Assembly: GCA_029260215.1 (NCBI GenBank)
Contig: JAJDDQ010000039.1
Span: 1-48,312, forward strand
DNA: 48,312 nt
Reading direction: 5' to 3'
DNA from: Phycisphaerae bacterium
Lineage (GTDB): Bacteria; Planctomycetota; Phycisphaerae; UBA1845
The notes under the pieces are model-generated. The model saw nothing but the letters and a program-made list of their open reading frames with translations, ran no database searches and was not told the origin of the DNA. Made by a program: the position numbers and the translations under genes. How positions within the stretch are numbered: the first letter of the stretch is position 1; each line of letters opens with the position of its first letter. Shown here one piece after another: positions 1-48,312 of the stretch.

Positions 1-99
1 GCACACGTCCGACACCGGCATCTTCTCCACCAGGTGCCGCCGAAGAATCGCCATCTTCTCCTCGCCCATGAACTTCCTCCGTCCGTTCTTCATCACCAT
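1..99 (-). CDS. Transposase N-terminus (partial, runs off the window)
   Basis: The minus strand encodes 33 residues from an ATG at 99 (a second ATG lies at 93) and is open to the window edge. The peptide contains FMGEEKMAILRRHLVEK followed by MPVSDVC. This matches the first helix of the helix-turn-helix (OrfA-type) protein of IS3-like transposases, where a basic R-R-K-F start precedes E-E-K-x-x-I-L-R. It lies 18 bp past the stop of the integrase remnant and on the same strand, so both may belong to one decayed mobile region. Only the start is visible, so family and integrity cannot be decided here. Confidence 0.55.
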   Translation of the reverse strand, partial: MVMKNGRRKFMGEEKMAILRRHLVEKMPVSDVC

Positions 100-117
100 T
101 TTCTCTCCCGGAATACG

Positions 118-249
118 CTAATCCCGGATCAGGGAATGTCCAACTCCGACTGAAGCAGCACAAAGACGCTTCCCTGCACGCGTCACGTAGTACTGTTCGG
201 TGGGCTTGTGGAACGAAATCGGGTCGCTTGCGGGCCGACTCCTGGGCAT
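118..249 (-). pseudogene. N-terminal remnant of a tyrosine recombinase/integrase
   Basis: This is a 43-residue frame starting at ATG 249 with a good ribosome binding site (GGAGG, 7 bases before the start). It encodes ISFHKPTEQYYVTRAGKR, which resembles the N-terminal SAM-like/AP2-like DNA-binding start of planctomycete phage-type integrases (pattern: HK-x-(S/T)-x-Q-Y-Y-V-T-x-x-G-K-R). Such proteins normally run on for 300-400 residues. Here the frame ends after 43, so it is read as a truncated or frameshifted remnant. It sits about 107 bp beyond the 3' end of tRNA-Pro, the usual place for an integrase of a tRNA-integrated element. Assignment rests on a short motif. Confidence 0.5.
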
Positions 250-355
250 GGCACTACCTCCAAAAGTGTAGTCATAAGTGTTTTGCCACGTTTGCCGCGT
301 CGGATGACCCGGGAATGACGGCTCGCAAGCTCTTGGCTCACAAGCAGATATGAAT

Positions 356-430
356 TCGGGGCGACTGGATTCGAACCAGCGACCTCTTGACCCCCAGTCA
401 AGCACTCTAACCAGGCTGAGCTACGCCCCG
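356..430 (-). tRNA. tRNA-Pro (anticodon GGG)
   Basis: The minus strand folds as a cloverleaf. Acceptor arm CGGGGCG pairs with CGCCCCG, and the D arm begins GCTCAGCCTGGTTAGAG. The anticodon stem CTTGA/TCAAG encloses loop CTGGGGG with anticodon GGG. The T arm GCTGG-TTCGAAT-CCAGT has one G-U pair. The discriminator is A and no CCA is encoded. Anticodon GGG reads proline codon CCC. The tRNA is followed downstream by integrase and transposase fragments. Confidence 0.95.
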
Positions 431-517
431 TCGCGGCGGTGGGATGCGCTCTCAATGTGGATTGCACCAAGCACGAAAATCGCCCCAAAGCCACCAAACG
501 TCAGCCGACGATTCTAC

Positions 518-557
518 GGGCTGGCTGACATTCCACAACCCCCGCATCAGCCCAGCC
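518..557. terminator. Possible hairpin between tRNA-Pro and the glycosyltransferase gene
   Basis: Arms GGGCTGGCTGA (518-528) and TCAGCCCAGCC (547-557) pair with one bulge across an 18-base loop, 8 bp past the glycosyltransferase stop. There is no clear U-tract on either strand, so a terminator role is only a suggestion. Nothing else is recognisable in 431-564. Confidence 0.25.
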
Positions 558-564
558 GGTGCGT

Positions 565-1629
565 TCATTCGCCTCGATACAGCGCGAGGTACCGGGAACG
601 AAGCGGCTGCCAATCGAATACCGCGAGTGCAGCCTCGCGCCGCGTCAGCCCCATCGTCGTCAATTCTTCGCCGCTCAGTTTGATGAGAGGTCTCAGCGCG
701 TCACGCAGACCGACCCGGTCGGTCATGCAGGTGTTCACCCTGTCAGCCAACTCGTCGCACAGGCCTCGATTCGAGGCGACGACTGGAACACCGGCAGCGA
801 GTGCCTGCAAGACCGTCACGGGACATTGCGTTCGCAACGCGGGGGCAACGACAACGGCTGCCTGGGCGAGCAGACTGCGCTCGGTTTCGACATCGGGATC
901 CGTCACGAACTGAACGCGATCGGTCACACGCTTGCGGGCCAAAGCCGCCTCCATCTTGCGTCGCCACTGTGCGATTTCCGGTCCGGCAAGCACGAGTTTC
1001 CAACCCTTGAAGTCATGCCCAAGCTCGCCAATGGCACGGAAGAGCGGCACCAAACCCTGCTCAGGATGCAAAGGCCCCAGGAACAGCAGGATGCGATGGT
1101 CGTCCAATCCGGGAACACCGCATCGCGGAACCGTGGACTCGTACAATCCAAAATCGCAACCGTACGGTAATTCCCGCAATTCGACGGCTGCGCTCAACTC
1201 TCGAACAGACTCACATTCGCGCTGATCGAGACACGCGACAACATCCGCGCCGGACAGGATTCGGTGCATGACGCGCGTGGTTCGCCATCGTCGCCAACGC
1301 GACGCCTCTTCATTCAGTGCCGAACCCGTGTCACCGAGCGGAGACAATACGACACGCGCACGCTGGTGCCCTGCCCAGGACATCCACCGCTCCGCGTGCG
1401 CGAAATTCAATCCGTGCAAGTGCAGGACATCGATCGGCGACTCGCTCGTTTCATGCTCGTACGCAACGACTCGACTCTTGAACAACGCACCGTCGAAACC
1501 GCGCAAGGCCAAGGCGACCGATCCCGCGCCCGGCGAGATCGTGTCGACAACGTGCGTCACCTGCATAACACGGCGATCGCCGATCGCCCCCGTCGCGTAT
1601 GCGGAATTTTTAGTCGTCGAAGTGCTCAT
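565..1629 (-). CDS. GT4-like glycosyltransferase (GT-B fold), active-site Glu residues not conserved
   Basis: This 354-residue protein starts at ATG 1629, three bases after the stop of the upstream kinase gene, so the two are probably translated together. The N-terminal half has the glycan-acceptor half of a GT-B enzyme (HVVDTISPGAGSVALAL, then VLHLHGLNF). The C-terminal half has the sugar-nucleotide half (LLFLGPLHPEQGL, KLVLAGPE, then the late motif VLQALAAGVPVVASN). In family GT4 that motif is normally E-x7-E within E-x-F-G-x-x-x-L-E-A. Here both Glu positions are replaced (Thr and Gln in RTQCPVTVLQALAAG). Fold assignment is firm; donor, acceptor and even activity are unknown. The neighbouring lipid-sugar kinases suggest a surface glycolipid or LPS-core role. 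Confidence 0.8.
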   Translation of the reverse strand: MSTSTTKNSAYATGAIGDRRVMQVTHVVDTISPGAGSVALALRGFDGALFKSRVVAYEHETSESPIDVLHLHGLNFAHAERWMSWAGHQRARVVLSPLGDTGSALNEEASRWRRWRTTRVMHRILSGADVVACLDQRECESVRELSAAVELRELPYGCDFGLYESTVPRCGVPGLDDHRILLFLGPLHPEQGLVPLFRAIGELGHDFKGWKLVLAGPEIAQWRRKMEAALARKRVTDRVQFVTDPDVETERSLLAQAAVVVAPALRTQCPVTVLQALAAGVPVVASNRGLCDELADRVNTCMTDRVGLRDALRPLIKLSGEELTTMGLTRREAALAVFDWQPLRSRYLALYRGE

Positions 1630-1632
1630 GGA

Positions 1633-2580
1633 TCAATCGGTGAAACCGTCCAGTTTTCCGTGTTTTCTCCGCTTGGCGGCTGCATTGTACCGTCCGACAT
1701 CCCGAGCCATCTCGCGATAGAGATGCCGCCAGCCGTCCTGCGCACCGTCAAGCGCAGCCAGCCACTGACGGAGGAATCTTGCACAATCCTGCCGGGAAAC
1801 GCTGGCGGAATCGCTCAGACTGGCAGCCAGCCGGACGATTGAACGCCGGTCATCGCGACGAAGGGATCGACGACAGCGTACACCGTCGAGATCGACCAGC
1901 CAAAGACGCACACCAACGCTGTCCCAGTCGCCGGCGACAATGTTCGATGCTTTGAAATCCCGATGAGCAATACCGCTGCGGGTCATGCGTGCGCAAAGCT
2001 CGCTCAGCTTCCGCGTCAAACAAGATTTAACCAAAAACCGCCGATCCAGCGCAAGACTATGCAAGTGCCAGTTCAAGACACTGTCCAAGTCAATGGCCCG
2101 CGGAATCGCCTCTGTCACAAGCCACGCTTCGGCGCGTGGCCGACGACGCTCGATGACGACACGCGGCAAGGCTGTGGGCACGCCCTGTCGCAGGAGTTCC
2201 AACCCCACATTCCAGGTACGTCGCTCGCGCGAACCAAAAAATCGCCAAGCGACAGCCTCGTTTCGCGTGCTCGCAACGTGATGTTTGCAAATAACGTCAA
2301 TCGGCTTCGAACACAGGCGCATGGTGCAGCGAATGGTCTCGGCTGTCCGCGAAGACTTGAGCGTTTCACACGCGGGCATCGATGTCCAATCGCTCGTCAA
2401 CCGCTCCAAAGACTCTCGCCAGTCGTCAACCGACGGCTGAAAAGATTCGGTAGACACGGTGCCGTCCGCGAGTCGCCAATTGACGAGAACATGGCCCGAC
2501 CATCCACCAGCCAAGGAAATCGGCTCGAAATCAAGTTGCGTGTCACCCAACTCCACGTTTACCTGTCGATCCTGATTCAA
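1633..2580 (-). CDS. WaaP/Kdo-kinase-like protein kinase-fold enzyme
   Basis: This is a lipopolysaccharide-kinase (Kdo/WaaP) family protein of about 315 residues. Visible kinase features are a probable ATP-lysine in DVICKHH, the catalytic loop HRDFKASNIV (Asp and Asn both present), and the metal-binding LVDLDGVR in place of DFG. Such enzymes phosphorylate sugars of the LPS inner core at the inner face of the inner membrane. The start is unclear because there is no early ATG. TTG 2580 overlaps the upstream stop as TTGA. A longer TTG start at 2622 would overlap the upstream gene by 46 bp, and GTG 2556 is also possible. The gene lies between a second kinase and a glycosyltransferase. The exact substrate is not predictable. 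Confidence 0.8.
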   Translation of the reverse strand: MNQDRQVNVELGDTQLDFEPISLAGGWSGHVLVNWRLADGTVSTESFQPSVDDWRESLERLTSDWTSMPACETLKSSRTAETIRCTMRLCSKPIDVICKHHVASTRNEAVAWRFFGSRERRTWNVGLELLRQGVPTALPRVVIERRRPRAEAWLVTEAIPRAIDLDSVLNWHLHSLALDRRFLVKSCLTRKLSELCARMTRSGIAHRDFKASNIVAGDWDSVGVRLWLVDLDGVRCRRSLRRDDRRSIVRLAASLSDSASVSRQDCARFLRQWLAALDGAQDGWRHLYREMARDVGRYNAAAKRRKHGKLDGFTD

Positions 2581-3299
2581 AACGCCCGCGTCGCCCGTGC
2601 CTGTTTGAAAAGTTCGTGCCAATCTTCCATCCCGGAACGATTGACACGCCGCGCAGCGTAACCATCCAGAAACGTCGTGCCAACACGCTCACGCAACACC
2701 TGATCGTCAATACTGGCAGCCAGCGTCTTGAGGTCGGCGGCGGCTGCACGATCGTCAATCCGCCCGACACGCGCACGCTCGACATCGATAAGCCGAAACG
2801 TCCAATCTCCCTCGCTTCGGCCCACGTAGATGTGTCGCTCGGAAAAGTCCGTATGCACGAATCCGGAATCGTGCAGCCGAGCCGCAAATCCCGCCAATCC
2901 ATCGATTAACTCATCCGCACGATCCGGCATCAGCCACCACGCCTGTTCGAGCGGATGTTCCTCCTCCTGCTCCGCCATCAGAAAGAATAGCCGATTCGTC
3001 AACCCTAGAATTCTCGAATGCCCCCGGGCGACGACAACGGGACCGGCGAAACCATTCTCGTTCAGCCAATCGATCATGCGCAGCTCGTGCAATCCGCGTG
3101 AAACGTGACGCTGGAACAATTGCGACGCAGCCAACCAATATCGTTTCAAATAATAGGCCCTGCCATCCAGCTCAAGACGCACCACGCCACGCCCTTTATG
3201 CATGCGCATTTCGTCACCGGCGAGGGCGAACACGCGATCGATGTCGTCAAAGCCCTTGACGACCTCTTCGGGTTGCGGGCGATTCGTTCCACCGAGCAT
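2577..3299 (-). CDS. Kdo/WaaP-family lipopolysaccharide kinase
   Basis: This 240-residue kinase-fold protein starts at ATG 3299. It has the beta-3 lysine region AYYLKRYW, the catalytic segment FVHTDFSERHIYV (His-Thr-Asp in place of HRD; the usual Asn is His), and LIDVERAR as the second metal site. This pattern matches small KdkA/InaA-type Kdo kinases rather than Ser/Thr kinases. It is the first gene of a three-gene run with a second kinase and a GT4-like protein, which points to decoration of a lipid-anchored sugar. No Kdo synthesis or transfer gene is in view, so the substrate is inferred from family only. Confidence 0.8.
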   Translation of the reverse strand: MLGGTNRPQPEEVVKGFDDIDRVFALAGDEMRMHKGRGVVRLELDGRAYYLKRYWLAASQLFQRHVSRGLHELRMIDWLNENGFAGPVVVARGHSRILGLTNRLFFLMAEQEEEHPLEQAWWLMPDRADELIDGLAGFAARLHDSGFVHTDFSERHIYVGRSEGDWTFRLIDVERARVGRIDDRAAAADLKTLAASIDDQVLRERVGTTFLDGYAARRVNRSGMEDWHELFKQARATRAF

Positions 3300-3395
3300 A
3301 CCCCATGCTACACGGTTCGCACGATCGGGTCATCGCTGCCAGGAACGCCGATGGGCATCGGCTGCTTCCCCGAACGGGTGGCCATTCGTAGAGCG

Positions 3396-3478
3396 GGGTG
3401 GCACGGTCTACCGGCGCAGTCGGTAGGCCGTGGAAGTTGCGGAACACCACGGCCTGGCTACGCCAGACCGTGCCACCC
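3396..3478. repeat. Nested palindromic interspersed repeat (REP-like)
   Basis: The outer arms GGGTGGCACGGTCT (3396-3409) and AGACCGTGCCACCC (3465-3478) are exact reverse complements. Inside, AGGCCGTGG (3425-3433) and CCACGGCCT (3447-3455) are also exact, around a 13-base loop. The intervening TACCG/CGGTA pair (3409-3413 and 3421-3425) can form a small side hairpin. The element fills the 207-bp gap between the metal-transport operon and the kinase genes and is flanked by no coding sequence. It could stop transcription in either direction, but it looks like a dispersed extragenic palindrome. Confidence 0.75.
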
Positions 3479-3506
3479 AGAATGGGAGGCTCCCATGCAC
3501 ATTTCG

Positions 3507-4784
3507 TCATGATGGCGGAATCCGCTTGCCGTGCGGATCGATATCGGCATCGCCAACGTGCTCGGCAATGCGGGCACGCATCGACGGCGTCACAAAATGC
3601 TCGACGCGCTCAGCCGGTTCATGCAGGTGATCGAGCGGCAGGTTGAAATGCTTAGCCAGATAGGCCTCCCACAAGCGATGCGAACGCACGAGCGTCCGGG
3701 CACGCTCCATGCCGGCTGGTGTGAGCTTCAACCCCTCCGCCCCAATGCGAACAAGCTTCAAACGTCGCAATCCAATGACAGCCAGCCGCGACGTCACCCC
3801 CCCGCCGATCGCACGAACAAGCTCCACCCCCGACAGGCCTCGTTCGCCGAACGACTCATGCCAACGGTAAAGCAGCGCCAGCACATCCTCCCGCACGATG
3901 CGCAGCGTGAGCAAGGTTCGATGAACCCATTTACTCACCAAGCCATAGCGCGGCGCGAGAATCAGAGCAAGCCCGAATTGCCCCCCCGCCACCACACTCA
4001 TCATGCCCGCCACGGACGTGTTCCAGTAAATCGCAAGCGCCGTTCCAAACACCGCCGACAGAATCCCATGAACCGCGGCAATGACCAACATCCGGCCCAG
4101 CCGGTCGGTGAGCAGATGGGCCGTCGCACCGGGCGTAATCAACATAGCCACCACCAGGATAGAACCGACCGACTCGAACGCAGCCACCGTCGTCGCCGCG
4201 ACCATGGCCATCAGCAGGTAGTGTACGATGGTAGCACTGATGCCCAGTGTGCAGGCCAACTGTGCATCGAACGAAACGATTTTCAACTCTTTGTATAACA
4301 ATGCGATGAAGACAATGACCGCAACCATCACGATGGCAAGCAGCCAAGCTGCACGCGGCGCTTCGATACCGAAGTGCATCTGCATATCGAAAGGCACGTA
4401 TTCGATGAGTCCGTACAGCACGCAACCAGGGTCGAGATCGACATCGCGGGCGACGTTGTTAATGAGAATCACGCCCAGCGCAAAAAGCGAGGTAAAAACG
4501 ACACCCATCGACGCGTCCTCGGGGACTTTCGCGATGCGATGAATCGTCTGCGAGAGGAACGCGGTGAGCAGTCCCACGATCATGGCCCCGATGAACATGG
4601 GAACGATGGCTCGACTGCCCGACAGCATGAACGCAACGACGAGTCCGGGCAAAATCGCATGCGAAATCGCATCGCCCAAGAGACTCAGGCGACGCAATAC
4701 AAGGTAACAACCCAACAGGCCGCAGGACACGTTCACCAGCGAGCCGACCAGCATGACCCAGATATCGTCGGGCGTGAGCGTCAC
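3507..4784 (-). CDS. Metal ABC transporter permease with C-terminal DtxR/MntR-like domain
   Basis: This 425-residue protein starts at GTG 4784, overlapping the upstream stop (GTGA). Residues 1 to about 285 form the multi-helix membrane domain of the ZnuB/TroC/MntB permease family (LRRLSLLGDAISHAILPG near the N-terminus, MLITPGATAHLLTDRL later). From about 300 to the end there is a winged-helix segment (LSGVELVRAIGG... LKLTPAGMERA) followed by the metal-sensing and dimerisation part of DtxR/MntR proteins (SHRLWE, then HLHEPAERVEH, then DPHGKRIP). The His and the E-x-x-E-H ligand set are retained in MntR form. Last gene of the four-gene operon. Metal (Mn, Fe or Zn) is unproven. Confidence 0.9.
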   Translation of the reverse strand: MTLTPDDIWVMLVGSLVNVSCGLLGCYLVLRRLSLLGDAISHAILPGLVVAFMLSGSRAIVPMFIGAMIVGLLTAFLSQTIHRIAKVPEDASMGVVFTSLFALGVILINNVARDVDLDPGCVLYGLIEYVPFDMQMHFGIEAPRAAWLLAIVMVAVIVFIALLYKELKIVSFDAQLACTLGISATIVHYLLMAMVAATTVAAFESVGSILVVAMLITPGATAHLLTDRLGRMLVIAAVHGILSAVFGTALAIYWNTSVAGMMSVVAGGQFGLALILAPRYGLVSKWVHRTLLTLRIVREDVLALLYRWHESFGERGLSGVELVRAIGGGVTSRLAVIGLRRLKLVRIGAEGLKLTPAGMERARTLVRSHRLWEAYLAKHFNLPLDHLHEPAERVEHFVTPSMRARIAEHVGDADIDPHGKRIPPS

Positions 4785-6079
4785 GTCGCGTCCCCCCCGT
4801 TGGCCCAGCCGTGCGGCGAAGGCGGCGGCAGCGGCGCTTCCTTAGGCCAACGCCCCATCTCCACCAGCCGGCGTTCAAGGTGACGAACTTCCTCCGCACC
4901 AAGAACGTGTTCGATCGAATCGGCGTCGCGATCAACGTGATCCGCAGCCACATGGGCCTCCTCAATTAGGAAAACCTCCCACAAACGGTGCGTACGCACC
5001 ACGCACACCGCCTCTTCCAGCCCAGCCTCGGTAAAGCGATAACGCATGCCGTCCACCGACTCGACCATACCGGCAGCCTGGGCGCGTTCGAGCGCTCGGC
5101 GCGCCTGCACCACGGACCACGCACGACGACTCGTCAATTCCACGGGCGTTACAGGCGGTTTCGCCGCCGGGTCAGGCTCAGCCAACTCGTACATCGTCCG
5201 CAAGAGATTCTGACGCATGGTGCGCACTTCGAGCCGTCGTCGCGACAAAACACGCGCGACGATTCCGCGTCGCGGGGCGAACAGCATCGACGCCACAAAC
5301 ATCGACGCACCCACGAGCACGATGATCGGGCCTGCGGGCAGACCGGCATAGCGGGCGCTCATCATCGTGCCGAAAAGACCCGTCAAAGCGCCGATGAACG
5401 CAGCAATCATGAGCATCCAATGCAGGCGATCGGTCCAGAAACGCGCCGCCGCACCCGGAATAATCAGCATCGCAGCCATCAGAACCACCCCGACTGCGGG
5501 CAGGCCTGCAACAGTTACCAGCACGAGCAGCGTCATCATCGCAAAATCAAGCGCCAGCACCGGCAGACCCTGAGCCGACGCATATTCACGATCGAAACTG
5601 AGCGCCTTGAATTCCTTGTACAGCAACATGGACACAGCCAGAATAAACACACACACGCCCCCGATGATCATGACATCCTGCCGGACCATCGCCGCAGTCT
5701 TGCCGAAAATGTAGGTATCCAACCCCGAACGGTTCCCGCCGGGCATATGTTGAATAGTGCTGGACAGAACGATCCCGCCGCCGAAAAAAACGCTGAGCAC
5801 AATGCCGATGGCGGCGTCTTCCTTGATGCGCGTGGAGTGTCGCAACAGTGTCACAATTCCGACACCGAGCGAGCCGCTGACCAGTGCTCCGAGCAGAAAT
5901 CCCGCAAAATGCCGCTCGCCGATGATAAGAAACGCGACACAGATACCCGGCAGCGCAGCATGGGCCAACGCATCGCCCATCAGCGCCCGGCGGCGCAACA
6001 CGGCGAATGAACCGATCACACCGGCGGCGATCCCCAGCAGACACGTGCCGATCAATACTACGCCCGTGTTGTAATCCAT
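4781..6079 (-). CDS. Second metal ABC transporter permease with C-terminal DtxR-like domain
   Basis: This 432-residue protein begins at ATG 6079, sharing one base with the ATPase stop (TGATG). The membrane part carries LRRRALMGDALAHAALPG and MLIIPGAAARFWTDRL, hallmarks of the family-9 (Zn/Mn/Fe) permeases. The soluble tail from about residue 305 contains a degenerate winged helix (VVQARRALERAQAAGMVES) and the DtxR metal-binding part (RTHRLWEVFL, then DADSIEHVL). The usual C/E-x-x-E-H ligand set reads D-x-x-E-H, and the tail ends in PSPHGW. Together with the neighbouring paralogue it probably forms a heterodimeric channel. The tail may sense cytoplasmic metal, or may bind DNA; neither is shown. 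Confidence 0.9.
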   Translation of the reverse strand: MDYNTGVVLIGTCLLGIAAGVIGSFAVLRRRALMGDALAHAALPGICVAFLIIGERHFAGFLLGALVSGSLGVGIVTLLRHSTRIKEDAAIGIVLSVFFGGGIVLSSTIQHMPGGNRSGLDTYIFGKTAAMVRQDVMIIGGVCVFILAVSMLLYKEFKALSFDREYASAQGLPVLALDFAMMTLLVLVTVAGLPAVGVVLMAAMLIIPGAAARFWTDRLHWMLMIAAFIGALTGLFGTMMSARYAGLPAGPIIVLVGASMFVASMLFAPRRGIVARVLSRRRLEVRTMRQNLLRTMYELAEPDPAAKPPVTPVELTSRRAWSVVQARRALERAQAAGMVESVDGMRYRFTEAGLEEAVCVVRTHRLWEVFLIEEAHVAADHVDRDADSIEHVLGAEEVRHLERRLVEMGRWPKEAPLPPPSPHGWANGGDAT

Positions 6080-6909
6080 CAGGCGTCCACACGACCGTGG
6101 CGCATCGCCTCTGCCGCTTCGTCCAGCAGTGTTAGACGTCCGCCATATGTGTTGCGCAGGTTCTCCGGTGTGAACACGTCGCCCGTCGGGCCGTCGGCCA
6201 CCACGCGCATATTGAGCAAGATCATGTGGTCAAAATAGCGGTCAACCGTCTGAAGATCGTGATGCACAACAACGACGGTTCGCCCGCGAGCACGCAAAGT
6301 ACGAAGCAACTCGACGATCGCCGACTCCGTCGCGGCATCGACACCGGCGAACGGCTCATCCATAAAATATATCTGCGCATCCTGCACCAACGCCCGCGCC
6401 AAAAACACGCGCTGCTGCTGACCGCCGGACAGTTGCGCAATCTGCCGGTGCGCGAAATCAACCATCCCGACATTCTCAAGAGCCTCGAGCGCTGCCTGAC
6501 GATCATGCTTGCCGGGTCGCCGAAACCATCCAAGCCGACCGTAGCGCCCCATCAACACCACATCGAGCGCGCTGACCGGAAAATCCCAGTCAACACTCTC
6601 GCGCTGCGGAATGTAGCCGACCAGATGCCGCTGCTGTTCGTACGGTTTCCCGTAAATCAGAACGCGCCCGCTGGCCTTGGGCACCAAACTCAGGATCGCT
6701 TTAATGAGCGTACTCTTACCCGCACCGTTGGGGCCGACAACCGCCGTCAGACACCCGTCGGGCAACGTCAGATCGACGTCCCACAAAACCGGCCGACGGT
6801 GGTAAGCCACCGTCATGTCGTGTACGTCGAGCGGCGCGACAGCCGCCTTCTTAACGGCTGCTCCGGATTCCGTCGCAGCCTGCTGAACATCGCGTTCGGG
6901 CGTGATCAC
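6079..6909 (-). CDS. Metal ABC transporter ATP-binding protein
   Basis: This 276-residue ATPase starts at GTG 6909 and overlaps the upstream stop (GTGA), indicating coupled translation. It has Walker [13 protein letters not shown] (about residues 56-67), a Q-loop region ([12 protein letters not shown]), the signature LSGGQQQRV (about 158), Walker B IYFMDEPF (about 180) and the H-loop VVVHHDL (about 214). The Q-loop segment [13 protein letters not shown] is typical of the TroB/MntA/ZnuC type. It powers the two permeases encoded directly downstream. An N-terminal extension of about 25 residues precedes the ABC domain. Confidence 0.93.
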
Positions 6910-7835
6910 TTGAGCGCCTCAACGATCAAATCGACATTGTGTCGCACCATGCCAATGTACGTGCCCTCGGGCGTTCCGTCGCGACCCATCGCGTCGCTGA
7001 ACAACTCGCCGCCGATGCGGATATCGTGACCAGCCGCCCTGCTGCCTTCGACCAGCGCGGCGATATTCCGCTCGGAAACACTCGATTCAACAAACACAGC
7101 CTTAACACCTCGCTCGGCGATAAACGCGACCAGATCGTTGATGTCCTTGATGCTGGCTTCGCTCTCGGTGCTAAGCCCTTGAATGGCACGAACCTCAATA
7201 TCATACGCTCGGCCAAAGTAGCCGAATGCGTCATGCGCGGTCACCAGAATGCGTCTGGATTTTTCGATCGAGGCGATACGCTTGATTGTGTATGCGTGCA
7301 ACTCAGCCAACTCAGCCAGATAACGAGCCGCGTTGGCCTCGTAGTGGGCACGATGCTTCGGGTCGAATTCAATAAGCCTGTCGCGTACGCTGCGCGCGCA
7401 ATGCATCCACAATGACACGTCGAACCACACGTGCGGATCGTAATGACCTTTGAATTCGGGCGGCTCGCGCAGCAACTCCTGCGGAATACCACCAGCCGCA
7501 GGATGTGTCGGTTTGGAAGAGGCCAATCGAATCAGGATATCCGTCATGCGCCCTTCAAGCGACAGGCCGTTGTAAAAGATCATGTCTGCACCGCGCAGCA
7601 AACGCAGATCACCCGGCGAGGCTTTGTAAAGATGAGGATCGACGCCCTCACCCATAAGCGAAGTCACTTGGAAATACTCACCGCCGACGTTGCGAACGAT
7701 GTCCGCCACCATGCCGACCGTACACACCGCCTTAATGGGGTAATCACGCGCAGCACCGGACGGGCTACCGACTGCGCGCACAATCAATCCGCCCGACAGG
7801 ACAGCCATCATTCCAACGATACAAACCCAACGCAT
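6906..7835 (-). CDS. TroA/ZnuA-type metal-binding lipoprotein or periplasmic protein
   Basis: This 309-residue solute-binding protein of cluster A-I starts at ATG 7835, six bases after GGGAGG. An N-terminal signal segment ([18 protein letters not shown]) is followed by the mature domain. Metal ligands are visible in the expected order: His in GVDPHLYKA, His in YDPHVWFD, Glu in AVFVESS and Asp in LFSDAMG. The His-His-Glu-Asp set is shared by Mn/Fe/Zn binders such as TroA and PsaA, and no His-rich loop of the ZnuA type is present. That slightly favours Mn or Fe. First gene of the operon; a palindromic operator-like site lies 63 bp upstream. Confidence 0.92.
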
Positions 7836-8157
7836 CGACAACCTCCCGACCTTGAACGCTCACCGGCGATTTCCAAAACCGCACAATTCTTAATATCGGC
7901 TACACAATGTAGCCAATGCTACTTTATCCTAGCCGAAAGCAGCCGCCCCGCCAACCGAGTCATCAGCCCCGCGTGTATAGGGGTATCTTCCTCAGCTCAG
8001 CGATACGCCCCTATCGGACGCTAAACTTTTTGAATTTCAAGACTTACAGCGTGCGGCGGAATTGCATACTGAAGTCGAGGGACCACCGAGTCCGCCGAGG
8101 ATTCGGGAACGCGAGGGGACAAGAACGCCCAAACTGCCAGTCGGGGAGCCGGCACGA
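7836..8157. other. Divergent intergenic region (322 bp)
   Basis: This gap separates the minus-strand metal transport operon from the plus-strand nucleotidyltransferase-like gene. It holds the operator-like palindrome (7898-7914). It also has a bulged hairpin, ATAGGGGTATC at 7977-7987 pairing with GATACGCCCCTAT at 8002-8014, with a TTTTT run at 8028-8032. The frame of the downstream gene stays open back to a TTG at 8062. The extra 32 residues are low-complexity and charged and lack domain features, so I treat them as untranslated. Confidence 0.6.
7898..7914 (-). promoter_or_regulatory. Putative operator: perfect 7-3-7 inverted repeat upstream of the metal transporter operon
   Basis: GGCTACA-CAA-TGTAGCC is a perfect inverted repeat 63-79 bp before the TroA-like start. 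On the minus strand it overlaps a plausible core promoter: TTGGCT begins within its upstream arm, and an AT-rich GATATTAAGAAT follows directly. Its size, position and symmetry fit a DtxR/MntR/Fur-type repressor site. No separate repressor gene is visible nearby. The binding factor is inferred, not seen. Confidence 0.55.
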
Positions 8158-9255
8158 ATGAGAGTTTCCACGGAACAGAAGCTGTCAGCCGTCATTTTGG
8201 CGGGTGTCCACGATTGGGGAGCGTGCGCGCTCAATCGTGCCGTCCTGCGCCCGCTCGCACCGATCGGCAACCGTCCGATAATCGGGCATGTGCTCGCCGC
8301 CGTCGCCCGTGCCGGCGTGCGGCGGGTGGTTATCAGCACCAACGGCCACAGCCAACAACTTCGTGAGTCGCTGGGCAACTTCTTCTGCGGCGGCCTGCAT
8401 CTGGATTTCCGGGACGACGCAATGCCCCGAGGACCGGCTGGCTGCGTGAAAGACGCGTCGCTGAGCGAATCCGGCGGAAACATTATCGTCCTTGAAAGCG
8501 GAACCGTACCGCAATTCGACATCGAAGACCTGGTAACCAACCATTATCGCACGCGGGCTGCGTTGACCATCGCGGGTGTTCGCACGCAGGTGGAGGACGA
8601 CGACACCTACACGCCGGCCGGCTGCTACATCATTGCGAGCGAAGCCCTCGCATTCGTGGCCGATCGCGGATTTTGTGACATCAAGGAAACACTCGTACCG
8701 CGATTGCACGATGCAAATTTGCGCGTAAACATTCATCCGATAGACGGCCACGCGCCCCGGCTGACCGGAATCGAAAACTATTTCGCGCTCAACGACTGGG
8801 CGATCCGTCTCGCAGCGTCCGATAAATCGATCGTAGACGGTTACTTCATCGAAGGCGCGGCGGTCATTCATCGTGAGGCTTTCATCCATCCGCAAGCCAA
8901 ATTGCTCGGCCCGGTCATGATCGGCCCGGATTGCAGCATCGAAGCGGGTGCGATTCTAGTCGGACCAACGTCGATGGGCCGGGGTGCGGTCATCGGCGAG
9001 GGTTGTGTCGTATCGCGCAGCGCTCTGTGGGCGAATTCCCGTACGGGCGAAAATGCAACACTCGATCGATGCGTTGTGGCGGAACGGGCACGAATATCAG
9101 CCGGCGAAACGCGCGTGAACGCGGTATGCCTGGCTGACACCGAAACCACGACTCAGTCTTGGGGGATCAAGGATTCAACGCGCCGCATTGAAAGTACAAG
9201 CACATGGGCACACGGAGAGGCATATGCAGCTTACGGGGATCCTGCTGGATTATAA
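8158..9255 (+). CDS. Nucleotidyltransferase-like/left-handed beta-helix protein, catalytic loop degenerate
   Basis: This 365-residue protein starts at ATG 8158, with GGGGAG upstream. Residues 1 to about 220 resemble sugar-phosphate nucleotidyltransferases (AVILAG at the start; LAPIGNRPIIGHVLAA, normally the P-K-P-x-x-P-V-x-x-x-P loop). From about 230 there is a hexapeptide-repeat helix (AFIHPQAKLLGPVMIG, AGAILVGPTSMGRGAVIG). The G-G-x-G-T-R nucleotide loop is absent (AGVHDWGACALNRAV) and the catalytic Lys is not seen, so it may bind rather than make a nucleotide sugar. Its 3' end overlaps the next gene by 32 bp; that gene encodes a related protein fused to a sugar-phosphate transferase. The pair therefore probably acts together in exopolysaccharide formation. 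Confidence 0.8.
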   Translation: MRVSTEQKLSAVILAGVHDWGACALNRAVLRPLAPIGNRPIIGHVLAAVARAGVRRVVISTNGHSQQLRESLGNFFCGGLHLDFRDDAMPRGPAGCVKDASLSESGGNIIVLESGTVPQFDIEDLVTNHYRTRAALTIAGVRTQVEDDDTYTPAGCYIIASEALAFVADRGFCDIKETLVPRLHDANLRVNIHPIDGHAPRLTGIENYFALNDWAIRLAASDKSIVDGYFIEGAAVIHREAFIHPQAKLLGPVMIGPDCSIEAGAILVGPTSMGRGAVIGEGCVVSRSALWANSRTGENATLDRCVVAERARISAGETRVNAVCLADTETTTQSWGIKDSTRRIESTSTWAHGEAYAAYGDPAGL

Positions 9256-10930
9256 GCCGGCTTGCCTGCCGGACGATGCGGATTTCTATTCCGCGCTAAC
9301 GCTTCCGATCGCGCGCGGCGGCCTGCTTCGCGAGATCGCCGATGCGCTCGCCCGGGTATCCTGTCGGCGGCTGATCATTGTGCCGTCGTTCGAGCATGGG
9401 GATGGCTACGTCGATCGCATTCAATCTCTGGCTGGTTCAAACCGGCCGACCATCGTCAGACCCGACCAGCGCGGCGAGCAACTTCTCGAAGGCGAATCGT
9501 CGGACAGCCTCATTTTCGTCGATCCGCGTTTCTTTCCTCCGGGCGGTATCGATTTCACCACAATGCTCGAAGCGCACGCTGAACATCGTGGCGCTGTGTT
9601 CGTGACCGGTTCCGCCGGAGAAGGGGATTCCTACGCAGAACGCGCGGTGGTGGATGCGTCGGGCAACGTGCGCAAGATTCACCGCCTTTTCGACCGGATG
9701 GCCTGGTCGCAGTGCGACGCATCATTCGTGCCCGCGTGTGTCATTCCGTACATGCTCACGTTACAAGGCCCTCAGTTCCCGTTGTCATCGACACGCCGAC
9801 GCTTCGCGACGCGCGGCGTGCCGGTGCGTGACATCCCCTGCCCAAGCCCGCTCGTGCCGCTGAATCGATTCGAAGATTGGCTTCAACTGGGCTGCACGTT
9901 TGATGCGGGTTCCGAGCCGTACATCTCGCCTCAAGCGAACATTCACCCAAACGCACGTCTCATTGGAAAGGTAGTCGTGCATGATTCCGCCAGCGTGGAA
10001 ACCGATGCGACGATCGTCGGACCGGCGTTTATCGGAGCCGGCGCAACCGTGCAACGCGATGCGACGGTCGCGCAGGCGATCGTACTGGATAAAGCCATCA
10101 TACCAACGGCAGCCAACGTCTTCGGGCGAATCGTCGCGGGCACAAACGAAACGATGCAACCCGCCACAACCTACAACGTCCGCCAGCCGGCTGCGATGGG
10201 GCACACATCGTTCCGTGTGGTTGAGCAAGGACGCCCACCGATCATCGAAAAAACGCGATTCACACTGGCGACCAAACGCGTCGTCGACTTCTTCATCGCA
10301 GCGGCGGGACTCCTGCTTCTAAGCCCGCTGCTCGCATGCACCGCCATCCTCATCAAGCTGACATCGCGAGGGCCTGTATTCTTCACCCACTGTCGCGAAG
10401 GGCAGAATGGAAACGTATTTGGCTGCCTGAAGTTCCGCACGATGCGAACGGATGCTCACGAATTTCAAGCAGCGATGGCGGAACAGAACGAAGCGGACGG
10501 GCCTCAGTTCACAATCCGCAACGATCCGCGCGTGACGCGCGTAGGGAGATTCCTCCGAATATCCAACATCGATGAGCTTCCCCAATTGTGGAATGTACTT
10601 CGTGGCGACATGAGCCTGGTCGGACCTCGCCCCTCGCCATTCCGAGAGAATCAGATTTGCGCGCCGTGGCGATACGCGAGACTGAGCGTTCCACCGGGAA
10701 TCACAGGAATATGGCAGATTTGTCGCCACGACCGCCACGAAGGCGACTTCCACCAGTGGATTTATTACGACACGTGTTACGTGCGTGAAATGTCGCCGTG
10801 GCTTGATCTGCGTATTCTCTGGTACACGTTTTGGACGCTCGGCGGGAGGCGACCGGTGCCCATTGAGAAAGTACTGCGGAACAGCAAGAAGAATACCTCG
10901 GCCGCACACGCGACGGCCCAAGTCACATGA
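9224..10930 (+). CDS. WbaP-type polyprenyl-phosphate sugar-1-phosphate transferase with N-terminal pseudo-nucleotidyltransferase and beta-helix
   Basis: This 568-residue protein starts at ATG 9224, preceded by GGAGAGG, inside the end of the upstream gene. Residues 1 to about 215 have weak similarity to the upstream nucleotidyltransferase-like domain ([19 protein letters not shown]). About 230-300 is a hexapeptide beta-helix ([19 protein letters not shown]). From about 348 there is one hydrophobic segment ([20 protein letters not shown]) and the catalytic domain of bacterial sugar transferases, with [13 protein letters not shown] and [20 protein letters not shown]. That enzyme class moves a sugar-1-phosphate to undecaprenyl phosphate, starting an exopolysaccharide or O-unit. 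The C-terminal stop overlaps the opposing PilZ gene stop by 8 bp. Confidence 0.88.
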
Positions 10931-11273
10931 CGAACCGTGCACCGACCTTGTAGGAACCGATGGTTTGCGTGCTGTGCTGCACCCTGACCGGCACCCAGTA
11001 GTCATCGTCAACACGACGCACCTGCACGATTTCACCGCGCGGGAGCAATCGCTTGCAGACGAACCCCAGACCCGTCGTCGAAAGGTTTTCACCACGGGCA
11101 AGGACCGTTTCGTCGTCAACGAAAACCTCGAGCGACTCGCCCCAGACGAACCAGCGTGGCTCGGTTCGCTTGCCGAAATACTTGTCCATCTCGACGTCGC
11201 CGCCCTGGCGCAGTTCCTTCAGCCAAGTCTTGACGATCGCTTGAACGTCGCATTGCGTTGAACTCATGACCAA
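10923..11273 (-). CDS. PilZ-domain protein (probable c-di-GMP receptor)
   Basis: This 116-residue soluble protein has ATGs at 11273 and 11267. A PilZ domain covers roughly residues 30-116. It has R-x-x-x-R in KRTEPRW and N-x-S-x-x-G in ENLSTTGLGF, followed by the beta strands VPVRVQHSTQ and YKVGARFVM. Both c-di-GMP contact motifs are present, so ligand binding is likely. It follows the CpaE-like gene by 30 bp on the same strand. HD-GYP genes (c-di-GMP breakdown) lie just upstream on the other strand, and a sugar transferase is its tail-to-tail neighbour. Confidence 0.88.
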   Translation of the reverse strand: MVMSSTQCDVQAIVKTWLKELRQGGDVEMDKYFGKRTEPRWFVWGESLEVFVDDETVLARGENLSTTGLGFVCKRLLPRGEIVQVRRVDDDYWVPVRVQHSTQTIGSYKVGARFVM

Positions 11274-11303
11274 ACCCCTGTCTTCCGACGAAACTCGCCC
11301 TCT

Positions 11304-12494
11304 CTAGGAACCGCGGCCCAGCAACTTGCTCAACAAGCCGGCCCCCTGTTTGGAGGGTTCATCCGTCACGCTGTATTCCGGTGCCAGCTTGCGAGCCACT
11401 TCCTGAATCGCTGCCCGGCACTTGCTGGCAGGCGCATCCGCCCCGATCGGATGTCCAAGGTCCAACGAGGCTGAAACATATTGGTAATCATTCGGCACGA
11501 CGGCGAACACCGGCCGTCCGAAGTGCTGCTCGATATCCTTTAACGTCACGCGCTCGAAATCAGCCTTGTATCGATTAAGGAGAATCTGCACGGTGGACGG
11601 ATCGGCTCCCATCTCCAACAAACCTTCGTAGATTCGTCTCGCGTTGCGGATCGAGGGGATAGCCAACTGCGTGACGAGAAGAATTTTGTCGGCACGGCCT
11701 ACGGCGACCGCACTGAGAAAGCTGTATGCGCGGGGCAGATCGACAAGAACAAACGGAAACTCGTCGGCCAACATGCGAAACATGCGATCGACTCCGTCCG
11801 GCGTCACGTCGCGTGATTCTGCCACATGCTCCGGACGGGCGATAATCGAAATATTGCTCGGAAGTTCGTGCAGCACGACACGAAGCGTTTCGGCATCAAC
11901 CTCCGCACCTTCGCCGCAAATGTCTGCAATCGTATATTTGGAGTGCGCATCGAATGCACACGCGACGTCGCCGTATTCGAGATTCAAATCGACCAACGCG
12001 ACACGCTCGCCGATGTGATGGGCCATTTCCATCGCAAGATTACAGGCAATCGTTGTCGCACCCGCGCCACCTGAAGATCCAACCACGCAGATGCGCCGCG
12101 ACGGCTGACTCTTTTGCGGGCGGGCAGGACGCACGCGCTGCATCGCGTTGCGCAAATCGTCCGGATCGATCGGAGCGCAAACAAACTGCGCACAACCCGA
12201 GCGCATCGCCTGGATAATGAAATCAGCCTTGGTATTTTTGCTAACGCCGATAATGCTGCATTCGGCGAATAGTCGCGCAAGAGAGCCTACTACCTCAAGC
12301 CCCTGCTCGGTGTCCAAGTTGACCGCCACCGCATCGACACTGCCGCGCAGCATGAATTCGTGGAGGCTTGACCAGGAGTCAAGGGTCGCCGCCACCTCCA
12401 CGCCCTCGACGGCTGCAAACGCCTTGCGCAAGGCGTCCTGGTCAGCGTCGGGCTTATCAAACGTACAGATGCACAAATCCGCCATAGACGACAT
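11304..12494 (-). CDS. CpaE-like MinD/ParA-family ATPase with N-terminal receiver-like domain
   Basis: This 396-residue protein starts, by choice, at ATG 12494, where the receiver-like fold begins (ADLCICTFDKPDADQ). In-frame upstream starts reach 12632, including an ATG for MDDRDGEAD. Residues 1-115 form a response-receiver-like domain (SIIGVSKNTKADFIIQAMRS). From about 135 there is a MinD/ParA ATPase with deviant P-loop GSSGGAGATTIA, where the second lysine position is Ala as in CpaE proteins. It then has ALVDLNLEYGD and FVLVDLPRAY. CpaE proteins position Flp/Tad pilus machinery, but no tad genes are seen here. The PilZ gene follows at 30 bp. Confidence 0.85.
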   Translation of the reverse strand: MSSMADLCICTFDKPDADQDALRKAFAAVEGVEVAATLDSWSSLHEFMLRGSVDAVAVNLDTEQGLEVVGSLARLFAECSIIGVSKNTKADFIIQAMRSGCAQFVCAPIDPDDLRNAMQRVRPARPQKSQPSRRICVVGSSGGAGATTIACNLAMEMAHHIGERVALVDLNLEYGDVACAFDAHSKYTIADICGEGAEVDAETLRVVLHELPSNISIIARPEHVAESRDVTPDGVDRMFRMLADEFPFVLVDLPRAYSFLSAVAVGRADKILLVTQLAIPSIRNARRIYEGLLEMGADPSTVQILLNRYKADFERVTLKDIEQHFGRPVFAVVPNDYQYVSASLDLGHPIGADAPASKCRAAIQEVARKLAPEYSVTDEPSKQGAGLLSKLLGRGS

Positions 12495-12781
12495 CCGAAC
12501 GGAATGCGTTCCCCTTCCAACTCTGGTTGGGCGATCCGTATCTGCTTCACCATCCCTATCGTCCATTTTTGAACGCCCGTTTTCCCGAATCTTCACTTTG
12601 ATACTCGGCACGTTATCGGAACCGGCGCCCACGACCGGAAAGCAAGAAATTCACGAAGATCATGCAACTCCATCCACACGCGAATCAAGTGCTGGCAGCC
12701 GCTTCCCGAATGGGTAGACAGCAAGCCGACGGTTCGCGATCCGAGCGACCCAGGCTCGACTGCGGGAAAGACTGCCTCGTC

Positions 12782-14164
12782 ATGACGGAACGAAACAAGC
12801 AATTCGTTTTTCTCTGTGCAACCCAAGTGCTGTGCGTCACGATCGGGCTGTGGTTGCAGCACCGGTTTGTGACAGCCTCTCTTTTCGACGCGGCGGATTC
12901 TCAAGCCAGGCTTCTGCTGTCCCACGAAGCGGATCGCTTGGCAGCCTCGATCATCGGCGAAGGTGCCAGCCGCAGCTCCTTTTCAAATGTCGACGCTGGC
13001 GAATTGCGACGAAAGCTCGAGACCAATAACCACACTCCCCGCTTTCCCGTCGCACTGGTCGATGCAGACTGGAACGTGTTGAACCCGGTGACCGATAACT
13101 CGGCGAACGGTTTCCAAACGGGGCAAACGTTGAGTTGGGACGGATTGATTGAGCGGCCTAACATCGAGTACACGCTTGGCGGATTCATCGAAAACCCGAA
13201 CGGTGGCCGAATTGCAATCGCCGTCCCGCTCAAGCACGAAACGGGTTGGCTTGTCGTTCACACGCCCGCGAAACCGGTTCGCGCCAGTGCGGTTGTCGCG
13301 GCGGACACGCTTCCGCTCGCCGGTGCGTTGGCGGCTACTTGGACATGCGCATTGCTGGGCATCACGGTTTTCCTGCTCATCTCCCGTTTTCACGACCGGA
13401 TGGACCGCGAACGGGGAAACTCGGAAACGAAATCGCTGCGACGCATTCAAACACTCGTACGCACACGCGACGCCGTCATTTTCGGACTGGCCAAATTGGC
13501 CGACTCCCGAGACCCGGAAACAGGGGATCACCTGGAACGCATTGCGATTTACGCATCGACACTGGCGTCGGCGTTGCGCGATCACCCGCGATACAACGCC
13601 GTCGTCACACCGACCTTCATTCGCCTGATCGGAATCAGCTCGGCGTTGCACGACATCGGCAAGGTCGGAATCGAGGACTCAATCCTGCGCAAGCCGGGCA
13701 AGCTCACAGAAGAACAGCGGAATCGAATGCAGGAGCACACGATTATAGGCGGCGAGTGTCTCCGCCAGATTGAGTATCGCCTGGGCCAATCGAACTTTCT
13801 CGAAATGGCCCGAGAAATCGCACTGGCTCATCACGAACGGTGGGACGGAAAGGGTTACCCGTACGGCCTCAAAGGCAAGGAGATTCCACTTACGGCGCGC
13901 ATCATCGCCATCGCGGACGTTTACGATGCCCTGGCGTCCAAGCGCGTTTACAAGGACGCCTTTCCACACAGCAAATGTGTCGAAATCATCAAACAAGGCT
14001 CCGGGACACAGTTCGATGCCGATCTGGTCGAAATATGGTTGACCATCGCAAACCAGTTTCGCGATTTGGGAAAACGGTACGGCGCAACTGACCTTGTTGT
14101 CGAGCCGCTGTCACCTGCACCGGAAAACGTCGAGGCCGACGAAGAGGAAGTCGCCATTTTTTAG
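12782..14164 (+). CDS. Membrane-anchored HD-GYP domain phosphodiesterase
   Basis: This 460-residue protein starts at ATG 12782. A longer frame to 12662 has no domain support. One N-terminal helix (FVFLCATQVLCVTIGLWL), a roughly 170-residue probably periplasmic sensor region and a second helix (ALAATWTCALLGITVFLLI) precede the HD-GYP domain. That domain carries DPETGDHLERI, LHDIGKVGI (about 289) and HHERWDGKGYP (about 349), followed by ARIIAIADVYDAL. All metal and GYP motifs are intact, so c-di-GMP hydrolysis is likely. The next gene, 18 bp downstream, encodes a degenerate relative. The promoter region (12495-12781) is shared with the divergent CpaE-like gene. Confidence 0.9.
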   Translation: MTERNKQFVFLCATQVLCVTIGLWLQHRFVTASLFDAADSQARLLLSHEADRLAASIIGEGASRSSFSNVDAGELRRKLETNNHTPRFPVALVDADWNVLNPVTDNSANGFQTGQTLSWDGLIERPNIEYTLGGFIENPNGGRIAIAVPLKHETGWLVVHTPAKPVRASAVVAADTLPLAGALAATWTCALLGITVFLLISRFHDRMDRERGNSETKSLRRIQTLVRTRDAVIFGLAKLADSRDPETGDHLERIAIYASTLASALRDHPRYNAVVTPTFIRLIGISSALHDIGKVGIEDSILRKPGKLTEEQRNRMQEHTIIGGECLRQIEYRLGQSNFLEMAREIALAHHERWDGKGYPYGLKGKEIPLTARIIAIADVYDALASKRVYKDAFPHSKCVEIIKQGSGTQFDADLVEIWLTIANQFRDLGKRYGATDLVVEPLSPAPENVEADEEEVAIF

Positions 14165-14182
14165 CGACCAGATGGAGTAGTC

Positions 14183-15139
14183 ATGGCTGTTGGAAAAAGC
14201 AACAAACGCACGTTCGAGATCATGCTCCTGCTCATTGCGCTGGCGATGACATCGCTTCTCGTCATGATGCAGGAACACAAGATAGTCATCCTCTATCTCT
14301 TCTTCCTGCCCGTCGTGTTGAGCGGATACTTCCTGGGCCGGTTCTCTGCCGGACTGCTCTCGGTGTTTTCAGCCGTGTGCGTCACTATTGCGCTGACTTT
14401 GGATTCCTCAGGTTTCGCCGTCTACTCCTCGCCGCTCTTGATCGGATTGGTCGTGACCGTATGGGCAGCCGTGCTCGGGCTGACTGCGTTGCTGATCGGC
14501 ACATTGTGCGATGAACGAGCCTCCAAAGTCGAGGAGTTGCATGTCGCATATGTCGGCATCGTCGAGGTGCTGGCCCGCTATCTGCAAGGTGCCAACCCCA
14601 ACGTCAAAGCCCGTTCGATTCGCGTGGCTGAACTGAGCCAGTCGGTCGCGGAAAAACTACACTTGCCTCAGAAGCAGGTGGACGACATTCGCGTCGGCGC
14701 GCTGCTGCACGACATCGGCAACGTCGAGATCACCACCAAACTGATATCCAAAGCCGTCGGCACGATCGACTCGGACCCAAGCCGCATTCAGCACACGTTC
14801 CACGGCCACGAACTCGTACACTCGCTCGAGCCGATTCTCAGCGGAGCCGTTCCGCTCTTGCTCAATCAGGACGACGCAGTGCTCGATTGTCTCGCGAGCG
14901 AGGACGGCCTCACACCGAATGGCATTCCGATCGGAGCCAAGATCATACGGGCGGTACGCGCCTACGACGCATTGACAGACGACGACGCCAACGGATCAGG
15001 CCTCAAGCCCAACGAAGCCGTCAAAGCCCTCAGAAAAGACCCATCATCACAGTACGACGAACTCGTGGTGCACGCCCTCGAGCAATGCGTCGCGACGCGC
15101 ATCCCAAGCTCAACCTACGAAGAAAGTCTTTGCGTATAG
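14183..15139 (+). CDS. Membrane HD-domain protein, degenerate HD-GYP
   Basis: This 318-residue protein starts at ATG 14183, with GGAG ahead. About four hydrophobic segments occupy residues 10-112 (IMLLLIALAMTSLLVMM, ILYLFFLPVVLSGYFLG and two more). The soluble part contains LLHDIGNVEI (about 174) and HTFHGHELVHS, so an HD-type metal site partly exists. The GYP motif is missing: H-H-E-x-x-D-G-x-G-Y-P is replaced by LLNQDDAVLDCLASEDGLTP. A later AKIIRAVRAYDALTDD matches the conserved helix of HD-GYP. It may be a catalytically weak or regulatory partner of the HD-GYP protein encoded 18 bp upstream. Confidence 0.8.
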   Translation: MAVGKSNKRTFEIMLLLIALAMTSLLVMMQEHKIVILYLFFLPVVLSGYFLGRFSAGLLSVFSAVCVTIALTLDSSGFAVYSSPLLIGLVVTVWAAVLGLTALLIGTLCDERASKVEELHVAYVGIVEVLARYLQGANPNVKARSIRVAELSQSVAEKLHLPQKQVDDIRVGALLHDIGNVEITTKLISKAVGTIDSDPSRIQHTFHGHELVHSLEPILSGAVPLLLNQDDAVLDCLASEDGLTPNGIPIGAKIIRAVRAYDALTDDDANGSGLKPNEAVKALRKDPSSQYDELVVHALEQCVATRIPSSTYEESLCV

Positions 15140-15171
15140 TGGCTTGCCAAGGAGCGATTACTCTTCGTGTG

Positions 15172-15192
15172 GCACCGGTTTCCAACCGGTGC
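15172..15192. repeat. Short perfect palindrome between convergent genes
   Basis: GCACCGGTT-TCC-AACCGGTGC is a perfect 9-bp stem with a three-base loop, 32 bp past the stop of the HD protein gene and 14 bp past the stop of the opposing transporter gene. It has no T-run, so it is not a standard intrinsic terminator, although it could stop both transcripts. Similar short GGCACCGGTTTCCAACCGGTGC-like units are, to my knowledge, dispersed in planctomycete genomes. Confidence 0.6.
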
Positions 15193-15206
15193 AGAAGGAT
15201 AGGGTT

Positions 15207-16172
15207 CTAACCTGGCTGCAGAAACAAAAGCCCCGCTCCGCCCACTGCCAGAAGCGTCCCCAGCACCGCCCGCAACGTCACGGGTTCCTTGTACGCGATC
15301 GCGGTCACCGGAAGCATGAGCACCGGCACCAGCGAGCACAACGTCTGAGCAATACCCAGCGGCGCGCGATCCGACGCCACCAGCGACAGCCAAACACCAA
15401 GAAACGGACCGCTCACCGAACCGAAGGCTGTGTAAACCAAACCCATTCGGATCAGACTGCCGGACGATGCTTCGCACGCGTCTCCCGCAGGCCGCGCGCG
15501 AATCGAGCGACGCACGTAGTAAACAGTCAACGGCAACGAGACCGCCCCAGCGAAGAACATGCGCACCAGCGTAGCCGCCTGCGGGTTCAGGTGTTCCGCC
15601 GCAGGCAGCCATCCGTGGCCCATGCCCTTCTTACTGAGCATCAACCCCCCGGCCTGACACGATGCACCGACCATTGCGCACATCACACCGCGAAAGAAGC
15701 GCGGAGAACGCGTACCGACGGCCGCAGGCGCGCGCTCGAGAACCACCCAGGCCAATCCGGCGATCGAAATCACCACGCCCAACCACGCCATCCCTTGCAG
15801 CACTTCACCAAGGAAAATCCACCCGAAGAACGCGGCGAATATCGGAGACGTCGTCATAATTAACGCTGACATTCGGGGGCCGATGTCCAGAAACGAAACA
15901 AAAAGCGCGTGATCCCCGATTGTCAGCCCGACGACACCGGACAATGCCAGCAACACGATCTGCCCCGAGACCGCTTCCGGTAACCACACCCCATTGAGAA
16001 TCCGATGCGTCAAACCCAGCAACACAACGGCCAACAACAACCGCAGACCGTTGACCAAACCGGGGCCGAGTCGCCGCCCCGCCGCAGTAAAGCAAAGCAT
16101 CGTCACGGTCCAACAGACCGACGTCGCCAAACCGGCGGCCATCCCCATAAGAGTGTGCGTGTCGCGTAACAT
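15207..16172 (-). CDS. DMT/EamA-family transporter
   Basis: This 321-residue membrane protein starts at ATG 16172. About ten hydrophobic helices are arranged as two EamA halves. The first half ends around ALIMTTSPIFAAFFGWIFLG, the typical substrate-path motif of this family, and the second has a matching LCSLVPVLMLPVTAIAYKEP. A soluble loop of about 40 residues with RRSIRARPAGD separates helices in the second half. The family exports or imports small metabolites. No substrate can be given and the neighbours give no clue. It is convergent with the HD protein gene. Confidence 0.85.
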   Translation of the reverse strand: MLRDTHTLMGMAAGLATSVCWTVTMLCFTAAGRRLGPGLVNGLRLLLAVVLLGLTHRILNGVWLPEAVSGQIVLLALSGVVGLTIGDHALFVSFLDIGPRMSALIMTTSPIFAAFFGWIFLGEVLQGMAWLGVVISIAGLAWVVLERAPAAVGTRSPRFFRGVMCAMVGASCQAGGLMLSKKGMGHGWLPAAEHLNPQAATLVRMFFAGAVSLPLTVYYVRRSIRARPAGDACEASSGSLIRMGLVYTAFGSVSGPFLGVWLSLVASDRAPLGIAQTLCSLVPVLMLPVTAIAYKEPVTLRAVLGTLLAVGGAGLLFLQPG

Positions 16173-16358
16173 GCCCGAAATCGTAGCGGACCTGAACCGC
16201 GCGTGGAATCAGGACGGAACGCATCTTCGTGACACGCGGCATTCCTGAAAAAAATCCATTTCAGCCAAAGACACGTTGCGATCCGTTGAAAAGAAGGGAA
16301 ACTGTCGTTGCGGCAGACTCGGAACAGAATTGTTCGGGCAAATCAAGGAGCAACACAC

Positions 16359-16931
16359 ATGGCGAAATCACCGGAAGAAATGGCGGCAGCGATGATTGCG
16401 AACCTGAAGGAAAAGACCGGCAAGTCGCTCGAGCAGTGGCTCAAGGTCGCCAAGAGCTCGAAGCTCGAAAAGCACGGAGCGCTTGTCAAATTCCTAAAAA
16501 CCGACCACGAACTAACCCACGGGTACGCCAATCTCGTCGCGCACAAGCTGCTCAAGAGCGACGCGGGGTCGGCCACCGAATCCGGAACCGATCTCGTCAC
16601 CGAGCAATACACCGGACCCAAAGAATCGCTGCGCCCAATCTACGACAAACTGATCACCGCCATCAGCCGGTTCGGCTCGGACGTTGAAATCGCACCGAAA
16701 AAAGCCTACACAAGCGTGCGACGCAAGAAGCAATTCGGCATCATCCAGCCATCGACCAAAACGCGTGTCGATGTCGGCATCAACCTGAAAGGTACGAAAC
16801 CAACAAGTCGGCTCGAAGCGTCGGGCAGCTTCAACTCGATGGTCAGCCACCGCGTGCGCCTTGCCAACGCAAAGGAAGTCAACGCGGAACTCATCGGCTG
16901 GCTGAAGGACGCTTACAACTCTGCGGGGTAA
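16359..16931 (+). CDS. DUF4287/DUF5655 domain protein
   Basis: This 190-residue soluble protein starts at ATG 16359, eight bases after AAGGAG. The frame upstream of this is open but has no Shine-Dalgarno or domain support. Residues 1-75 match the DUF4287 pattern (TGKSLEQWLKVAKSS, then HELTHGYANLVAHKLL). The second half matches DUF5655 (LRPIYDKLITAI, YTSVRRKKQFGIIQPSTKTRVDVG). The family is widespread in environmental bacteria and its function is unknown; the second part is often linked to a restriction-endonuclease-like or DNA-binding fold, which I cannot verify here. It stands alone. Confidence 0.8.
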   Translation: MAKSPEEMAAAMIANLKEKTGKSLEQWLKVAKSSKLEKHGALVKFLKTDHELTHGYANLVAHKLLKSDAGSATESGTDLVTEQYTGPKESLRPIYDKLITAISRFGSDVEIAPKKAYTSVRRKKQFGIIQPSTKTRVDVGINLKGTKPTSRLEASGSFNSMVSHRVRLANAKEVNAELIGWLKDAYNSAG

Positions 16932-16976
16932 AAAGTCGCGTCGCAGATTTCCGGTAAGACGCGAACGTGGAGCGAG

Positions 16977-17025
16977 GGCGCGCGCCGACCAGCTCGCACC
17001 CTTCGGCGATTGGTCGGCACGCGCC
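16977..17025. terminator. Large hairpin between convergent genes
   Basis: GGCGCGCGCCGACCA (16977-16991) pairs with TGGTCGGCACGCGCC (17011-17025) with a single mismatch and a 19-base loop. It begins 46 bp past the DUF4287 gene stop and ends 3 bp before the opposing stop, so it may end transcription in both directions. There is no U-tract. Confidence 0.5.
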
Positions 17026-17028
17026 TGC

Positions 17029-19164
17029 TCAATTCGGTTTCACGCGACGGGCTGCGTCACGCAGAACCGCCGCATAAGGATCGTTCGGATTCAGCTTGGC
17101 TGACCGATCGAAAGCGAGCAGCGCGTCTTCGGGATGTCCGGAGGCATACTCGATGTATCCCAGCACAAACCAACCGTCTGCGTCGCCCGGCGTCGATGCC
17201 AAGTGCAGTTGCAACGCCTGCGTCTGATTCGTCAGGTCCGAAGTCTTCCCGTAAAGACGGGAAATGTCGATGGGCCTGTCCACAACATCAGGAGCGAGTC
17301 CCAACCCGCGGCGAATCGCACCCGCAGAGGCCGCGTAATCACCCGAGGCGAAATGCGCCAAGCCATACGCCAGCGAAGCGAACCCATTGTCCGGCTCTTC
17401 CAACACAGCATAGGACAGCGCCTGCGTCGCATCATCGTACGCACCATTGCGGAAATCCTTGTCACCCGTCGCGAGCCATGCATTCTGAACAGGGATGCGT
17501 TCCTGCGGCTCTACTTCGATTTCGCGCCCGTCGGGAGGAGCTGCAGATGCCTCCGCTCCCGTTGGCGGACCGACGAAGTCGCCACGCACATCAGCCGGTC
17601 TATCGGCCCGGGTTGGATAAACAACCTGCGTGCCGTTGACCTGCTCGTCGACATACACCGTACGATCAGGATTCTCAACATAGACAGTCTCGACCGCCGG
17701 CGTATCGACATAGACCGTCCAACTGGGCGTATTGACGTATCCGAGCGACAAGTATGGATACCGGTAGTAGTACGTATCGTAGAGACTGGCGTACCCATAC
17801 GGATAATACGCCCCGCCGTAGAACACACTGTGATCCCTCACATAACCGAGGCCGCCGTAACCATACCCGCCACCGTAACCATATCCGATGCCAAAGCCGC
17901 CACCATAACCATACCCAAAGCCGCCACCGAGACCGCCGTAATAGTTATACCCATGCCCCCCACCATAGCCATAACCCCCGTCGTACCCGTGGCCGCGATC
18001 GTAACGGTTGCGGTCGTAGTACGCGGTCACACCGCCGCCCGAGCCGATCGAAAGCCCGGCGCGTTCATAACCATCGCGACCGTAATTGGAAAACGACAGG
18101 TCAAGCGGACGACGCGTTCCGGTCGCGCCGGCGGTCCGACCGGAACCGTACCAGTTGCCGCGTGCGGGTGATTTGTAGGCGCGATTCACATCCGACGAAC
18201 CGCGAACGCTGCGAAACGCCCGCGGTGAATTGCCGCTGCGGTCCAACCGCGTAGACCGGCTGGACGTCGAATCCGATCGACTCAGGCGTCCGGGGTTGCC
18301 GAAGGAACCTCTTGTGGCCGACCTCGTTGAGCGCGTAGCACGCGACGCGCCGGAATGCTGGCTGTTCGCGGATCGACCGATCGAACGCGACGCCCGACTC
18401 GGTGACAACGACGAATGCGCGGAATCACGCGCGCCGCGCGAAGGCGACAGGCGAGACCGCGTGCCCCCAACGTTCGAACTCCGCGAACGCGACGAACGAG
18501 AGAAACTCGATGACGATGGGCTGTGACCTCCATTGGTGGCCGAACGCGGAGCACGCACGGCGCTGCGGTTCGTTCGTCCGCCGTTGGCGGATGAGCGATT
18601 ACCGAGCGAAGACGCGGGACTTCTGCGAATCGAAGATGACCCGGAACGAGCCGGCGAATGCGATCGACCCATCGACGTCGATGATCCGCGCCGAACCTGC
18701 CGGGAGGGTGACCTGGACTGCACGGACGATCCGCCACGAATCGAACGCGATGAACCGGACGATCTGCGTGGGGCGCTGCGGAAGGAGCCGGACGAGCCGC
18801 GACTGGATCGCGAGGTGATCCCCCGACTGCGTGAAGCATGCCCGCCACCGCTGCGACCGATCGACCGCGAAGAACGACCAATGCCGCTTCGACCCACCGA
18901 CCGCGAGGAATGTCCACGGCTGCTCCTGCCGACCGAACGCGAGGAACGACCCCGGCTGCTTCTGCCGATCGAGCGCGAAGAGTGCCCGCCGCCGCTTCTG
19001 CCGATCGAACGCGCGGAACGACCGCCATGCCCCCCACCGCCCGAGCGATGGGACGATCCGCCGTGCCCTCTCTGAGCGAACGCTTCCGGCGCCGTCGATG
19101 CTAGAAACGCGGCAACCAGCATGGCCAACCACGCAGGCCTAGCCCATCTGGTTTGATTTCTCAC
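17029..19164 (-). CDS. Secreted Arg/Ser-repeat, Gly/Tyr-rich protein with C-terminal TPR domain
   Basis: This 711-residue protein starts at GTG 19164, with GGGG shortly before it. The longer frame to 19323 overlaps the upstream gene and lacks a signal. A clear signal peptide (WLAMLVAAFLASTAPEAFA) ends near residue 31. Residues 32 to about 340 are almost entirely Arg, Ser and Gly, including five 12-residue repeats of SSRSIGRSSRGR type at 50-109. About 385-455 is a Gly/Tyr-rich stretch (GYGYGGGYGYGGLGYV). Then come three short T-V-Y-V repeats (TVYVDTPAVETVYVENP), and from about 570 three or four TPR-like helix pairs (DDATQALSYAVLEEPDNGFA). An envelope, matrix or surface-layer role is plausible; function is unknown. 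Confidence 0.8.
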   Translation of the reverse strand: MRNQTRWARPAWLAMLVAAFLASTAPEAFAQRGHGGSSHRSGGGGHGGRSARSIGRSGGGHSSRSIGRSSRGRSSRSVGRSSRGHSSRSVGRSGIGRSSRSIGRSGGGHASRSRGITSRSSRGSSGSFRSAPRRSSGSSRSIRGGSSVQSRSPSRQVRRGSSTSMGRSHSPARSGSSSIRRSPASSLGNRSSANGGRTNRSAVRAPRSATNGGHSPSSSSFSRSSRSRSSNVGGTRSRLSPSRGARDSAHSSLSPSRASRSIGRSANSQHSGASRATRSTRSATRGSFGNPGRLSRSDSTSSRSTRLDRSGNSPRAFRSVRGSSDVNRAYKSPARGNWYGSGRTAGATGTRRPLDLSFSNYGRDGYERAGLSIGSGGGVTAYYDRNRYDRGHGYDGGYGYGGGHGYNYYGGLGGGFGYGYGGGFGIGYGYGGGYGYGGLGYVRDHSVFYGGAYYPYGYASLYDTYYYRYPYLSLGYVNTPSWTVYVDTPAVETVYVENPDRTVYVDEQVNGTQVVYPTRADRPADVRGDFVGPPTGAEASAAPPDGREIEVEPQERIPVQNAWLATGDKDFRNGAYDDATQALSYAVLEEPDNGFASLAYGLAHFASGDYAASAGAIRRGLGLAPDVVDRPIDISRLYGKTSDLTNQTQALQLHLASTPGDADGWFVLGYIEYASGHPEDALLAFDRSAKLNPNDPYAAVLRDAARRVKPN
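18838..19017 (-). repeat. Five tandem 36-bp units inside the SR-repeat protein gene
   Basis: Five in-frame 36-bp units encode the 12-residue repeats at protein residues 50-109 (variants of SSRSIGRSSRGR). Codons vary between copies while the peptide pattern is kept, so selection is likely at protein level. The array is a likely site of length change by replication slippage. Confidence 0.8.
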
Positions 19165-19309
19165 GGCAATACCCCTTTCGGTTTTTTGCGTCCGCCGATT
19201 ATGAACATCGTAAGATAGTTCACACATGTTAATCAATAGCACACGAACCCACCTGCGGCAAACAGATTCCCGCTGCCGTACAAGGTTAGACACGCGCCGG
19301 CGAGGAAGG

Positions 19310-19996
19310 TTAGGCAGCCACAATTCGACGTAAGTCGCTTAGAGAGCTTATCTTATGATCCGCTTCGCCTGATCCAACGTCGTGAATGCGGCGTTCACGG
19401 CACACCCAGACGGCACAAATCCCAGCCGATCGAGCACCGCCTACGTCGCTGTGCAGGGAATCCCCTACGTGCAGGACATTGCGGGGTTTCAGGCTGAAAA
19501 CCTCCAATGCGTGCTCAAAAATCGCGGATTCAGGCTTGTAGGAGGCCGCCTGCTCGCTCGATACGACAGCGTCGAATTCCAGGCCATGACGCTCGATCGC
19601 GGGAAGCAGGTGATCGTCATCCGCGTTCGAGACGCAGATTTTGGGCAGGTCAATGCTCTGGAGAACCTCTTTGGCTTCAGGGTGGAGGTTCGGGAAGCTC
19701 ATATACTCGAAAAGTTCGTCGGCGTAGGGCGTCGGATCGATTTGGCCCACCCATTGCGCGCACGTCGCGACGAGACTCGCACATTCACAGTCGTAAAGCC
19801 TGCGAAAACCATTCACGCGACACGCATCGACCTCCGCAAAGAACCGATTGCCCCACTCAACGACCATCTCGCGAGCAGTGATCGGTAGGTCGAAATCTCG
19901 AACGACATGGGCGCACGCCCGTTCGACGGCTTCCACATCGCCCGAAGCGATCGTGCCGTAGAAATCGAAAAATACTGCTTTGAAGGGACCAGCCAC
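19310..19996 (-). CDS. HAD-superfamily hydrolase
   Basis: This 228-residue haloacid-dehalogenase-like phosphatase starts at GTG 19996, or at TTG 19999 just after the HIT gene stop at 20002. Motif I is VFFDFYGTIAS, with nucleophile Asp and a Tyr in place of the second Asp, as in some HAD subfamilies. Motif II is KICVSNADD. The motif III Lys lies in SYKPESAIF, and motif IV is LHVGDSLHSDVGGARSAG. The helical cap follows motif I (subclass C1). Substrate unknown. It is two to five bases from the HIT gene, so the two are probably co-transcribed. Confidence 0.88.
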   Translation of the reverse strand: MAGPFKAVFFDFYGTIASGDVEAVERACAHVVRDFDLPITAREMVVEWGNRFFAEVDACRVNGFRRLYDCECASLVATCAQWVGQIDPTPYADELFEYMSFPNLHPEAKEVLQSIDLPKICVSNADDDHLLPAIERHGLEFDAVVSSEQAASYKPESAIFEHALEVFSLKPRNVLHVGDSLHSDVGGARSAGICAVWVCRERRIHDVGSGEADHKISSLSDLRRIVAA

Positions 19997-20001
19997 CAAG
20001 A

Positions 20002-20430
20002 CTACTCGCTTTCCAGGAGTTTTCTGATGCGCTTTTGCAGCGCGGCGGCTTCACCTTCGGAATAGGCACCGGTGTTCCAACGGTACCCCAGACCATCGTC
20101 AGGCCCGCGCGGTATCAGATGAAAGTGAACGTGGTCGACAACCTGACCGGCGACGCGGCCGCTGTTGAGCAACACGTTCAGCCCGTCCGCTCCCGAGGTA
20201 GATTGAATCGCTCGGGCCAGTCGAGGTAGGCATCCGGTTAGCTCAGCCGCCGCCTCGGCGGACATATCCGAAATTCTTTCAATGTGAAACTTCGGGATGA
20301 GGAGCGTGTGACCCGACGCAAGTGGGCCGATATCGAGAAACGCAAGCGCGGACGCCGTTTCGAAGACCACGGTCGCGGGAATCTCACCCGCGACGATTTT
20401 GCAAAACGGACACGCACTCTCCGTGGGCAT
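20002..20430 (-). CDS. HIT-family nucleotide hydrolase/transferase
   Basis: This 142-residue protein has the N-terminal Zn-ribbon-like CPFCKIVAGEIPA, the strand HTLLIPKFHIERI, and the catalytic His triad VDHVHFHLIPR. These are the marks of the HinT branch, which cleaves nucleoside phosphoramidates and related acyl-adenylates. Length is normal for the family. It lies 36 bp downstream of rplQ and just before the HAD gene on the same strand, possibly as a tail of the alpha operon. Confidence 0.93.
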   Translation of the reverse strand: MPTESACPFCKIVAGEIPATVVFETASALAFLDIGPLASGHTLLIPKFHIERISDMSAEAAAELTGCLPRLARAIQSTSGADGLNVLLNSGRVAGQVVDHVHFHLIPRGPDDGLGYRWNTGAYSEGEAAALQKRIRKLLESE

Positions 20431-20465
20431 CTTCAGCCCTCACAGCCAAAGGCGTTGGGGTCGGT

Positions 20466-21137
20466 CTATGCGCTGTCGCCGGATGCGTCGTCAGCAAGGG
20501 CGTCTGCCTTGGCAGAACCGGATCGCTGAGCCGCGGCAAACTGCTTGGCAGCTTTGACTGCGGCTGCGTAACGCGCATCGGCACGACTGCGTCGCGCTGA
20601 TTTTCCAGGCTTGGTCACGCCGGTCGGAGCTTCCTCGTCGCCGACGAGTTGCACGATGGCGAGGCAAGCCTGATCGCCGATGCGACGCTTCGCCAAGCGA
20701 ATCAACCGCGTGTACCCACCGGGTCGGTCTTCGAAATTGGGCGCGACCTTCTCGATCAAGCGATAGGTGACCGTCTCGGCGGTGAACGGCAAGCCGCCCC
20801 TTGGCGCACCCGTCCGATGCCGGCGACCACTGCGGGAGCGAAGCACCTGCTTGCGACGGGCGTCGGTCATCGCTTCATAATCGTCGCGGTGCTCGGCTGG
20901 GATCAAGGAACGATCGCTCATCAGCCTGTGGATGCGACGACGGGCTTCGAGACTCCCCCCGCGGGCCCGCTTGGCCAGCGTGATAAGCCGCTCGGCAAAG
21001 GGCTTGAGGTCTTTGGCCTTGGGGAGCGTCGTGCGGACCTGGCCGTGCTCGAAAAGAGACTGGGCCAAATTCCGCTGCATCGCCTTGCGATGTTCGGACG
21101 TGCGATTTAACTTTCGATGCGCTACACGATGCCTCAT
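20466..21137 (-). CDS. rplQ: 50S ribosomal protein L17
   Basis: This 223-residue protein starts at ATG 21137 (MRHRVAHRKLNRTSEHRKAM), the conserved L17 beginning. The longer frame upstream is rejected. Typical L17 is about 120 residues. Here the conserved parts TLPKAKDLKPFAERLITLAK and FEDRPGGYTRLIRLAKRR are separated by an insert of about 40 residues (80-122, rich in Arg), and a basic/alanine-rich tail of about 50 residues is added at the end. Last ribosomal gene of the alpha operon, directly after rpoA. Confidence 0.96.
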   Translation of the reverse strand: MRHRVAHRKLNRTSEHRKAMQRNLAQSLFEHGQVRTTLPKAKDLKPFAERLITLAKRARGGSLEARRRIHRLMSDRSLIPAEHRDDYEAMTDARRKQVLRSRSGRRHRTGAPRGGLPFTAETVTYRLIEKVAPNFEDRPGGYTRLIRLAKRRIGDQACLAIVQLVGDEEAPTGVTKPGKSARRSRADARYAAAVKAAKQFAAAQRSGSAKADALADDASGDSA

Positions 21138-21193
21138 GGCTTCACCATATTCACAAATTGTGTCGGCGCGACCGCCGACGCTCATACGAAATT

Positions 21194-22264
21194 CTAGTTA
21201 TGATCCGCGGGCACCGAAAGCTCGTGCGGATTTTCCGGCACACTTCCGCTTTCGCCACCGTCGGCGGAATCCTGAGATTCAAACATCATGCCCAGCCCCA
21301 GCCCCATCTCGCCAAGCTTCCGGCGAACCTCCCTCAGAGAGGTCTTGCCGAAACTGCGCAAACGAAGCATGTCACCCTCGGTCAGGCGGCAAAGCTCACC
21401 GACCGTGCGGATCTTCGCGGCATCGAGGCAGTTGCTGGCCCGTACGGAAAATTCCAGTTCCGCAATCGGCTTGGCCAGGATCGACTGCATCGCGTTGTCC
21501 ATTTTGTGCGTACCGCCGTCGGCTTCATGGGCGGGCGCGCTCTGAATCGTGTCCTCACCAAGCTGGAGGTAGTGAACAAACGGGTTCAGATGCTTGCGAA
21601 GAATCTTGGACGCTTCGACCAGCACGTCATCCGGCGAAATCGTACCATCGGTCCATATCTCAAGGTTAAGCCGATCGTAGTTGGTCCGCTGGCCGACACG
21701 CGTATCCTCGGTGCGAAAGCGAACGCGCACGACCGGCGAATAAACCGAATCGACCGGTATGACACCGATTTCGTTCTCTCGCTCCGCATTTTCCACGGCT
21801 GTGACATAGCCTCGACCGGACGAGACAGTCAGCTCCGCCTGGAACTCGACATCGTCGGTCAAGGTCGCGATCACGTGATCCTTGTTGATAATTTCGACAG
21901 ACGGATCGCAAACAATGTCGCCACCCGTAACGTCTCCCTTGCCCTTGCGCTCGACCTTGATCGTCTTGCGTTCCGAAGAATCGCACTTTACGACCAGGCC
22001 CTTGATGTTCAGAATGATATCCGTCACATCCTGAAACACACCGGGCAAGCTCATGAACTCGTGGGCGGCCCCGGCGATTTTCACGCTGCACACGGCTGCA
22101 CCTTCGATACTCGACAGCAACACCCGGCGAAGGGAGTTGCCGATGGTCGTACCGAAGCCGCGCTCGAACGGTTCAATGACGAACAGGCCATACCTGGGCG
22201 TACTAACCGACTCATCAAGCTGAACGGTGCTCGGCAGTTCCAATCCACGCCATCTGATACGCAT
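21194..22264 (-). CDS. rpoA: RNA polymerase subunit alpha
   Basis: This 356-residue protein starts at ATG 22264, eight bases after CAGGAG. The N-terminal assembly domain is marked by EPFERGFGTTIGNSLRRVLL and GAAVCSVKIAG. The C-terminal DNA- and activator-binding domain (about 270-330) contains FSVRASNCLDAAKIRTVGEL and LRSFGKTSLREVRRKL. The UP-element-contacting Arg and Asn are present in VRASNCL. A charged linker and short acidic tail complete it. It lies between rpsD and rplQ in the conserved alpha-operon order. Confidence 0.98.
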   Translation of the reverse strand: MRIRWRGLELPSTVQLDESVSTPRYGLFVIEPFERGFGTTIGNSLRRVLLSSIEGAAVCSVKIAGAAHEFMSLPGVFQDVTDIILNIKGLVVKCDSSERKTIKVERKGKGDVTGGDIVCDPSVEIINKDHVIATLTDDVEFQAELTVSSGRGYVTAVENAERENEIGVIPVDSVYSPVVRVRFRTEDTRVGQRTNYDRLNLEIWTDGTISPDDVLVEASKILRKHLNPFVHYLQLGEDTIQSAPAHEADGGTHKMDNAMQSILAKPIAELEFSVRASNCLDAAKIRTVGELCRLTEGDMLRLRSFGKTSLREVRRKLGEMGLGLGMMFESQDSADGGESGSVPENPHELSVPADHN

Positions 22265-22348
22265 TAGCCAAGTCTCCTGCAGGTCCCGATTGGTCCTCGA
22301 ACGGCAGCGCGGTCGCATCCATCGACCGCGCAACGCACACACTGGGCG

Positions 22349-22978
22349 TTAGCGACTGCACATCTCGACAATGAGTTGCTCCTCGACGGGTATTTGCACA
22401 TGTTCGCGCGTCGGCAGCGCGATGACCCGTCCTTCAAGTTTGGTGATATCACGTTCCAACCACTCCTGCACCGGCGGCGGACTGTCGCCCATGAGGCGCT
22501 GGACATATTTGCGACTGCGCTCGCAACTGTGCGTCCCGATCACGTCGCCGTTGCGAATACGAAAGCTAGGCCTGTCGACCTTTCGGCCGTTGACCGTAAT
22601 GTGTCCGTGAACGACGGCCTGACGGGCGGTGCGGCGCGACTGGCTGAACGCGAGCTTCCAGACAACGTTGTCCAGACGACGCTCGAGCAATGTCAGCAGC
22701 TCCACACCGGTGTTGCCGGGGAGCTTGGACGCCGCTTCAAAGTAGAGTTTGAACTGCTTTTCAAGCACGCCGTAGTAACGCTTTACCTTCTGCTTTTCGC
22801 GCAGACGGACCAGGTAGTTGCTTCCCTTGCCGCGTCGCCAGGAATGCATGCCCGGCGGATTGCTGCGCCATTGACGCTCCATCGGGCATTTGGCGGATTC
22901 GCACCGTATCCCCTTGAGCATCAGCTTGATGCCCTCGCGGCGGCATTGACGACAAACAGGTCCAGTATATCTCGCCAT
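22349..22978 (-). CDS. rpsD: 30S ribosomal protein S4 (zinc-binding form)
   Basis: This 209-residue assembly-initiating protein starts at ATG 22978. Cys9, Cys12, Cys26 and Cys31 form the zinc-binding knuckle of the C+ form (PVCRQC, then CESAKC). The S4 RNA-binding domain follows (ERRLDNVVWKLAFSQSRRTA, then VVHGHITVNGRKVDRPS). In many bacteria S4 represses the alpha operon; I see no proof of that here. Sits between rpsK and rpoA. Confidence 0.97.
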   Translation of the reverse strand: MARYTGPVCRQCRREGIKLMLKGIRCESAKCPMERQWRSNPPGMHSWRRGKGSNYLVRLREKQKVKRYYGVLEKQFKLYFEAASKLPGNTGVELLTLLERRLDNVVWKLAFSQSRRTARQAVVHGHITVNGRKVDRPSFRIRNGDVIGTHSCERSRKYVQRLMGDSPPPVQEWLERDITKLEGRVIALPTREHVQIPVEEQLIVEMCSR

Positions 22979-23055
22979 CTCGTGTTCGTCCGATCCGTAT
23001 CAGTTGTGTCGAACCACCCGTTCGACGTACATCCTTCAGACTTCAAATCATGCTG

Positions 23056-23436
23056 CTAGACGCGCCGGCGCTTCGAGGGCCTGCATCCGTTGTGCGGCAG
23101 CGGCGTACAGTCCTCAATGGACTGAATGCGCATGCCCGACGCCTGCAAAGCCGTCACGGCTGAGTCGCGCCCGCCGCCTGGGCCTTTGACGCGCACTTCC
23201 AACTCGATCACGCCGAATTTCTTCGCCGCCTGGGCGACGCGCTCCGCCGCGCGCTGAGCGGCAAAGGGCGTGCTCTTGCGTGTACCCTTGAAACCGACCG
23301 TGCCGGCAGACGACCACGCAAGGGTCTCGCCGTTCATGTCGGTAATGTTGATCATCGTATTGTTGAACGACGCCTTAATGTGCGCGATCGCTCGCGCGAC
23401 GTTACGGCGTACGCGACGCTTTCCTTGTTTAGCCAC
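23056..23436 (-). CDS. rpsK: 30S ribosomal protein S11
   Basis: This 126-residue protein starts at GTG 23436, overlapping the rpsM end by eight bases (GTGGCTAA). Conserved segments are [20 protein letters not shown] and [18 protein letters not shown], and the end is [18 protein letters not shown]11 lies on the platform near the mRNA exit. Overlap with rpsM implies translational coupling. Confidence 0.97.
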
Positions 23437-23818
23437 GGCTCAACTCCTTGACGCCCTTCTTGCCTGCAACGGTCTTCTTGGGGCCTTTGCGTGTTCGGGC
23501 ATTTGATCGCGTCTTTTGGCCACGACATGGCAACCCGCGACGATGACGCAAACCTCGATAGCACCCAATATCGCGCAATCGCGCAATGCACGCGGAAACC
23601 GCGCGACGGGCCACACCTTCAACCTGGTAGTTGCGATCGATAACACCCGCGATCGTCGCCACCTCGTCCTCGGTGAGATCCTTGGCTTTGACGTTCGGCT
23701 CGATACCCGCTTCTTTCAAAATCAGAAGCGAGACGTGAGGCCCAACACCATAGATGTATCGAAGCGAATATTCGATCTGCTTGTCGTTCGGAATGTCCAC
23801 ACCCGCAATACGCGGCAT
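23429..23818 (-). CDS. rpsM: 30S ribosomal protein S13
   Basis: This 129-residue protein starts at ATG 23818 after a perfect AGGAGG. It begins [18 protein letters not shown] and has the helix-hairpin-helix [17 protein letters not shown]. The 16S-binding basic tail region is [20 protein letters not shown]. It bridges to the large subunit in the head. Starts 11 bases after the rpmJ stop. Confidence 0.97.
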
Positions 23819-23829
23819 CTTCGACCTCC

Positions 23830-23943
23830 TTAGCCTTGTCGCTGCTTGTGACGCGGATTCGTGCAAATCACGCGTACAACACCCTTGCGACGAACGATCT
23901 TGCAGTTTTCGCAAATCCGCCGAACGCTGGCTCGTACTTTCAT
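23830..23943 (-). CDS. rpmJ: 50S ribosomal protein L36
   Basis: This 37-residue protein ([20 protein letters not shown] and so on, ending RHKQRQG) starts at ATG 23943 after GGAG. Cys11, Cys14, Cys27 and His32 make the standard L36 zinc site. It is too short for most ORF callers. It follows map by 31 bp with no infA between, unlike the usual map-infA-rpmJ order. Confidence 0.95.
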
Positions 23944-23974
23944 GACAACTGCTCCAAAAAACTCCTGCGATCGC

Positions 23975-24823
23975 TCAACCGCAGGCTGTCAAAATCTCTG
24001 CTTGCGCTTCCGTCACCGCGACCGTGTGCTCAAAATGGGCGGCACACAAGCCGTCCTGAGTCACCACCGCCCAGCGATCGGGCGTGCCGTACCGAACTTT
24101 GTGGCTGCCGAGGTTCACCATCGGTTCGATCGCGAGCGTCATGTTGGCCTGCAAACGAAAGTCGTTGCGGGCCTGCTTGCGATCGCGATAGTTGGGAACC
24201 TTGGGTTCCTCATGCATTTCCTGGCCTATGCCGTGCCCGACAAAATCACGCACGACCGACAACCCTTCTCCTTCAACGTAGACCTGCATGGCGGCTGCGA
24301 CCTCGCTCCACATCCGGCCCGCACGCGCCTCACGCACCGCCATGTCCAGCGTGCCTCGGGTCACATCCAAAAGGCGACGAACATCTTCACTGATCGTTCC
24401 AATCGCGAACGTCCGGGCTGAGTCGCCGCAGTAGCCGCTCAACCGCACGCCGCAATCGACGCTGACAATATCGCCGTCTACCAGCGGCTTGTCATCCGGC
24501 AAGCCATGCACCACTACTTCGTTGACGCTCGTACACAAAGCAGCCGGAAACGGGAAACTTGCCTGCGGATTTACGACGCCCTTGAACAAGGCCTCCGCGC
24601 CCGCCTTGGCAATGCGATCCTCCGCGATCCGGTTCAACTCCGCCGTCGTGACGCCGGGCTTGGCCAACCCTTCGAGTTCGTCAAGAACCGAGCTAACCAA
24701 ACCGCCCGCACGACGCATCAAATCGATTTCACGAGCGCTTTTCAGTATGATTCCGCTTTGCACTCGTCCACCAGCACGCCCGCTACTCGTCTTCTCGGAT
24801 TTCCGCCCAACCGGTCGATCCAT
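23975..24823 (-). CDS. map: Methionine aminopeptidase type I
   Basis: This 282-residue enzyme removes the initiator Met from new proteins. It starts at ATG 24823, overlapping the secY stop (TAATG). The five metal ligands are visible in order: Asp in IVSVDCGV, Asp in YCGDSARTF, His in FVGHGIGQ, Glu in LAIEPMV and Glu in HFEHTVAV. The [11 protein letters not shown] segment near the N-terminal third is typical of type I. An extra basic N-terminal arm of about 20 residues ([16 protein letters not shown]) may contact the ribosome. Coupled to secY. Confidence 0.97.
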
Positions 24824-26166
24824 TAACTCTGTCTGCCTCGAATCTGCCCTTCACCGCCAAGGAATCCCTGGTAGTTACGCATAATCAGGCTGGCTTCGAT
24901 CCGCTGAACAACGTCCAACGCAACGCTCACAACAATCAACAATCCCGTGCCGCCCAAAAACGCCGACACGATGAAAGGAATCTTGAGCCACCCAGCTACC
25001 ATCGTCGGAATCAACGCGATGAGCGCCAGAAAGGCTGCACCAACGTACGTGATCCGACTCATCACTTTTTCAAGATAGTCCGCCGTGCGCTTGCCGGGCC
25101 GAAGACCCGGAATGAAGCTGCCATAGTCGCGCAGATTGTTGGCCATCTCTTTGGGCTGAAACTGAACCGTGGTCCAGAAGTAGGCGAAGAAGAACACCAT
25201 CGCCACATAGGTAATCACGTAAAGGAACGAGCCGTTCCCGAATGCGTTGGCCAGGAAACTCCACGGGCCTCCGGGGAACGCATTCCCCAGTTGGCCGAAG
25301 ATCATCCCGGGAAAAATCAACAGCGAACTGGCGAAGATGATGGGCATGACCCCGCCATGATTGACGCGCAACGGGAGATACTGCCTCTGCCCGCCGTAGA
25401 CGCGCCGACCTCTGGTCTGCTTGGCCTGTTGAATCGGAATACGCCGCTGCCCTTGGGTGATAAGGATCGAACCTGCCACCACCGTAACGAAGGCTACGAG
25501 AATGAACAGTATCTTCTCAGGCCCCATGTCGTCAGCACCGCCGCCGGCGACCGACAATCTGGCGTGCTCCACAACCCAGATCACCGCGCCCGGCATCTGC
25601 GCGATGATGCCAGCCATAATGATCAGCGACACGCCGTTGCCGATACCGTACTTGTCAATTTGTTCGCCAATCCACATCAAGAAAATGGTGCCGCTGGTTA
25701 AGGCCATCAGTCCCATCAGCCAATACATGAAATGGCCTCGGAACGGCGCATAGATAAACTGATTCCCTTCCAGGTAGTTCATCCATATCATGCCCTGAAC
25801 CAAGCAAAGCCCCACCGTGGCGTAGCGCGTGTATTCCTGAATCTTTCGCCGCCCGACTTCACCCTCGTTCTTCAATTTCTCCAGCGCCGGCACTACCGTG
25901 AGCAGCAACTGGAAAATAATTGAGGCTGATATGTACGGCATGATACCCAAGCCGAAGATCGTGCTCTGGGTCAGGTCGCCGCCCGTGAACATGGCGAAGT
26001 ACTCACCCAGCTCACCCAAGCCGCCCGAACTGGACATAGCCTCTTGATTCACCCCCGGAATCGCGACGTAAAATCCGACCCGGTAGATAACCAGCATGCC
26101 CACCGTGAACAACACTTTGTTGCGCAACTCGGGAATCTTGAAAATGTTCAGGAATGTACGAAACAT
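24823..26166 (-). CDS. secY: Protein translocase channel subunit SecY
   Basis: This 447-residue inner-membrane protein starts at ATG 26166. Ten hydrophobic helices are visible. Early parts are IPELRNKVLFTVGMLVIYRV and the plug-region PGVNQE. Later come GIMPYISASIIFQLL, the cytoplasmic loop with INQ-like ITQGQRRIPIQQAKQTRG, and a late loop with FIPGLRPGKRTADYLEKV. It forms the Sec channel with SecE and SecG. It lies between rplO and map, as in the spc operon. Confidence 0.98.
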   Translation of the reverse strand: MFRTFLNIFKIPELRNKVLFTVGMLVIYRVGFYVAIPGVNQEAMSSSGGLGELGEYFAMFTGGDLTQSTIFGLGIMPYISASIIFQLLLTVVPALEKLKNEGEVGRRKIQEYTRYATVGLCLVQGMIWMNYLEGNQFIYAPFRGHFMYWLMGLMALTSGTIFLMWIGEQIDKYGIGNGVSLIIMAGIIAQMPGAVIWVVEHARLSVAGGGADDMGPEKILFILVAFVTVVAGSILITQGQRRIPIQQAKQTRGRRVYGGQRQYLPLRVNHGGVMPIIFASSLLIFPGMIFGQLGNAFPGGPWSFLANAFGNGSFLYVITYVAMVFFFAYFWTTVQFQPKEMANNLRDYGSFIPGLRPGKRTADYLEKVMSRITYVGAAFLALIALIPTMVAGWLKIPFIVSAFLGGTGLLIVVSVALDVVQRIEASLIMRNYQGFLGGEGQIRGRQS

Positions 26167-26172
26167 AATAGT

Positions 26173-26640
26173 TTAAGACACCTGTGATTCGCGTTTGAGA
26201 ACTTTCGCTTCTCCGCCGGCGGACTGGATTTTTTCAGCAGCCGACTTGCTGAACCGATCCGCTTCGATCACGAACTTCTTCGTCAGGTCACCGTCACCGA
26301 GGATCTTCAACCCCAACTTACGATGGCGAATCAGGCCAGCATCCGCCAGCACCGCCTGCGTCACATGCGTATTCGCATCGAATCGCTCTTCAAGCGTCGC
26401 GATGTTGATCACGTTGTAACGTGTGCGAAAGGCTGCGTTGCTGAACCCACGCTTCGGAAGACGCCGGAAAATCGGCATCTGACCGCCCTCGGTCACCCGA
26501 TTGCGCTTAGAACCAGCACGCGAACCCGCACCCTTGTGCCCTCGGCCACAGGTCTTGCCGTGGCCGCTGCCCGTACCGCGACCGACACGCAAGCGACGCT
26601 TGTGCCGGCCGGCTAATTTAGTAATGTCCGCCAATTGCAT
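26173..26640 (-). CDS. rplO: 50S ribosomal protein L15
   Basis: This 155-residue protein starts at ATG 26640. It has the glycine-rich basic arm GRGTGSGHGKTCGRGHKGAG, then GGQMPIFRRLPKRGFSN and LKILGDGDLTKKFVIEADRF. It comes 11 bp after rpsE, with no space for rpmD (L30), and six bases before secY. Confidence 0.96.
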   Translation of the reverse strand: MQLADITKLAGRHKRRLRVGRGTGSGHGKTCGRGHKGAGSRAGSKRNRVTEGGQMPIFRRLPKRGFSNAAFRTRYNVINIATLEERFDANTHVTQAVLADAGLIRHRKLGLKILGDGDLTKKFVIEADRFSKSAAEKIQSAGGEAKVLKRESQVS

Positions 26641-26651
26641 GCGAATCGTCC

Positions 26652-27170
26652 CTATGCTGAAAGCTTCACACCGCGCAGCGCCTCGATATCTTCGAGTGTG
26701 CGAAGCGAAGCCAATGCGTCAAAAGTCGCCCGAACCAGATTCTTGGGGTTCCGCGAGCCGTAGCTTTTGGTCAACACATCATGCACGCCCGCCAACTCCA
26801 GAACCGCACGCATGCTCGCCCCGGCGATGACACCCGTACCCTCGCTGGCTGGCACCATGACGACGCGACTCGCGCCGCACGTGACATTGACCCGATGCGG
26901 TATCGTGTTGCCCTTGAGCTTGATCGTCTGCAGCGCTCGCTGAGCAATCTTGCGCCCCTTCTCAACCGCCGACGGAACCTCCGGAGCCTTTCCGTAGCCA
27001 ACGCCTACGCGACCCTTGCGATCGCCCACGATGACCAGCGCCGCGAAGCTGAATCGTCGCCCGCCCTTGACCACCGTCGCACAGCGATAAATCCGCACGA
27101 CGCTGTCCTCAAGACCCGTCCCTTCGAGAGGATCCTTCGGCTTATTCGATTGTCTTTGCATTCGGCTCAT
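26652..27170 (-). CDS. rpsE: 30S ribosomal protein S5
   Basis: This 172-residue protein starts at ATG 27170. It has the double-stranded RNA-binding part VVKGGRRFSFAALVIVGDRK and GRVGVGYGKAPEVPSAVEKG. The C-terminal part is EGTGVIAGASMRAVLELAGV, followed by SRNPKNLVRATFDAL. It takes part in decoding accuracy at the mRNA entry. Standard length and position. Confidence 0.97.
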   Translation of the reverse strand: MSRMQRQSNKPKDPLEGTGLEDSVVRIYRCATVVKGGRRFSFAALVIVGDRKGRVGVGYGKAPEVPSAVEKGRKIAQRALQTIKLKGNTIPHRVNVTCGASRVVMVPASEGTGVIAGASMRAVLELAGVHDVLTKSYGSRNPKNLVRATFDALASLRTLEDIEALRGVKLSA

Positions 27171-27201
27171 GCGTTTTGTCCGCCAGTTCCCGTATCCGGG
27201 G

Positions 27202-27576
27202 TTAGAATTCCAAACCGCCCTTGCGGGCAGCTTCGGCCAATGACTTCACCCGGCCGTGAAACTTGTAACCATTTCGATCGAAGACGACTTTGCTCAGTCC
27301 GGCGGCTCTCGCACGCTCTGCCAGAGCAACGCCCACCCTCTCGGCTGCATTCTTGTTGCCGCCGTAACCAATCTCGCCGCGAAGTTCCTTGTTGAACGAA
27401 GACGCCTGACAAATCGTCACACCGCGATGATCATCCACGATCTGAGCCGATATGTGGGTCAGCGAACGAAACACCGACAGTCGAGGCCTCTCCGCCGTGC
27501 CCAGCACGCGCTTGCGGATCCCGATCTTGCGACGCAACCGCCGCCCGGTCTTGGGACACTTCTTATTCGTCAACAT
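27202..27576 (-). CDS. rplR: 50S ribosomal protein L18
   Basis: This 124-residue 5S-rRNA-binding protein starts at ATG 27576. It has [35 protein letters not shown] and [20 protein letters not shown], ending in KGGLEF. Lies between rplF and rpsE. Confidence 0.96.
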
Positions 27577-27599
27577 CGCTTGACAACGCCTTCCGTCAA

Positions 27600-28196
27600 C
27601 TAACGACCGCCAGCCAGAGCCTTGCCCTGCTTACGGCGAATCGCTTCCTGGTGATATCGAATACCCTTGCCCTTGTAGGGTTCGGGGGGTCTGATCTTGC
27701 GAACCTCCGCCGCGAACTGCCCGACCACCTGCTTGTCGCAACCCTTGATCGTGAACTTGGCCGGCTCGGTGTCGCCACGCGAAGCCGCCACCTCAACGTC
27801 AATGGTCAAGCCCTTCGGAATCTCGATCTGAAACTGTGCGACGCCCTTGGACCCCCGGCCCATGAAGCCGCAATTCAGATGCAACTTGCCGCCCTTCACG
27901 TCGGCACCGTATCCCGTGCCGTACACTTCGAGCTTCTTTTGAAAACCGTCCTTGACGCCAGTGACCATGTTATTGATCAACGCGCGACTCAATCCGTGAA
28001 ACTTGCTTAGTTCCTTGCGCTCTTCCTTCTGGCGAACGACGACTGTCTTGGCGGCAGTGTCGTTCTCAACGACGATGCCTTCCGGCACAGACCAATTCAA
28101 CTGGCCGAGCGGGCCCGACACGTCGACCGCACGCCCGTTTACCGAAACGGTAACACCATCCGGCAACGCAATCGCTTTTTTTCCTATCCGCGACAT
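27600..28196 (-). CDS. rplF: 50S ribosomal protein L6
   Basis: This 198-residue protein starts at ATG 28196, with GGAGG upstream. The longer frame overlapping rpsH is rejected. It begins [20 protein letters not shown] and has [20 protein letters not shown]. The signature [20 protein letters not shown] lies near the end. Slightly longer than the usual 178, with an extra stretch in the second domain. Confidence 0.96.
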
Positions 28197-28212
28197 TCGG
28201 TCACCGCCTCCT

Positions 28213-28608
28213 TTAGTAAACCGTGCAAAGCAACTCGCCGCCGACACGGCGACTGCGGCACTCACGGTCACTTAGCACGCCGCCACTCGTCGAAACGATG
28301 GCGACACCAAGTCCGTCCAGAACCGTGGGCATCGCATCAATACCGACATAATACCGGCGCCCAGGCCTCGACTCGCGACGAATCGACTGAATCGCACGCT
28401 GGCCGAACTTGTCGTATTTCAACTGAACGCGCAACTGCCCCTGACGGGTATCGGCGATCACGTCGAAGTCGCCAATATAGCCTTCCCGTTTCAGAACTTC
28501 AGCAATGCCGACCTTGACCTTTGAGCTTGGGATCAGCACTTCGTTCTTGCGGGCGCGAACAGCGTTTCGAATCCGCGTCAGCATGTCCGCGATGGGATCA
28601 CTCCACAT
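28213..28608 (-). CDS. rpsH: 30S ribosomal protein S8
   Basis: This 131-residue protein starts at ATG 28608. It has SDPIADMLTRIRNAVRARKN at the start, ILKREGYIGDF-like VLKREGYIGDFDV in the middle, and the conserved end VAIVSTSGGVLSDRECRSRR then VGGELLCTVY. S8 is the usual autorepressor of the spc operon; no leader site was identified here. Confidence 0.96.
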   Translation of the reverse strand: MWSDPIADMLTRIRNAVRARKNEVLIPSSKVKVGIAEVLKREGYIGDFDVIADTRQGQLRVQLKYDKFGQRAIQSIRRESRPGRRYYVGIDAMPTVLDGLGVAIVSTSGGVLSDRECRSRRVGGELLCTVY

Positions 28609-28633
28609 CTTGATTCATCCTCTTAATCAGCCT

Positions 28634-28819
28634 CTACCAACTCGCCTTGCGAACGCCCGGAATCATGCCCATGTGGGCCAACTCGCGGAAGCAAATCCGG
28701 CAAAGCCGAAATTTGCGATACACCGCGCGGGACCGACCACAGCGCTCGCACCGTCGAATGGTGCGGCTGCTAAACTTGGGTGGCTGCTTCGCCTTGTAAA
28801 TCCATGCCGTCGTCGCCAT
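28634..28819 (-). CDS. rpsZ: 30S ribosomal protein S14, zinc-binding short form
   Basis: This 61-residue protein starts at ATG 28819 ([19 protein letters not shown]). Cys24, Cys27, Cys40 and Cys43 form two C-x2-C knuckles (CERC and CRIC), followed by [18 protein letters not shown], the conserved S14 end. It is the zinc-containing short type (rpsN1/rpsZ). Lies between rplE and rpsH. Confidence 0.96.
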
Positions 28820-28820
28820 A

Positions 28821-29393
28821 TTACTGCTTCTCCGATCCCGGCTCATACCCCCGCAACGGGAGTCCAAGCATCAACAACAAACGCTTGGCCTGCTCGTCCG
28901 TGCGGGCAGTGGTCACAAACGTGATGTTCATGCCCTGGACGTAGTCGACCTTGTCTATGTCGATTTCCGGAAAAATGGTCTGATCGGCGATACCCACCGA
29001 ATAGTTTCCCTGGCCGTCAAAACTGGTCGCTGGCATACCGCGAAAGTCACGCATACGCGGGACAGCTGTGTTCACAAACCGCTCGACGAACTCGTACATC
29101 CGCCGGCCTCGCAAGGTCACCTTCACGCCGATGTCGTACCCTTCGCGAAGCTTGAAGTTCGAGACACTCTTTCTGGCTTTGCACACCACCGGACGCTGTC
29201 CGACGATCGCCGTCAAGTCCCGGACGGAAGCTTCGATGCGCTTCTTCTCCTGGATCGCCTTGCCCAAACCGGCGGACACGACGACCTTGGTCAGTCGCGG
29301 GATCGCCAACTTGTTCGAAATACCCAACTCCTCCCCGAGGGGAGATTGGATTTCCGAGAAATACTTTTGCATTAATCCGACCATGACCGCCAT
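28821..29393 (-). CDS. rplE: 50S ribosomal protein L5
   Basis: This 190-residue 5S-rRNA-binding protein has starts at ATG 29393 or, nearby, 29384 or 29372. It has [19 protein letters not shown], the contact segment [20 protein letters not shown], and [20 protein letters not shown]. The family end [20 protein letters not shown] is clear. Five bases separate it from rplX. Confidence 0.96.
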
Positions 29394-29398
29394 CCGTA

Positions 29399-29752
29399 TC
29401 AGCTAGATTGCTTCGCCTTGACCACGCTCAGGACGTTGCCCGCACTGGTCACTCTGCGTTTTCCGATCACGTTGCCCTTGGCGTCACGCTCCACCTCGAA
29501 ACGCACCCGCAAGCCCCGACCGACCTTCGGATCGACCGGAAGCACATTTGAAATATGGATCGGTGCCTCCTTCTGCAGTCGCCCGCCCTGCGGGTTGCGA
29601 CGCGAAGGCCTGACATGCCGATAGACGAGATTCACACCTTCGACGAAGACCTGCTTGCGGTCCACGTCCACGCGGAGAACCTTGCCTCGGGCACCGCGAT
29701 GGTCACCGCTGATGATCTCGACGGTGTCTTCTTTAAGTATCTTGCAGGCCAT
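29399..29752 (-). CDS. rplX: 50S ribosomal protein L24
   Basis: This 117-residue assembly-initiating protein is read from ATG 29752 (a GTG nine bases before is possible). The KOW motif is VEIISGDHRGARGKVLRVD, followed by VFVEGVNLVYRHVRPSRRNP and the conserved PIHISNVLPVDPK. A C-terminal extension of some ten residues is ordinary. Follows rplN. Confidence 0.95.
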   Translation of the reverse strand: MACKILKEDTVEIISGDHRGARGKVLRVDVDRKQVFVEGVNLVYRHVRPSRRNPQGGRLQKEAPIHISNVLPVDPKVGRGLRVRFEVERDAKGNVIGKRRVTSAGNVLSVVKAKQSS

Positions 29753-29776
29753 TAACGCCACCTCTTCTCCCGCAGG

Positions 29777-30193
29777 CTAAACAACTTCCTCAGCCAGCGA
29801 GATGATCTTCATGAATCCCAATTCACGCAGTTCGCGTGCCACCGCACCAAAAATACGTGTGCCGCGCGGCTCGCCGTTGTCGTCCAGCAAGACCACCGCG
29901 TTCGTATCGAATCGAACGTAACTACCGTCCGGACGACGCGTCGCCCGACGTGTTCGCACCACCACAGCCTTCGCCTTCCGCCGCGTCGAACGATCCTTGC
30001 GTGACGATCCGCCGCTGAAGTCGCTGTTCGGCATGGCCTTCTTGACGGTGACACGGACGATGTCGCCAATGTCCGCCGACTTAAGCCGCTTCTTGCGCTT
30101 TCTCGATGTACTGCTTCCGAGCACGGTGATGACCATAGCCTGCTTGGCTCCGGTGTTGTCCGTGACATCCACGACGGTCTGCCTCTGAATCAT
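29777..30193 (-). CDS. rplN: 50S ribosomal protein L14, with two small inserts
   Basis: This 138-residue protein starts at ATG 30193; the usual length is 122. The conserved frame is clear ([58 protein letters not shown]). Two basic inserts account for the extra 16 residues: about seven in [15 protein letters not shown] and about nine in [18 protein letters not shown]14 forms a subunit bridge and contacts L19. Confidence 0.96.
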
Positions 30194-30226
30194 GTCTGAT
30201 TCCCAATCCTCACTCGTTCCGTACCG

Positions 30227-30511
30227 CTAAACACCCTGGCCACGTTCAATGATGCGCACCAATCGCCAGTTCTTCGTCTTGGAGATCGGCCTGCAAGCAG
30301 CCACTTCCACCTTGTCGCCGAGCTGACACTCACTCTTGGGGTCGTGTGCGTGCAGGATCGTCCGCCGACTGACATACTTGCCGTACTTGCGGTGCTTGAC
30401 CTTGTAGTTGAACACCACCTTGATCGTCTGCGTGCTCTTGTTCGACGTCACAACGCCGACACGCAATCGCCGGGAGTTCCGAGCTTCTATTACCGATGTA
30501 GCTTCGCTCAT
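30227..30511 (-). CDS. rpsQ: 30S ribosomal protein S17
   Basis: This 94-residue protein starts at ATG 30511. It has the OB-fold with RVGVVTSNKSTQTIKVVFNY and the conserved KYVSRRTILHAHDPKSECQL then GDKVEVAACRPISKTKNWRL. It binds the 5' domain of 16S rRNA. Placed between rpmC and rplN. Confidence 0.96.
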   Translation of the reverse strand: MSEATSVIEARNSRRLRVGVVTSNKSTQTIKVVFNYKVKHRKYGKYVSRRTILHAHDPKSECQLGDKVEVAACRPISKTKNWRLVRIIERGQGV

Positions 30512-30546
30512 AACCTGCCTTCAACCGCCGCCAGTTCTGGACTGGA

Positions 30547-30798
30547 TCAGACGCTCCGTGCCTGTCGAACCGCCACCGCCTCCATGTGATGCTGGTGCTG
30601 CTCGATGTTTTTTTCGTCCCGCTCTGTCAAAATTGTAAACACACGGGCGATGTCGCGCTTCGCCACGGTTACCTGGTTGGGGTTGTGCAACTTTTCCGTA
30701 ACCCCCTGAGCACGCAGGTCAAACAAATGCCTGCGCAAACGCTCAAGCTCAGTGTAAAGCTCTTCTGTATGCATAGCCCGTATTTCAGCAATCTTCAC
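30547..30798 (-). CDS. rpmC: 50S ribosomal protein L29
   Basis: This 83-residue protein starts at GTG 30798, eight bases after GAGGA. The in-frame extension into rplP is a shadow. It has KIAEIRAMHTEELYTELERL and LFDLRAQGVTEKLHNPNQVT, then VAKRDIARVFTILTERD. The tail is about 15 residues longer than the common 65-residue form. It sits at the exit tunnel with L23. Confidence 0.93.
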   Translation of the reverse strand: MKIAEIRAMHTEELYTELERLRRHLFDLRAQGVTEKLHNPNQVTVAKRDIARVFTILTERDEKNIEQHQHHMEAVAVRQARSV

Positions 30799-30818
30799 AG
30801 CGAAGTCCTCTTCCAAAC

Positions 30819-31238
30819 CTAAAGACCGTGACGCCGAATCACGAATCGGCAACGCATCGGCATCTTGGCAGCCACCCGAACCATCGCCTGACGGGCAACC
30901 CCTTCCTCGACGCCTCCGAGTTCGTAAATCATCGTGCCCTCGCGGACGCGAGCCACCCATTCGGACGGCTCACCCTTGCCCTTGCCCATTCGGGTTTCGA
31001 GCGGCTTTGCGGAGATCGAACGATGCGGAAAAACCCGCATGTAAACCTTTCCCTCTCGATTGAGAAAGTGAACCGCCGCGACTCTGCCAGCCTCGATTTG
31101 GCGGGCGGAGACCATCCCCTTGGACAGCGCCTGCAACCCGAACTCGCCATAGGCGACAGTATTGCCGCGTGTGGCTTTGTCACGAATTTTGCCGCGCTGA
31201 AACTTCCGATACTTGACGCGCTTCGGCATCATCGCCAT
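30819..31238 (-). CDS. rplP: 50S ribosomal protein L16
   Basis: This 139-residue protein starts at ATG 31238. It has MPKRVKYRKFQRGKIRDKAT, YGEFGLQALSKGMVSARQIE, and GKGKGEPSEWVARVREGTMI. It lies near the A-site tRNA elbow. Usual size and place between rpsC and rpmC. Confidence 0.97.
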   Translation of the reverse strand: MAMMPKRVKYRKFQRGKIRDKATRGNTVAYGEFGLQALSKGMVSARQIEAGRVAAVHFLNREGKVYMRVFPHRSISAKPLETRMGKGKGEPSEWVARVREGTMIYELGGVEEGVARQAMVRVAAKMPMRCRFVIRRHGL

Positions 31239-31288
31239 GGCGTATACTCCCGCATAGCAGCCTAATCAACTCGAACGCACACGCTCGA

Positions 31289-31987
31289 TTAGCCGCGCTT
31301 AAATCGACGCCCGCCCCGCTGCGGCGGCGCGTCGGTGTATTCAATTTCCTCACCATACCTGCCAAGGTGCAACCATACCTTGACCCCGATGATTCCGCTC
31401 TTGGTCGCCGCATGACACAGGCCGTATTTTACGTTCGCCTGCAACGTGTGCAGCGGAATCGAGCCACGAATCTGCGTTTCCTTGCGCGACATCTCCGCCC
31501 CGCCCAGCCGTCCACTGAGACGTATTTTCACGCCCTTAGCGCCGGCGGTCATGGCTGCCTCGCAGCGCATCTTGAGGATGCGGCGGAAACTGCCTCGCTT
31601 TTTCAACTGCTCGCCAATGCCCTCAGCCATCAGTTGCGCGTCAAGATCAGGTCTCTTGATCTCGACAATGCTGACGCTGACCTGGCGATCGATCAAATCC
31701 TCGATCGCCTCCTTGAGCTTCTCAACCTCAGCCCCCTTGGGCCCGATGACCAAGCCGGGCCTGGCGGTGTGAAGAATGATCTTCACCTCGCTGCTGGTGC
31801 GCTCGATCTCGACCCGCGCGACAGCGGCGTAGGGCGGCTGCTTGTTAAGCCGATCATGCACAAACGTGCGAACACTGTTGTCTTCCGAGAGGAACTCGCC
31901 GTAGGCAGCCTTGGGGGCATACCAGCGCGAGGACCAGCCTTCCGTAATGCCGACTCGAAAACCGTGCGGATGTATCTTTTGGCCCAC
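31289..31987 (-). CDS. rpsC: 30S ribosomal protein S3
   Basis: This 232-residue protein starts at GTG 31987, seven bases after GGAGAGG; the longer frame into rplV is rejected. It begins GQKIHPHGFRVGITEGWSSR. The KH domain carries G-P-K-G in LVIGPKGAEVEKLKEAIEDL. The C-terminal part has AKGVKIRLSGRLGGAEMSRK, then YGLCHAATKSGIIGVKVWLH. It is part of the mRNA-entry helicase. Confidence 0.97.
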   Translation of the reverse strand: MGQKIHPHGFRVGITEGWSSRWYAPKAAYGEFLSEDNSVRTFVHDRLNKQPPYAAVARVEIERTSSEVKIILHTARPGLVIGPKGAEVEKLKEAIEDLIDRQVSVSIVEIKRPDLDAQLMAEGIGEQLKKRGSFRRILKMRCEAAMTAGAKGVKIRLSGRLGGAEMSRKETQIRGSIPLHTLQANVKYGLCHAATKSGIIGVKVWLHLGRYGEEIEYTDAPPQRGGRRFKRG

Positions 31988-31989
31988 TG

Positions 31990-32343
31990 CTACCTCTCCG
32001 AAACCCGAACGATCAAATGACTCGTTCGCTTCAAAATCGGATGCGCCCGCCCGCGATCCTTTGGCTGCCAACGCTTCATAACCGGGCCTTCGTCAACCCG
32101 CGCCTCGGACACGTACAATTTGGACATGTCCGCTTCCTGCTCGTTGGCGTTTGCCATTGCCGACTTGAGCACCGTGCCGACCAGCACCGACGCCCGCTTC
32201 GGATTGAACCGAAGCGCGTCCATCGCTGTGCTGCAAGGCATTCCGCGAATCAAGTCGATGATCAGCCTCGCCTTACGCGGAGCGATCCGGGCAAACCTGT
32301 GTCGCGCCAACCAATCCTGCTTTTCTGTCTTCGTATCTGCCAC
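31990..32343 (-). CDS. rplV: 50S ribosomal protein L22
   Basis: This 117-residue protein starts at GTG 32343 after GAGGAG. It has ARIAPRKARLIIDLIRGMPC, ASVLVGTVLKSAMANANEQE and the tunnel-lining hairpin region near MKRWQPKDRGRAHPILKRTS. Standard length. Its stop lies two bases before the rpsC start. Confidence 0.96.
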   Translation of the reverse strand: MADTKTEKQDWLARHRFARIAPRKARLIIDLIRGMPCSTAMDALRFNPKRASVLVGTVLKSAMANANEQEADMSKLYVSEARVDEGPVMKRWQPKDRGRAHPILKRTSHLIVRVSER

Positions 32344-32376
32344 GATTCGTTTCGCTCCTCAGCCTGAAACCGCAGA

Positions 32377-32640
32377 CTATCTGCCGCCGGAATGGCCCTT
32401 GAACGTCCTGGTCGGGGCGAATTCCCCGATCTTGTGTCCAACCATGTCCTCGGTCACAAAAACCGGAAGAAACTTGTTCCCGTTGTGGACCTCGAACCTC
32501 TGCCCGACAAACTCAGGAACGATCGTACAACGACGCGCCCAAGTCCGAATCGGAGCGTGCTCGCCGCGCTCTTTGGCGTGCAGCGCCTTGCGATAGAGTT
32601 TCTCGTCAACGAACGGACCCTTTTTTTGGGAACGTGTCAT
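32377..32640 (-). CDS. rpsS: 30S ribosomal protein S19
   Basis: This 87-residue protein starts at ATG 32640. It has [40 protein letters not shown] and [20 protein letters not shown]. It forms a head complex with S13. Position after rplB is canonical. Confidence 0.97.
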
Positions 32641-32727
32641 TTTAGCACCATCGTTGCCAACAGTTCAAACCAGCCTCACGGTCGCGCGGTTCGGAATCGT
32701 CCGCCTGCACGCCGCATCAGGCTTAAC

Positions 32728-33597
32728 TTATCTCTTCTTGGGCAATACGAGCTGCCCGTAACGCCTGCTCTTGCGTCGACGAAGAATGCGCCGATTGGAT
32801 ACCTTCCGTGGACTCCGAGTGTGACCACCCTTGGCCAACTTGCCCCACGGGCTGCACGGATGCCGACCGCCACCACTGCGTCCCTCGCCACCACCCAACG
32901 GGTGAGAAACCGGGTTCTGCGCAGTTCCGCGAACATGCGGTCGCCGGCCCATGTGCCGCTTGACACCCGCCTTGCCGATCGAACGGTTCTGGTGGTCGAG
33001 GTTGCCGATCTGACCGATGGTCGCACGACATTCCACACGGACCTGACGCATTTCACCCGAGGGCATGACCAGCGTAGCCCACTCACCTTCACGGGCGAGG
33101 AGACGGGCGGAGGCACCGGCACTTCTCGCCAGCTTGCCGCCCTGTCCAACGTTCATCTCGATGTTATGCACATCCATGCCGACCGGAATATTCTTCAGCG
33201 GCATGGCATTGCCAACCTTGGGCTCGATCCCAGGGCCGTTCTCCACAGAATCGCCAGCCGTCAGGCCGTTCGGAGCCAGAATATACCGCTTCTCGCCATC
33301 GGCATACCGAACCAAAGCAATGTTGCACGACCGATTCGGATCGTATTCGATCGTCTCGACCGCTCCCACCACGCCGTCCTTGTTCCGCCGGAAATCGATC
33401 CGCCGATAGAGCTTTCTCGCCCCACCGCCGCGATGCCAAGCGGTAATCTTACCGTGATGGTTCCGGCCTCCGGTGCGCGAAATACGCTCGGTCAGCGACT
33501 TCTCCGGACGCTTGTTGCCATGCGTAAGCTCGGAAAAATCGTTGAGCGCCCGATGCCGTTGACCGGGAGACGTAGGTTTCAGTCGTCGAATACCCAT
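32728..33597 (-). CDS. rplB: 50S ribosomal protein L2
   Basis: This 289-residue protein starts at ATG 33597. It has [40 protein letters not shown], and the peptidyl-transferase-centre loop [20 protein letters not shown]. In most bacteria that loop reads NPVDHPHGGGEGR. Here the key His equivalent to E. coli His229 is kept while the flanking Asp and second His are Ser and Leu, which I recall as common in planctomycetes (usually HPM or HPL). Standard length of about 275-290. Confidence 0.97.
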
Positions 33598-33615
33598 TTG
33601 CTCGCTACACCCGCC

Positions 33616-33927
33616 TTAGAACAGATCAATGTGGCTGTTGGCATCCAACACCACGACAGCCTTCTTCCACGCACGTGTCGTACCCTTGGACAGTCTGACC
33701 CGCCGGGCCTTGCCCAGACAGTTGGCAGTCCGCACGGTCACCACGCGAACGTTGTAAATCTTCTCAATCGCCTGACGTATGGTCGGCTTGGACGCTTCGG
33801 GATGCACCTCGAACGTATAGGCACCGCCACGTGCGGCCTTGGTCCGCGTCGCCTCGTAATGCTTGCCAGCCTGGTGCGTCCCCTTTTCCGTTACCAAGGG
33901 CCGCTTGATTATGTGAAAAATATCCAT
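33616..33927 (-). CDS. rplW: 50S ribosomal protein L23
   Basis: This 103-residue protein starts at ATG 33927. It has IFHIIKRPLVTEKGTHQAG, then YTFEVHPEASKPTIRQAIEK and IYNVRVVTVRTANCLGKARR. It binds trigger factor and SRP at the tunnel exit. A few extra basic residues (YEATRTKAARGG) lie in the first loop. Confidence 0.96.
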   Translation of the reverse strand: MDIFHIIKRPLVTEKGTHQAGKHYEATRTKAARGGAYTFEVHPEASKPTIRQAIEKIYNVRVVTVRTANCLGKARRVRLSKGTTRAWKKAVVVLDANSHIDLF

Positions 33928-33948
33928 GTCGTCAGCGTTCCCTGTCTC

Positions 33949-34584
33949 TTACGATTCCTTGCCCGCTCCCTGCCCTGTCAAAACATCCAGAGCGGAACGT
34001 GTCAACACCAGCTTCCGGCGGAGAAGTACGTCGTACGCACAAATCTCGGCGAAAGGCCTGACCTCCGTCTTCAACACGTTGCGACCCGAGCGGTAAACCG
34101 GGTCATCCGCACCGCCCATAGCGAACAGGCAACCCTGATCAGCGCCCATCGCGCTCAAAAGCGACACAAACCGCTTCGTGCTGGGCACGTCGAAATCAAT
34201 ATCCTCAATCACGACAACCTGCTCGGATTGAATTTTTGCGAGTATGGCGTTGTTACGCGCCAACCGCTTCATCTTCTTGTTAAGCGACTGACTGTAGTTC
34301 TGCTGACCTTTGGCAAACGCGACACCACCGCCGCGCCGGACGCATGTTCGCCGAGCACCCGCACGAGCATTGCCCGTACCCTTTTGACGGTACAGCTTTC
34401 GCGTGGAGCCAATCACCATGCCTCGGCTTCGCGTCGCACTCGAACCCTGACGGGCGTTCGCCTGCCAAGCGACAATCGCCTGCTTCAGCAATTGAGGCCT
34501 AATCTCGCCACCCAGTATCTGGGGGTCGATCTCCACCTCGCCGGAGCGCTTTCCCTGTTTGTCGTAAAGCGGAATGCTGAGCAT
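33949..34584 (-). CDS. rplD: 50S ribosomal protein L4
   Basis: This 211-residue protein starts at ATG 34584, four bases after the rplC stop. It begins LSIPLYDKQGKRSGEVEIDP and has the tunnel-extension loop YRQKGTGNARAGARRTCVRR with GGGVAFAKGQQNYSQSLNKK. The remainder has VVIEDIDFDVPSTKRFVSLL. In Escherichia coli L4 represses the S10 operon; such control is not shown here. Confidence 0.96.
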   Translation of the reverse strand: MLSIPLYDKQGKRSGEVEIDPQILGGEIRPQLLKQAIVAWQANARQGSSATRSRGMVIGSTRKLYRQKGTGNARAGARRTCVRRGGGVAFAKGQQNYSQSLNKKMKRLARNNAILAKIQSEQVVVIEDIDFDVPSTKRFVSLLSAMGADQGCLFAMGGADDPVYRSGRNVLKTEVRPFAEICAYDVLLRRKLVLTRSALDVLTGQGAGKES

Positions 34585-34588
34585 CACG

Positions 34589-35236
34589 TCAACCCTTTGT
34601 CTTGCTCCGACGCACAAAAACCACCTGACCCATCGGGCCTGGAACACTGCCGCGAATCAACAGAAGATTGCGATCCTTGTCGATCCCGACCAACCGAAGA
34701 TTCTGCTGGGTTCGACGATCATGACCCCAATGGCCAGCCATCTTCTTGCCCTTTTTGACGCCGCGACCGCGGAGCAGATCCGCATGACCGCCGATACTTC
34801 CCGGCGAACGATGCTTGCGCTCGACGCCGTGCGTCGCCTGCTGGCCACCAAAACCGTGCCTGGCCATTACGCCCGAAAAACCGTGACCCTTGGTCGTGCC
34901 GACAACATCGACATAGGTCACGCCTTCTTCAAACAAGGAGACAGTCAGCACATCGCCGAGCGACACGTCGGCCGGCTCATCCAGACGAATCTCACGGGCG
35001 AACCGCTTGGGACCGGTCCCCGCTTTGGCAGCGTGCCCAATTGCAGGCTTGGTCGACCGATGAGGCTTGACGTCCTGAAAGCCCATCTGGACCGCGTGGT
35101 AGCCATCCTTTTCAGTGGTTCGTAATTGAAGAACCGCACAAGGCCCAGCCTCCACAACCGTCACGGGGATGGAGACGCCCTTGTCGTCGTAGACCCGAGT
35201 CATCCCGACTTTTTTGCCCAGCAGTGCTGCAATCAT
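34589..35236 (-). CDS. rplC: 50S ribosomal protein L3
   Basis: This 215-residue protein starts at ATG 35236. It has MIAALLGKKVGMTRVYDDKG, and the peptidyl-transferase loop GHGFSGVMARHGFGGQQATH followed by HRSPGSIGG. The end has GSVPGPMGQVVFVRRSKTKG. The unusually wide 115-bp gap to rpsJ (35237-35351) contains no gene that I can recognise. Confidence 0.97.
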   Translation of the reverse strand: MIAALLGKKVGMTRVYDDKGVSIPVTVVEAGPCAVLQLRTTEKDGYHAVQMGFQDVKPHRSTKPAIGHAAKAGTGPKRFAREIRLDEPADVSLGDVLTVSLFEEGVTYVDVVGTTKGHGFSGVMARHGFGGQQATHGVERKHRSPGSIGGHADLLRGRGVKKGKKMAGHWGHDRRTQQNLRLVGIDKDRNLLLIRGSVPGPMGQVVFVRRSKTKG

Positions 35237-35351
35237 CGTCGGCCCTGTACCTTACGGCGCAAAACGCGCCCGCCAAGAAATTGAGCGCATGCGCCCAAAC
35301 ATATTCCACAAAAAAATCGACGGGGCGAACCACGTCGATTTTGACCAACAC

Positions 35352-35663
35352 TCAGGTCTTGATTTTCACGAATACGCCCGCCGGCACAACAAGCCGGTTC
35401 AGCGCTTCGATGGTCCGCGGCGTAGCTTCGTAGATGTCAACAATACGCTTGTGCGTTCGGACCTCGAACTGCTCACGCGATTTCTTGTCGATGTGAGGAC
35501 CGCGAAGCACCGTATAACGCTCGATGCGCGTCGGCAACGGTATCGGACCAAGCACGCGAGCGCTGGTGCGCTTGGCGTGGTCTACGATGTCCCGCGCTGA
35601 CTGATCCAGCGCCGAAGTGTCGTACGACTCCATACGGATTCTAATGCGTTCGCCTGTCGCCAA
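35352..35663 (-). CDS. rpsJ: 30S ribosomal protein S10 (start uncertain)
   Basis: The protein is about 103 residues. The conserved body is [20 protein letters not shown], then [20 protein letters not shown] and the loop [20 protein letters not shown]. No ATG fits the family start. TTG 35663 gives [10 protein letters not shown], the usual length, with AGGTGG just before, though spacing is short. TTG 35678 is the alternative. A non-ATG start on the leading S10-operon gene is odd and may lower its translation. Confidence 0.93.
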
Positions 35664-35720
35664 GTCCCACCTAACCAATCATTTACGACTACTGAAACTC
35701 ACTTCACGAGTAGTTCGGCA

Positions 35721-35748
35721 AGGGTATCCACTTTCCAGCCCCTGTCAA
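35721..35748 (-). promoter_or_regulatory. Candidate S10-operon promoter
   Basis: On the minus strand TTGACA (35743-35748) is followed after 16 bases by TACCCT (35721-35726), about 58 bp before the rpsJ start. The -35 box is perfect and the -10 box is weak. It lies in the 137-bp fusA-rpsJ gap and suggests that the S10 operon has its own transcription start. Confidence 0.45.
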
Positions 35749-35815
35749 CCGCACTCGCCCGACTTTTGAGGAAATACGCTTGACATCCTCGATTACACTG
35801 ACACTTTACGGTTTC

Positions 35816-37864
35816 CTAAATACCCGGGACCGATGTCGGAGCGTAATGCGACATCTCCATGCTGGCGGACGCACGCCCCTGAGTCAGGCTGCGGAGGTCC
35901 GTCGAGTAGCCAAACATACGACGCAGAGGTACCTGGGCGTGGATCACGCGCAGCGTGCCTCGGATTTCCGTTGACGTGATGGTCGCCCGTCGCGAATTGA
36001 GATCGCCGCTGACCGTCCCGAAGAATTCGTCCGGCGACACCACCTCGACCTTCATCAGCGGTTCCAGCAGTGTGGGGGCGGCGGCACGCATCGCTTCTTC
36101 AAAGGCCATCACGGCTGCGTTTTCAAAAGCCATCTCTGAGCTAAACTCGTCGTGCGTCTGAGCTTCCACCAAAGTCGCTTTCCACTGGATCACGGGCGCA
36201 CCGTACACAACACCGGACAGTGCCGCATCCTTGACACCCTGTTCGATGGCTGCGACATACTCGGGGCGAAGCTGGGCTTCGGTCAGTATACTGCTGAATT
36301 CCCAGGGTTCTGCGCCTTCCTCGCGCGGCAGCGGTTCGAGACGCAGTCTGATTACCGCGAAGTGTTCGCGCCCGCCCATCTGACGCACGAATCGCCCTTC
36401 AGCCTCGCCAATTTGGGTGACGGTTTCGCGAAACGCAACACGCGGCTGACCGACGTTGACATCAACGTTCATGTCTTCGCGCAATCGTCGCACGAGTACT
36501 TCCAGATGCAGCTCGCCCATACCGCTGATGAGCATCTGCCCGGTCTCCTGGCTGATATGCACGTTGAAGGTCGGATCCTGCCGCCCCAAAGCTTTGAGCG
36601 ATGCGATGAGCTTGTCACGATCGCGTGAAGATTTCGGCTCCACCGACTGACTGATGACCGCCTCGGGAAAGTCGATCTGTTCCAGCAATACAGGTTTTTT
36701 CGGATCGCAAAGCGTGTGCCCGGTCAGAACGTTTTTGGGGCCTATGACCGCGACGATGTCGCCCGCGACAGCCTCTTCAAGCTGTTCGCGTTTCTTGGCG
36801 AACATGCGAAAGATCCGCGAAATATTTTCTTTTTCCCCGGTAGCGGGGTTGAGCAGGCGCGTCGCGATCCGCAGCTTGCCCGAGTAGATACGCAGGTAGT
36901 AAAGGTCTACCGGCTTGTCCGCGACAATCTTGAACACCAGCGCAGCGAACGGTGCGGCTGGGTCGCTGGCCAGTGTGATGTCACGACTGTGCGGCTCCGG
37001 CACGGTGGCCGGCGTCGGCGGGACATCGAGCGGAGACGGGAGATAATCACACACCGCGTCCAGCAGACGTTGCACGCCTTTGTAACGCAACGCCGATCCG
37101 CACAGCACGGGCTGTAGTTCATTGGCGATGGTCGCACGACGCAGCGCTGGCTTGAGCATCGCTTCGCTGATCGGCTGCTCGTGGACGTAGAGGTCCATCA
37201 TCTCCTCGCAGGTCTCAGCCACCGCCTCCTCGAGCCGGTGTCGCCACGTGCGAGCAGCGGCCATCATATCCTTGGGGATATCGCGTTCCTCGTAACGCGA
37301 CCCCTGCCCGTCGTCGACCCAGTAGATGGCCCGCATGGAGACGAGATCGACAAGCCCCTCAAATGTGTCCTCAACGCCGATCGGCAACTGGATCGGGATC
37401 GGACGGGCCATCAGCCGCTCTTCGATCGATTCCACGGAACGGAGGAAATCCGCGCCGAGTTTGTCCATCTTGTTGATCAGGCAGAGTCGCGGGACGTCGT
37501 ATTTTTCCGCCTGCCGCCAGACGGTTTCGCTCTGGGCTTCGACGCCCTCCTTCGCATCGAACACAGCCACCACCCCGTCCAGAACGCGCAGGGATCGTTC
37601 GACTTCAGCCGTGAAGTCCACATGCCCCGGCGTGTCGATGAGGTTGATGGTGTACTTCTTCCACGGGCAACTGACCGCGGCGGAGTAGATCGTAATGCCG
37701 CGTTCCTGCTCCTGCTCGTCGAAGTCGGTCGTGGTCGTGCCGTCGTCGACGTTGCCCATACGATGCGTTTTCCCTGTATAGAACAGGATGCGCTCGGTGG
37801 TCGTGGTCTTGCCGGCGTCGATGTGGGCTGCGATGCCGATGTTGCGTACGGTGTTCAGGTCCAC
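35816..37864 (-). CDS. fusA: Translation elongation factor G
   Basis: This 682-residue GTPase that drives ribosomal translocation starts at GTG 37864. G-domain motifs are visible: [51 protein letters not shown] and [12 protein letters not shown]. Domain II has [20 protein letters not shown]. Domain III/IV carries [20 protein letters not shown]. The end is short and lacks the usual KG tail. Planctomycetes often have several EF-G paralogues; the place between rpsG and rpsJ supports the canonical copy, although the [11 protein letters not shown] segment departs from the usual GKLTFFRVYSG. Confidence 0.95.
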
Positions 37865-38083
37865 GTCTGTTCATCCATCGGCGGCGATACGTTGTCGCCG
37901 GTCAGTTTCATTGTGAAATTCGGGAAATCCCCGGTTCGGAGTCAATCAAGCTCCCATTCCAAGTTCAATGTACGCTGGTTGGGCGACGATCCCCAGTGCG
38001 GGAGAAGCGCGCCGACCACGCGCATGAAAATCGCGGGCCGGACAACTGCTTCCGAACCCGCGAATTGAATTCGTTCAACGTTC

Positions 38084-38560
38084 CTACCAGGCGAAGTGGG
38101 CAAAAGCCTTGTTCGCGTCAGCCATGCGGTGGACGTTTTCGCGCGTCTGCATGGCACCTCCCTCGCCACGAAACGCATCGCCGATTTCCTGTGCAAGCAC
38201 GGTGGCTGTCCCCTTGCCCTTTTTGTCGCGGATGGCTTTGATCATCCAGCGGATGGCCAGCGTCTGGCGACGCTTTTTGTTGACCTGCATGGGAACCTGG
38301 TAGTTGGAGCCGCCGACGCGCTTGGAACGCACCTGGATGTTGGGCTTGCAGTTTTCGACGGCGGTTTCGAACACCTCGATCGGCGGCGTATCCTTGATAC
38401 GCTTGGCGATGATGTCCATCGCGTCGTAAAATACGCGCTCAGCCGCACCCTTCTTGCCGTCGTACATGAGGCAGTTGATGAACTTGCTGACCACTTTGCT
38501 GCCGAACTTCGGATCAGGCCGGAGCTGGGCCGCCGACATGGTGAAACGCTTAAATGCCAT
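38084..38560 (-). CDS. rpsG: 30S ribosomal protein S7
   Basis: This 158-residue protein starts at ATG 38560. It has [20 protein letters not shown] and the conserved [20 protein letters not shown], ending in [17 protein letters not shown]. It organises the 30S head and lines the E-site. Unusually, bioY lies between it and rpsL. A 219-bp gap separates it from fusA. Confidence 0.97.
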
Positions 38561-38585
38561 TGCAGAATTCGTCCCGTACGAAAAA

Positions 38586-39149
38586 TCAGTTCAAAGGCCG
38601 CCGACCCGCGCGAACAACGCGGATGCCAGCCACCAACATCAATACTTCAACCACAGCCTTGGGCACGAACGGCAGCACGCCGACGGTCAGCGCAGCCGAC
38701 CACGAGGTTCCATGCAGACCCACGAGCCAAAGCGTGCCGAGGGCGAGCACCGCAGCCGTGCCAGCCAGACCAGCCAAAGACATTCCAACAAACCCGCGGC
38801 GATTGCGGGAGAGAATCGAAACCATTCCAGCCGCCACGACGAAGCCGATCAGATACCCGCCCGTCACACCCGCGAGTCCGAACGAACCCAGAGCGAAAAG
38901 CGGAGCGCCAGCTGAGCCGAGCGTGAGATAACCCAACACCGCGAGAACAGCCGACACCGGCGACAGGCAAAAGCCCGCCAGCAGGACGGCCGGCAACTGC
39001 AGCGTCATCGGCACGGGCGTGTACGGCAACGGTATCCGCACCTGGGCGGCGATACCGATCAACAACACAAAGCCCGCCACCCCCAAGAGCCGTCGTGCGA
39101 TGGTCGCCTGAGCGACCGGGCTTGAATTTATCGTTTGACCGATATGCAT
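38586..39149 (-). CDS. bioY: Biotin transporter BioY (S component)
   Basis: This 187-residue integral membrane protein starts at ATG 39149. The family signature is visible: [20 protein letters not shown] then [20 protein letters not shown], then [20 protein letters not shown]. Six hydrophobic helices are present, and the late part has [18 protein letters not shown]. BioY captures biotin either alone or with an ECF energising module (BioMN). No such module is in the window. It sits inside the str operon between rpsL and rpsG, 18 bp after rpsL and 25 bp before rpsG, so it should be co-transcribed with ribosomal genes. Confidence 0.93.
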
Positions 39150-39167
39150 CAATTTGCTCGGAAACCG

Positions 39168-39560
39168 CTATTTCTTGCGACGCTTAACGCCGTACTTGCT
39201 TCGCCCCTTGTTGCGGAGGTTGCCTTCCTTGTCCTTTTCCACGCCGGCACAGTCGAGGGCACCGCGGACGATGTGGTAGCGAACACCCGGAAGATCCCGG
39301 ACACGACCGCCGCGCACCAGCACGATGGAGTGCTCTTGCAGGTTGTGGTCCACGCCGCCGATGTAGGCCGTCACCTCTTTGCCGTTGGTCAAACGGACGC
39401 GAGCGACTTTGCGCAGGGCGGAGTTGGGCTTCTTCGGGGTCTGTGTCTTCACGATCAGGCAGACGCCCCGCCGCTGCGGACTCTTTTCCAAGTCACGCAC
39501 CTTGGACTTCGGAGAAGTCTGCGAGCGTTTCCGCCTTACGAGTTGGTTTGTCGTCGGCAT
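39168..39560 (-). CDS. rpsL: 30S ribosomal protein S12
   Basis: This 130-residue decoding-site protein starts at ATG 39560. It has [40 protein letters not shown] and the loop [20 protein letters not shown]. Numbering matches Escherichia coli through this region: Lys43 is kept, but position 88 is Arg (CGG codon at 39297-39299) where most bacteria have Lys. First gene of the str operon; 151 bp separate it from rpoC. Confidence 0.97.
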
Positions 39561-39631
39561 ATGTCCGTTCTCTGTTGCGTTGCCAAATACTGTTACCGGG
39601 AACCGACCGCCAACGGCCGTCGGAACGACGC

Positions 39632-39637
39632 ACTATA
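39632..39637 (-). promoter_or_regulatory. Possible -10 element upstream of rpsL
   Basis: TATAGT on the minus strand lies about 72 bp before the rpsL ATG in the 151-bp rpoC-rpsL gap. There is no good -35 box at 16-18 bp spacing. A start site for the str operon here is possible but weakly supported. Confidence 0.25.
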
Positions 39638-39711
39638 ACCAAGTTGCCGTCGTTACGCTACAGGCGCACCCAAGGATTCTGCTCAGAACGTGTATCCACT
39701 GCGGTGATCGC

Positions 39712-44235
<4,524 letters not shown>

Positions 44236-44322
44236 GAGGGTTATTGCCTCTCAAACCAGAATTTCGCCGAACACACGCAGCACGCCGGACCATCGCGGCG
44301 GGCTGCACCGTCACCCACTCAA

Positions 44323-44802
44323 TCACGTACCAGCCGAAACCGGAACGGCGGCCGCAACTTCAAGCCGCAACGCGACCATCCCACCGACCTTCTTGAATCC
44401 AAGCTCCTCGCAGAAGTCCACTTCCGTGCCGTAGGCCAACACGTGTACCTCCTCCGCGCCGAACTCCTCAATCGCCCTAATCACGCGCGTAGCCATCTCA
44501 CGCGCGATGCCCGCTCGATCGTGCTCGATCCGCCCATCACGCCGAGTAACCGCGCCAGGCCCCTGAAGGGCAGGGTCCAGCTTGCACTCAGCCAGATGAC
44601 CGCGAACACCGTCGCTCACCCCGCGTGCAATGCCGACAAGCCGGCCGTCCTCCGATCGGGCAGTCACAAAACAAAAACTGCGATCGATCATGCGGGCCAG
44701 TTTCTCCATGCACGATGTCGTCTGATGACCACACCGCTCATAGAAAGCCGCTAATTCGGCCACATCGACATCGTCCGTCGTCTCGTAATGAATATCCGCC
44801 AT
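44323..44802 (-). CDS. GNAT-family acetyltransferase between rpoB and rpoC
   Basis: This 159-residue protein starts at ATG 44802, seven bases after GGAG. GNAT traits are the mid-strand RLVGIARGVSDG, strand LAECKLDPALQ, the acetyl-CoA motif A helix DRAGIAREMATRVIRAIEEF, and motif B VDFCEELGFKKVGGM. The stretch between strand and helix (GPGAVTRRDGRIEHD) is longer than usual. The spacing (37 bp after rpoB, 87 bp before rpoC) implies co-transcription with RNA polymerase subunits. Substrate is unknown; acetylation of an RNA polymerase or ribosomal protein is possible but only a guess. Confidence 0.82.
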   Translation of the reverse strand: MADIHYETTDDVDVAELAAFYERCGHQTTSCMEKLARMIDRSFCFVTARSEDGRLVGIARGVSDGVRGHLAECKLDPALQGPGAVTRRDGRIEHDRAGIAREMATRVIRAIEEFGAEEVHVLAYGTEVDFCEELGFKKVGGMVALRLEVAAAVPVSAGT

Positions 44803-44839
44803 AGGGTCGCTCCATGCGCGCAACAGAGTCTGTTCCCGA

Positions 44840-47800
44840 TCAGATAACGCGCTTCTTTTCCAACTGAATGTTCAGGCACAGGCCGCGTATTTCGTTGCAC
44901 AACACGTCGAAAGAAACGGGCGTTCCCGCTTCGAGCGTGTTGGTACCCTTAACCATTGACTCGTACAGCTTGGTTCGGCCTTCGACGTCGTCACTCTTGA
45001 CCGTCAGAAGTTCCTGCAAAGTGTAGGCTGCCCCGTACGCCTCCAAACCCCACACTTCCATCTCACCAAAACGCTGACCGCCCGTCCGTGCTTTGCCGCC
45101 CAGCGGCTGCTGCGTGATGAGGCTGTAAGGGCCTGTAGCGCGAGCGTGAATCTTGTCGTCAACGAGGTGATGCAGTTTCAGCATGTAGATGTAGCCCACC
45201 ATCACGCCCTGATCGAGCGGCTCGCCGGTGCGACCATCGTACAAAGTTACCTTGCCGCCGATCGGCATGTCGGCAAACAACTTGTAGTCCCCGCCATTAC
45301 GCGCACCGATGGTCGCAGGATCCTTGCTCAACTCTTTGACGCGCTCGTTGGCCTCTCTTATCGCATTGTGGATTTCGTGTTCTTTCGCTCCGTCGAACAC
45401 CGGCGTGACCGCCTGGAACCCGCAAATCTTCGCGGCCCAGCCCAAGTAAGTTTCCAAAATCTGGCCGACGTTCATACGCGAGGGAACGCCCAGCGGATTC
45501 AGAAGAATATCCACCGGCGTGCCGTCCTCCAGGAACGGAACGTCTTCTTCACGCAGGATGCGGGCGATGACGCCCTTGTTGCCGTGGCGACCAGCCATCT
45601 TGTCGCCCACCGAAAGCTGCCGCTTGGTGGCGATCCAGACTTTGACCATTTCCAGCACACCCGACGGAAGCTCATCCCCGCGCTTCATGTGCGAGACCTT
45701 GCGATCGCTTTCCTCCATCAGATCCCGAATCCGAGGCCAATACTTGTCCACAACTTTCAAGGCGGCTTCCCGCTGCGCTGCCGGCTTGACCCATCTCAGG
45801 TCGCGGGCGTCCACCTGAGCTTTGAATCCTTCGATCTGCTCGACGATGACCGTGTCCATGTCGCTCTTGCCGACGATCTGCTTCGTCGTGCTGTCGACCA
45901 TCTCCACACCCACAACGCCGTTGATCTCCTTACACATCTGCTTGAACACGGCGATCACCTGCGCGGTCATGTCGGCTGCGTAGGCGTCGGCCTCTTTGTC
46001 CATCAGTTTCTTCTCGTCGTCCGTCTTGTGGACACGACGCGCGAAACGGCGGGTCTCGATCACGATTCCTTGTTCGCCGGCGGGCAGCTCCAGCGAATCG
46101 TTCTTCACATCTTCGCCCGCCCGCCCGAAAATAGCGTGCAACAACTTCTCTTCAGGACTCAATTCACTCTTGGATTTCGGGCTGACCTTGCCCACCAGAA
46201 TATCACTCGAGCGCACGGTTGTGCCGACCTGCACGACTCCGTTCTCGTCAAGGTTCGCCAAAGCGCGTTCGCTCACATTCGGAATGTCATTGGTGAATTC
46301 CTCGCGACCCAGTTTCGTCTCGCGAATCTCAACGTCGTATTCGTCGATGTGAATACTGGTGAACGTATCGTCCTTCACCAGCCGCTCGTTGATGATGATC
46401 GCGTCTTCGAAGTTGTAGCCGTCGTAGGTCATGAACGCGACGAGAATATTCTTCCCCAACGCCAATTCACCTTGGTGCGTGGCAGCGCCGTCCGCGATGA
46501 TCTGCCCCGCCTTGACACGATCGCCGGTCTTGACGATCGGCTTTTGATTGAGACAGGTGCGCTCATTAAGCCCCTGGAATTTGCGCAGGATATACTCATC
46601 GGTGTCTTCAATGACAATGCGCGTCGCGTCAACGTAGGTGATTTTGCCGTCCTGACGCGCTTTGACCACCATGCCGCTGTTGGCAGCCACCGCAAGCTCA
46701 ACGCCGGTGGCCACCACCGGCGGGTCCAGCTTCAAAAGCGGGACAGCCTGCCGCTGCATGTTCGAACCCATCAGGGCACGGTTGGCGTCGTCATGTTCCA
46801 AGAACGGAATCAACGCAGCCGACACGCCCACCGTCTGTTTCGGCGACATGTCAACATAGGACACTTCCGAACTGTCCGCCTGGCTCAACTCACCATGCGC
46901 ACGCACGATGATGGACCCGTCGAGCAGACGATCCTTGTTCCCGATGATGGCTTCGGGCGGCGCGAGAATGTAACGCATCTCCTCGTCAGCACGAAGGTAG
47001 GTCACGTTCGGAGCGACCTTCCCAGCCTTGACCTTGCGGTACGGCGTGACCAGGAATCCGTAATCGTCCACCGAACTGTAAATGCTCAAAGACGCGATCA
47101 GGCCAATGTTCGTGCCTTCCGGCGTCTCGATCGGGCAGATTCGACCGTAATGGCTGATATGCACGTCGCGCACTTCAAAACCAGCACGCTTGCGATTCAA
47201 ACCACCCGGACCAAGCGCGGACAACCGGCGCTCATGCGTCAACTGCGACAGCGGATTCGTCTGGTCGACTACCTGCGAAAGCTCGCTCCGGCCAAAGAAG
47301 AAATCGATACTCGAACTGATCGACTTGGTATTGATCAACTCCGCAATGCGCCCGATCTGTTCGGGATCCTTCATGCTCACCCGTTCCTGCACGGTGCGAC
47401 GCAATTTCAGGAATCCCTTGCGAATCTCGTCGGCGGCCAACTCGTCGATGGTGCGCAGGCGACGATTGCCCAGGTGATCGATATCGTCCACTTCAAAGCG
47501 TGATTCGCCCGTACGCAGTTGAAGAACGTAACGCACGCAGGCGATCACATCCTCAACACGCAACACCATGATCGAATCGTCAACCGTCGTCTCCAGCTTC
47601 CGACTCAAGCGGAATCGGCCTACCTTGCCGAGGCGGTAGCGATTGTCGTCGAAGAATTTCTCGTGAATCAGCTTCTTGGCTTTGTCGAGCTGCGGCGGAT
47701 TCCCCGGGCGAAGCCGGCCGTAAATCTTCAGAACCGCCTCTTCGTAAGACGAAGTGCTGTCCTCCGCCAGCGTGTTCAGAATCAACGGATCAGTAACGTT

Positions 47801-48312
47801 CACAATAACCTGAACGTCCTTGATCGAAGACTCCTGAATACGCGCCACACCCTCACCAAGCTGACAACCAGCCTTGACCAGTTCGTCGCCAGATTCCTCG
47901 TCAACGATGGTCGTGACGCTGTACATTTCCGGCTTCAGTTGCGCCGACTTGACCTTCTTCGTCTGATGGAACGCCTTCACAATAGCTTCGTCCGAGCCAT
48001 AGGCAGGGTCCAACGCGCGAATAAACGTGGTGGCAGCTATCTTGCTCGACTGATCGATCCGAACAGCCAGCAAATCCTTCTTCGTAACGTTGACTTCAAT
48101 CCAACTGCCGCGCTCGGGAATGATGCGGCAGGCGTGGAAGGCGCGATCCCCATCGTCCTGATCCTTGACGAAATCGACACCGGGGCTTCGATGAAGCTGG
48201 GAAACGATCACGCGCTCAGCCCCGTTGATGATGAACTCGCCGCCGCCGATCATAATCGGCAACTCACCGATGTAGATCAGATCCTCCTGGATTTCGTCCG
48301 AATCCTTGCGAA
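44840..48312 (-). CDS. rpoB: RNA polymerase subunit beta (partial, N-terminus beyond the window)
   Basis: About 1156 C-terminal residues are present and the reading frame is open to the window edge; roughly the first 100-150 residues are missing. Motifs visible in order are [20 protein letters not shown], the rifampicin region ([20 protein letters not shown]), [36 protein letters not shown], and [20 protein letters not shown] near the C-terminus, ending [11 protein letters not shown]. In the rifampicin cluster Val-Val replaces the usual Phe-Met (E. coli 514-515) and Glu replaces Lys527. The GNAT gene follows. Confidence 0.98.

Follow-up and report, generated by a model that had tools for sequence, protein, structure and literature searches.

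The DNA analyzed here, hereafter the window, is a stretch of 48,312 nucleotides from a Phycisphaerae bacterium (GenBank assembly GCA_029260215.1, contig JAJDDQ010000039.1). On its minus strand, at 44323..44802, lies a gene encoding a GNAT-fold protein of 159 amino acids. The frame starts with an ATG at 44802 and runs without interruption to a stop codon ending at 44323. The gene is located between rpoB (44840..48310, minus strand), the last 1156 residues of which are inside the window, and rpoC (39712..44235, minus strand). A Shine-Dalgarno-like GGAG, as read from the sequence, is found 7 nt ahead of the ATG (44810..44813, minus strand). An earlier note on this DNA had described an intact GNAT gene with its own ribosome binding site between rpoB and rpoC. 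Both points were borne out, the former by the open reading frame, the Pfam matches and the AlphaFold2 model, and the latter by the GGAG motif.

Read in the direction of the operon, the order is rpoB, 37 nt, the GNAT gene, 87 nt, rpoC, rpsL (S12; 39168..39560, minus strand), bioY, which encodes a biotin transporter component (38586..39152, minus strand), rpsG (S7; 38084..38560, minus strand) and fusA. On the upstream side of rpoB are rplL, rplJ, rplA, rplK, nusG, secE and tuf, the names of which were given by reading the translations. The arrangement with bioY between rpsL and rpsG is shared by many relatives in the window's family and not by others. The GC3 value of the GNAT gene was 0.656 versus 0.73 for rpoB/rpoC, and its total G+C was 0.606 versus 0.57-0.58. 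No sigma-70-like promoter and no intrinsic terminator was found in 44100-45000, a result that is weakly informative because shuffled sequences yielded just 0.3 and 0.8, respectively. In the whole window, Rfam at gathering thresholds gave only a tRNA (356-430).

The window protein matched the Pfam families Acetyltransf_10 (E 1.5e-6) and Acetyltransf_1 (E 2.4e-4), both exceeding the cut-offs. These matches flank residues 85-93, that is, Acetyltransf_1 covers residues 33-84 and Acetyltransf_10 covers residues 94-140. The match is split because the protein has 15 extra residues in comparison with the uninterrupted loop of rice SNAT1 in the profile alignment. For the family, thinning at about 90% identity reduced the 130 sequences extracted to 75; the alignment leaves out L011/L044 (one genome), L004 and L095. 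Among 74 aligned members, Acetyltransf_1 was matched in 66 and Acetyltransf_10 in 64 at E 0.01. The AlphaFold2 model of the window protein showed the GNAT fold (pLDDT 89.1, pTM 0.84). Thus, by its fold and its significant profile matches, the protein belongs to the GNAT superfamily. The insert itself is poorly determined in the model (mean pLDDT 63 for residues 81-90), and the next helix begins at residue 99.

The structural neighbours of the model are solved GNATs. The top match was rice SNAT1, the plant plastid GNAT also called serotonin N-acetyltransferase 1 (PDB 7dai, 7daj, 7dak and 6k5m), followed by SP0256 (Z 15.9) and SA2161 (Z 15.7). Compared with 7dai, the window protein gave a Z score of 17.2 and an rmsd of 2.3 over 134 residues with 25% identity, and a profile match to rice SNAT1 extends across the second half of the window protein. 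However, rice SNAT1 has an unbroken QGQGLG loop and Tyr at the general-acid position, whereas the family at rpoB-rpoC has the 15-residue insert and Cys, Leu or Val. The best single-sequence match in the PDB was DR_1678 of Deinococcus radiodurans (3s6f, "putative acetyltransferase"; E 5.5e-9 over the N-terminal half), which gave a structural Z score of 12.8. Its profile alignment breaks around the insert-bearing stretch, and it has YERLG where the window protein has CEELG.

RimI and other bacterial protein acetyltransferases share the superfamily with this protein, and theirs is a plausible type of activity for it. According to passages in PMC8556138, RimI, YiaC and YjaB need a Tyr for activity, and the family at rpoB-rpoC is without that Tyr. 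When the window protein was searched against NCBIfam at E up to 1, the RimI model TIGR01575 was not matched, so that the protein was not assigned to RimI, and no match was above a curated cut-off. Rim models were also absent from the matches of the 74 members at E up to 0.01. Among the NCBIfam families listed for the 74 members, the commonest was a general GNAT model (27/74).

The 15-residue insert in the P-loop covers about residues 83-97 and is followed by G98 (codons 83-98; 44509..44556, minus strand). Its length is fixed, since all 74 aligned members have the pattern Q-x17-[GNR]-x-A. Within the insert, T86, R91, E93, H94 and D95 are invariant in 74/74. Outside it, K74, Q80, A100, T126, E127 and D129 are invariant in the same 74 sequences, and G98 is kept in 72. 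The helix side of the loop reads D-x-x-[GNR]-x-A. That is, Asp occupies the position three before the loop Gly in every member, and Gln or Arg never does. According to passages in PMC7339202, the P-loop consensus of GNATs is [QR]-x-x-G-x-[GA], and a variant that begins with Gly has also been reported. None of the 74 members showed this consensus where helix 3 begins. The bare pattern occurred elsewhere in 40/74, the first match being in strand 3 (residues 52-62) in 33, overlapping the QGPA that precedes the insert in 4 and near the C-terminus in 3. In weak relatives from outside the order, the bare pattern was present in 30/30, and in 28 of these it was away from strand 3, as placed by eye.

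The general-acid position, in the stretch ahead of L-G-F, is codon 131 (44410..44412, minus strand), which was located by the alignment and is Cys in the window. Among the 74 members it was Cys in 65, Leu in 8 and Val in 1, and the catalytic Tyr of the RimI/YiaC type was found in none. As a control, the acid-position motif was sought in the 30 weak relatives, but the search pattern located it in just 7 (Tyr 5, Trp 1, Phe 1), and this control is weak. Human Gcn5 and PCAF have Phe at this position, as stated in passages of PMC8556138, so the missing Tyr does not prove that the protein is inactive. Neither is catalysis assured, given the missing acid Tyr and the low confidence of the model in the insert. 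The family is thus an order-specific GNAT-fold subfamily with an altered cofactor loop and not a typical GNAT.

A profile of 21 family members was searched against 114 genomes of the window's order, which are uncultured Phycisphaerae of the Planctomycetota. Matches were obtained in 88 of them. In 87 the match was near-full-length (189-268 bits); one of these, in G460, lacks its start because the contig ends there. The remaining match, in G007, is a fragment that adjoins rpoC where the contig stops, and it is outside the 87. Taking one locus per genome, 85 of the 87 copies have rpoB before them and rpoC after them, all three genes sharing a strand, and the other two (G498 and G460) lie at contig ends where only rpoC is visible. 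The earlier note had proposed conservation at this site in relatives as a check on its idea, and had regarded presence in one genome only as speaking against it; the gene proved to be conserved at the site throughout most of the order. The median gaps around the gene in the 87 genomes were 65 and 124 nt, with maxima of 989 and 727. In the match of G014, a TAG lies within the matched stretch. Two genomes of the order gave a second match, which in G501 was a contig-end fragment of 29 residues (40.9 bits) and in G013 was a generic GNAT (20.8 bits).

Outside the order, no comparable gene was found in 392 genomes of the phylum and 298 of the class, for each of which the first 9 or 12 candidates were scored. 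The class sample gave 63 matches, 54 of them from the window's order. The best match from another order reached about 36 bits, and such matches, among the first 9 or 12 candidates per genome, were ordinary GNATs that mostly matched in part. In a separate collection of named loci, 72/74 had both rpoB and rpoC as neighbours, and the other two were at contig ends. These relatives are titled as metagenome assemblies of Phycisphaerae or Planctomycetota, except for L039 (Alphaproteobacteria), L080 (Deltaproteobacteria) and L040 (bacterium), the titles of which are presumably wrong. In the RpoB/RpoC tree, the window clusters with L002 and L031.

Twenty-six genomes of the order had no match, and the junction was checked in 21 of them (G474-G478 were left out). 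In 14 of the 21, rpoB and rpoC are adjacent without the gene and 72-286 nt apart; the assemblies of the other 7 yielded no rpoC. The 14 empty junctions contained no gene remnant, the top profile score being 2.6 bits. In genus g25, the gene is missing in G024 and present in G488 and G489. G024 appears to have lost it by a clean deletion, because the stretch just before its rpoC still resembles that of L099.

We then compared these absences with descent. The RpoB/RpoC tree contained 75 rows with the gene, 14 without it and 14 of the outgroup; it was a quick tree with many weak branches, in which rows sharing the RpoC start were merged and from which L010, L041, L043 and L080 (short) and L047 and L095 (without RpoB) were omitted. 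On this tree, presence and absence required 8 changes, of which at least 4 were forced by well-supported branches. L162 (f3), a member of the order without the gene, was placed among the outgroup. Within f5, only the row L070 (G058) has the gene, which it could have retained or regained. We infer that the simplest history is a single early gain followed by several losses. The distances of the GNAT protein followed those of RpoB/RpoC (Mantel r 0.79 over 74 rows, a value that none of 999 permutations reached). A single branch of the GNAT tree sets off each of the clades f1, f2 and f4, and 2 changes were required for f8.

The dN/dS values were 0.00-0.18 in 14/15 pairs and 0.41 in the pair L068/L082; the pairs partly overlap, and dS is close to saturation in several. 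The GNAT gene is clearly, for the most part, under purifying selection, and in most pairs the constraint on it is below that on rpoB/rpoC. A recent insertion or passenger is ruled out by the order-wide presence of the gene, its RpoB/RpoC-like phylogeny and the mostly purifying selection, and to this extent the passive passenger suggested by the earlier note was set aside. Mobile or horizontally spread cargo was likewise not indicated, since tblastn at 1e-5 gave no match in 72,556 plasmid or 50,697 phage records and the GNAT distances track those of RpoB/RpoC.

To which of its neighbours the gene is tied can be considered from genomes in which the operon is broken. In 7 of 23 gene-bearing stretches examined, rplL was not found on the rpoB side, about 5 kb or more being visible beyond rpoB, and rpoB-GNAT-rpoC was intact. 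These seven are L251 (f1), L254-L255 (f8) and L256-L259 (f4). In L256-L259, rpsL is also missing after rpoC; L251 and L254-L255 keep rpsL. L239 and L240 show no rplL either, but they are on short contigs. The evidence leans towards a tie to the polymerase genes rather than to L7/L12 or S12. However, a gene nested there can leave only by deletion, and the constraint on rpoB-rpoC thus accounts for part of the retention of its position.

We also looked for residues of the polymerase that track the gene. In neither RpoB (13 sequences without the gene and 67 with it) nor RpoC (14 and 68) did any column track it closely, and the top frequency difference was 0.62. The only Lys column that was commoner with the gene, among those with differences over 0.5, was RpoB 171 in window numbering, where 40 of the 67 gene-bearing sequences have K (difference 0.52) but the window has Asn. 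The test is crude, because sequences rather than events were counted, and the set with the gene includes named loci from another collection. In B. subtilis, RpoB and RpoC have been found acetylated, according to passages in PMC4476798. With regard to RimI, 0/114 genomes of the order had a match above the TIGR01575 cut-off and all had weaker ones, and 8/14 control genomes exceeded the cut-off. The replacement of RimI by this protein is unsupported, since above-cut-off RimI was lacking in 114/114 genomes whether the gene was present or not.

A limited search of the open-access literature gave no description of such a gene between rpoB and rpoC. What is new here is a subfamily of the GNAT fold in which the cofactor loop has been rebuilt and the place in the genome is fixed. 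How the chemistry of the superfamily may change is illustrated by a GNAT that lacks the acid Tyr and whose cofactor loop holds a highly conserved insert of fixed length. Where acetyl-CoA has been connected with bacterial RNA polymerase, the connection is usually ascribed to acetyl phosphate or to broad-range acetyltransferases. A dedicated gene nested in rpoB-rpoC throughout most of an order, with its invariant insert, provides one concrete protein with which such a link can be tested.

The earlier note had also raised the idea of an enzyme that modifies a polymerase or ribosomal subunit. Our tentative preference is that the protein may modify RNA polymerase, or a factor bound to the polymerase, or bind it as a ligand, in either case depending on acetyl-CoA. 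The GNAT protein would be made together with the beta and beta-prime subunits, and it would still bind acetyl-CoA through the rebuilt loop E93-H94-D95-x-x-G98-I-A100. Such binding is suggested because G98, A100 and the helix are kept and because the insert is invariant and not decayed. The residues of the insert might then contribute to chemistry or regulation, and the protein would act on RNA polymerase or a polymerase-bound factor, which is the weakest step. This action might be the acetylation of an amino group with catalytic groups supplied by the insert, or binding as a ligand in a manner dependent on acetyl-CoA. The function would be accessory, because several lineages manage without the gene. 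The fuller proposal, namely a lineage-specific, operon-encoded partner or enzyme of RNA polymerase that responds to acetyl-CoA and in which the invariant T/R/E/H/D replace the usual catalytic groups of GNATs, we regard as unlikely. If this proposal held, the protein would connect central carbon status with transcription.

Because no residue of RpoB or RpoC convincingly tracks the gene, it is equally conceivable that the protein is an active GNAT with a substrate unrelated to transcription, such as a small molecule, a tRNA or another protein. The site would then give high constitutive expression, and nesting would retain the gene. The nearest solved fold is named after a small amine substrate, which agrees with this explanation; Arabidopsis GNAT2/NSI, a serotonin acetyltransferase, also has Lys and N-terminal protein acetyltransferase activities, according to passages in PMC7339202. 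The clean absence of the gene from the 14 empty junctions points in the same direction as the residue comparison. So do Phycisphaerae of other orders, in which 5/20 loci had an rpoB-rpoC gap of over 400 nt containing unrelated frames; these 20 were drawn from the best-scoring 30 matches and are not a random draw, and none of their junctions gave a GNAT match. That is, the rpoB-rpoC junction takes up genes, so that an extra gene here is unremarkable in the class, and one gene fixed across most of an order is the remarkable part. Against an unrelated substrate, those other insertions look sporadic, with differing families in each genome, whereas the GNAT gene is order-wide and, save for the contig-end fragment in G501, was found only at rpoB-rpoC.

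It is improbable that the protein is a pseudoenzyme that has lost acetyl-CoA binding or catalysis and retains the fold as a small binding protein. In all 74 members the general-acid Tyr is replaced and Asp takes the place of Gln or Arg three residues ahead of the loop Gly, which would fit such a loss, but the invariant K74, Q80, A100, T126, E127 and D129, together with the residues of the insert, resemble a rebuilt active site more than decay. A RimI/RimJ/RimL-like N-acetyltransferase of ribosomal proteins, with neighbouring products such as L7/L12 and S12 as its targets, would suit the position of rplL upstream of rpoB and rpsL downstream of rpoC in the window genome and the lack of above-cut-off RimI in the order, but it is very unlikely, as L256-L259 keep the gene with neither rplL nor rpsL alongside, two f8 genomes and one f1 genome keep it and rpsL without rplL, no Rim model was among the NCBIfam matches at the E limits given above, and the genomes without the gene likewise have no above-cut-off RimI.

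The frames found in the junctions of the other orders were of several kinds. L210 has a PD-(D/E)XK family protein, L220 has a 23S rRNA-intervening-sequence protein, and L221 has a BrnT-like toxin with a small partner frame; L214 and L216 have further frames in gaps of more than 400 nt. Small frames also accompany the GNAT gene itself in some loci. In L044, which is from the same genome as L250, the GNAT gene is flanked on both sides by small frames, all of them between rpoB and rpoC. Upstream are a HEPN-domain frame and a frame of roughly 90 amino acids, and the downstream frames look similar by eye. These flanking frames look like toxin-antitoxin-type pairs. In L059, the stretch from rpoB to the GNAT gene holds a HEPN-like frame, slightly below the Pfam cut-off, and a frame of roughly 90 amino acids resembling those of L044. 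Finally, L204 and L207 (family f112) have between rpoB and rpoC a membrane-like frame of roughly 70 amino acids with a GFEV stretch in common, as judged by eye, which is possibly a second conserved resident of the junction.
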